Below, in pieces: positions 1 through 36,159 of a DNA stretch of 36,159 bases. Numbering within the stretch: the first letter of the stretch is position 1; the number at the start of each line of letters is the position of its first letter. Source of the DNA: an uncultured Bacilli bacterium. Its GTDB lineage: Bacteria > Bacillota_I > Bacilli_A > RF39 > UBA660. Location: NCBI GenBank assembly GCA_944358455.1, contig CALVRE010000028.1, positions 1 to 36,159 of the forward strand. The letters run 5' to 3'. The notes beneath the pieces are model-generated. The model saw only the letters and a list, made by a program, of their open reading frames with translations. It ran no database searches and was not told the origin of the DNA. Both the position numbers and the translations under genes were made by a program.

Positions 1-21
1 CATATGTTTCCATTTTTTCAT
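1..21 (-). CDS. Start of a divergent gene (7 codons in window)
   Basis: Reading the minus strand from 21 gives an ATG followed by MKKWKHM and then the window edge. A strong ribosome binding site, GGAAGGAGGAGAG on the minus strand (26-38), sits five bases upstream, so this is very likely a true gene start. It is divergent from clpB and shares the 22-238 intergenic region with it. Possible minus-strand -10 boxes (TATAAT at 67-62 or 62-57) lack a convincing -35. Nothing can be said about its function from seven residues. Confidence 0.55.
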
Positions 22-81
22 TTTTCTCTCCTCCTTCCCACTACAAAGAAACATCCATTATATTATACTATAAACAGACTT

Positions 82-110
82 AATTCCGCTTTTTTTGTAA
101 AAACGGAATT
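82..110. repeat. Inverted repeat between divergent genes
   Basis: AATTCCG (82-88) is matched by CGGAATT (104-110) across a 15-nt AT-rich spacer. It lies between the divergent gene and the clpB promoter. It could be an operator or a weak hairpin; there is no T-run placed as in the terminators seen elsewhere in the window. Confidence 0.4.
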
Positions 111-141
111 CCAAATGAAAATTAACGTTTTTTAAAAATTA

Positions 142-168
142 TTAGCACTCTATATTGACGAGTGCTAA
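142..168 (+). promoter_or_regulatory. CIRCE operator (HrcA binding site)
   Basis: TTAGCACTC (142-150), nine bases, GAGTGCTAA (160-168): a perfect match to the CIRCE inverted repeat bound by the heat-shock repressor HrcA. It overlaps the -35 box of the clpB promoter, so HrcA binding should block transcription until heat or protein-folding stress. Confidence 0.95.
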
Positions 169-183
169 TAATTGTGATATAAT
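155..183 (+). promoter_or_regulatory. Sigma-A promoter of clpB
   Basis: TTGACG (155-160), 17-nt spacer, TATAAT (178-183). The -35 box and start of the spacer are inside the CIRCE element. The expected start of transcription is near 190, upstream of the chosen clpB start codon at 239. Confidence 0.85.
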
Positions 184-238
184 GAATACGTTTGGTATAG
201 ATAAAAGAAAAACACATACCATAGAAAGGGTGATTAGT

Positions 239-2347
239 ATGAATATGAATCAAGGACAAGAAGAAAATGTTCTAGAGAAGTATGGTCGTGATATTGTCGA
301 GGCTGTTAAAGCTGGTAAAATGGATCCAGTAATTGGTCGTGATGACGAGATTCGTAGTATTACGCGTATTCTATCACGTAAAACAAAGAATAACCCGGTT
401 TTAATTGGTGAACCTGGTGTTGGTAAAACGGCGATTGTAGAAGGGTTAGCTGAGCGTATTGTCAAAGGAGATGTACCAGATAGTTTGAAAAATAAACATA
501 TTTGGGAACTCGATATGGGTGCATTAATAGCAGGAGCCAAATATCGTGGCGAATTTGAGGAACGCTTGAAAGCTGTTTTGAAGAAAGTAAAAGATTCTGA
601 TGGGGAAATCATCATGTTTATCGATGAAATTCATATGATCGTTGGAGCAGGGGGCCTAGAAGGTGCGATGGATGCGGGCAACATGTTGAAACCAATGCTT
701 GCTCGTGGAGAAATTCACTGTATTGGTGCTACCACGTTGAATGAATATCGTAAATATATTGAAAAAGATGGAGCATTAGAGCGTCGTTTTCAAAAAGTAA
801 TGGTAAAAGAACCAACGGTAATGGATACTATTACGATTTTACGTGGATTGAAACAACGTTTTGAAGTTTATCATGGAGTCAATATTAAAGATCGTGCTTT
901 AGTTGCTGCGGCAACACTTTCGGATCGATATATTACCGATCGCTTTTTGCCGGATAAGGCAATTGATTTAATCGATGAAGCATGTGCGACGATCAAAGTA
1001 CAAATGGATTCCGTGCCAGAGGAATTAGATACGTTAACTAGACAAATTATGCAACTTGAAATCGAAAGACAAGCGTTGAAAAAAGAAAAAGATGAAATGT
1101 CGAACAATCGCATTGTCGAAATTGATACCGAAATGAGTACATTGAAAGAAAAAGAGTCAAAGTTACGTAATGATTGGCAACAAGAAAAGACGATTAATGA
1201 ACAGATTAATAAGAAAAAAGAAGAAATCGAAAAAAATCGCTTTTTACTGGATCAAGCCGAAAATCGTTATGATTTGGAGACGGCTGCCAAGTTGCGTCAT
1301 GGAACGATTCCAAAATTAGAAAAAGAATTACAAGAGTTACAACAGAAAGATAGTTCTAAAATTTTAAGTGATACAGTCGATGAAGAAAGTATTGCTGAGA
1401 TTATTTCAAAATGGACGAATATTCCAGTCGCTAAATTAGTTGGTGGAGAACGTGAAAAATTAATTCATTTGGAAGAAAATATGAAGAAACGTGTCAAAGG
1501 ACAAGATGAAGCATTAAAATTAGTGAGTGAAGCGATTATTCGTGCTCGTGCTGGTATTAAAGATCCAAAACGACCAATTGGTTCCTTTATTTTCTTAGGT
1601 CCTACAGGAGTTGGAAAAACGGAAGTAGCAAGAACACTGGCTTATGAACTATTCGATGATGAACGACATATGGTTCGTATCGATATGAGTGAATATATGG
1701 AAAGCTTTTCTGTTTCTCGATTATTAGGAGCCCCTCCAGGATATGTTGGTTATGATGAGGGAGGACAACTTACGGAAGCGGTTCGTCGTAATCCGTATAG
1801 TATTGTTTTGTTCGATGAAATCGAAAAAGCTCATCCAGATGTTTTTAACATTTTACTACAAATATTGGATGATGGACGTATTACGGATTCACAAGGGCGT
1901 ACAGTCGATTTTAAAAATACCATTATTATCATGACTTCTAATCTTGGAAGCGAATACATTTTGGAAGGAAAAGAAAATGCCAACGAACTTGTTATGGATG
2001 AGTTAAAGCATCATTTTCGTCCTGAGTTTATCAATCGTATCGATGAAATTATTATCTTTAAATCATTAGATAAAACAGTGGTTTATGATATCTTAGATAA
2101 AATTATCAAAGAAATTGAAGATCGTTTAAGCGATAAGAAGATTAAGATTGAACTAACAGAGGAAGCGAAGAAATTTATCATCGATCAATCTTACGATGAA
2201 AAATTTGGGGCTCGTCCTATCAAACGTTATGTAAGTCGTAATTTGGAAACATTGATTGCCAATGAAATTATCATGGATAAGATCGAGTTTGATTCTACGA
2301 TTGTCGTCGATGTCGATCATGATCATTTAGTATTGAAAAAACAGTAA
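239..2347 (+). CDS. clpB: ClpB-type disaggregase lacking the N domain
   Basis: AAA+ protein disaggregase, 702 residues, acting with DnaK on aggregated protein. The reading frame is open from 155, but that start lies inside the CIRCE/promoter. The ATG at 239 follows AGAAAGGGTG and is chosen. The first AAA+ module has Walker A GEPGVGKT (57-64) and Walker B IMFIDEIH (about 122-129). A long middle coiled coil (about 270-395), typical of ClpB rather than ClpC, follows. The second module has GPTGVGKT (454-461) and [14 protein letters not shown]. The protein opens directly at LEKYGRD, so the usual ~140-residue Clp N domain is absent, as in mycoplasma ClpB. No ClpP-docking loop was recognised. Regulation: CIRCE/HrcA. 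Confidence 0.93.
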
Positions 2348-2380
2348 CGAAAAGGTACGTTTGAAATGAAAATAGTAAGA

Positions 2381-2414
2381 AAAATGTAAGCACAAAAGGT
2401 GCTTACATTTTTAA
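2381..2414 (+). terminator. Terminator of clpB
   Basis: AAATGTAAGCAC (2382-2393), loop AAAAG, GTGCTTACATTT (2399-2410), then T residues: a perfect 12-bp hairpin. Confidence 0.9.
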
Positions 2415-2504
2415 TTTGATATCATAAAAATAAGGTGAATAAACATATGTGGAGAACAAAAGCGGAGAAAAGAAATAATTAATCGGAAAAGAAGCGTAAA
2501 TAAA

Positions 2505-2533
2505 TTGCGAAAGCAGTCGAGGTGTGTTACAAT
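2505..2533 (+). promoter_or_regulatory. Promoter of yqeG-yqeH
   Basis: TTGCGA (2505-2510), 17-nt spacer, TACAAT (2528-2533), followed by an AT-rich leader and the yqeG start at 2559. Confidence 0.7.
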
Positions 2534-2558
2534 GATATATAAGATTGGAGTTGTGATT

Positions 2559-3080
2559 ATGGAAAAATATATACCTGATATTTATCAAAAAAGTATATAT
2601 GCAATTGACTATCAAAAACTAGCTAGTCGTGGTATAAAGTGCTTGCTTATCGATCTAGATAACACCTTAGTAGCGACTACGATCAAAAAACCAAATCAAA
2701 AAATCAAAGACCTGTTTTCTGACTTGAAAGAACAAGGTTTTCGCATCGTCTTATTTTCAAATAGCTCCAAACATCGTCTGAAACCATTTGGTGATGAACT
2801 TGAAGTCGAATATTGTTATCGTGCGTGGAAACCACGTAGTAAGAAGTATCGTAAGATTATGGAAACCTATCATCTAGAAGAAAGTCAAGTAGCCATTATT
2901 GGAGATCAACTTTTAACTGATATAGTAGGTGGAAATCGTGTTGGTATTACGACGATTTTAATTAATCCGGTTAGTAATCATGATGGTTTTTTTACTCGTT
3001 TCAATCGTATGTATGAACGTCATATTTTGAAAAAATTACGTGAACGTGTTCTATTTACGAAAGGAAAATATTATGATTAA
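2559..3080 (+). CDS. yqeG: YqeG-family HAD-IIIA phosphatase
   Basis: 173-residue protein of the YqeG family (HAD superfamily, subfamily IIIA), near the usual ~170. Motif I is LLIDLDNTLV with the nucleophile and acid/base aspartates. Motif II is VLFSNSS, and the late motif IGDQLLTDIVGGNR carries the metal-binding acidic residues. The frame is open from 2505, but the ATG at 2559 follows GGAG and lies downstream of the promoter. The gene overlaps yqeH by 8 nt, and yqeG-yqeH is a conserved pair in Bacillota. The substrate is not established; phosphoglycolate or a phospholipid intermediate has been discussed for relatives. Confidence 0.9.
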   Translation: MEKYIPDIYQKSIYAIDYQKLASRGIKCLLIDLDNTLVATTIKKPNQKIKDLFSDLKEQGFRIVLFSNSSKHRLKPFGDELEVEYCYRAWKPRSKKYRKIMETYHLEESQVAIIGDQLLTDIVGGNRVGITTILINPVSNHDGFFTRFNRMYERHILKKLRERVLFTKGKYYD

Positions 3081-4065
3081 ATGTGACGGTTGTGGTATAC
3101 CTTTGCAACAAGAACATGTGAAAGAGTTAGGATATACGAGAAATATAGAAGGTAAGTTATGTGAGCGCTGTTTTCGTATTCGTCATTATGGTGACTATAA
3201 GCGGGTCATCAAAAACAATGATGATTATATTCAAATTCTAAAACATATTAATCAAACGGGAGATTTAGTTGTTTTGGTTGTCGATTTATTTCAAATGAAT
3301 GAAAACTTTGATTTGATAAAAAGAACGTTAACCGATAATCCGATTTTATTAGTTCTTACTAAGAGAGATTTACTTCCTAAGAAGGTATACGAGGAAAAAT
3401 TGCTCCATTATATGGATCAATTCTGCTTACATGAAGTAGATCGCTTAATTATCAGTAGTACGAAAAGTTATCAATTCGATCAATTGATCGCGAAAATTCG
3501 TGAATATCAAAAGAGTAAAGATGTCTATGTAGTTGGATATACGAATGCTGGTAAGTCAACGATGATGAATCAATTGATTTATCATTATTCTGATTTACGT
3601 CAGACGATTACAACAAGTATGTTACCTTCTACTACTTTGGAGGAAATAAGAGTTCCTATTGATGATGATTTGCTATTGATCGATACTCCTGGTATTTTAG
3701 AAGAAGGAAGTATTCTCGATATGGTCGATACTTCTCTTTTAAAGAAAATTTTACCGAAAGTGGAGATTCGTCCCATTACATATCAGGTTAAAAGTCCTCA
3801 AACTTTCTTGGTTGACACACTTGTACAAGTGGCATGTCAAGATAACAATGATTTGACATTTTATCTTTCCAATCAATTAAAGATTGAACGAAAATATCAA
3901 ATTATTGAAAAAATGAATGGCTTAGAGAGACATATTTTGGAGTTGAATGGAAATCAAGATATTGTTATTACAGGACTTGGATTTATCAAGGTGATGAAAA
4001 AGGGAACGATTACGATCGATACATTGCCAAGTGTCAAAGTATATATAAGAAAAGCATTGATTTAA
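3073..4065 (+). CDS. yqeH: YqeH, circularly permuted ribosome-assembly GTPase
   Basis: 330-residue GTPase needed for 30S ribosomal subunit assembly in Bacillus. The N-terminal zinc finger has C4, C7, C30 and C33. The GTPase motifs come in permuted order: G4 TKRDLL (about residue 95), then G1 GYTNAGKST (about 155), then G3 DTPG (about 204), which is diagnostic of the YqeH/YlqF/RsgA class. The start at 3073 follows AAGGAAA and overlaps the end of yqeG, indicating translational coupling. It is slightly shorter than B. subtilis YqeH. A hairpin terminator follows directly, so the operon is two genes here; the aroE/nadD/yqeK genes that often follow are absent. Confidence 0.93.
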   Translation: MIKCDGCGIPLQQEHVKELGYTRNIEGKLCERCFRIRHYGDYKRVIKNNDDYIQILKHINQTGDLVVLVVDLFQMNENFDLIKRTLTDNPILLVLTKRDLLPKKVYEEKLLHYMDQFCLHEVDRLIISSTKSYQFDQLIAKIREYQKSKDVYVVGYTNAGKSTMMNQLIYHYSDLRQTITTSMLPSTTLEEIRVPIDDDLLLIDTPGILEEGSILDMVDTSLLKKILPKVEIRPITYQVKSPQTFLVDTLVQVACQDNNDLTFYLSNQLKIERKYQIIEKMNGLERHILELNGNQDIVITGLGFIKVMKKGTITIDTLPSVKVYIRKALI

Positions 4066-4090
4066 GGAGAGGTGTGATTACCTCTTTTTC
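4066..4090 (+). terminator. Terminator of yqeG-yqeH
   Basis: AGAGGT (4068-4073), six-base loop, ACCTCT (4080-4085), then TTTTC and more T, starting at the yqeH stop codon. Confidence 0.8.
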
Positions 4091-4121
4091 TTTTGCTCCT
4101 TTGATATTCATCTTTTCTTTA

Positions 4122-4150
4122 TTTACAAAGTTTGGAAAACCAAGTATAAT
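4122..4150 (+). promoter_or_regulatory. Promoter of the HerA-like gene
   Basis: TTTACA (4122-4127), 17-nt spacer, TATAAT (4145-4150), 24 nt before the start codon. Confidence 0.8.
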
Positions 4151-4174
4151 GTTTATAGAATAGGGGATGTAGAT

Positions 4175-5947
4175 ATGCTAGGAACCATTATTGGAATTGA
4201 AGAGAATACCGTATTAATTCGTTTAAATATCGAACTTGATAAATATCAAAGTTTGATTAATTTACATGTATTGATGGAAGATAGTGCTCATAAAATTGTC
4301 GGCGAAATTACGGATATTAAAGAAGGAGTTGCCTATGTTAATATGTTAGGTGAATTCCAGAATAATCAATTTGTATTTGGGGTTGTCCGTAAACCATCTT
4401 TTGGTGCGACAGTAAAACTCATTTCGAAAGAGCGAATCCCACTTATTATCGGAGTTGATAATTATAAAGAGAATAAAGATCTTTATTTAGGTACAAGTCC
4501 TATTTATGATGGAGTTAAAATCGGAATTAATATCAATCAGTTTTTTAGTAATCACTTCGCTATTTTCGGATCGACAGGTAGTGGTAAATCATGGAGTGTC
4601 GCACGTATTATTCAAAACTTATTTGAAAAACAAAGATCGATTGCTTATCGTGCTAGTATTTTTATCTTTGATGCTTATGGAGAATATCATAATGCTTTCA
4701 ATAAGCTACACGATATGATTCCTGAGATAAATTTTAAGACTTATACGACAAATACACATTTTAGCGAAACAGAAATTTTAAAGATTCCTCTATGGTTACT
4801 TAGTTTAGATGATATTGCCTTATTGTTAGGCGCTGAGAAACCTTCGCAACTTCCTATTATCGAAAAAGCAATGAAATTGGTTACGATTTTCGCACGTGAA
4901 GAAGAACTTGTCATTAAACATAAGAATGATATCATTGCTCGAGCATTATTGGATATTCTGAGTAGTGGACGTCCACCTGCCCAAATTCGAGATCAAATCT
5001 TTTCCGTCTTGTCTTACTATAATACAAAAGAATTAAATCTTGAAACACCTATTTTTCAACCTGGTTATACTCGTCCATTAAAACAGTGTATTCAAATTGA
5101 TCAAACAGGGAAAATTCGCGAAATGGAATTAATCACGACATTTATCGAATCATTCTTAGCGGATGATTTGGAATTGACAATGCCAGATGGAACGTTTAAA
5201 TATACTTTGAAAGATTTGTCGGATGCTTTTGATTTCGCATTGATTTCAGAAGGAGTATTGAAAAGTGACAAGATTTACGATGAGGCTAATGTTTTAAAAG
5301 TTCGTCTTCATTCGCTATTAAATAGTGAGACAAGTGTTTATTTTGATTATCCAGAGTATATTACGAGAGATCAATATATTAGAGGATTATTGACTGCCCA
5401 TGATGGTAAAAAAGCACAAATTGTCAATTTTAATATCAACTTTGTCGATGATCGTCTTGCTAAAAATATTACGAAAATTTATTCGAAGTTGTTATTTGAC
5501 TATGCGAAGGACTTAGATAAACGTGCTTCTCTTCCATTCCATATCATTTTGGAAGAGGCCCATCGTTATGTTCAAAATGATAATGATATCAATTTATTAG
5601 GGTACAATATTTTTGAACGTATTACCAAAGAAGGTCGTAAATATGGCGTTATTTTAGGACTTATTTCGCAACGTCCAAGTGAACTATCCGAAACATCCCT
5701 TTCACAATGTACGAATTTCTTAATTTTCAAAATGCTTCATCCTAAGGATGTATCTTACATTCGTGAAATGGTTCCAAATATTACGAATGAAATTGTCAAA
5801 CGTCTTCGTATTTTACAACCAGGTACTTGTATTGCCTTTGGATCAGCATTTAAGGTTCCTGTTATTGTCAAGTTAGATGTTCCAAATCCAGCTCCTGAAA
5901 GTAGCAGTTGCGATATCAGTGGTGTATGGTTTGTCGATCGCAAATAG
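4175..5947 (+). CDS. HerA-type hexameric ATPase (DUF87)
   Basis: 590-residue FtsK/HerA superfamily ATPase. The N-terminal ~110 residues look like the HAS-barrel domain of HerA. Walker A is GSTGSGKS (about 132-139) and Walker B is HIILEEAHR (about 456-464). The late segment LISQRPSELS matches the sensor/arginine-finger region of the family. HerA proteins are DNA-pumping motors that usually work with the nuclease NurA in end resection, or with Sir2/DUF4297-type effectors in phage defence. Here the gene stands alone with its own promoter between core genes, with no nuclease beside it. RBS AGGGGATG, start at 4175. The family is clear; the cellular role is open. Confidence 0.85.
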   Translation: MLGTIIGIEENTVLIRLNIELDKYQSLINLHVLMEDSAHKIVGEITDIKEGVAYVNMLGEFQNNQFVFGVVRKPSFGATVKLISKERIPLIIGVDNYKENKDLYLGTSPIYDGVKIGININQFFSNHFAIFGSTGSGKSWSVARIIQNLFEKQRSIAYRASIFIFDAYGEYHNAFNKLHDMIPEINFKTYTTNTHFSETEILKIPLWLLSLDDIALLLGAEKPSQLPIIEKAMKLVTIFAREEELVIKHKNDIIARALLDILSSGRPPAQIRDQIFSVLSYYNTKELNLETPIFQPGYTRPLKQCIQIDQTGKIREMELITTFIESFLADDLELTMPDGTFKYTLKDLSDAFDFALISEGVLKSDKIYDEANVLKVRLHSLLNSETSVYFDYPEYITRDQYIRGLLTAHDGKKAQIVNFNINFVDDRLAKNITKIYSKLLFDYAKDLDKRASLPFHIILEEAHRYVQNDNDINLLGYNIFERITKEGRKYGVILGLISQRPSELSETSLSQCTNFLIFKMLHPKDVSYIREMVPNITNEIVKRLRILQPGTCIAFGSAFKVPVIVKLDVPNPAPESSSCDISGVWFVDRK

Positions 5948-5962
5948 TAGGTGTTGAAAATG

Positions 5963-5991
5963 TTGCAAATAGAACATTAATTTGGTATAAT
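5963..5991 (+). promoter_or_regulatory. Promoter of a short leader RNA
   Basis: TTGCAA (5963-5968), 17-nt spacer, TATAAT (5986-5991). Transcription should start near 5998 and reach the terminator ending at 6095. Confidence 0.7.
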
Positions 5992-5997
5992 AGGTGC

Positions 5998-6095
5998 AAG
6001 TGAATAATAAAATGAGTGTGTAAAAAGCAAACGTTTGTGTGATTGCAAATAGCACACGGAGAGGGGGGGTATTATCATACCTTTCCTTTTTTTTG
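5998..6095 (+). ncRNA. Candidate ~100-nt small RNA or attenuator leader
   Basis: Bounded by a good sigma-A promoter and a strong terminator, with no open frame of note inside. CACAC (6053-6057) can pair with GTGTG at 6037-6041 or with GTGTG at 6016-6020, giving two competing hairpins before the terminator stem. TTGCAAATAG occurs both here (6044-6053) and at the promoter (5963-5972). It lies upstream of the large surface-protein gene, so it may be an attenuator for that gene or a free small RNA. I recognise no known riboswitch class. Confidence 0.45.
6058..6095 (+). terminator. Terminator with a seven-G arm
   Basis: A run of seven G plus TAT (6063-6072), loop TATC, ATACC-TTT-CC (6077-6086), then eight T. 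The middle pairs are G-U. Confidence 0.75.
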
Positions 6096-6107
6096 TGATA
6101 AAAATAG

Positions 6108-6136
6108 TTGCTATATAATCTGTTTTGGGTTAAAAT
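6108..6136 (+). promoter_or_regulatory. Promoter of the surface-protein gene
   Basis: TTGCTA (6108-6113), 17-nt spacer, TAAAAT (6131-6136), placed after the leader terminator and before the start at 6166. A TATAAT at 6114-6119 with a poor -35 is an alternative. Confidence 0.5.
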
Positions 6137-6165
6137 AAAGTAAGATGTAAAAATAGGGTGTTGCC

Positions 6166-8886
6166 ATGAAAAAATATAGAAGAAGTAGATGGAAAGATTT
6201 TTTTTATTATTCTTCAAGAACAAAACGATTCGTTCTTGTTTTTGTGCTACTACTTTTTGTGTTTAGTATAACATCTGGCTTTTCGTTGCTTTCTAAAGCA
6301 CTTGGCATTGGAACAAATGTGGAGATAAGACCAGATAGAGATATACGAATTACGAGTGTGGAGGGTCCTATTTTAGCGAATGGAGCTTATGAGAATGGAA
6401 ATTATCAATATAGTCATGACCTCTTAATTAGTAAAGGCGTATTGCCAAACAGTAATTCGACAATTGCATATCGAATTGAAATTACCAATAACGGAAACAC
6501 TGATAAAACGCTCGATAGTATTACCGATGAAATTAATGGAGATGCAATATATAGTGTCGAGGGAATTGAAATTGGTGATGAAGTATTAATGGGAGAGACA
6601 AAGGTGGTCACCGTAATTTTTCATAATCCGGGAAGTAGCAGTGTGACTTATTCGGGAGAAATTCAATTCCATTTTAGCAATTCATATGTCGATATAACGG
6701 CGCCTACTATCACGTTTGATCCAATGCCTGACAGTGAATGGACGAAGGATGATAAAACGGTTTTACTATCGGCAACGGATGATCGAACGATTGTTTCGTT
6801 CCAATATTGTACAACTACTAGTAATAGTTGTACACCTGATATTGATGCTGATATCGATGGTACTACTATTACTTTGTCGAATGATGGAAAACATGTGATT
6901 TGTGCTACTGCGACCGATAATGCTAAAAAACCAAATACGAGTACGGTATGTACAAATGAAGAGGGAGAATATTACCAAATTGATAAAACGGCACCAACGA
7001 TATCAAGTTTAGTTTCTTCTAATACTTGGGGAAAAACAAATACGGTAACAGCGAAAGTATCAGATAGTCAAAGTGGACTTGTTGGTTATGCATTTACAAC
7101 TTCCAATACGCAACCAAGTACATTTACAAGTGTAACGAATACAACTGCTGAGCAAACCTATACTTATACAGCTACGGCAAACGGAACGGTATATTTCTGG
7201 GCAAAAGATCGTGTTGGTCATGTATCGTCTAAGAGTGTTAGTGTTACCAAAGTCGATACTATTCCACCAGTTATTACGGTTTCTGGTCATACTAGTGACT
7301 TTTCTATATCGACTTATGTAAGGGAAGAGGGAGAAGAAGAGTGGCTTACAGAGGAAGAATTGGCAGCAGTAGGAAAATCACCAACGGATCCTGGAATTAA
7401 AAGTAAGACACAGTATGGATACCAAGATGTCGCAAGTTGGTCAAGTAGTTATTCGACAACCGCACCAAGTGATGGATATTATAAGACGAAAACACAGTAT
7501 AATTTAACTTATACAACTGGTAGTTATGGGACACCGGAAACCGGAACCTTAAAGAGTGGTTCATCTACTTCTTTTGCATCTGGCAGTCCACAATCCGGAT
7601 GTAATGAATCTTCAGTGACCCATGCGGCACTTTCTAAAACAACTTTATCTTTAGGGGGAACTTATAAGATCATAAAGGTCACGGCAAGTTCTACTACTAG
7701 ATTCAGTGCGTCTTATTCGAGCGCGCAACAAATTTGTGTATGTGCTGGTTCATCTTGTCAAAGTTATAGTGGCGTTACCAATCCAAATACAGATGGTACT
7801 ATATCGACGACCTTTACTTTTGCTGCAACAGGAGTGACATCCGTTAACTGTTATGGATATGGATCTACTAATGTATCGAAGAAAACAATTTCATGTTCTG
7901 TTACGGAATGGGCACCATATAATACCACGACGAAAACAACGGGATGGCAAGATTCGAATACGACTGATAAAGGAACTGTGATAAGTACGCAGACGAGAAC
8001 CGTATATGCACCACCTGCTTCATGGAAAAGTGCAACAGGATGGAGAGATAGTGAAGCATATACGAAAACGACAAGTCGAAAACCAGTTACGAGAACCGTC
8101 TACCATGATACTACAACCTCTTATCATATACCAATTGGTACGGCTACTGATAATAGTGGGGAAGATATTACGGTAATTACTAGTGGAAATGTTGTTCCTA
8201 CGGTAGTAGGAAGTTATCCGATCACATATACCGCTACCGATCCAGCAGGAAATACAACAAAATTGGTTATGACAGTCCATGTGATAGAAAGAACATATAG
8301 TGATTGGTTAACGGAAAGCGAGTTGGCGGAAGCAGGTTATAGTCCTACTTCCGAAGGAGTACAATCGAAGACGCAGTATCGACTCACTTATACGACTACG
8401 ACGAGAACGACGAAGACAGGAAGTTTATGGTCTACTACTTATCAACCAACAGGAATTGTATGGCAACTTGCTTTGGATACAGGAACGCAAACGGCTATAT
8501 ATCCAAGAACGATTCGATGGCGTGTTAAAACTGTTTCTCAAGATAGTGAAGATGGAAAAAGAGTGAATGCTACAAACACATTAAAAGTACAAGGAACTGA
8601 TGGTACAGTGAAATCTTTCCCACAAACATATAACTTTGTGGAAAATGCGGGTTTTGATCTTACATGGACGGCAACATTAGATGGTACTTTTGAAGCAAAT
8701 CGAATTTATCTTGAGTCATTTTGGTGGAAATATAATAAAAAGTCTATGGCTTCTGTAGTGGTAACGAGTTGGGATGAAGTAACAACGACAACAGGTGTAA
8801 CGGATTGGCAAGATAGTAATACAACGTCAGCAGGAACGGTTACAAAAACGGAGACAAGAACTGTATATCGTTATCAGACAAATTAA
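6166..8886 (+). CDS. Large secreted/anchored surface protein with Ig-like and repeat modules
   Basis: 906 residues. A charged N-terminus is followed by one hydrophobic segment (about 21-42), a signal anchor or signal peptide. Then comes a folded domain (about 50-175) and Ig-like segments of the HYR/DUF5011 sort; TATDNSGEDI through GSYPITYTATDPAGN (near 660-695) is the clearest. Two copies of a WLTEEELA-like module ending SKTQY occur near residues 390-425 and 710-740. Two copies of a WQDSNTT..GT...TRTVY module occur near 605-625 and at the C-terminus, with a variant between. Cysteines come in spaced pairs. There is no LPXTG motif and no C-terminal membrane helix, so attachment would be by the N-terminal helix or non-covalent. 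RBS AGGGTG. Probably an adhesin or envelope protein; ligand unknown. Confidence 0.8.
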   Translation: MKKYRRSRWKDFFYYSSRTKRFVLVFVLLLFVFSITSGFSLLSKALGIGTNVEIRPDRDIRITSVEGPILANGAYENGNYQYSHDLLISKGVLPNSNSTIAYRIEITNNGNTDKTLDSITDEINGDAIYSVEGIEIGDEVLMGETKVVTVIFHNPGSSSVTYSGEIQFHFSNSYVDITAPTITFDPMPDSEWTKDDKTVLLSATDDRTIVSFQYCTTTSNSCTPDIDADIDGTTITLSNDGKHVICATATDNAKKPNTSTVCTNEEGEYYQIDKTAPTISSLVSSNTWGKTNTVTAKVSDSQSGLVGYAFTTSNTQPSTFTSVTNTTAEQTYTYTATANGTVYFWAKDRVGHVSSKSVSVTKVDTIPPVITVSGHTSDFSISTYVREEGEEEWLTEEELAAVGKSPTDPGIKSKTQYGYQDVASWSSSYSTTAPSDGYYKTKTQYNLTYTTGSYGTPETGTLKSGSSTSFASGSPQSGCNESSVTHAALSKTTLSLGGTYKIIKVTASSTTRFSASYSSAQQICVCAGSSCQSYSGVTNPNTDGTISTTFTFAATGVTSVNCYGYGSTNVSKKTISCSVTEWAPYNTTTKTTGWQDSNTTDKGTVISTQTRTVYAPPASWKSATGWRDSEAYTKTTSRKPVTRTVYHDTTTSYHIPIGTATDNSGEDITVITSGNVVPTVVGSYPITYTATDPAGNTTKLVMTVHVIERTYSDWLTESELAEAGYSPTSEGVQSKTQYRLTYTTTTRTTKTGSLWSTTYQPTGIVWQLALDTGTQTAIYPRTIRWRVKTVSQDSEDGKRVNATNTLKVQGTDGTVKSFPQTYNFVENAGFDLTWTATLDGTFEANRIYLESFWWKYNKKSMASVVVTSWDEVTTTTGVTDWQDSNTTSAGTVTKTETRTVYRYQTN

Positions 8887-8916
8887 AAAAAATACGATTA
8901 ACTTCGTATTTTTTTG
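8887..8916. terminator. Bidirectional terminator between convergent genes
   Basis: AATACGA (8891-8897), loop TTAACT, TCGTATT (8904-8910), flanked by A-run and T-run so it can serve both strands. The stop codon of the minus-strand gene lies in the hairpin loop. Confidence 0.85.
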
Positions 8917-9854
8917 TTTTCTAATGCATATCCTTGGTAAGTATTTCTTCTTACTAGTTCTTTATCAATTTCATTTAAAACACCAAATTTTTTTATCAAC
9001 CATTTTGGTTCTATTAATTCTTCAGGATTTGGGTCGCTAGTCATGCGATGAAGAATAATTTCTGGTCTTAACTCTTCTAGTTGATCGCAGACAATCTTGA
9101 CATATTCTTCCCTTGAAAGAACATGAAATGGTTTTTGTCTATAGATAAGTCCTAATTTGGTATGTTTTAGAATGTGTAACATATGAATTTTGATTCCATC
9201 GATCGGTAGTTTATTCAAATATCGGATTGTTTCCAGCATCATTTCTTTTGTTTCATATGGTAAGCCATTAATGATGTGAACGACAACATGGATGTTTCTT
9301 TTTTTTAATTCTTTTACCATTTTTTCAAAACACTCTAAAGTATGACATCGATTGATGAATTTTGATGTTTCTTCATGGATCGTTTGTAATCCAAGTTCGA
9401 CAGTAAGAAAGGTTCTTGTTGCCAATTCTTCTAAATAATCTAAGCATTCTTTAGAAATGGCATCGGGACGAGTAGCAATGGAAAGGCCTATGACACCTTC
9501 TTGGGCGAGAATTAATTCATAATCTTTTTTTAGGGTTTCAAGAGGTGCATAAGTATTAGTATGAGCTTGGAAATAACCAATATATTTGCTATTTGTCCAC
9601 TTTTTTAACATAGTTTCTTTTACTTGATTAAACTGTGTAAGTAGATCGTCTTCGACGTTTCCTGCATAGTCACCACTACCGAGATTGGAACAATAAATAC
9701 AGCCACCAGTTCCAACTGTTCCGTCAATATTAGGGCAGCTGAATCCAGCATTTAAACTTACTTTGAATACTTTACTATGGAATTTATGTTTATAAAAATA
9801 ATCTAGAGTATGATAACGTTTATTGGTATCACTATAGATAAATGGATTTTCCAT
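8898..9854 (-). CDS. Radical SAM protein, TIGR01212 family (YhcC/YtqA)
   Basis: 318 residues, the usual length for the YhcC/YtqA family (TIGR01212), related to the Elp3 radical SAM fold. Cysteines C40, C52 and C55 form the family's C-X11-C-X2-C cluster motif for the 4Fe-4S centre. TRPDAI and VELGLQT match the SAM-barrel strands of this family. The start follows GAGGTGA on the minus strand. It is divergent from the transporter at 9969 and convergent with the surface protein. The reaction is not established for the family; a tRNA or small-molecule modification role is usual speculation. Confidence 0.9.
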   Translation of the reverse strand: MENPFIYSDTNKRYHTLDYFYKHKFHSKVFKVSLNAGFSCPNIDGTVGTGGCIYCSNLGSGDYAGNVEDDLLTQFNQVKETMLKKWTNSKYIGYFQAHTNTYAPLETLKKDYELILAQEGVIGLSIATRPDAISKECLDYLEELATRTFLTVELGLQTIHEETSKFINRCHTLECFEKMVKELKKRNIHVVVHIINGLPYETKEMMLETIRYLNKLPIDGIKIHMLHILKHTKLGLIYRQKPFHVLSREEYVKIVCDQLEELRPEIILHRMTSDPNPEELIEPKWLIKKFGVLNEIDKELVRRNTYQGYALENKKIRS

Positions 9855-9921
9855 ATTTTCACCTCGATTTCTATTATTTTAACATGAAATGTGAAAAAAT
9901 AGTGAAAAAGTACAAAAAAAC

Positions 9922-9950
9922 TTTTATAAATAAAGGAATAATGTTATAAT
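9922..9950 (+). promoter_or_regulatory. Promoter of the YfcC-like transporter
   Basis: Weak -35 TTTTAT (9922-9927), 17-nt spacer, TATAAT (9945-9950); AGGAGG (9956-9961) is the ribosome binding site. Confidence 0.6.
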
Positions 9951-9968
9951 GAACTAGGAGGTTAAAGT

Positions 9969-11441
9969 ATGAAAAAACATAATTTATTGAAGGCATTAGG
10001 AATCGTATTTTTAATTGTTGCATTTCTGACATGGATTATTCCAGCAGGAACATATTCTAGTGGAACATTCACATCTGGAGATTATTCTCCATTAGGATTA
10101 CTAGATCTTGTTCGTATTCCGTTATCGACGCTTAGTAATTATGCTGTATATGGAATATTAGTATTAGTAATCGGAGGTTTCTATGGAGTATTAAATCGAA
10201 CAGGAGCTTATACTAAATTAATTAATAAGTTAAGTGCCCGTTATAAAGGTAAGGAAAAGAAATTTGCTGTTATTACCATTGTTTTCTTCGCTTTACTATC
10301 TAGTATTACGGGATTAAACTTTGTATTACTTATTTTAGTACCGTTGTTTATTGCTGTTTTATTATCTTTAGGTTTCTCTAAGATTTCTACTTTGATGTCT
10401 ACGATTGGAGCTATTTTAGTAGGTAATGTTGCTTCTATTTATGGTTTTAATATTGTAGGTTATATCAATTATTATTTTGAGTTAGATATCAATAATGGTA
10501 TTTTTACGAAAGTTATTTTTTTCATCATTTTAGTTTTTTTACTAGCGATGTATGTCTTGAAGCACAACATGTTAGCACCAAAAGAAAAAATGATATCAGA
10601 AGTAGAAGACAAAACGTCTAAGAAACATGCCAAAGAAGAATCAAAAAAAGAAGCGAGAAATTCTATTCCACTATTAGAATCAGAAGTACGCGAAGAAAAG
10701 AGCTATTGGCCTCTTCTTATCGTAGGCGGATTTATGATTATCTTCTTATGTGTCGCACTTTATAACTGGAAATATGCGATTAATTTCGAGGGATTTGAAA
10801 CGCTATATGAAACGCTTGTTTCTATAGAAATTAAAGATTTCCCGATTGTTCAAAATATCATAGGAAGCTTTAATCCACTTGGATATTGGACCGTCTCTGA
10901 GATTAGCATTGTTTTAATTATCGCATGTTTCATCATCGGATGGTTATATAGTATTAAATTTAATGATTTAATCGATGGATTTATCAAAGGTGCAAAAGAA
11001 GTATTACCGGCAGCATTCTTCGTTACGATTGCAAACATTATTATGGTGGTAACGTTCGGATCATCTACTGGAGCAAGTATTTTCTATACGATTAGTGATT
11101 ATATTTTATCGATTGCTGAAAGCTTCAATGTCGTTGTCGTAAGTTTATTTACAGCGATTGGTAGCTTATTCGTCAATGATTTTGCTTACTTTGTAAATTA
11201 TATGGCAACTAATTTAACAACACTTTATACTGATTCTGCTGTATATCCACTTATGGGATTTATTTTACAGACAATTCATGGATTAGTCATGTTCCTAATA
11301 CCAACTAGTGTACTATTGGTTGCTGGTCTATCATATTTAAAAGTTTCTTACAAGGAATGGATTAAATATGCTTGGAAATATGTATTAGAAGCGTTCTTAG
11401 TATGTGTTCTAATATTCATTATAATGTTCTTATTTATTTAA
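9969..11441 (+). CDS. YfcC/DcuC-like membrane transporter
   Basis: 490-residue polytopic membrane protein with about 11-12 hydrophobic segments. The N-terminal helix ends in LTWIIPAGTYSSG, the signature of the YfcC family within the ion-transporter (DcuC/AbgT) superfamily. These carry dicarboxylates, basic amino acids or peptides. A charged cytoplasmic loop (about 203-240) rich in Lys and Glu divides the two halves. FGSSTGASIFYT in the second half resembles the re-entrant hairpin of the superfamily. The gene has its own promoter and terminator, and no metabolic neighbour reveals the substrate. Family confidence is moderate because the sequence is divergent. Confidence 0.7.
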   Translation: MKKHNLLKALGIVFLIVAFLTWIIPAGTYSSGTFTSGDYSPLGLLDLVRIPLSTLSNYAVYGILVLVIGGFYGVLNRTGAYTKLINKLSARYKGKEKKFAVITIVFFALLSSITGLNFVLLILVPLFIAVLLSLGFSKISTLMSTIGAILVGNVASIYGFNIVGYINYYFELDINNGIFTKVIFFIILVFLLAMYVLKHNMLAPKEKMISEVEDKTSKKHAKEESKKEARNSIPLLESEVREEKSYWPLLIVGGFMIIFLCVALYNWKYAINFEGFETLYETLVSIEIKDFPIVQNIIGSFNPLGYWTVSEISIVLIIACFIIGWLYSIKFNDLIDGFIKGAKEVLPAAFFVTIANIIMVVTFGSSTGASIFYTISDYILSIAESFNVVVVSLFTAIGSLFVNDFAYFVNYMATNLTTLYTDSAVYPLMGFILQTIHGLVMFLIPTSVLLVAGLSYLKVSYKEWIKYAWKYVLEAFLVCVLIFIIMFLFI

Positions 11442-11466
11442 AAAGGTTGATTTTCAACCTTTTTTG
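11441..11466 (+). terminator. Terminator of the transporter gene
   Basis: AAAGGTTGA (11442-11450), loop TTT, TCAACCTTT (11454-11462), then T-run. Confidence 0.88.
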
Positions 11467-11475
11467 TTTGTAGTT

Positions 11476-11504
11476 TTGAAAAAAGTTCTATCTTATGCTA
11501 GAAT
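11476..11504 (+). promoter_or_regulatory. Promoter of the wall operon
   Basis: TTGAAA (11476-11481), 17-nt spacer, TAGAAT (11499-11504). The start codon is only 16 nt after the -10 box, so the untranslated leader is very short. Confidence 0.72.
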
Positions 11505-11520
11505 GATATAAGGTGGTAAT

Positions 11521-12156
11521 ATGATATATGAGTTAGATGGGAAAGAATATCCGGTCATAGTCGAAAAAAAGAAAAATAAAAATACGTATATTCGTGTCAA
11601 AGAAGATCAAAGGATTTTGGTTACTACTCATTATCTAGTTACCAATCGTCAAATTATGGATTTAATTACACGAAACGAAAACGCTATCCGTAAGATGATT
11701 CAAAAACGCGTCAACAAGCAAGAAAGAAATGAAAAATTCTATTATTTGGGTTCTATTTATGATATAATTATAGTACCGACGCTAGAAGAAATGGATATCG
11801 TTGGAGACAAAATATATGTAAAAAGTGAAAAAGAATTGGAACGATTTATCGATCGTAAGCGAAAAGCATTATTTCGTGAACATTATGAAATGTATCATAA
11901 TCGTTTTCAAGAACCAATTCCTATGCCGACTCTGAAAATTCGAACGATGAAAACAAGATGGGGTGTTTGTAATAAGAAAAGTAATACGATTACGCTAAAT
12001 GCGAATTTAATCAAATATTCGATCGAATGTTTGGATTATGTCATTGTTCATGAGTTAGCACATTTGGTTTATTTCGATCATTCGAAAAATTTTTGGAACG
12101 TGGTGGCGAAATATTTTCCGGAATATAAAAAATGCCGTCGTGAATTAAAAGATTAG
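11521..12156 (+). CDS. YgjP-like zinc metallopeptidase (M48-related)
   Basis: 211 residues of the YgjP/WLM metallopeptidase family. The catalytic HELAH is at 177-181 with the third ligand probably H187 in YFDHSKNFW. The upstream MKTRWGVCNKKSNTITLN is the conserved family block. There is no signal peptide, so it is cytoplasmic. RBS AAGGTGG, start 11521. It is followed after 11 nt by the M23 wall hydrolase, suggesting co-expression. The in vivo substrate of this family is unknown. Confidence 0.88.
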   Translation: MIYELDGKEYPVIVEKKKNKNTYIRVKEDQRILVTTHYLVTNRQIMDLITRNENAIRKMIQKRVNKQERNEKFYYLGSIYDIIIVPTLEEMDIVGDKIYVKSEKELERFIDRKRKALFREHYEMYHNRFQEPIPMPTLKIRTMKTRWGVCNKKSNTITLNANLIKYSIECLDYVIVHELAHLVYFDHSKNFWNVVAKYFPEYKKCRRELKD

Positions 12157-12167
12157 TGGGGTGAAAC

Positions 12168-13391
12168 ATGAAAAAAATAAGTTGTATTATACTGTCATTA
12201 TGCCTTTTAATACCATATGTTTTAGTTCCTGATGTCGTTCAGGCACAGACGCTGCGCGATTTGAAGAACGAATTAGATGAGAAACTAGAAGAATATCAAA
12301 ATAATCAGGAGCAACAACAATTAACGCAAGATCAGATCGATTCGATCAATGCTAATATTAGTTCGATTCGAGCTAATATTACGAATATTAATAATGAAAT
12401 TGTGGAACTTTCCAAAGAAATTGAAGACTTAGAAGTCGATATTCAAGAAAAAGATAAACAAATCAAAGAAATCATGAATTTCGTACAAATTTCGAATGGT
12501 GAATCAGCATATTTGGAATATGCGTTTGGTGCTCAAGATTTCACAGATTTCATTTATCGTGTAGCTGTGTCAGAACAATTGTCAAAATATAATTCTAATT
12601 TGATTGATGAATACAACCAAATGATCGAAGATAATAAACAGAAGCAAATTGATTTAGATGCTAAAAAAGAAAGCCTAGATGCTCAACAAGTAAGTTTAAA
12701 TACGGAATTAGATAAACTTGGTGAACAGATGAATAGCTTACTTGATACTAGTATTAGTATTGAAGAAGAAATTAAATTACAAAGAGAATTAATTCAAATT
12801 TACGAGGATCGTGGCTGTGATCTCGATGAAGATATTAAAACGTGTGGTCGTGAATTATTGCCAACGACGACTGCTTTCTATCGACCTTTAGAAACGGGAT
12901 ATATTACAAGTGAATATGGAGATCGTTGTTTTAATTTAAATGGAAAATGGACTTGTAGTTTCCATTCGGGACTCGACTTTTCTACTAGTCAAAAAGAAAA
13001 TACACCAGTATACGCGATTGGTACAGGTTTAGTAGTAGGAATGACGATCCGTAGTAGTTGTGGTGGTAATATGGTATATGTACAACATCGTCTATCAAAT
13101 GGGCAAACATATACGAGTGGCTATGCACATTTAAGAAGTATCAATGTTAGTAAAGGTGACGTTGTTACGCGAGATACCGTAATTGGTATTATGGGTGGAG
13201 ATCCAAATCGTGAATGGTGGGACGGTTGTTCGACTGGTGCCCATGTTCACATTATTATGGCTAATGGACTTTATTTGACGGATTATTCAAGTTGGAGTAC
13301 CTTTATGTCAAAATCGTTTAATCCAAGAATTATGATTAATACACCGTCTGGACTTTACAATTGGTTCTATGATCGTGTAAGCAAATATTAA
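12168..13391 (+). CDS. Secreted coiled-coil murein hydrolase, M23 (PcsB/EnvC-like)
   Basis: 407 residues. A signal peptide ends near VQAQT (about 26-29). A long coiled coil (about 30-225) follows, then an M23 (LytM) peptidase domain (about 240-395). Zinc ligands appear in HSGLD (H266, D270) and HVH (359-361), so the domain looks catalytically complete, unlike degenerate EnvC/NlpD proteins. The layout matches division-linked hydrolases controlled by FtsEX. Extra cysteines (RGCDLDEDIKTCGREL, SSCGG) may form disulphides. RBS GGGGTGA. A hairpin terminator follows at once. Confidence 0.9.
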   Translation: MKKISCIILSLCLLIPYVLVPDVVQAQTLRDLKNELDEKLEEYQNNQEQQQLTQDQIDSINANISSIRANITNINNEIVELSKEIEDLEVDIQEKDKQIKEIMNFVQISNGESAYLEYAFGAQDFTDFIYRVAVSEQLSKYNSNLIDEYNQMIEDNKQKQIDLDAKKESLDAQQVSLNTELDKLGEQMNSLLDTSISIEEEIKLQRELIQIYEDRGCDLDEDIKTCGRELLPTTTAFYRPLETGYITSEYGDRCFNLNGKWTCSFHSGLDFSTSQKENTPVYAIGTGLVVGMTIRSSCGGNMVYVQHRLSNGQTYTSGYAHLRSINVSKGDVVTRDTVIGIMGGDPNREWWDGCSTGAHVHIIMANGLYLTDYSSWSTFMSKSFNPRIMINTPSGLYNWFYDRVSKY

Positions 13392-13411
13392 GAGGGAAAT
13401 CCCTCTTTTTC
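13391..13411 (+). terminator. Terminator after the M23 gene
   Basis: AGAGGG (13391-13396), loop AAAT, CCCTCT (13401-13406), T-run. Only 13 nt separate it from the next gene, so the lipoprotein may depend on readthrough. Confidence 0.8.
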
Positions 13412-13423
13412 GGTAGGTGAACA

Positions 13424-13912
13424 ATGAAAAGATTGATCGTATGTTTGTGTGTCGTTATATGTCTTGTCGGATGTGATCAAAAGAAAGAAGAGCCGACTCT
13501 TTATGAACAATATGTCGAAGAGTTGGAACAGCAAACGACATTTGTAGATGATTATCCATTTTCGATTGAGGCAAGTACTGAACAAATAACAGATGATGAA
13601 GTGATGTATCATGTTATTATCGATTCTCCTCAAGAGGCATTATATCAAGTAAAAGCAATGGTTATTCATGATAAAAAGACAGAGGATATTTATCCTAGTA
13701 TTGGCGTATTAGATGAACCAGTCAATTTGATTCCTGGTTACATTAATGAAGAAGAGGGGTGTGTGAAAGGTATTGCACTCATCGGATACCTTCCTTATCA
13801 AAATCTCTCATCGCTGGAGCTATCGTTTCGATTGATGGTAGAGTGGCAAGATCAAAGTGGTATTTCACATAAGATATTTATTCTTCTACCATTCGACAAA
13901 GAAAATACCTAA
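13424..13912 (+). CDS. Predicted lipoprotein
   Basis: 162 residues with a type II signal peptide: MKR, a hydrophobic core, and the lipobox LVGC with cysteine at residue 17. The mature part is acidic and mostly beta-like with no family I recognise. RBS GTAGGTGA, start 13424. It lies immediately after the terminator of the M23 hydrolase and before the Cse60-like gene, so a link to the cell envelope is plausible but unproven. Confidence 0.7.
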   Translation: MKRLIVCLCVVICLVGCDQKKEEPTLYEQYVEELEQQTTFVDDYPFSIEASTEQITDDEVMYHVIIDSPQEALYQVKAMVIHDKKTEDIYPSIGVLDEPVNLIPGYINEEEGCVKGIALIGYLPYQNLSSLELSFRLMVEWQDQSGISHKIFILLPFDKENT

Positions 13913-13940
13913 TATTATCTATAATAAATTTGGTGATAAT

Positions 13941-14114
13941 ATGAAAGTGAAGGTATTTGATGAAGGTCATGAAAAAGATTTGGAAACTTCAATCAATGAT
14001 TTTTTAAGTACTTTTGAGGGAGAAATTATCGATATTAAATTTAATGTCGCGGTTGGAGTTTTCTCAGAAGAACAAATTTATTGTTTTTCGGCAATGATTT
14101 TATATCGTAAATAA
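13941..14114 (+). CDS. Cse60-like small protein
   Basis: 57 residues starting at the ATG 13941 after TGGTGAT. The pattern VKVFDEGHEKDLETSINDFL followed by IDIKFNVAV and EEQIYCFSAMILYRK closely matches what I recall of Bacillus Cse60, a small sporulation-controlled (sigma-E) protein whose family also occurs in non-sporulating Bacillota. No catalytic motif is visible. It is the last gene before a terminator. Family assignment rests on the IYCFSAMI segment and the overall layout. Confidence 0.65.
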   Translation: MKVKVFDEGHEKDLETSINDFLSTFEGEIIDIKFNVAVGVFSEEQIYCFSAMILYRK

Positions 14115-14135
14115 AGAGGGTATCCTCTTTTTTTT
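14113..14135 (+). terminator. Terminator of the lipoprotein/Cse60-like unit
   Basis: AAAGAGG (14113-14119), loop GTAT, CCTCTTT (14124-14130), T-run; overlaps the stop codon. Confidence 0.85.
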
Positions 14136-14158
14136 GACTATTATTTTTTATTTAGTAC

Positions 14159-14187
14159 TTGACAATACAAGGTAGTGGTGATATGAT
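14159..14187 (+). promoter_or_regulatory. Promoter of the PadR-DUF1700 pair
   Basis: TTGACA (14159-14164), 17-nt spacer, TATGAT (14182-14187). PadR proteins normally repress their own promoter; no clear dyad is visible here. Confidence 0.85.
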
Positions 14188-14205
14188 GTGAACGTGAGGT
14201 GATCT

Positions 14206-14529
14206 ATGAATACACAATTTAAAAAGGGTGTTTTGGAGCTGATTGTGCTATTATCAGTCAATAAAAAAGATCGCTATGGATATGAATTGATTGTTGAGGT
14301 GTCAAAAGTGGTGGATGTCAATGATGGAACGATTTATCCATTATTAAAACGACTTACCAATGAAAAATATTTCGATACTTATTTAGTAGAGTCGACAGAA
14401 GGACCATCTCGAAAATATTATAAGATCAATGATCGTGGTCGAGCAAGATTATCAGAATTACTTAATATTTGGAGTGAGTTTTCTGATTCTGTTAATCAAT
14501 TTATAAAGGAGAGTAAGGAACATGAATAA
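14206..14529 (+). CDS. PadR-family transcriptional regulator
   Basis: 107 residues, the short (PadR-s2) type. The winged helix is obvious: RYGYELIVEVS, then DGTIYPLLKRL and the wing GPSRKYYKINDRG. The C-terminal helix serves for dimerisation. RBS GTGAGGTGA. It overlaps the DUF1700 gene by 8 nt, the conserved PadR/DUF1700 arrangement in which the membrane partner is co-expressed with its regulator in envelope-stress responses. Confidence 0.93.
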   Translation: MNTQFKKGVLELIVLLSVNKKDRYGYELIVEVSKVVDVNDGTIYPLLKRLTNEKYFDTYLVESTEGPSRKYYKINDRGRARLSELLNIWSEFSDSVNQFIKESKEHE

Positions 14530-15943
14530 AAAAGCATTTATCAATGAACTGGGCAGACGTCTATATGTTTTGGATGCCAGTGAACGTAAAGACATTTTAA
14601 ATGAATATAGTGATACGATTGATGAGAAAGTGAAACACGGAAAAACGGAAGAAGAGGCGATTGCTGATTTTGGTAATATCGATGAATTAGTGAAAGAAAT
14701 ATTGAGTGCTTATAAGATTAATCCCAATTTTGATCAGCACGAAGAAAGTGATTTTAAAAAAACAACGAAGGAATTGGGAAACAGTTTTGAGCGTTTTATC
14801 AAAGAGGGAGCAGCAAAACTTTCTGATTTTACTAGAGATGTCGTAGAAGAAGTGAAAAATCATAACGAAAATATTACGATTGAATTGGTGTTTGAAATCT
14901 TACTTAAGGGACTCGTCATGTTAATTATTTTTGCGGTTTTGGCATTTCCATTTGCCGTGTTCCGTGAGTTAGGACTACATATTTTTGATTTTTTAATTTT
15001 TCCACTTAATCATTTGCTTGGTGTAGTTTGGTATATCATCGTAGCGATTCTTTATTTCCTCACTTGTGCGCTAGTGGCGATCGCTATGTTTAAAGATTAT
15101 TTTAAAAAATGTGGAAATGATTCTAAAAAAGATGGAAAGAAAAAGTCAGAAAATAATAAAAAAAAAGAAAAAATAACATCAGAAGAAAAGATACAGATGG
15201 AGGAAACAAAAAGTCCGATCGTATCTGACAAAAAAGAAAAGAAACATCCTATTTTAGATATTTTCACCCTTATTGTAAAAGTAGGTATTATCTTCATGAC
15301 ATTACCATTGCTTTTCTTAAATATCGGAATTGCATGTGGTCTTTGTTTCATTATTTTCTTGATGTTTAAAGGAATTTTCTTTATCGATGCTTTATTAGTA
15401 GGTATTGGTTGTGCACTTATTTTTGGACATCTTCAAAATATTATTTATACGCTTACTTTAACGAAAAAGAAAGTTCGCTTTTATCCATTTATCATCGGAG
15501 CTTGTCTTTTATTCTTAGGTGGTCTATTTATGTTTGATCGTTGTATGAATTTAAAATATGTCGATGATCTTCCAGAAAATGCTTATGTGGAGACGAAAGA
15601 AGAGTTCATTGAAGATATTACGAAAACAACCGTTTTAGAAAATGATAATATTACATTGGAAATCGATAATTCGTTGGAAGATGGTAAAATGCGTGTAATT
15701 GTTTATTATTATCCATCTTCAAATGGTATTCAGCCTTATTGGGTTGAAGGTGAAGATAAAAATTATTATCGGATTCAAAATGATCGTCAAGGAGCTTACA
15801 ATGACTATCAATTGTTCTTTAAAACATTAGAATCAATCGAAAAGGAAAAAACAATTTATGATTATAATAAATTATTGGAAGTACGTGTGAATGTTTACAC
15901 GAATGAAAAGACAAGACCATTGCTACATTTATATGATGATTGA
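14522..15943 (+). CDS. DUF1700 (HAAS) membrane protein
   Basis: 473 residues. The N-terminal ~70 residues are the DUF1700/HAAS helical domain (ERKDILNEYSDTIDEKV, then FGNIDELVKEIL). It is followed by two hydrophobic segments near 130-185, a Lys/Glu-rich cytoplasmic linker (about 190-240), four or five more membrane segments (about 245-345), and an outside C-terminal domain of about 115 residues. That tail may correspond to the DUF4097-like adhesin domain often joined to this family. Translationally coupled to PadR by the 8-nt overlap. Likely an envelope sensor or effector; the signal is unknown. Confidence 0.85.
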   Translation: MNKKAFINELGRRLYVLDASERKDILNEYSDTIDEKVKHGKTEEEAIADFGNIDELVKEILSAYKINPNFDQHEESDFKKTTKELGNSFERFIKEGAAKLSDFTRDVVEEVKNHNENITIELVFEILLKGLVMLIIFAVLAFPFAVFRELGLHIFDFLIFPLNHLLGVVWYIIVAILYFLTCALVAIAMFKDYFKKCGNDSKKDGKKKSENNKKKEKITSEEKIQMEETKSPIVSDKKEKKHPILDIFTLIVKVGIIFMTLPLLFLNIGIACGLCFIIFLMFKGIFFIDALLVGIGCALIFGHLQNIIYTLTLTKKKVRFYPFIIGACLLFLGGLFMFDRCMNLKYVDDLPENAYVETKEEFIEDITKTTVLENDNITLEIDNSLEDGKMRVIVYYYPSSNGIQPYWVEGEDKNYYRIQNDRQGAYNDYQLFFKTLESIEKEKTIYDYNKLLEVRVNVYTNEKTRPLLHLYDD

Positions 15944-15960
15944 TTGCAAGTTTAAGATGG

Positions 15961-15992
15961 AAAAACTTATCCAAATGGATCAGTTTTTTTGT
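15961..15992 (+). terminator. Terminator of the PadR-DUF1700 pair
   Basis: AAAACTTATCC (15962-15972), loop AAAT, GGATCAGTTTT (15977-15987) with one mismatch, then T-run. Confidence 0.75.
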
Positions 15993-16047
15993 TTGTAAAC
16001 AGGATTTCATGATCGATCTCGGGTATATATTTGATAGGAGGTGAAAA

Positions 16048-18195
16048 ATGAAGAAAATAATAGTAGGTATCGTTATATTTATGATGGGAATCAATGTAAT
16101 AAGGGCAAAAACTTATTATAGTGATTATTCTGAATTTAGTGATTATTCGTCTGTACCAGTTTTAGAAAGTGATACCGTCAATGTAGAAACAGAGACTTGG
16201 TATAAGTGGTATCGTGAAGAAAAAGAACTAGGTCCATATCAAAATCAATATGTTTATAATCCAGATTATCCATTGGTAGATTTACAAGATTCTATCGAAG
16301 GGGAATGGGGTCCATGGGGATATGAAAAACCAGAAATAATATTAGAACGAATTCTTCAAAGAAGAAGTGTTTATCTTTATCAGGATATGAAAGAAGTTCG
16401 TTATCTTCACTTTTTTGGTTTGTCTGGAAGTAATCAACGATTCTATATAAGTGAATTAGAAGTTTATGTCAATGGAAATAAAGTAGATTATACGATTACT
16501 TGTGATAATTGTAGTGAGTATTTTAAACAATCCATTCAAAATGGAAATACGAAGGAAACGGATGTATATGTTGATAATGGCGTAGAATTTCGTATTGATT
16601 TAAACAATTATTACCCAGCGGATACCATTACATTTGACTTGTATTTATTTGATACGGGGTATGATCAGAAAGAATATCGTGTGAAAATGACACGTGACAA
16701 AGATGAAGATCAGAACGTTTATTTTGAAGGATATTGGATTCAATGTTTTACTTATCAAAGTGCGGATGAAATTGTTCCTATTCATCATTCGATTGATCAG
16801 ATGGTGAGGAAGGATCCAGAGTGGTATGATCAAAAAGAAAGCTTAGAACCAATCGAAGAAACGAAGGTTCGTATGGTTGAAGAACGTGATCAATATCGTT
16901 ATATTGACTATAGACAATATCGTTGTTACCGAATAAAACGTATTTATCAAGATGGATATGGAAAATCAGGAACAGAAGAGTTTCCCTTTTTCGATGCTGA
17001 TGACAGTATGCAATATTATCGTTATCGAGTACGCGATAAATTGGTATTGAAAGAACCACTTGTGATCGATCAAGTAACGATGAATATGCAAGATCTCATA
17101 TTAGAGAGTACCAAACCAGTTGACATGGAAGGATTTGTTGATTTTACTAGGAATGGTGAATATTCTATTACATTTAAAATGGATGATCTGGTTGTGACTG
17201 AGAATATTACCGTTGATATTTTGGAAAATGATCTGCGTCAATATGAAGAACTAGTTATTGAACTTGAAAGAATAATCGATGAGCAACAAAAAGTAATTGA
17301 ACAATTACAATTGGAAAAACAACAATTAGAGGAAGTTATTTTAACTGAACAAGAAATGGCAGATATAATACGGGAACAATTAATATCATTAGAAGATGAA
17401 TTGACGAATTTGAAGCAAGAAAAAGAAACTGTGAGTAATATGCTCGATGTAGTCAAGGCCGATTATGAAAAATTACAAGAAGAAGATCAAAAGAAAGAAG
17501 ATGTGCTTGTCGAGTTACAAAAGCAATTACATTCGTTGGAACAAAAGATGGAATTTCAAGAAAAAGAAATGCAAATAATCGAAAATCAAAAACAATTATT
17601 AGAACAACAATTGTCAGAATTTGAAGTGTGGAATCAAACATCGAAAGAACAAATACAATCATTAGAAGAAACCTTAAAACATCGACAACAAGAATTGATT
17701 GAGTTCGAAGAACGAAAGAAATGGTTAGAAGAACAGTTATCTGAGTTAAATTTACAGAATCAAACGATGAATGAAACGATTCAGACATTGGAAAAAGAAA
17801 AACAAGCGTGGTATGAAAAATTTTTCTCTGGGGAAGAAAAAGTAAATGACTTAAAGTTGAAAATCAATGAATTAATTGTGGAAAATCAAAATTTATTAAT
17901 GAATATCGAACAATTAACAACGGAAAAAGAATCATTAGTTGAGAATTATCAACAAGAATTAATTCGCTTAGATTTGGATCTTGTACAAGAAAAGACTAAG
18001 TTAGAAGAAGCAAATGCCAATGAATATACTTGTCGTTATGAACTAGAAGAACTCAAAACATCTTATGAGGAAAAGACAAAGTCAGAAAATCGATCTTTTA
18101 TTCCACGTTTATTTTTATATGGCATCTTTATTTTAGGAATCTTTTTATTTCTTATAGGAATTTATTTTGTCATCCGTTTTAAAAAACGTAAATAA
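16048..18195 (+). CDS. Membrane-anchored coiled-coil surface protein
   Basis: 715 residues. An N-terminal signal peptide ends about residue 20. A Tyr/Trp-rich head carries YYSDYSEFSDYS, then ETETWYKWY and EGEWGPWGYEK, and two later YRYR-type segments. A 300-residue coiled coil (about 380-680), full of Glu/Gln/Leu heptads, leads to a single C-terminal membrane helix (about 690-710) with a basic tail FKKRK. Topology is therefore an external rod held by its C-terminus. I know of no named family; the aromatic SDYS...YKWY head resembles modules in other gut Bacillota surface proteins. RBS AGGAGGTG. Confidence 0.8.
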   Translation: MKKIIVGIVIFMMGINVIRAKTYYSDYSEFSDYSSVPVLESDTVNVETETWYKWYREEKELGPYQNQYVYNPDYPLVDLQDSIEGEWGPWGYEKPEIILERILQRRSVYLYQDMKEVRYLHFFGLSGSNQRFYISELEVYVNGNKVDYTITCDNCSEYFKQSIQNGNTKETDVYVDNGVEFRIDLNNYYPADTITFDLYLFDTGYDQKEYRVKMTRDKDEDQNVYFEGYWIQCFTYQSADEIVPIHHSIDQMVRKDPEWYDQKESLEPIEETKVRMVEERDQYRYIDYRQYRCYRIKRIYQDGYGKSGTEEFPFFDADDSMQYYRYRVRDKLVLKEPLVIDQVTMNMQDLILESTKPVDMEGFVDFTRNGEYSITFKMDDLVVTENITVDILENDLRQYEELVIELERIIDEQQKVIEQLQLEKQQLEEVILTEQEMADIIREQLISLEDELTNLKQEKETVSNMLDVVKADYEKLQEEDQKKEDVLVELQKQLHSLEQKMEFQEKEMQIIENQKQLLEQQLSEFEVWNQTSKEQIQSLEETLKHRQQELIEFEERKKWLEEQLSELNLQNQTMNETIQTLEKEKQAWYEKFFSGEEKVNDLKLKINELIVENQNLLMNIEQLTTEKESLVENYQQELIRLDLDLVQEKTKLEEANANEYTCRYELEELKTSYEEKTKSENRSFIPRLFLYGIFILGIFLFLIGIYFVIRFKKRK

Positions 18196-18198
18196 TTT

Positions 18199-18247
18199 TT
18201 CTACTTTTGTCGAATTGGTTTATGGCAGTGTCAAAAAGTGTTAAATT
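18199..18247 (+). promoter_or_regulatory. Candidate alternative-sigma promoter of the STAS gene (copy A)
   Basis: TTCTA (18199-18203), 5 nt, GTCGAATTGGTTTA (18209-18222), 15 nt, GTGTTAAATT (18238-18247). The same block, with the same spacing, precedes the sigma gene at 20018-20066, while the 15-nt spacer itself is not conserved. It lacks a sigma-A -35/-10 pair. GGTTTA would be the -35 and GTGTTAAATT the -10. Confidence 0.6.
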
Positions 18248-18264
18248 AGATGTGAGGTGATTTT

Positions 18265-18612
18265 ATGCTAGATATCAATATGGAATTTCGTAAGGGAATC
18301 TTATTTGTTCGCCTCAGTGGAGAACTTACCAAGAATACAGTGAATCAGTTAAATGAAGAGGTGACGAAGAGAATCGAAAAAAGTGGAATTAATAATGTCG
18401 TCTTTAATATTGAAGAATTAAATGTTATTGACATTAAAGGAATTCATGCTTTATTTTATAATTATGAAGTTTGTCATAAAGGTCATGGAAAGACTTTGTT
18501 ATGTGGTTTAAATAACACTCTCGTCAAACATCGAATTGAACATAGCCGTTTACTAAAATATATGTTAGAGGCGAGTGATGAACTTAGTGCCTTTACAATG
18601 ATTGATTTATAA
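18265..18612 (+). CDS. STAS-domain protein (SpoIIAA/RsbV-like) without phospho-serine
   Basis: 115 residues covering one complete STAS domain, the fold of anti-sigma-factor antagonists. The opening MEFRKGILFVRLSGELT is typical. In SpoIIAA and RsbV the segment reads D-S-S-G-L, with the serine phosphorylated by the anti-sigma kinase. Here it is VIDIKGIHAL, with Ile and Lys in place of the two serines. It therefore cannot be switched by the usual phosphorylation, if it still partners a SpoIIAB/RsbW-type kinase. RBS GAGGTG. It shares its upstream block with the sigma gene at 20091, which supports a joint role. It could alternatively have drifted to another STAS function. Confidence 0.82.
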   Translation: MLDINMEFRKGILFVRLSGELTKNTVNQLNEEVTKRIEKSGINNVVFNIEELNVIDIKGIHALFYNYEVCHKGHGKTLLCGLNNTLVKHRIEHSRLLKYMLEASDELSAFTMIDL

Positions 18613-18618
18613 ATAGTC

Positions 18619-18646
18619 TTGACAAATATGATAGATGTTTTATAAT
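18619..18646 (+). promoter_or_regulatory. Promoter of the metK leader
   Basis: TTGACA (18619-18624), 16-nt spacer, TATAAT (18641-18646), close to consensus. Confidence 0.88.
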
Positions 18647-18663
18647 GAAGATGAAATATATTG

Positions 18664-18760
18664 TTCTTATCAAGAGAGGCAGAGGGAATAGGCCCTACGA
18701 AGCCCAGCAACCTACCGAATGGTGTGGTGCTAAATCCTACGGGAAACCGATAGATAAGTA
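18664..18760 (+). promoter_or_regulatory. SAM-I (S-box) riboswitch
   Basis: P1 is CTTATC (18666-18671) with GATAAG (18753-18758). The S-box conserved blocks are present: AGAGAGGCAGAGGGA, GAAGCCCAGCAACC, GGTGCTAAATCC. SAM binding stabilises P1. The 3' arm TAAGTA (18755-18760) can instead pair with TACTTA (18769-18774) as antiterminator. Confidence 0.97.
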
Positions 18761-18765
18761 ATTGG

Positions 18766-18805
18766 AAGTACTTACTGGTTTTCCGTAAGTGCTTTTCTTT
18801 TTGAG
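18766..18805 (+). terminator. SAM-controlled terminator
   Basis: AAGTACTTAC (18766-18775) pairs with GTAAGTGCTT (18785-18794, one G-U), followed by a T-rich run. It forms when SAM is bound, shutting off metK. Confidence 0.92.
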
Positions 18806-18820
18806 AAAGAAGGAGGATTT

Positions 18821-19987
18821 ATGGAAACTTTAAAAACATGTGAAATGGTGATGAAAGGACATCCTGATAAATTATGTGATCAAATTGCTGATGCGATTAT
18901 GGATGAATATTATCGTCATGATCAGTATGCCAAAACAGCGATCGAAGTATGTGCAAGTTACAAACGCATTTTAATTATGGGAGAGGTGACAAGTATTTAT
19001 CAATTTGATATCGAATCTCTCGTGCGTAAGGTTATTTGTGAAATTGGTTATGATAGGGATGAATTAGGTTTCAATGGGAACACGATATCAATCGATATCG
19101 ATCTTCATGAACAGTCTTCGGACATTGCATTAGGAGTTGATCAATCGAGTGATGATATGAAAGAATGGGGGGCCGGTGATCAAGGAATGATGTATGGATA
19201 TGCGACAAATGAAACGGAAACTTATATGCCATTACCCTATGTATTAACACAAAAATTAGCTTTTTCATTAGAAAAGGCACATGAGAAATTACCTTATTTG
19301 CGTCCAGATGGTAAAATGCAAGTAACGGTTTTATATAGCGGGAAAAAACCAATAAAAGTAACCAGTATTGTTTTGTCCACACAACACGATGAAATAGATA
19401 TCACTAAACTTCGCAAAGAGATCAAAGAATACGTGATTGATCCAGTTATACCCAAAGAACTGATCAATGAGGATATGATGATTCAAATTAATCCGACCGG
19501 ACGATTTGTCATTGGTGGACCGGTTGGTGATACAGGATTAACAGGAAGGAAGATTATGGTCGATACTTACGGTGGAATTGCGCATCACGGTGGTGGATCT
19601 TTCAGTGGAAAAGATATGACGAAAGTAGATCGCAGTGCAGCTTATTACGCTCGTTATGTTGCTAAAAATGTCGTGGCAGCTAAATTGTGTGATGAATGCG
19701 AAATTGCTCTTTCTTATGCGATTGGAACAAGCAGGCCGACGATGATTCAAGTTAATACGTTTGGAACCGAAAAAATTCCTGTCGAAACGATTCAAAAAAT
19801 AATTGAGGAAAATTTTGATTTCCGCCCAAAGCATATGATCGAAGAATTAAAATTAAAAGAAATTCCTTATTTTCCTCTAGCTAGTTATGGCCATTTTGGA
19901 AGAAATGATCAAAATCTTTCTTATGAAAAATGTGACAAAGTAAAACAGATTCAAGAAACTCTTAAAAGACAACAAATTTCTCTTTAA
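18821..19987 (+). CDS. metK: S-adenosylmethionine synthetase
   Basis: 388 residues, near family length. It makes S-adenosylmethionine from methionine and ATP. Signatures: GHPDKLCDQIADAI near the N-terminus, GAGDQGMMYGYA in the centre, and the P-loop-like GGGSFSGKDMTKVDRSAAY (about 251-270). Most bacterial MetK have TEGHPDK where this has MKGHPDK, so it belongs to a somewhat divergent subgroup. RBS AGGAGG. Repressed by SAM through the S-box leader just upstream. It sits between the STAS and sigma genes. Confidence 0.97.
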   Translation: METLKTCEMVMKGHPDKLCDQIADAIMDEYYRHDQYAKTAIEVCASYKRILIMGEVTSIYQFDIESLVRKVICEIGYDRDELGFNGNTISIDIDLHEQSSDIALGVDQSSDDMKEWGAGDQGMMYGYATNETETYMPLPYVLTQKLAFSLEKAHEKLPYLRPDGKMQVTVLYSGKKPIKVTSIVLSTQHDEIDITKLRKEIKEYVIDPVIPKELINEDMMIQINPTGRFVIGGPVGDTGLTGRKIMVDTYGGIAHHGGGSFSGKDMTKVDRSAAYYARYVAKNVVAAKLCDECEIALSYAIGTSRPTMIQVNTFGTEKIPVETIQKIIEENFDFRPKHMIEELKLKEIPYFPLASYGHFGRNDQNLSYEKCDKVKQIQETLKRQQISL

Positions 19988-20017
19988 AAAAGTAGAAATT
20001 TGACGATCGAAAAAAAA

Positions 20018-20066
20018 TTCTATTTGTGTCGAACTGGTATAAATATCATTTTTCTTGTGCTAAATT
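20018..20066 (+). promoter_or_regulatory. Candidate alternative-sigma promoter of the sigma gene (copy B)
   Basis: TTCTA (20018-20022), 5 nt, GTCGAACTGGTATA (20028-20041), 15 nt, GTGCTAAATT (20057-20066). Aligned without gaps to copy A, 20 of the first 24 and 9 of the last 10 bases are identical. GGTATA is close to the -35 (GTATA) of the SigF/SigG group. Confidence 0.6.
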
Positions 20067-20090
20067 GTAATAGCAAGAGGAGGAATTTTT

Positions 20091-20762
20091 ATGAATACAG
20101 AATTGACCGATTTAGTATTGGAAAATGAAAAACTTCTTTATTCTATCATCCATAAATATTTTCCTAATTATCCAAATAAAGAAGATTTATTACAAGTGGG
20201 CAGTATTGGATTATTGAAGGCTTATCAGAATTTTGACCCAACCAAAGGTGCAAAATTGACAACTTATGCTTATCCGTATATTTATGGTGAGATGAAAAAA
20301 TATGTGCGTGAAGATCGAGGAATAAAAGTAAGTCGGGAATTATCAATTTTAAACTTGAAACTTGATCGTGTAAGTTTAATGCTTTCACAATCACTTCATC
20401 GAGAACCGACCGTATCGGAACTAGCACAATATTTAGGTGTTACAGAATTCGATATTATGGAGGCTAGATCGGCAACTAGTCCTATTCATAGTATTGATGA
20501 ACCAATCAATCAAGATGGAAAAGAAATGACTCTTCATGATACTATTGCTGATACGACTCATCGTGCTGATATTGATTTACTTCTAACGCTACGTAGTGAA
20601 TTAAAAAAATTATCATTAAATGAACAACAATTAATCGAACGCCGTTATATGGAAGATATGACACAGACGGAAACGGCTAAAAGTATGGGAATGACACAAG
20701 TACAAGTATCCCGTAGTGAAAATAAAGTCTTATCAAAATTACGCACTAGAATGATGAGTTAG
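20091..20762 (+). CDS. Sigma-70 family factor of the SigF/SigG/SigB group
   Basis: 223 residues, similar in length to SigF. Region 2 is DLLQVGSIGLLKAYQNFD with TTYAYPYIYGEMKKYVRED, the pattern of sporulation and general-stress sigma factors. Region 3 is about 95-160. Region 4 (about 175-222) contains LIERRYMEDMTQTETAKSMG and a helix-turn-helix ending VQVSRSENK. There is no region 1.1, so it is an alternative rather than the primary factor. RBS GAGGAGG. A candidate autoregulatory promoter lies upstream and is shared with the STAS gene. Whether it serves sporulation or stress cannot be decided from the sequence. Confidence 0.9.
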   Translation: MNTELTDLVLENEKLLYSIIHKYFPNYPNKEDLLQVGSIGLLKAYQNFDPTKGAKLTTYAYPYIYGEMKKYVREDRGIKVSRELSILNLKLDRVSLMLSQSLHREPTVSELAQYLGVTEFDIMEARSATSPIHSIDEPINQDGKEMTLHDTIADTTHRADIDLLLTLRSELKKLSLNEQQLIERRYMEDMTQTETAKSMGMTQVQVSRSENKVLSKLRTRMMS

Positions 20763-20791
20763 TTGACAATTTTATGAAAAACAGTTAGAAT
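20763..20791 (+). promoter_or_regulatory. Promoter of the glyS T-box leader
   Basis: TTGACA (20763-20768), 17-nt spacer, TAGAAT (20786-20791), starting right after the sigma gene stop codon. Confidence 0.88.
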
Positions 20792-20797
20792 GGAAAT

Positions 20798-20920
20798 ATA
20801 TAACAAAGCGATGACGTGGGATGGAAACCAAAGAGCGATTACGAAAAGATGATTCTTCTGGAATAAGTAAGGTGGAACCGCGGGATAACTCGTCCTTACA
20901 ATTTATTCCAGATTTTTTTT
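20798..20920 (+). promoter_or_regulatory. T-box leader of glyS, unusually short
   Basis: The T-box AAGGTGGAACCGCG is at 20869-20882. The terminator pairs TGGAATAAGTAAGG (20859-20872) with CCTTAC plus TTTATTCCAG (20894-20911), then eight T. Only about 60 nt lie between the start of the leader and the T-box region, so stem I is much reduced. GCGATGAC (20808-20815) resembles the base of stem I. A glycine specifier could not be fixed; GGA and GGG triplets occur at 20817-20824. Confidence 0.88.
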
Positions 20921-21027
20921 GTATTGAGAAAGTTGATTCAATATTTTGTTTTACCAACTTATTACCCAAAGTTTCGCTTGTTAAAAATTAGAATATTATT
21001 TTTATGAAAAGGAAAGTAGGGATGATG

Positions 21028-22407
21028 ATGGAAAAGTTGACACTCGAAAAGTTAGTGAATTTATGCAAACAATATGGATTTATTTTTCAAGGTAGTGAGA
21101 TTTACGGTGGACTTGCCAATACTTGGGATTACGGCCCATTAGGAGTAGAATTAAAAAATAATATTAAAAAAGCATGGATTAAAAAATTTATTCAAGAAAG
21201 CATTTATAATGTTGGTATGGACTCGGCTATTTTAATGAATCCAAAAGTATGGGAAGCAAGTGGCCACTTGAAAACGTTTAATGATCCTTTAATCGATTGT
21301 AGACATTGCAAGACTAGACATCGAGCTGACAAATTAATTTCTGATTTTACCAAAGGTAAAGTTGAAGCAGATGGTTGGACAAACGAACAAATGATGGATT
21401 ATATTAGAGAAAATCACATTGTATGTCCAAACTGTGGAAAGTTGGATTATACTGATATTCGTCAATTTAATTTGATGTTCAAAACGTTTCAAGGTGTAAC
21501 AGAAGATGCCAAGAGTACGATTTATTTGCGCCCTGAAACAGCACAAGGCATATTTACTAATTTTCTTAATGTTCAACGAAGCATGCGGTTAAAATTACCA
21601 TTTGGAATTGGACAGGTAGGAAAGAGTTTTCGTAATGAGATTACGCCGGGTAATTTTATTTTCCGCATTCGCGAATTTGAACAAATGGAATTAGAACTTT
21701 TCTGTAAACCGGGCACTGAATTAGAATGGTTTACTTATTGGAAAGAATATTGTGTTAATTGGCTTCGTGAATTAGGGATAAAAGAAGAGAATCTTCGTTT
21801 ACGCGATCATGAAAAAGAAGAATTAAGTTTTTATAGTAATGCTACAACAGATATCGAATATAAATTTCCATTTGGATTTGGTGAATTATGGGGAATTGCT
21901 AGTCGTACCGATTATGACTTGACTCAACATGAAAAATATTCTGGTGTTAGCATGGCCTATCTTGATCCAGAGACAAATGAAAAATACATTCCTTATGTAA
22001 TCGAGCCATCATTAGGTGCTGATCGTGTAACATTAGCTTTTTTATCTGATGCATATGAACAAGAAGAATTAGAAAATGGTGACACAAGGGAAGTAATGCA
22101 TTTTCATCCTTTTTTAGCACCTTATAAAGTGGCTGTATTACCACTTGTAAAGAAATTTCATAGTGAAAAGGCAATGGAAGTATATCAAACTTTATGTAAA
22201 TATTTTATGACTGCTTATGATGAATCAGGAAATATTGGAAAACGTTATCGTAGACAAGATATTATTGGAACTCCTATGTGTATTACGATCGATGACGAGA
22301 CAATACAGCATAATACAGTGACAATACGTGATCGTGATACGATGGAACAAATTACACTTCCATTAGATCAAATTGTAGAATATATAACAAAACAAATTGC
22401 ATTTTAA
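21028..22407 (+). CDS. glyS: Glycyl-tRNA synthetase, single-chain dimeric type
   Basis: About 460 residues, class II aminoacyl-tRNA synthetase of the alpha2 (archaeal/eukaryal-like) kind used by many Bacillota and mycoplasmas. Motifs: [65 protein letters not shown] (motif 2 region), and ADRVTLAFL near motif 3, followed by the anticodon-binding domain. Three adjacent ATGs (21022, 21025, 21028) are possible. The third has the best spacing from AGTAGGG; the frame is open from 21004. Controlled by the T-box upstream, i.e. induced when uncharged tRNA-Gly accumulates. Confidence 0.96.
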
Positions 22408-22441
22408 AAAAGATTCGCATCATTTGATGTAAATCTTTTTT
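22406..22441 (+). terminator. Terminator of glyS
   Basis: AAAAGATT, then CATCA/TGATG around a TT loop, and AATCTTTTTT (22407-22441): one long imperfect hairpin with T-run. Confidence 0.82.
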
Positions 22442-22560
22442 ATTGATTATAAACGTAGGAAGGAATTGAGCTTAAATTTAGATATGAGAAGATTTTTGGG
22501 ATAATGGTTGTTTCTGAAATTATTTTTTTTCGTATTCTAAAAATAGGAGGAGAGGATAAA

Positions 22561-23358
22561 ATGGATGATATTTATCAAAGGGCTCTTTGTAAAGTAGAAA
22601 ATGGTAAAAAATGTAGACCTAACTGTTGCATTGTTGCGGGTTTAACAGGACCAACTGGAGCAACGGGACCAACTGGAGCAACGGGACCAACTGGAGCAAC
22701 GGGACCAACTGGAGCAACAGGACCAATTGGAGCAACAGGATCAATTGGAGCAACGGGACCAACTGGAGCAACAGGATCAATTGGAGCAACGGGACCAACT
22801 GGAGCAACGGGACCAACTGGAGCAACAGGACCGACTGGAGCAACGGGACCAACTGGAGCAACGGGACCAACTGGGGCAACGGGACCAACTGGGGCAACGG
22901 GACCAATTGGAGCAACGGGACCAACTGGAGCAATTGCCCCAACAGAAGCGTTAACGGCAGTAGATCCAGCTCCACAACCAAGTACGGCTAATCAGCCATT
23001 AACATTTCAAAACAATGTCGTTTTAGTAGGAGATTCTATTTCTCATGATACAAATTCATCAGACCTATTAATTTCGAATAATGGTATATATCAAGTTCTT
23101 TTTAACGGTAGTGTTGGTCCATTGTCCACTACTACTTTGCCTGCTTCAGTTACCATTTATTTGACCGAGAATGGTTCCATCAGTAATGTTGGTGTAGCAA
23201 GAAGTGTATTTAATGAGACAGATGTTAATACAATTTCTTTTCAAGGACTTTTAAATGTTACTGATGCACCAGTTACATTAAATGTATTAGTAGAAAATTC
23301 TGGATTTATATTTAGTGATGTTACCATAACAATTATTAAAATAGGGGATATTAATTGA
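22561..23358 (+). CDS. Collagen-like protein 1 (BclA-like layout)
   Basis: 265 residues from the ATG at 22561, which follows AGGAGGAGAGG; the frame is open from 22504. Leader [11 protein letters not shown] (residues 1-11) continues with cysteines at about 10, 18, 22 and 23 and is nearly repeated in the next gene. About 33 Gly-X-Y triplets, mostly GPT-GAT, run from residue 27 to about 125. The C-terminal ~135 residues are a beta-rich globular domain like the C1q/TNF-like trimerising heads of BclA. There is no classic signal peptide. Likely a trimeric surface filament, possibly a spore-surface or exosporium-type protein and O-glycosylated by the neighbouring enzyme; that part is inference. Confidence 0.87.
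22648..22935 (+). repeat. 18-bp tandem repeat array, 16 units
   Basis: Exactly 288 bp of GGACCAACTGGAGCAACG-type units encoding GPTGAT. Variants differ by single bases (ACG/ACA, CCA/TCA, ACT/ATT, GGA/GGG). The unit length keeps frame, so copy-number change would lengthen or shorten the filament without breaking the gene. Confidence 0.95.
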
Positions 23359-23494
23359 AATTTTGATAGATATTTATGATTAGATGTTAATTTGTATGAC
23401 CTATTTATTAAATAATATCGTTTTTATTTATAAAAGTTACTTTTTCGTGATAGTTGCTCTTTCTAAATCTTTTTTTTCTCATATTTTATATTAG

Positions 23495-24490
<996 letters not shown>

Positions 24491-24538
24491 TCGATACAAT
24501 TTTATAGAGAGATTATTATTACATCATATAATATTTTT

Positions 24539-24578
24539 AATGAGCTAATTCTTTTTATAAAAGGATGGCTCATTTTTA
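24539..24578 (+). terminator. Terminator of the collagen-like pair
   Basis: AATGAGC (24539-24545), inner ATTCTTTT/AAAAGGAT stem, GCTCATT (24568-24574), then T-run. Confidence 0.82.
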
Positions 24579-24614
24579 ATAAGAAAATATACTAATAATA
24601 GAAAGGGGAATAGT

Positions 24615-25691
24615 ATGAAAGTATGTGTTTATGCGATTTGTAAAAACGAGAGTGTATTTGTCGATCGATGGGTGGATTCGATGAGTGAAGCGGATGAAAT
24701 CTATGTATTAGATACTGGATCTACAGATGATACGGTTGCCAAGTTAAAAAAAAGAAAGGTTCATGTGAAAGTCGAGAAAATAGAACCATGGCGTTTTGAT
24801 GTAGCTCGAAATCGTTCACTCGATTTCGTTCCTAGCGATGTTGATATTTGCGTTTGTACTGATTTAGATGAGGTGTTTGTTTCTGGATGGCGCAAAAAAT
24901 TAGAAGAAATTTGGCAAGATGATACGACGCGAGCTCGCTATAATTATAATTGGAGTTTTGATGAGTATGGTAAGCCTGCTGTCAATTTTTATATTGAAAA
25001 GATTCATAAACGAGATCAATATCGATGGACGCATCCAGTTCATGAGGTATTAACTTATTCAGGAAATGAAGAAAAATTTGTAACGACTGATGAAATTACT
25101 CTTAATCATTATCCTGATTCGACGAAATCAAGAGGTAGTTATCTAGGACTTTTAGAATTATCAGTACAAGAGGATCCAGAAGATGATCGTAATATGCATT
25201 ATCTTGGTAGAGAGTATATGTATTATGGAAGATGGAATGAATGTATTGATACTCTTATCAAACATCTCAATTTAAAACGAGCAATTTGGAAAGATGAAAG
25301 ATGTGCATCGATGCGTTTTATTGCTCGATCTTATCAAAATTTACATCGTCCTTTAGAAGCTAAAATGTGGCTTGATTTAGCAATCAAAGAAGCACCTTAT
25401 TTAAGAGAACCGTATGTCGAAAGAGCTTTGTTAGCATATCATGAAAAAGATTGGATGGAAGTAGAATTTTACTGTCGGGAGGCTTTGAAAATTACAGAGC
25501 ATGCTAAGAGTTATATTAATGAACCTTATTGTTGGGACTATACGATTTATGATTTATTATCACTTAGTCTTTATTTTCAAGGAAAATATGAAGAGGCTGT
25601 TATTTATATCGATAAAGCAATCGAGATGAATCCAAATGATGCTCGACTTAAGAAAAATCGTCAATATTTTGTTAAAAAAAGAGAAATTTAA
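24615..25691 (+). CDS. Family 2 glycosyltransferase with TPR-like tail
   Basis: 358 residues. The GT-A domain (1 to about 185) has AICKNES and VLDTGSTDDTV for nucleotide-sugar binding and the DxD metal motif D83-L-D85 in CTDLDEV. HPVHEVL follows the acceptor side. The C-terminal half (about 195-355) is helical repeats of TPR type (YLGREYMYYGRWNEC, SLYFQGKYEEAVIYIDKAI), which often recognise protein substrates. Similar GT2-TPR enzymes glycosylate surface or secreted peptides. Its position after two collagen-like genes suggests it adds the first sugar to their Thr-rich GPTGAT arms. It has its own RBS AAAGGGG. Sugar donor unknown. Confidence 0.88.
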   Translation: MKVCVYAICKNESVFVDRWVDSMSEADEIYVLDTGSTDDTVAKLKKRKVHVKVEKIEPWRFDVARNRSLDFVPSDVDICVCTDLDEVFVSGWRKKLEEIWQDDTTRARYNYNWSFDEYGKPAVNFYIEKIHKRDQYRWTHPVHEVLTYSGNEEKFVTTDEITLNHYPDSTKSRGSYLGLLELSVQEDPEDDRNMHYLGREYMYYGRWNECIDTLIKHLNLKRAIWKDERCASMRFIARSYQNLHRPLEAKMWLDLAIKEAPYLREPYVERALLAYHEKDWMEVEFYCREALKITEHAKSYINEPYCWDYTIYDLLSLSLYFQGKYEEAVIYIDKAIEMNPNDARLKKNRQYFVKKREI

Positions 25692-25706
25692 TTTCTCTTT
25701 TTTATT
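25674..25706 (+). terminator. Terminator of the glycosyltransferase gene
   Basis: A-run plus GAGAAAT (25681-25687), loop TTA, ATTTCTC (25691-25697), T-run; overlaps the stop codon. Confidence 0.88.
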
Positions 25707-25743
25707 ATTATTAGAACGTGGTATAATAATTTTGGTGAAGATT

Positions 25744-26340
25744 ATGAGTGAACGACAAAGAAAACACGATATGAAGAAGAAAATAAAAAAGTTTAGCACT
25801 TATGAGTTTTCTACGATCGATTATGTAAAAAGAAATTATATTGAAAATGGTGTGGCCATTATTAAGCTTAGTAATGTGACATGGGAAGATTTTATCGATC
25901 CTTATAGTGTGAAACAACCTCTTTTGAAGCAAGATATGGCAGATTATATCAAAAGAGTTACTTATAACATTCCTACTTCTTATGCAGTAGAGATTCAAAT
26001 TGAAGATCGTGGCTATTCAGAGGAAGAAAAACGCCAAATTCGAAAATTGATCATCGATTATTTTGGATTGGAAGTGGGAGATAAGATTGTCGATTTAAAT
26101 TTCAATACTGTGAAAGCTCTTATTTTGTTGTTAGTTGGAATCTTTTTCTTGGGGTTATTTTTATTGTTTTCTTATTATGAACAGAATAATATCATTATAG
26201 AGGTTATGTCGATTACCGGTTGGTTTGCCATTTGGGAATTTGTCAATGCTATATGGTTTGAGAGAAGTAAGTTACAACTTGGGCGAATGAATGCTGGCCA
26301 ACTAGCAACAGCTAACATTACTTTTGTTCATCCGGTATAA
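25744..26340 (+). CDS. Membrane protein of unknown function
   Basis: 198 residues from the ATG at 25744 (RBS GGTGAAG); the open frame reaches back to 25636, but the region 25636-25743 overlaps the preceding gene's end and its terminator. The N-terminal two thirds are soluble and charged (YGRT-free, with AVEIQIEDRGYSEEEKRQIRKLI). Two membrane helices lie near 125-147 and 153-175, followed by a short tail. No family recognised. A TATAAT at 25722-25727 with a poor -35 may be its promoter. Confidence 0.72.
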   Translation: MSERQRKHDMKKKIKKFSTYEFSTIDYVKRNYIENGVAIIKLSNVTWEDFIDPYSVKQPLLKQDMADYIKRVTYNIPTSYAVEIQIEDRGYSEEEKRQIRKLIIDYFGLEVGDKIVDLNFNTVKALILLLVGIFFLGLFLLFSYYEQNNIIIEVMSITGWFAIWEFVNAIWFERSKLQLGRMNAGQLATANITFVHPV

Positions 26341-26345
26341 AAATG

Positions 26346-26376
26346 GAAAAACGAATGGACTTCTATTCGTTTTTTT
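26346..26376 (+). terminator. Terminator of the membrane-protein gene
   Basis: AAAAACGAAT (26347-26356), loop GGACTTCT, ATTCGTTTTT (26365-26374), T-run. Confidence 0.85.
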
Positions 26377-26402
26377 GTTACACTATAAGTTAGGTGATAG
26401 CC

Positions 26403-27131
26403 ATGCTTTATACGTCGATCGAAAACAAGAAAATAAAAGATTTAAAAAAGTTAAACACGAGAAAGTATCGTGAAAAGGCCGGCCTTTTTTTGGTGGAAGG
26501 CTCCCATCTTGTCTTAGAGGCGTTTAAAGCAGGTAGACTCGTAGAATTAATTTTAGAGGAAAATGAAACTTTTTCTCTCGATATTGCGACGATGTATGTA
26601 ACGCACAACATTTTATCTTATTTAAGTGATATGGAATCAGTTCCTACGATTATGGGAGTTTGTAAAAAGCAAGAAAGAGAAGATGTAAAAGGAGAACGTC
26701 TATTGTTATTAGATAGTATTCAAGATCCAGGAAATCTGGGAACGATTATTCGAAGTTCTGTTGCTTTTCATGTCGATACATTAGTACTAGGAGAACATAC
26801 TGTGGATTTGTATAATCCTAAAACGGTTCGTTCTAGCCAAGGAATGTTGTTTCATTTGAATGTGGTATCAAGGCCACTTACGAGTTTGATTCCTAGGTTG
26901 AAAGAAGAAGGATTTCATGTGTTTGGAACTCGTGTTACGGGTGGAACACGTTTAAAAGAAATAAAAAGAGTAGAACGATTTGCCGTTATTATGGGAAATG
27001 AAGGTAATGGAATGTCGAATGAAATAGCAGAGCTTTGTGATGATTTTATTTATATCGATATGAATGAGGAATGTGAAAGTTTAAATGTTGGCGTTGCCAC
27101 CAGTATTATTTTGTACGAATTAGATAAGTAG
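26403..27131 (+). CDS. TrmH/SpoU-family RNA 2'-O-methyltransferase
   Basis: 242 residues from the ATG at 26403 (RBS AGGTGAT; frame open from 26394). An N-terminal RNA-binding domain of the L30e-like SpoU_sub_bind type (FLVEGSHLVLEAF) precedes the SPOUT knot. Motif 1 is DSIQDPGNLGTIIRSS, motif 2 is VIMGNEGNGMS, motif 3 is SLNVGVATSIILYEL. Uses S-adenosylmethionine to methylate a ribose, probably in 23S rRNA as RlmB or the YsgA group do; the target nucleotide cannot be told. First gene of the run into rimM-trmD-rplS. Confidence 0.92.
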   Translation: MLYTSIENKKIKDLKKLNTRKYREKAGLFLVEGSHLVLEAFKAGRLVELILEENETFSLDIATMYVTHNILSYLSDMESVPTIMGVCKKQEREDVKGERLLLLDSIQDPGNLGTIIRSSVAFHVDTLVLGEHTVDLYNPKTVRSSQGMLFHLNVVSRPLTSLIPRLKEEGFHVFGTRVTGGTRLKEIKRVERFAVIMGNEGNGMSNEIAELCDDFIYIDMNEECESLNVGVATSIILYELDK

Positions 27132-27138
27132 GTGTAGT

Positions 27139-27633
27139 ATGAATTATATTTATATTGGGAATATTGTAAATACCCATGGTATAAAAGGTGAAGTAAGAAT
27201 GATATCTGACTTTAAGTATAAGGATAAGGTATTTAAAAAAGGATTTACTGTTTATGTGGGAAGACAAAGAGAAGCTTTAGTTTTAAATAGTTATCGTGTT
27301 CATAAGAATTATGATATGGTAACATTTGAAGGAATTGATAATATCAATGATGTGATTGCATATAAAGGAGATAAAGTATATATCAATCGCGATGATATCG
27401 AGATAGATGGATATTTTGATGAGGATTATTTAGGATTATCTGTTTATGAAAATGATCGAAATATTGGAACTGTTGCATATTTATTAAAAAGCAAGAAATA
27501 TGATTTACTAGTGGTCGATCAAAATGGAAAAAAACATATGATACCTAATATTCCTGAGTTTATTAAAGCAATCGATTTAGAACAGAAGCGTATCGATATT
27601 TATGAAATGAAGGGATTAATTGATGAAGATTGA
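27139..27633 (+). CDS. rimM: 16S rRNA processing / 30S maturation factor RimM
   Basis: 164 residues, standard length. The N-terminal beta-barrel opens [17 protein letters not shown], the hallmark of RimM, and the C-terminal PRC-barrel includes the [17 protein letters not shown] segment. It binds ribosomal protein S19 during 30S head maturation. RBS TAGGTG. It overlaps trmD by 11 nt, the usual rimM-trmD coupling. Confidence 0.95.
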
Positions 27634-28291
27634 TATATTGACACTTTTTCCTGGAATGTTAGAGGGATTTCTCAAAGAATCGATTATCAAGCGTGCAATT
27701 GAAAAGGGACATGTACAAATTGAGCTTCATAATATTCGTGATTATTCTAAAGATCCACATAAAAAAGTTGATGATTATGGCTTTGGTGGTGGAAAAGGAA
27801 TGGTTCTAATGCCTCAGCCTATTTTTGATGCTGTAGAAAGTTTGCGAACAGAAGACAGCTTTGTTATTTTGATGACTCCACAGGGAAAAACTTACAATCA
27901 AAAAATGGCGTATGACTTGACAAAAAAGAAACATATCATTATAATATGTGGACATTACGAGGGGTTTGATGAACGTATTCGCACACTTGCCGATTTAGAG
28001 GTTAGTATTGGTGACTATATCCTTACGGGGGGAGAACTTGCAAGTCTTGTCATTACAGATAGTATTGTGCGTTTATTAGATGGGGTTATTCAAGAAGAAT
28101 CCCATATTCAAGATTCTTTTCATGATCATTTGCTTGATTATCCGGTATATACAAAGCCAGTTGATTTTAGAGGATTGAAAGTACCTGATGTATTATTGTC
28201 GGGTCATCACAAAAATATTGACTTATGGCGAAAGGAACAACAACTAAAGCGTACTCGAGAACGTCGTCCAGATTTATTAGAAAAGAGATGA
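27623..28291 (+). CDS. trmD: tRNA (guanine37-N1)-methyltransferase
   Basis: 222 residues. The ATG at 27623 follows AAGGGA and gives the expected [12 protein letters not shown] start; a TTG one codon earlier is less likely. SPOUT trefoil-knot motifs are clear: [30 protein letters not shown], and the knot [21 protein letters not shown] at the end is typical. Makes m1G37 in tRNA to prevent frameshifting. Overlaps rimM. Confidence 0.97.
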
Positions 28292-28295
28292 TTTT

Positions 28296-28760
28296 ATGGC
28301 TGTTAATGGTTATTATTTAGTTCGAAATGAATATAACAATAATGATGCCATTATCGACAATCGCAAGTTGCGTGGTTTTCAAGTGACTCCTAAAAATCAA
28401 GTAAAGTACGATGGAGTACAAGTTAATCACATGACGGTGATAAAACCAGCCTTTATCGAAAAAGTATTAAAGCGTAAAATCAAACGTCGCTTAGATTTAT
28501 ATTTACAGTATATTATTCGTTTATTAGACGATACGGAAAATAATTCTGGTGGAAATGATGGAATTCGTATTGCACTTAATGATTTAGATCGTTATAAAAG
28601 TATTATTCGTAATAAATATCGTATGTATTTAGATGAAAAGTACGTTGACTTATTACTAAAAAAAATAGCTCTCTTAGAAAGAGAATTAAAAATTAAAAAT
28701 TATTATTATGAACAAGAGTTAGAAGAAACCGAGAAAAAAACAATAGGAAGAAGTAGATAG
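28296..28760 (+). CDS. Unknown protein inserted between trmD and rplS
   Basis: 154 residues, basic, mainly helical, with a coiled-coil-like C-terminus rich in Lys and Glu. I do not recognise a family. It begins 4 nt after the trmD stop with RBS GAGATGA, so it is part of the operon. Its start, VNGYYLVRNEYNNNDAIIDNRK, has no signal peptide. A position in a ribosome/tRNA operon and high basic content could mean RNA or ribosome binding; that is inference only. Confidence 0.7.
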   Translation: MAVNGYYLVRNEYNNNDAIIDNRKLRGFQVTPKNQVKYDGVQVNHMTVIKPAFIEKVLKRKIKRRLDLYLQYIIRLLDDTENNSGGNDGIRIALNDLDRYKSIIRNKYRMYLDEKYVDLLLKKIALLERELKIKNYYYEQELEETEKKTIGRSR

Positions 28761-28805
28761 TTCTTGCTTTTTTCTTATTGTTATGTTAAAATTTTAAATG
28801 TTGAC

Positions 28806-28867
28806 ATGGTCCGCTTATCGTTTTGTTAGTGATCGATTGGGAAAATGAAAATATCGATAATGACCAT
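28806..28867 (+). promoter_or_regulatory. Ribosomal protein L19 leader RNA
   Basis: Nested pairing: ATGGTC (28806-28811) with GACCAT (28862-28867), TTATCG (28815-28820) with CGATAA (28855-28860), and an alternative inner helix around ATCGAT. It sits directly before rplS, where an autoregulatory L19 leader is known in Bacillota. A possible -10 TAAAAT lies just upstream (about 28787-28792). Confidence 0.6.
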
Positions 28868-28892
28868 AGATTAAAAAAAGGAGAGTGACATT

Positions 28893-29246
28893 GTGAACAA
28901 GGTAGAACTAATTACAAAAAGTCAAATTAGAAAAGATTTACCTGAATTCCGTGTAGGAGATACTGTTCGTGTCGATGTAAAAATCAAAGAAACAGACTCT
29001 AAGGGTGTTGAAAAAACAAGAATTCAAGCATATGAAGGAATTGTTACAGCAATCCAAGGTAGCGGAATAAGCAAAAACTTTATCGTACGTAAGATGTCAA
29101 GTGGTGTCGGAGTAGAAAGAACATTCCCTGTAAATTCACCTATTATTGATAAAATTACGGTTGTAAGAAAAGGTAAAGTTAGACGTGCTAAATTACATTA
29201 TTTAAGAGATAGTGTAAAACAAGCAAAAATTAAAGAAAGAAATTAA
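28893..29246 (+). CDS. rplS: 50S ribosomal protein L19
   Basis: 117 residues, full length. Starts with GTG at 28893 after [23 protein letters not shown], the [13 protein letters not shown] segment, and the C-terminal [12 protein letters not shown] are standard L19. L19 sits at the 30S-50S interface. The structured leader upstream probably lets L19 repress its own synthesis. Confidence 0.97.
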
Positions 29247-29270
29247 TAAGGCCGTGAGCCTTATTTTTCT
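29245..29270 (+). terminator. Terminator of the rimM-trmD-rplS unit
   Basis: AATAAGGC (29245-29252), loop CGTGA, GCCTTATT (29258-29265), then TTT; overlaps the rplS stop codon. Confidence 0.82.
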
Positions 29271-29288
29271 TAAGAAAAGAGGAAAATC

Positions 29289-29783
29289 ATGAAATATGTA
29301 AAAGCTTGTATTCCTTATGTCATAATTGTTGCAGTAGTACTTCTTATTAGAACTTTTATTGTTACACCAGTACGTGTCAATGGAACTAGTATGGATCCTA
29401 CATTGCAAAATAATGAAGTATTATTATTGAAAAAATACGATCATAATTATTCTCGCTTCGATATTGTCGTTTTGAATTATAATGGTGAGAAATTAGTAAA
29501 ACGAATTGTAGGACTTCCAGGAGAGCATGTCAAATATGAAAATAATATTCTTTATATCGATGGAGAAGTCGTGGAAGAACCATTTTTAGATGATTATACA
29601 AGTGATTTTGATCTTACTAGTTTAGGTGTTACGACGATTCCCGATCATTACTATTTTGTCATGGGGGATAATCGAAATAATTCAACGGATAGCCGTATTA
29701 TTGGACTAGTATCAAAAGATAATATTATTGGTAGTACCGATTTTGCTTTATTTCCTTTTTCTCGTTTTGGCTCTATCAAATAG
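29289..29783 (+). CDS. lepB: Signal peptidase I
   Basis: 164 residues, the short Gram-positive (SipS-like) type. One N-terminal membrane helix (about 8-26), then box B GTSMDPT with nucleophile S34. Box D is KRIVGLPGE with general base K71, and box E is MGDNRNNSTDSR. Removes signal peptides from exported proteins such as the surface proteins in this window. RBS AGAGGA. It follows rplS after a terminator, as in several Bacillota. Confidence 0.95.
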   Translation: MKYVKACIPYVIIVAVVLLIRTFIVTPVRVNGTSMDPTLQNNEVLLLKKYDHNYSRFDIVVLNYNGEKLVKRIVGLPGEHVKYENNILYIDGEVVEEPFLDDYTSDFDLTSLGVTTIPDHYYFVMGDNRNNSTDSRIIGLVSKDNIIGSTDFALFPFSRFGSIK

Positions 29784-29800
29784 TTTATGTAAGTATGTTT

Positions 29801-29826
29801 AAGATAGATTTCATCTATCTTTTTTT
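29801..29826 (+). terminator. Terminator of lepB
   Basis: AAGATAGAT (29801-29809), loop TTC, ATCTATCTT (29813-29821), T-run. Confidence 0.9.
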
Positions 29827-29850
29827 GTTGGTTATTTTAAAGTACTTTTA

Positions 29851-29879
29851 TAGACTTTATATAAGTGATTTGATACAAT
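29851..29879 (+). promoter_or_regulatory. Promoter of rarA
   Basis: TAGACT (29851-29856), 17-nt spacer, TACAAT (29874-29879). Confidence 0.55.
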
Positions 29880-29955
29880 AATTTTAAATGAACAAAAGGA
29901 AAAGTAATGTTCATAAGATATGAAAAATTTGAAAAGATAGGTGAGATGAAGCAAT

Positions 29956-31290
29956 ATGGAACAACAATCATTGTTTGAAATTTCTATTAATGAGCCTTTA
30001 GCATCTCGCATGCGCCCAACGAAATTAAGTGAATTTGTGGGACAGACGCATTTGATAGGAGAAAATAAAATATTACGAAGAATCATTGAAAGTGATCATG
30101 TATCTTCCATGATTTTTTGGGGGCCACCTGGGGTTGGGAAAACTACCTTAGCTCGTATTATTGCAAGTGAGACAAAATCTGAATTTATTACTTTTTCCGC
30201 AGTTACTTCTGGAATTAAAGAAATCAAAAAAGTAATGGAAGATGCCGAAAATAATAAAAAGATGGGCATCAAAACGATCGTTTTCGTCGACGAAATTCAT
30301 CGCTTTAACAAAGCTCAACAAGATGCCTTCTTACCATTTGTCGAAAAAGGTTCGATTGTTTTAATTGGCGCTACTACGGAAAATCCATCATTTGAAATCA
30401 ATAATGCCTTACTTTCTAGATGTCGTGTATTTGTTTTAAAAGAATTGTCAAGTGAAGATATTTTAATATTATTAAAAAGAGCGATTCATGATGAAAGAGG
30501 ATTTCGTGATGAGAAGATCGATATATCGGAAGAAGATTTGAAAATAATTGCCGATTTTGCTAATGGCGATGCCAGAGTAGCTCTTACCACGTTTGACATG
30601 ATTATTACTAATGCAGAAGTGAGTGATGATGGTACGTTAAGGGTAGATCAAGAAATTATTGAAGAGTGTTTGATGAAGAAACCATTGTTATATGATAAGA
30701 ATGGAGAAGAACATTACAATATTATTTCCGCACTTCATAAGTCAATGAGGAATAGTGATCCAGATGCGGCTGTTTATTGGCTTGCTAGGATGTTAGAAGC
30801 GGGAGAAGATCCTCTTTATATTGCAAGAAGAATTGCAAGATTCGCTTCTGAAGATATTGGTCTGGCCGATACGAATGCTTTAAATGTAGCTATTAATGTC
30901 TACCATGCCTGCCATTTTATCGGTATGCCGGAATGTAATGTTCATTTGGCGGAAGCTGTTATCTATATGTCATTAGCTCCTAAGTCGAATGCTTGTGATG
31001 TTGCCTATCAATTGGCAAGTTCAGATGCTAGAAAAATGCTTGCCGAGCCTGTACCACTAGTGATTCGAAACGCACCTACCAAGTTAATGAAAGAATTAAA
31101 CTATGGAAAAGGATATCAATTTGCCCATGATAACAAAGATAAATTGACGACGATGGAATGTTTACCACCAACGCTAATTGGAAAAAGTTATTATCATCCA
31201 GGTACACAAGGAAATGAAATTCGCTTCAAACAACGTTTGGAGCAAATTAAAGCATGGAAAGAAAGACATAAGAATCATTCCTGTGAATAG
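29956..31290 (+). CDS. rarA: RarA/MgsA replication-associated AAA+ ATPase
   Basis: 444 residues, standard length. Walker A GPPGVGKT (56-63), Walker B VFVDEIHRF (about 110-118), sensor 1 GATTENPSFEIN, and the arginine-finger region LLSRCRVF. The C-terminal MgsA domain includes EDPLYIARRIARFASEDIGLAD. It acts at stalled replication forks with SSB and the clamp-loader-like fold. Start at 29956 after a somewhat distant AGGTGA. Monocistronic. Confidence 0.95.
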   Translation: MEQQSLFEISINEPLASRMRPTKLSEFVGQTHLIGENKILRRIIESDHVSSMIFWGPPGVGKTTLARIIASETKSEFITFSAVTSGIKEIKKVMEDAENNKKMGIKTIVFVDEIHRFNKAQQDAFLPFVEKGSIVLIGATTENPSFEINNALLSRCRVFVLKELSSEDILILLKRAIHDERGFRDEKIDISEEDLKIIADFANGDARVALTTFDMIITNAEVSDDGTLRVDQEIIEECLMKKPLLYDKNGEEHYNIISALHKSMRNSDPDAAVYWLARMLEAGEDPLYIARRIARFASEDIGLADTNALNVAINVYHACHFIGMPECNVHLAEAVIYMSLAPKSNACDVAYQLASSDARKMLAEPVPLVIRNAPTKLMKELNYGKGYQFAHDNKDKLTTMECLPPTLIGKSYYHPGTQGNEIRFKQRLEQIKAWKERHKNHSCE

Positions 31291-31348
31291 GAAAATGGAT
31301 GTTTTTGTTAGAACTAAAACCTTAAAAAATAGAACTCTACTACCTGTG

Positions 31349-31386
31349 TAGATACAATCAAAGTTGTTTATATTATAATGTATCTA
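31349..31386 (+). promoter_or_regulatory. Promoter bracketed by an 8-bp inverted repeat
   Basis: TAGATACA (31349-31356) and its exact inverse TGTATCTA (31379-31386) flank a promoter: -35 GATACA (31351-31356), 17 nt, TATAAT (31374-31379). The two half-sites cover the -35 box and the start site, a natural operator for the XRE regulator encoded just downstream. Confidence 0.7.
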
Positions 31387-31400
31387 TAGGGAGTGATACG

Positions 31401-32846
31401 ATGGATCAAGAAAAAATTGGTAAGTTTATTGCCAAGCTTCGAAAAGATCACAATATGACACAACAAGAACTAGCAGATCGATTAAATGTGACAGATCGGG
31501 CGGTATCGCATTGGGAAAATGGAAGAAGATTTCCAGATGTTTCTCTTTTTAAACCAATATGTGAAATATTTGATATATCAGTCAATGAACTGATTAGTGG
31601 TGAAACCTTAGCGCAAGATGAAATTGTGGAAAAGTCTGATGAACATATTATTCATACTTTACATGATCGTGAAAAGCAACAAAGAAAGTCTAAAATCATC
31701 ATTGGTATGTTATTACTTAGTATGATCGTTTTGATCACAATCGTAATTGTGAGTATACAAAATAAGTATCCGAAAATCGATCTTTATAATTTTACGATAT
31801 CTCCTGCGGATTCAGATAAGCCTTATACTTTGACAAAAGTATTCTCACATCATAACCGAAATATTTATTTTTATGGCATTGATTCAGCCCTTTTTTATGA
31901 TTTAAAAGAAAATTATTATCCAGTAGTAGATGCTTTAAAACACGATCAGACGACTTTAGATAAAGTTCAAGATTATTTGGAAAAACAAGCCGAATATGAA
32001 AATGTTGAAATCAGTATGTTATACGATGGTGGAACTACCATTTATAAGAAGGCAGGAATGACGGTAATTTATTGTAATACGACAAATGGTAATCACGATG
32101 TTTATATTGGTAATAGTGAAATGTTGGATCATTTAAATGGACAATATTGTGGGCATGAGGAAAATCCAAATCAAAGTTATATTAGAACTTATCAAGTAAT
32201 CAGTTCTGTTATCAATAAAGATAATCCTGGATTTAATGATGTTTTGTTAGAACAAAACAATGGAGAAAGAGGATCTGTAATTATAAGTAATACGTATCTG
32301 TTAATACCGGGAAAAACATATGAATTTTCTTTCTTAACATTTGATCAATTCGATGATACAATCGAGAATATCTTTCAATATTCAACATTACTTAAGGTAA
32401 TAGAAACGGACAAAAGTAAAGAGGATTATATCAATGATTCGATCATCGTAAATGACATTTTTGATCATGGAGAAGAATTAAATGATTTAGAACATGTTAC
32501 GATGACAATCAAAAATGGTACATTAACCAAAAGAGGTGCGACAATCATGATTCTGGATCTTAGTGGAAATCAATATATGTATGGTTCTGACTTTCGATTA
32601 GATAAAAAAGAAAATGGTATTTGGCATGAACTAGAAAATCAATGCGATAATTGTGTTTTTAATTCCATGGCATATGGCCCTGATCTTAATGGATGGTTAC
32701 AATTTGATATTGATTGGGAGAAGATGTATGGCAATTTATCAAATGGACAATATCGAATCGTCAAAAGTGCGCTTTCTTCAAAAGAAAATTGTCATGAAAC
32801 GAAATGTCATCATTATTATTTATCCGTAGAATTTACCATCGATTGA
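31401..32846 (+). CDS. Membrane-tethered XRE regulator with extracellular Ig-like domain
   Basis: 481 residues. The XRE helix-turn-helix is at 5-62 (MTQQELADRLNVTDRAVSHWENGRRFPD). A single membrane helix at about 97-120 follows a short linker. The outside part (about 125-481) ends in a domain resembling the bacterial Ig-like Big_14 family (GWLQFDIDWEKMYGNLSNGQYRIVK). A DNA-binding head joined through one membrane helix to an external sensor suggests one-component signalling. Cysteine pairs (CDNC, CHETKC) occur at the end. RBS AGGGAGTG. Probably autoregulated through the inverted repeat upstream. Confidence 0.85.
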   Translation: MDQEKIGKFIAKLRKDHNMTQQELADRLNVTDRAVSHWENGRRFPDVSLFKPICEIFDISVNELISGETLAQDEIVEKSDEHIIHTLHDREKQQRKSKIIIGMLLLSMIVLITIVIVSIQNKYPKIDLYNFTISPADSDKPYTLTKVFSHHNRNIYFYGIDSALFYDLKENYYPVVDALKHDQTTLDKVQDYLEKQAEYENVEISMLYDGGTTIYKKAGMTVIYCNTTNGNHDVYIGNSEMLDHLNGQYCGHEENPNQSYIRTYQVISSVINKDNPGFNDVLLEQNNGERGSVIISNTYLLIPGKTYEFSFLTFDQFDDTIENIFQYSTLLKVIETDKSKEDYINDSIIVNDIFDHGEELNDLEHVTMTIKNGTLTKRGATIMILDLSGNQYMYGSDFRLDKKENGIWHELENQCDNCVFNSMAYGPDLNGWLQFDIDWEKMYGNLSNGQYRIVKSALSSKENCHETKCHHYYLSVEFTID

Positions 32847-32858
32847 TGTATGATAACC

Positions 32859-32883
32859 AGAGTAGGTATAACCTGCTCTTTTA
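32859..32883 (+). terminator. Terminator of the XRE regulator gene
   Basis: AGAGTAGGT (32859-32867), loop ATA, ACCTGCTCT (32871-32879, one G-U), T-run. Confidence 0.85.
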
Positions 32884-32973
32884 TGATTATCTAAGTTTTG
32901 TCCATTATTACATTTTACTAGTTTACTATAGATAGGTCTTACATCAATTGTACATTATATTTACTATTTATCG

Positions 32974-33019
32974 AGTAGATGATATCTACTTTTCTTTTGT
33001 ATATAAATTATGATATAAT
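32974..33019 (+). promoter_or_regulatory. Terminator-promoter cassette, copy X
   Basis: Hairpin AGTAGAT (32974-32980)/ATCTACT (32984-32990) with T-run, overlapping a promoter TTTCTT (32991-32996), 17 nt, TATAAT (33014-33019). The same arrangement with similar sequence recurs at 35447-35496. Apart from this and the relic frame below, I see nothing coding in 32884-33147. Confidence 0.6.
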
Positions 33020-33044
33020 GAGCTTAATTGATCAGTAGTAATAG

Positions 33045-33137
33045 GACTTTCAACTAGTAAAGTTACCAAAAGTTAAAGATAGAGTAAAACAAGATAAATG
33101 GTATAAATCAAACTTTGCTTTGTTATTAAACCAATAA
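33045..33137 (+). pseudogene. Possible gene relic (30-codon open tail)
   Basis: After a stop codon, a frame reads DFQLVKLPKVKDRVKQ and then DKWYKSNFALLLNQ before TAA. The composition looks coding, but there is no start codon or RBS. It lies after the promoter at 32991-33019, so it may be the end of a decayed gene. Not assigned to a family. Confidence 0.25.
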
Positions 33138-33162
33138 ATAGTAATCTGTGGAGATGGTTATT

Positions 33163-33573
33163 TTGAAAAAATATACGCAAGTAATAGGGATATGGTTTTT
33201 AATTATACCTTTGGCTATTATAAACGGGGGAATAAGGGAACATATATTAATCAAATTAGGAAATATTGCATTACCATTAAGTGGAATTATTTTAAGCATA
33301 TGTGTATTTATTGTAGCATATTTGTTAATACCTAAAGTAAAAAATTGCAAACCAAAAGATTATATTATGTTTGGAATCATCTGGTTTGTTTTGACAAATT
33401 TATTTGATTTGTTCATGTATATTAGTGAAGGTGGTGGAATCAAACAATTATTAAATTCATATAACTTCTTAAATGGGAATTTATGGATCTTAGTTGTCAT
33501 AACTACACTTGTGTCTCCAATAGTAGTATCAAAAATAAAATGGAAGAAAGAGAGAGAAATAAAAAATGTATAA
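33163..33573 (+). CDS. Small four-helix membrane protein
   Basis: 136 residues if the TTG at 33163 is used, which has GGAGATGG seven bases or so upstream. An ATG at 33154 and a GTG at 33148 are in-frame alternatives with poorer spacing. Four hydrophobic segments are visible: IWFLIIPLAIING, PLSGIILSICVFIVAYLLI, MFGIIWFVLTNLFDLFM and LWILVVITTLVSPIVV. The tail is basic. No family recognised. It overlaps the next small gene by 8 nt, so the two are coupled. Confidence 0.65.
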   Translation: MKKYTQVIGIWFLIIPLAIINGGIREHILIKLGNIALPLSGIILSICVFIVAYLLIPKVKNCKPKDYIMFGIIWFVLTNLFDLFMYISEGGGIKQLLNSYNFLNGNLWILVVITTLVSPIVVSKIKWKKEREIKNV

Positions 33574-33724
33574 AACGGTTGTTATAGAGTATTCACCAAA
33601 AGCAGAAGATATGGCGCAAAAAGTAGAAGAAAAAGCAAATGAAATGTTACAAGAAGGTTATGAGCTCGTTACGATGTCAATTACTGGAACAGCAAAAGCA
33701 ATTTTAGTATTTAAAAAAGGTTAA
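33566..33724 (+). CDS. DUF4177-like small protein
   Basis: 52 residues: MYKTVVIEYSPKAEDMAQKV, then a helix, then GYELVTMSITGTAKAILVFKK. The beta-helix-beta pattern with EGYELVTMS...ILVF is that of the DUF4177 family of short single-domain proteins. It overlaps the preceding membrane-protein gene by 8 nt and precedes a lipoprotein by 18 nt. RBS is the purine-rich AAGAGAGAG. Function unknown. Confidence 0.7.
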   Translation: MYKTVVIEYSPKAEDMAQKVEEKANEMLQEGYELVTMSITGTAKAILVFKKG

Positions 33725-33742
33725 CGAGATGGAGGAATGGAT

Positions 33743-34291
33743 ATGAAAAAAATATTATTATGTTTGTTTATGGGGGTTGCGACCCTGGGATTAATTGGAT
33801 GTGGTACGGATAATGTAGAAGAACAGCCACAAGATCAAGTGCAAGAATACGGCCATGTCGAAAAAGAAACAGCAGAAGTATTAGTTGCAAAGTTTAATAT
33901 GGAGGTTGTTGATAATAGCTCATTAAATCCAGCATCTAATGATTACTTAACTACTCATGAAGATGCATACTGGTATGGTTTAGTTACGGGAGTGTATTTA
34001 ATTGTCTATCCAATCGAATATACGGGAGATCTGAGTAGCGATATTGTGGATTATATGGTTTTGTATGTTGAAAAAAATAGTGAATATGAATCTAATGTTA
34101 GTGAATATATGGAATATTTAATCAAAGCAAATAACCCTGATATTACAACTGAGGAAATCAATAGTTTAATAGTGGCAGCTAAGAATTCAGCTTCTTATGG
34201 TACAACGGTTAATAATGGAAAAGGAATTGATGTTGGTTATATTGAAAACGAAGATAACTATCAATATCAGGTTATTAGATTATATAAGTAA
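33743..34291 (+). CDS. Predicted lipoprotein
   Basis: 182 residues from the ATG at 33743; an ATG at 33737 is only one base from the GGAGG motif, so the second is preferred. Type II signal peptide with lipobox LIGC (Cys about residue 20), followed by an acidic Glu/Gln linker. The rest is mixed helix and sheet with no recognised domain. Its neighbours are small membrane and unknown proteins, consistent with an accessory cell-surface cluster. Confidence 0.72.
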   Translation: MKKILLCLFMGVATLGLIGCGTDNVEEQPQDQVQEYGHVEKETAEVLVAKFNMEVVDNSSLNPASNDYLTTHEDAYWYGLVTGVYLIVYPIEYTGDLSSDIVDYMVLYVEKNSEYESNVSEYMEYLIKANNPDITTEEINSLIVAAKNSASYGTTVNNGKGIDVGYIENEDNYQYQVIRLYK

Positions 34292-34308
34292 TATATTTAG
34301 GTGAATTT

Positions 34309-34974
34309 ATGAATTATTATCATATGACATCGTTAGATAGATTAGATTCGATTAGTAAAATTGGACTTATCCCAAGAAATGAAGACAATAGTAAATTAAT
34401 TGATGATAAAAAAACAAAAGTGTTTTTTTCAGAAGGTTTTGCAGGAGCAATAGCGTTATTTGTTGATTTTGAGATAGTGTACGAGAATATTAAATGTGGG
34501 AAAATGAAATCTGCAAATAAAGAAATAGAAGAAAAAGTGCTAAAATCAAAGAATCTATCTGAATTTCTTGGAGAAGGAGTTTATTTACAATTTGATGGTA
34601 CTGATATAGAAAATGAAAGAAATTTTGAAAATGGATGTACTAGTAAAGTTGTTCCTCCAGAAAAGTTTTATGTTAGTGTATTGAAAAGTAAAAAAAGTGA
34701 TTCAATTATATTCTCAAGATTTGAAATCATTAAATATATGATGTCAAAAATAACTCCGGAAGAAATTGAATATTACGGTGTGAAATATAAAGATTCTCCC
34801 AATTTTATTGATGCTACAATCAGGATACAAGAAAAAGTAAAAAGGTATTATATTTCACATAGACAGGAAATAGAAAAATATAGAAATAATGATTATTGGT
34901 TAGAATATTTATCTGTTACAGATTTTGTAAAAGAATATTTAAAGTCAAATACAAATTCTGATTTAACAGTCTGA
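34309..34974 (+). CDS. Unknown protein, possible ADP-ribosyltransferase fold
   Basis: 221 residues. The N-terminus YYHMTSLDRLDSISKIGLIP, followed by KVFFSEGFAGAIALF, resembles the start of ART-fold enzymes such as KptA-, DarT- and DUF3990-like proteins, where an early H-x-T and a later S-x-G/A segment hold NAD. A candidate catalytic Glu appears late (VVPPEKFY or TPEEIEYYG) but cannot be assigned. No signal peptide. There is no antitoxin gene of recognisable type beside it; the small downstream genes are membrane proteins. Homology is suggestive only. Confidence 0.6.
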   Translation: MNYYHMTSLDRLDSISKIGLIPRNEDNSKLIDDKKTKVFFSEGFAGAIALFVDFEIVYENIKCGKMKSANKEIEEKVLKSKNLSEFLGEGVYLQFDGTDIENERNFENGCTSKVVPPEKFYVSVLKSKKSDSIIFSRFEIIKYMMSKITPEEIEYYGVKYKDSPNFIDATIRIQEKVKRYYISHRQEIEKYRNNDYWLEYLSVTDFVKEYLKSNTNSDLTV

Positions 34975-35009
34975 TATTAAAATAGTAGGTTGTAAGTAGG
35001 AGGTATTGT

Positions 35010-35204
35010 ATGTTAATTACAGGAATTTTAATTACAATAGTTGCAATTTTTATGTTATTAGTTCCTCAATTTTTTATGAAACTTAAAAGTCCTAGAATTC
35101 CAGATCAATTATTAAAAAATCCTAAAATGAAAATTATTCTTAGAATATGGGGTGGAATTTTTGTAATAGTTGGAATTTTATTAATTGTTTTCTCAATTAT
35201 TTAA
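35010..35204 (+). CDS. Small two-helix membrane protein (DUF6199-like)
   Basis: 64 residues with helices at about 2-22 and 44-63, joined by a basic loop (KLKSPRIPDQLLKNPKMK). The layout resembles the DUF6199 group of tiny membrane proteins; assignment is tentative. RBS AGGAGG, start 35010, well formed, so the gene is probably real. Confidence 0.6.
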   Translation: MLITGILITIVAIFMLLVPQFFMKLKSPRIPDQLLKNPKMKIILRIWGGIFVIVGILLIVFSII

Positions 35205-35239
35205 TAATAAATTGCAAACTTATGGATATATGTAAGATT

Positions 35240-35431
35240 ATGAAAAAAAGAAAACTTACAGGAAATGATATAGGAATTGTTGCTTCTATATTGGGTATAA
35301 TAGCAAGTATTATATTGATAATATTGAATTTAATAGCCAATGACAACTTAACAATAGGTATTATTTTATTATGTAGCTGCTCTATTACTTTAATAGCAAA
35401 TATTAGTCAGAGAAATAAGCTGGGAAAATAA
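35240..35431 (+). CDS. Small two-helix membrane protein
   Basis: 63 residues from the ATG at 35240 (MKKRKLTGNDIGIVASILG...); an ATG at 35222 would add six residues. Two hydrophobic segments (about 9-30 and 35-52) and a basic end. No good ribosome binding site is visible for either start, which lowers confidence. Lies 35 nt after the preceding small membrane protein and just before a terminator. Confidence 0.5.
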   Translation: MKKRKLTGNDIGIVASILGIIASIILIILNLIANDNLTIGIILLCSCSITLIANISQRNKLGK

Positions 35432-35446
35432 CAAATTCCAATTTAT

Positions 35447-35496
35447 AAAGTAGGTTTATATCTACTTTTTCTTTTCCGAGAAAATTATGTTACAAT
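35447..35496 (+). promoter_or_regulatory. Terminator-promoter cassette, copy Y
   Basis: Hairpin AAAGTAGGT (35447-35455)/ATCTACTTT (35460-35468) with T-run, overlapping promoter TTTCTT (35468-35473), 17 nt, TACAAT (35491-35496). It matches copy X at 32974-33019 in sequence and spacing (TATCTACTTTT, CTTTT, AAATTATG shared). Confidence 0.6.
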
Positions 35497-35524
35497 GAAA
35501 TAGATTTGTGAGGAAGTGATTGTA

Positions 35525-35557
35525 ATGGCAAATGAAGAAAATATTTTCCCCAAATAA
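35525..35557 (+). pseudogene. Ten-codon gene stub
   Basis: A promoter (35468-35496) and RBS GAGGAAGTGAT lead to an ATG whose frame reads MANEENIFPK and stops at 35555. The start signals are full strength, yet the gene ends after ten codons, three bases before an inverted repeat at 35560. This looks like the 5' end of a gene cut by an insertion or deletion. A genuine leader peptide is the alternative. Confidence 0.45.
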
Positions 35558-35559
35558 TT

Positions 35560-35732
35560 GTATCAACTGCTTTATACCGATTTAGTAACCTCCTCCAAAA
35601 AGTCCTTATAAATAAAGGGTTTGCAGGTTTCGATATCTTACACGTTTTTTAAAAAAACAGTAAAAAACGGTTAAAGATGGCTAAAATAGGTGGTTTTTAG
35701 TAAAAAAATGATAAAATTTTTTTAGTTGATAC
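35560..35732. mobile_element. Inverted-repeat-bounded non-coding segment, possible MITE or integration scar
   Basis: GTATCAACT (35560-35568) and AGTTGATAC (35724-35732) are exact 9-bp inverted repeats around 155 bp of AT-rich sequence with no coding potential. The segment follows directly on the ten-codon stub and ends 44 nt before the dinD-like start. It could be a miniature element, an att-site remnant, or chance. No flanking target duplication was found by eye. The rest of 35432-35776 holds only the cassette and stub listed. Confidence 0.35.
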
Positions 35733-35776
35733 CACAAGGTAAACCTCTCATATTATATTTTAAAAAGGAGGGTATA

Positions 35777-36159
35777 ATGAAAGAAGTTGTTAATAAATAC
35801 ACTAGTAAAACTTTTGAAGATATAAAACATATTGATGAGTATGGAGGCGAGTACTCGTTTGCTCGTGATTTGCCAAAAGTTTTCGGATATAAAGAATGGA
35901 GAAATTTCAAAGTAGTAATAGATAAAGCCATTACATCTTGTAAAAAGAGTAAATTCAATGCATTTGATCATTTTGTTGAAGCCAACAAAATGATAGAAAT
36001 AGGTAAAACTGCAAAAAGAAAAATTCTCGACAATAAACTCTCTAGATATGCTTGTTATTTGATAGTTCAAAATGCCGACCCAAGTAAGGAAGTGGTTGCT
36101 TTAGGTCAAACTTATTTTGCTGTCCAAACAAGAAAACAGAAATAACTGAACAAGAATAT
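35777..36159 (+). pseudogene. dinD: DinD-like protein, frameshifted and cut by window end
   Basis: From the ATG at 35777 (RBS AGGAGG; frame open from 35726) the protein aligns with E. coli DinD in its N-terminal half: YSFARDLPKVFGYKEWRNF, DHFVEANKMIEIGKTAKR, LSRYACYLIVQNADPSKEV and GQTYFAVQTRKQ. DinD is DNA-damage induced and inhibits RecA filament activity. A TAA at 36143 stops it after 122 residues, but the shifted frame continues ITEQEY to the window end, which is how the family goes on after QTRKQ. One base appears to be missing near 36139-36142. No LexA/DinR box was seen. Confidence 0.7.

Follow-up and report, generated by a model that had tools for sequence, protein, structure and literature searches.

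A SpoIIAA orthologue without the phospho-serine that probably outlives a dismantled sigmaF phosphoswitch in a family of Bacilli

The switch formed by SpoIIE, SpoIIAA, SpoIIAB and sigmaF serves as the textbook example of two compartments with the same genome taking on different fates. In the window, that is, the whole stretch of 36,159 nucleotides from an uncultured Bacilli bacterium analysed here, an open reading frame encodes a SpoIIAA-like protein that reads D-I-K-G where SpoIIAA reads D-S-S-G. This raises the question of what an anti-anti-sigma-like protein devoid of its phospho-serine may do in the vicinity of a sigma factor. The features of this reading frame are as follows:

18265..18612, plus strand: SpoIIAA-like STAS protein of 115 amino acids (Pfam, TIGRFAM, PDB, AlphaFold2 and Foldseek)
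18430..18441, plus strand: D-I-K-G codons replacing D-S-S-G (alignment with 1auz and family alignment)

The reading frame is preceded by an AGGTG ribosome-binding site (18255-18259), and its product matches the Pfam STAS family with an E-value of 3e-16. The nearest curated family is TIGR02886 spoIIAA (2.7e-15), where the score of 56.2 bits lies below the equivalog cut-off of 114.75 bits, and the nearest solved structures are the SpoIIAA entries 1auz, 1tid and 1th8 of the PDB (1e-12). Moreover, AlphaFold2 modelling with 43 family sequences yielded a pLDDT of 95.8 and a pTM of 0.89, and the top Foldseek matches of this model are the SpoIIAA chains of the SpoIIAB complex (1thn_B, TM 0.92, rmsd 1.5). 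Pfam, AlphaFold2 and Foldseek hence agree on a single STAS domain with the SpoIIAA fold, in line with the initial annotation, which had described the fold outside the loop as intact. In the alignment with 1auz, which is free of gaps around the loop, D-I-K-G falls under D57-S58-S59-G60, and Ile57 (codon 18433-18435) occupies the position of the phospho-serine, S58 in B. subtilis. The absence of the serine, likewise proposed from the DNA, is thereby corroborated: in place of the phosphorylatable Ser of the D-S-S/T-G loop the protein has Ile, and the proposal that it works without phosphorylation of a loop serine holds to this extent. The second genome of the genus contains the identical DIKG, and DIKG or a similar motif recurs across the family. 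A sequencing error, a frameshift or a pseudogene can be dismissed, because the reading frame is intact in two species, dN/dS amounts to 0.096 and the fold model is confident. Taken together, these results confirm that ORF 18265-18612 is a SpoIIAA orthologue with DIKG in place of DSSG, and that the loss of the serine is fixed in the genus.

The family set comprised 58 genomes including the window genome, drafts that are mostly 85-98% complete, and 43 STAS homologues were aligned over 115 columns. For comparison we used 12 SpoIIAAs, namely that of B. subtilis and those of 11 same-class outgroup loci with an adjacent spoIIAB, two of which (L028 and L071) are seemingly one gene. Site 58 is devoid of Ser or Thr in 40 of the 43 family homologues, with N in eight, I, E and L in five each, M and K in four each, Y in three, S and A in two each, and Q, R, D, G and T in one each. 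The entropy at this site, 3.48 bits, is the highest among the 115 family columns; in the comparison SpoIIAAs it is zero (Ser in 12/12). An alignment of orthologues had been suggested as a check on whether the serine loss is fixed in the lineage, and with two Ser and one Thr among 43 sequences the loss proves to be lineage-wide. In the three family genomes that keep Ser or Thr at the site, the search with the SpoIIAB model revealed no detectable SpoIIAB. A substitute phospho-acceptor within the loop was likewise considered and rejected: Ser or Thr is found within positions 57-61 in only 11 of the 43 sequences, and position 59 is mostly K, Y or E.

Among the residues that contact partners, E21 is kept in 11/43 homologues, D23 and S58 in 2/43 each, and R67 in none. 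F55 is likewise kept in none; the fold residues G20 (43/43), D57 (39/43) and G76 (41/43) are retained. In the known systems, superposing SpoIIAA and sigmaF on SpoIIAB brings Glu21 of SpoIIAA into a clash with sigmaF, and Asp23 of RsbV contacts RsbW (PMC7340262), while Arg67 of SpoIIAA lies in the interfaces with both SpoIIE and SpoIIAB (PMC11418112). In addition, E7, K10, G11 and F14 (window numbering), located in the first hairpin, are better conserved in the family than in the outgroups, and N48, C80 and the C-terminal residues E106 and A109 remain conserved. Read from sequence and secondary structure, this newly conserved face suggests that one binding surface of the STAS protein has been released, so to speak, and another held.

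The search for the kinase gave a uniform picture. With the SpoIIAB model, a SpoIIAB/RsbW-type kinase was found above the cut-off in 0 of the 58 family genomes (no match exceeded 45 bits); on 10 same-class outgroup genomes with spoIIAA-AB-sigF the model scored 157-186 bits. Nearly all of the family matches listed are long frames of the histidine-kinase type. The window genome revealed no short GHKL reading frame, since each of its 10 GHKL ATPase domains is part of a frame of 341-660 amino acids, and two short family frames (146 and 195 amino acids; G028 and G014), considered as a hidden short GHKL kinase, look like broken histidine kinases. The SpoIIE phosphatase domain was likewise above the cut-off in 0/58 family genomes, and it is present in all ten SpoIIAB-positive outgroup genomes. 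Thus, neither of the cognate partners of a SpoIIAA, SpoIIAB and SpoIIE, was detected in the window genome. With kinase and phosphatase gone, the phospho-serine and the residues contacting SpoIIAB and SpoIIE are no longer constrained.

With an estimated completeness of about 92% for the window genome, a classical switch might have been overlooked through assembly gaps or extreme divergence of both genes. We consider this highly improbable, as neither gene was found in any of the 58 genomes although their usual partners were, as the phospho-site and the SpoIIAB-contact residues were lost in parallel, and as the GHKL domains of the window genome are confined to long frames; the literature, too, reports reduction or absence of spoIIAB and spoIIE in the order RF39 (PMC10868615). 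The same result bears on the two functions that the initial annotation had offered. A constitutively active antagonist would have no target, as a SpoIIAB/RsbW-type kinase was detectable neither in the window genome nor in the 58 family genomes, and a partner swap without phosphorylation would need a partner of this very type.

A second collection, consisting of GTDB r220 contigs, some loci of which may duplicate genomes of the 58-genome set, yielded comparable loci. In L148 (DLKG) and in the four MAG loci L149-L152, a STAS protein without DSSG is encoded directly before the sigma gene, and no match to SpoIIAB was obtained in L148-L152. The Clostridia locus L153 keeps both DSSG and SpoIIAB.

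Of the sporulation programme, the majority of family genomes retain Spo0A, sigmaF, sigmaG and SpoIIR. A Spo0A match is present in 53/58 genomes, and SpoIIR in 33 of the 37 searched as well as in the window genome, which in addition encodes sigmaG, sigmaE/K-like factors and YqfC/YqfD-like proteins. As judged from this gene content, the programme is kept, but the four-protein sigmaF switch has shrunk to the STAS protein and sigmaF. Field et al. (2024) described that spoIIAB and spoIIE are reduced or absent in the order RF39, for which they predicted sporulation with a different regulation (PMC10868615); the gene pattern of the window genome fits this order. The window genome (G000:C31; L159:1212-1982 and 2097-2867) contains two tandem Spo0A paralogues of 256 amino acids each, an arrangement also seen in G001 and G028. 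It further harbors a second, truncated SpoIIAA-like STAS reading frame on the minus strand (G000:C43:43259-43507; L129:3260-3508), which comprises 82 amino acids with a GTG start, corresponds to the N-terminal two thirds of the domain and lies directly upstream of yqfC-/yqfD-like sporulation genes. A truncated frame of this kind is also present in G001, G016 and G006, adjoining yqfC/yqfD in G001 and G016, and possibly represents a repurposed STAS fragment. At positions 22504-24490, the window encodes two collagen-like repeat proteins of 284 and 326 amino acids, which resemble exosporium/BclA-type surface proteins.

The arrangement of the STAS gene relative to the sigma gene is given by the following features:

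18199..18249, plus strand: promoter block of the STAS gene, TTCTAcTTTTGTCGAA...GTTTA...TGTTAAATT
18205..18214, plus strand: putative Spo0A box TTTTGTCGAA upstream of the STAS gene, with the 7-bp core TGTCGAA
18619..18646, plus strand: sigma-A-type promoter of metK, TTGACA-16-TATAAT (12/12)
18664..18760, plus strand: SAM riboswitch (S box) of metK, in the unit that separates the STAS from the sigma gene in the genus
18821..19987, plus strand: metK, S-adenosylmethionine synthetase, not part of the switch (sequence and riboswitch)
20018..20067, plus strand: second Spo0A-box promoter block, before the sigma gene
20024..20033, plus strand: putative Spo0A box TTGTGTCGAA upstream of the sigma gene
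20091..20762, plus strand: sigma-F-like RNA polymerase sigma factor of 223 amino acids, regions 2, 3 and 4 present

The best solved match of the sigma factor is 1l0o_C, sigma-F of the SpoIIAB complex, which places it among the SigB/F/G-type factors; with TIGR02885 sigF it scored 181.2 bits, below the cut-off of 321.45, and a separate sigma-G is encoded in the window genome. The two promoter blocks share the consensus TTCTA-n-TT-n-TGTCGAA ... G-T-w-TA ... TG-y-TAAATT, whose TGTCGAA corresponds to the Spo0A-box core (PMC3485338). Out of 51 promoter regions belonging to the STAS/sigma unit, 38 contain the motif TTTGTCGAA, with an expectation of 0.0015 per region. The signal resides in its position across relatives, as scoring of Spo0A boxes inside the window is uninformative (8 matches with at most one mismatch vs 7.6 expected). 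From this distribution we infer that the STAS/sigma unit is controlled by Spo0A. In seven genomes (L080, L083, L093, L106, L113, L119 and L121), two Spo0A boxes lie exactly 26 nucleotides apart upstream of the unit, which suggests a fixed two-site architecture. Moreover, the G-T-w-TA element about 16 nucleotides before TGyTAAATT (window 18219-18249 and 20035-20069) resembles the sigmaF/sigmaG consensus, and sigmaF might itself act on the unit in an autoregulatory manner, in addition to the control by Spo0A.

In relatives, the STAS and sigma genes are adjacent or overlapping (spacing of -41 to +17 nucleotides, too small for SpoIIAB) and appear to be directly linked under a Spo0A-box promoter. 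A SpoVAC-type gene is located 3′ of the sigma gene in both relatives tested, with similar sequences in many others, and the gene order is that of the Bacillus spoIIA-spoVA locus minus spoIIAB. In the window genus, the STAS and sigma genes each have a promoter copy of their own because the SAM-riboswitch metK unit intervenes. The claim that a shared block ties the STAS gene transcriptionally to the sigma gene therefore stands as regards the two copies of the Spo0A-box promoter, but not as regards a shared transcript, which is not evident. Directly upstream of the STAS gene, at 16048-18195, lies the gene for a 715-amino-acid protein that has a transmembrane segment at its C-terminus besides a long coiled coil and shows no convincing family membership.

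A comparison of both species of the genus gave, for this one pair, dN/dS values of 0.096 for the STAS gene, which reflects purifying selection, and 0.053 for the sigma gene. The STAS protein is present in 43/51 sigmaF-positive family genomes and intact in 0/7 sigmaF-negative ones, counts that are not phylogenetically independent and may mean no more than that the locus was lost in its entirety. As eight sigmaF-positive genomes lack the STAS protein, it is not essential everywhere. In three such loci, the sigma gene is preceded by genes that were named by eye: one for a DacF-like D-Ala-D-Ala carboxypeptidase in L124 (G039), a D-Ala-D-Ala ligase-like gene in L125 (G041) and a TruB-like gene in L127 (G049). 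As read from the gene order, this is further operon reduction. In G057, which has lost sigmaF, a truncated STAS remnant (L118:5332-5610) is located upstream of scpA/scpB-looking genes.

The absence from eight sigmaF-positive genomes, the remnant in a sigmaF-negative one and the high divergence of the STAS protein within the family would be expected of a passenger that is being lost and held for now only by its translational coupling to sigmaF. However, the low dN/dS argues against this reading, some STAS residues are more conserved than in the outgroups, and in the window genus the gene is conserved with its own Spo0A-box promoter even though metK uncouples it from the sigma gene. We thus regard a mere vestige as improbable, and the data speak more for a modulating function within the sigmaF module than for decay alone.

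Taken together, the SpoIIAA orthologue has probably outlived the dismantled phosphoswitch and acts in the sigmaF module independently of phosphorylation, through a partner different from the former kinase. In this scenario, a genome-reduced family of Bacilli would have dismantled the classical sigmaF phosphoswitch with the loss of SpoIIAB and SpoIIE. The STAS protein would act early in sporulation, with Spo0A~P switching on its gene and that of sigmaF alike, and would contact a partner other than SpoIIAB through the newly conserved face (E7, K10, G11 and F14; E106 and A109) irrespective of phosphorylation. This partner would most likely belong to the sigmaF module, that is, sigmaF or its holoenzyme, because the presence or absence of the STAS protein follows sigmaF and not Spo0A. 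Since eight sigmaF-positive genomes have lost it, it would tune sigmaF rather than be essential for it, and it would chiefly be transcription under Spo0A control and/or an unrecognised inhibitor that keeps sigmaF in check.

A more specific version, which we put forward only tentatively, is that SpoIIAA has, after the loss of SpoIIAB, turned into a regulator that controls sigmaF directly and without phosphorylation, be it as an anti-sigma factor or as a co-factor, and that a two-protein switch of Spo0A-induced STAS protein and sigmaF replaces the four-protein phosphoswitch. AlphaFold2 modelling of an in-frame read-through fusion of both proteins (relative L087, stop codon read as Gly) gave a pTM of 0.49 and no confident relative placement. 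With respect to relaxation of the SpoIIAB contacts on sigmaF, the site entropies differ at few positions, and the scores of three outgroup sigmas were low.

The place of SpoIIAB could also have been taken by an anti-sigma factor that is unrelated to it and unrecognised, and that the STAS protein antagonises either constitutively or via a switch without phosphorylation; this would be the initial proposal with a different partner. As B. subtilis is killed by sigmaF that is active outside the forespore (PMC11418112), some restraint is to be expected, and the newly conserved surface points to a partner not used before. However, the STAS-sigma unit contains no candidate gene, short GHKL proteins are absent from the window genome, and sigmaF persists in the eight genomes lacking the STAS protein, which renders such a replacement rather unlikely. 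We are equally reserved about a role in negative feedback on Spo0A activation, an additional, SpoIIAB-independent function of B. subtilis SpoIIAA that a review (PMC8256260) attributes to Arabolaza 2003, and the only one that the STAS protein would have kept. The Spo0A-box promoter fits such a loop, as does the presence of Spo0A in most family genomes and its duplication in the window genome. Yet six of the seven sigmaF-negative genomes contain a match to the Spo0A C-domain, some of them weak or short, and none has an intact STAS protein.

The STAS protein shares features with several known systems and differs from each of them. With SpoIIAA of B. subtilis and G. stearothermophilus (TIGR02886; 1thn, 1auz) it shares the fold (TM 0.92), the best sequence match, the linkage to sigmaF and, in relatives, to SpoVAC, and the putative Spo0A-box promoter. 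It differs by Ile in place of phospho-Ser58, by the loss of the SpoIIAB/SpoIIE-contact residues, by its score below the equivalog cut-off and by a genome in which SpoIIAB and SpoIIE were not detected. RsbV and RsbS of the sigmaB and stressosome systems likewise have the STAS fold, and RsbV resembles SpoIIAA in being phosphorylated at the loop Ser and bound by a GHKL kinase, RsbW. Their structural match in the Foldseek search was weaker than that of SpoIIAA, and no RsbW-type kinase was found in the window genome. SypA, BtrV and RbaV are also STAS-domain-only proteins, for which targets beyond anti-sigma antagonism have been reported or suggested (PMC8256260); in contrast to the system described here, which lost all three, they retain serine, kinase and phosphatase. 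Finally, the RF39 sporulation set of Field et al. (2024) shows the same reduction or absence of spoIIAB and spoIIE with other spo genes kept, but the main text makes no mention of SpoIIAA, and the placement of the window in RF39 is deduced from gene content (PMC10868615). In the open-access literature we found no report of a serine-less SpoIIAA retained beside sigmaF. Hence, earlier work has already described that RF39 has reduced spoIIAB and spoIIE, and the eroded yet retained SpoIIAA appears to be new.

Because kinase and phosphatase were lost family-wide, these predicted spore-formers would control their first spore-specific sigma factor in another way. The family thereby offers a natural experiment on the decay of a phospho-site after loss of its kinase, in which the most constrained position of the loop became the most variable column, and it cautions that STAS proteins of this kind should not be annotated as functional anti-anti-sigma factors. 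A large family with Spo0A, sigmaF, sigmaG and SpoIIR and without the kinase and the phosphatase still has the former antagonist under selection and behind a Spo0A-box promoter, which makes it possible to test what is minimally required for sigmaF to be active specifically in the forespore.

What the first reader, a model, noticed from the sequence alone, without database searches (positions are those of the whole stretch)
35468..35732. Gene start that stops after ten codons beside an inverted-repeat segment
Promoter, strong RBS and ATG lead to MANEENIFPK and a stop. Three bases on begins a segment closed by 9-bp inverted repeats with no coding content. This looks like a gene beheaded by an insertion or the scar of a departed element, close to a DinD-like gene often found on mobile DNA.
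Basis: partly seen in the sequence, partly recalled or inferred. Interest (0 to 1): 0.5.

Follow-up and report, generated by a model that had tools for sequence, protein, structure and literature searches.

The report
Mobile gene cassettes beheading rbgA
The ten-codon stub is the cut-off beginning of a conserved ribosome-assembly gene (rbgA), left behind when small mobile gene cassettes inserted into its start, each cassette carrying a new beginning so that the gene stays whole.

Summary
MANEENIFPK* is an orphaned start of rbgA (ribosome-assembly GTPase). The intact gene, starting MANEEKGFQKNSINWYPGHM, lies on contig C4 of the same genome, and the window carries rbgA's usual upstream neighbours (rimM-trmD-rplS-lepB). 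The '173-bp segment' is the left end of a mobile cassette, not a scar. In 104 of 128 full left ends tested, an RbgA-type start with ribosome-binding site runs in frame to one junction: a TG inside conserved ..I-N/Q-W codons. Sixty-six units (0.75-4.7 kb) run from TG to TG or to the rbgA body. Eight of 18 similar unit pairs match end to end, three of them beside rbgA genes 67-77% alike. Large serine recombinases sit in 6 of 66 units and next to rbgA elsewhere; 47 of 66 units carry a gene of candidate phage-defence families. Best reading: a cassette-chromosome-like (SCC-like) array at the 5' end of rbgA. The early stop is later frame decay. My searches found no description of such arrays.

The parts
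28893..29783 (+). rplS (L19) and lepB (signal peptidase): anchors of the left flank of the rbgA locus
   Evidence: Pfam Ribosomal_L19 and Peptidase_S26; lepB lies 490-604 bp before rbgA at four sites without inserts
32961..33021 (+). Older rbgA-promoter-like remnant, probably the leftmost orphan start region (its start is no longer recognisable)
   Evidence: 82.5-84.5% identical to the rbgA promoters of G001 and C4 over 58-63 bp
33022..35425 (+). Probable first cassette content (ORFs 33148-33573, 33737-34291, 34309-34974, 35010-35204, 35147-35431)
   Evidence: lies between two rbgA-promoter copies; no Pfam family above its cut-off; no left-end match found here, so its left border is inferred
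35426..35524 (+). Orphaned rbgA promoter and ribosome-binding site
   Evidence: 79-84% identical to the regions before intact rbgA in C4 and G001
35525..35557 (+). Orphaned rbgA start, MANEENIFPK then stop (frame since changed)
   Evidence: intact MANEEKGFQKNSINW.. on C4; open counterpart MANEEKGFQKGSIN in L044/L133
35568..35569 (+). TG junction: proposed crossover dinucleotide
   Evidence: TG is the point where RbgA-type starts meet left ends and where shared units begin and end
35568..35749 (+). Cassette left end: half-site 1, conserved stretch with CCTTATAAATAAAGG, half-site 2 (GTTGATACCACAAGGTAAACC at 35726-35746)
   Evidence: profile of 104 left ends matches 35568-35749, E 4.3e-29
35777..36145 (+). 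DinD-like (Bro-N) cargo gene, 122 aa, cut short by a stop 14 bases before the contig end
   Evidence: Bro-N; NCBIfam DinD 178.8 bits against cut-off 242, profile 2-121 of 288

Best explanation
[quoted passage not shown] Each cassette is bounded by a TG that corresponds to the TG of the conserved Trp codon (..I-N/Q-W-Y/F-P-G-H-M). Its left end usually carries two recognition half-sites about 145-157 bp apart. Its right end is a new ribosome-binding site and the first codons of RbgA, sometimes with a promoter. Insertion cuts the old start off and joins the cassette's own start to the rbgA body, so RbgA stays intact with a changed N-terminus and the old start is left as an orphan. The most likely enzyme is a large serine recombinase, supplied by the minority of cassettes that encode one, or by larger elements with a recombinase pair directly upstream of rbgA. 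Shown by comparison: orphan starts, units bounded by TG, spread of units between hosts, recombinase genes next to rbgA. Inferred: serine-recombinase catalysis, TG as crossover, mobilisation in trans, order of insertions, expression of cassette genes and rbgA by read-through. In the window the orphan start has since lost its frame.
For: Intact rbgA with the same start and promoter in the same genome; canonical rbgA neighbourhood upstream in the window. 104 of 128 left ends have an in-frame ATG with ribosome-binding site 4-20 codons before TG, against 3 and 27 in the other frames. Sister species: 96.5% identity over 5895 bp starting just before the rbgA promoter, but a different unit upstream. 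8 of 18 unit pairs (at least 88% over at least 500 bp) match end to end; L037/L055, L127/L170 and L097/L172 are 97.4-99.0% identical beside rbgA genes 67, 77 and 70% identical (the last over 183 bp). Half-sites 1 and 2 have the same core type in 94 of 95 left ends with both. Right and left arms are inverted repeats above background: 12.6 of 25 against 9.7, sd 0.19. Serine recombinases in 6 of 66 units; of 12 close relatives of the 412-aa enzyme 8 have rbgA on the stretch held, 4 of them within 100 bp downstream; recombinase pairs before rbgA in 6 genomes. Sites without inserts: G036 and 3 outgroups.
Against: No recombination was shown. 60 of 66 units have no recombinase, and the array enzyme was not found in the window's own genome (best 39% identity), whose array middle is not assembled. 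Arms of one unit fit each other only slightly better than exchanged arms (12.64 against 12.21, sd 0.18), and the common RQN- and NENK-type right arms are not clear inverted repeats. 10 of the 18 similar pairs share only part of a unit, so units are also mosaics; for L097/L172 the left flank is also 90.5% alike over 769 bp, and for L160/L174 the right flank 98% over 254 bp. 4 of 12 recombinases meant as controls also lay before rbgA. In a draw of 25 family loci only 8 showed the left end or a recombinase upstream, two of them weakly. Everything rests on draft, mostly metagenome-assembled genomes.
Confidence: 0.8

Rival explanations
1. The cassettes are inserted by a tyrosine integrase, as with the streptococcal ICEs that use the same 5' end of rbgA.
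For: Tn5253-type ICEs integrate in the 5' end of rbgA (passages); the own genome has two tyrosine recombinase genes.
Against: Neither of those genes is on C28 or C4. None of the 29 array proteins scanned matched a tyrosine recombinase (not all 169 ORFs were scanned). The sequence shared by the two joined ends is about two bases, not the 12-54 bp repeats reported for tyrosine ICEs. Serine recombinases lie in units and next to rbgA.
Confidence: 0.08
2. The upstream region diversifies by homologous recombination between repeated rbgA starts and left ends, with little or no site-specific insertion today.
For: Repeats of rbgA starts exist; 10 of 18 similar pairs share only parts of units; left ends without the middle stretch exist.
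Against: Eight pairs are shared exactly from TG to TG; starts left behind differ in type from the start of the present gene; recombinase genes accompany the arrays.
Confidence: 0.08
3. The stub is a regulatory leader peptide or the segment a regulatory RNA for the gene behind it.
For: In 62 of 128 left ends the frame from TG runs 15 codons on, often to a conserved TATAAATAA stop.
Against: The upstream peptides vary in length and sequence and look like RbgA N-termini; no structure beyond chance in the window, none evident in single folds of relatives, no Rfam match at the site; the genes behind are diverse.
Confidence: 0.02

Closest known systems
Cassette chromosomes: SCC of staphylococci and ECC of enterococci (CcrAB, 3' end of rlmH)
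   Same: Large serine recombinases, in some loci as a pair; insertion at one conserved chromosomal gene; very variable cargo (passages of PMC6222049).
   Different: Target is the 5' end of rbgA; each unit replaces ribosome-binding site and N-terminus; units are 0.75-4.7 kb and mostly without a recombinase; the recombinases score 78-134 bits against CcrB's cut-off of 900.
Tn5253 and other ICEs at the 5' end of rbgA in streptococci and enterococci
   Same: Same gene, same end, reading frame restored by the element (passages of PMC8571831 and PMC4701971).
   Different: Tyrosine integrase (PMC4701971) and flanking repeats of 12-54 bp; large conjugative elements (Tn5253 is 64.5 kb); the N-terminus is said not to be modified there, apart from one added codon in E. 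faecalis. Here short cassettes, serine recombinases and freely changing N-termini.
Integrons (IntI, attC gene cassettes)
   Same: Works like one in part: arrays of small co-oriented cassettes, mostly without their own recombinase (157 of 169 ORFs run with rbgA).
   Different: No IntI-type tyrosine integrase among the 29 array proteins scanned; no attC-like fold seen; the anchor is a protein-coding gene that is rebuilt at each insertion. Integron features are recalled, apart from abstracts.
Dehalococcoides islands at ssrA
   Same: Islands at one conserved single-copy gene; 'ccr' and 'serine recombinase' occur in the text (search listing and start of abstract of PMC3146451 only).
   Different: RNA-gene target; details were not read.

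Membership tests
SCC/ECC cassette chromosome | CcrA/CcrB or CcrC recombinase over the curated cut-off | tested here: not met
   CcrB 77.7-134.1 bits against 900; CcrC 122.9 against 900 and CcrA 88.3 against 700 for one protein; four recombinases tested
SCC/ECC cassette chromosome | Insertion at the 3' end of rlmH | tested here: not met
   Insertion is at the 5' end of rbgA
SCC/ECC cassette chromosome | Large serine recombinase(s) carried by the element | tested here: met
   Resolvase + Recombinase + zinc-ribbon proteins in 6 of 66 units; pairs before rbgA in 6 genomes
Large serine integrase system | Short (2-bp) shared core and near-palindromic attP | tested here: inconclusive
   TG is the shared core; arms are inverted repeats above background, but own against exchanged arms differ little
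Large serine integrase system | Recombinase catalyses attP x attB | not testable with these tools
   needs a recombination assay
Integron | IntI tyrosine integrase | tested here: inconclusive
   none in the 29 array proteins scanned; 169 ORFs not all scanned
Integron | Structured single-strand attC sites | tested here: not met
   window z = -0.70; no common fold evident in 28 single folds of a 62-nt part
Tn5253-type rbgA ICE | Tyrosine integrase and long att repeat | tested here: not met
   serine recombinases; shared core about two bases; scan for tyrosine enzymes incomplete

The most novel reading that the evidence does not exclude
A serine-recombinase counterpart of the integron: a general platform in uncultured Bacilli that collects and swaps small, mostly recombinase-less gene cassettes, many with candidate phage-defence genes, at the start of a ribosome-assembly gene. 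Because rbgA must be transcribed, the cassettes upstream of it in the same direction are expressed with it, and the recombinase's recognition sequence doubles as coding sequence for RbgA's N-terminus.
Probability: 0.45. Interest if true: 0.86.

Novelty: new variant of a known kind. Interest (0 to 1): 0.72.

Why it matters
It would be a cassette-array system built on serine recombinases and anchored in the start of a ribosome-assembly gene (essential in pneumococcus according to PMC8571831), in a large group of uncultured bacteria with genomes of about 1 Mb. It gives a simple handle on the accessory and candidate defence genes of these bacteria: read what lies between rbgA starts. It offers related recombinases with many natural attachment sites whose types (TTGATACC and TTGATTAC) can be compared. 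And it is a case of a conserved protein whose N-terminus is rewritten by mobile DNA.

Tried and rejected
Leader peptide or regulatory RNA: folding and Rfam gave nothing at the site. Plasmid or phage source of the segment: no match in either collection in 'distant' mode. One stretch in viral contigs, L297, has an rbgA-type start and the left end but no rbgA, lepB, rplS or recombinase match in the 7594 bp held. 'Every cassette brings its own promoter' was my first idea and does not hold: a perfect TATAAT stands before 17 of 66 right ends against 7.1 expected, five of six bases in 51 against 41.9, and the terminator motif seen at the C4 promoter is in 4 of 66.

Tail agreement between half-sites 1 and 2 is strong for type B (longest common stretch 7.26 against 5.14 shuffled, 0 of 300, 62 left ends) and weak for type A (6.57 against 6.18, 17 of 300, 30 left ends). 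The longer recombinases were meant as negatives; 4 of 12 loci (L217, L218, L220, L221) had rbgA just downstream, so they are no clean control; in the other 8 no rbgA was found in the stretch held. Of the 12 close relatives of the 412-aa enzyme, 4 had no rbgA on the stretch held (L039, L209, L211, L214).

Rows dropped: the 147-bp 'unit' was removed as a false junction, leaving 66. The junction search is a fixed pattern, so divergent ends are missed and some units may hold two cassettes (L037's does: its first 2583 bp match the whole unit of L055). In at least 3 of 66 units the last eight codons are not open. One search listed 80 of its 118 stretches and is a lower bound. Many of the 143 of 193 genomes have only short AT-rich matches and are not counted as copies. 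The window's own left end does not fit the strict pattern.

Full report
WHAT IS THERE. A DNA search of the same genome found two partial copies on contig C4. The start region is there the beginning of an intact gene, MANEEKGFQKNSINWYPGHMAKAKR.., 302 aa. Pfam gives a 50S ribosome-binding GTPase; the name RbgA/YlqF is recalled from its sequence and gene order. The segment recurs about 590 bp upstream of that start, after another cut-off start (MDNRQNSTNIN) and before a barstar-like gene.

THE LOCUS. Upstream in the window lie SpoU methylase, RimM, TrmD, ribosomal protein L19 and signal peptidase. In three outgroup Bacilli and one family member, G036, lepB lies 490-604 bp before rbgA and the N-terminus is short (MMQIQ, MNNIH, MTVQ, MEKIN). 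I take the window's right end as the left flank of the rbgA locus; C4 holds rbgA and its right flank, and the middle is not assembled. A second rbgA-promoter-like stretch lies at 32961-33021. The sister species G001 is 96.5% identical over 5895 bp starting just before the rbgA promoter. In place of the barstar unit it has a unit with a GntR-like regulator, an ABC transporter and a permease (named from their sequences, not scanned), after a cut-off start MSNEEKSFQKRNIN and a left end without the middle stretch.

HOW WIDESPREAD. That they are gut bacteria is inferred from sample and species names. In a class-wide draw of 395 genomes 12 matched: 10 of the 54 listed from the window's family and 2 from family f21; the reversed control pattern gave no match in the rows shown. 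The broad search (143 of 193 family genomes at E <= 0.01) contains many short AT-rich matches, and I rely on the strong ones. In 25 rbgA loci of family members from the relatives draw, 8 show the left end or a recombinase upstream, two of them weakly; in 6 more the contig ends within 700 bp of rbgA.

ANATOMY. Of 146 distinct junctions listed, most are preceded in frame by an RbgA-type N-terminus ending in I-N or I-Q just before TG. On 128 full left ends with at least 120 bp upstream, an ATG with ribosome-binding site lies 4-20 codons before TG without a stop in 104, against 3 and 27 in the other frames. The left end has half-site 1, a conserved stretch with CCTTATAAATAAAGG, and half-site 2 about 145 or 157 bp on. 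In 104 left ends the core types are A-A 32, B-B 62, A-B 1, second site not found 9. Left ends without the middle stretch exist (L034/L131, L100, L165, L259). Sixty-six units run from one junction to the next or to the rbgA body, 751-4693 bp. The right arm is on average an inverted repeat of the left arm (12.6 of 25 positions against 9.7 for interior 25-mers, best of four offsets; own arms only slightly better than exchanged ones, 12.6 against 12.2); the ten best units reach 18-22. There the recognition sequence itself encodes part of RbgA's N-terminus, for example NKSVIN or YKIGIN.

MOBILITY. Among the units, 18 pairs are at least 88% identical over at least 500 bp; 8 match end to end from TG to TG, 10 share only a part. 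Of the 8, L037/L055 (97.4%), L127/L170 (97.5%) and L097/L172 (99.0%) lie beside rbgA genes 67, 77 and 70% identical (the last over 183 bp). The left flank is unmatched in 7 of the 8; for L097/L172 it is 90.5% over 769 bp, so there a neighbouring unit is shared too. Serine recombinases with Resolvase, Recombinase and zinc-ribbon domains are in 6 of 66 units. Of the 12 closest relatives of the 412-aa enzyme in 193 family genomes, 8 have rbgA on the stretch held, within 100 bp downstream in L212, L213, L215 and L216. A second group comes as pairs, before rbgA in G003, G008, G177, G126, G114 and G111; in L221 the pair is 566 + 522 aa and ends 56 bp before the rbgA ATG. In G114 a relaxase and a TraG gene lie on the same contig as pair and rbgA, in G003 on the contig of the array, so conjugative elements may share the site. 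The recombinases score far below the Ccr cut-offs; the best solved match is TnpX. In the window's own genome the nearest recombinase is only 39% identical and on contig C17.

CARGO. 157 of 169 ORFs of at least 60 aa run with rbgA. Forty-seven of 66 units carry at least one of five clusters (RhuM 17, Bro-N 13 and 4, YhcG/DUF1016 12, KilA-N 8); 42 carry exactly one. One representative of each was scanned, and PADLOC lists them as phage-defence candidates (PDC-S05, S13, S02, S22); a DRT-type reverse transcriptase occurs beside a recombinase in 2 units. These are candidates, not proven defences. DUF6870 genes go with right arms of the RQN type (14 units with both, 7 RQN only, 3 DUF6870 only, 42 neither; Fisher p = 7e-7).

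HOW IT WORKS. Most likely a serine recombinase recombines a cassette circle with the rbgA start at TG, leaving the old start as an orphan and giving rbgA a new one. Only 17 of 66 right ends have a perfect TATAAT upstream against 7.1 expected, and in the examples printed there the last cassette gene often runs close to the rbgA ribosome-binding site. Read-through from upstream is therefore the likely source of rbgA expression in many arrays. That is inference. The role of half-site 2 and of the stretch between the half-sites is open.

KNOWN OR NEW. Use of the rbgA 5' end by ICEs is known: passages of PMC8571831, PMC4701971, which names tyrosine integrases, and PMC7168690. Cassette chromosomes with serine recombinases at rlmH are known (passages of PMC6222049). 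Searches for rbgA with serine recombinase or integration site, ylqF with attachment site (31), large serine recombinase with gene cassette and array (37), serine recombinase with start codon (66), defence island with RhuM and KilA-N (84), RF39 with serine recombinase (85), integron-like with serine recombinase (94) and rbgA with genomic island (95) listed no paper that, from title and start of abstract, describes such arrays. The library holds openly licensed papers only and no preprints, so this is weak evidence of absence. I call it a new variant of a known kind.

Noticed in passing
window 18664-18760 (+): SAM riboswitch (RF00162, 79.1 bits), the only Rfam match of the window at gathering threshold.
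   Followed up: no
window 33627-33722: 96 bp shared at 96% with the very end of contig C26 (43191-43286); the next 137 bp of C26 match window 31401-31537 at 82%, so these accessory genes occur in more than one arrangement in this genome.
   Followed up: partly
window 35777-36145: The DinD-like gene is cut short by a stop 14 bases before the contig end; the family profile matches only up to position 121 of 288. Real damage or assembly error cannot be told.
   Followed up: partly
G114:C10, about 6.1-8.9 kb and 44.3-47.1 kb: Two serine recombinase pairs on one contig, with a relaxase and a TraG gene between them and rbgA after the second pair: possibly a conjugative element using the rbgA site.
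   Followed up: partly
L038 10816-13577 and L172: A reverse transcriptase of the defence type (RT_UG31, DRT) lies in the same unit as a serine recombinase in 2 of 66 units.
   Followed up: no
17 of 66 units; L221 3731-3997: DUF6870 genes go with RQN-type right arms, and a related small ORF stands just before the recombinase pair in L221; it may be an accessory of the recombination.
   Followed up: partly
window 31401-32846: Gene with an HTH_3 domain and a bacterial Ig-like Big_14 domain in one frame, not found in the sister species G001.
   Followed up: no
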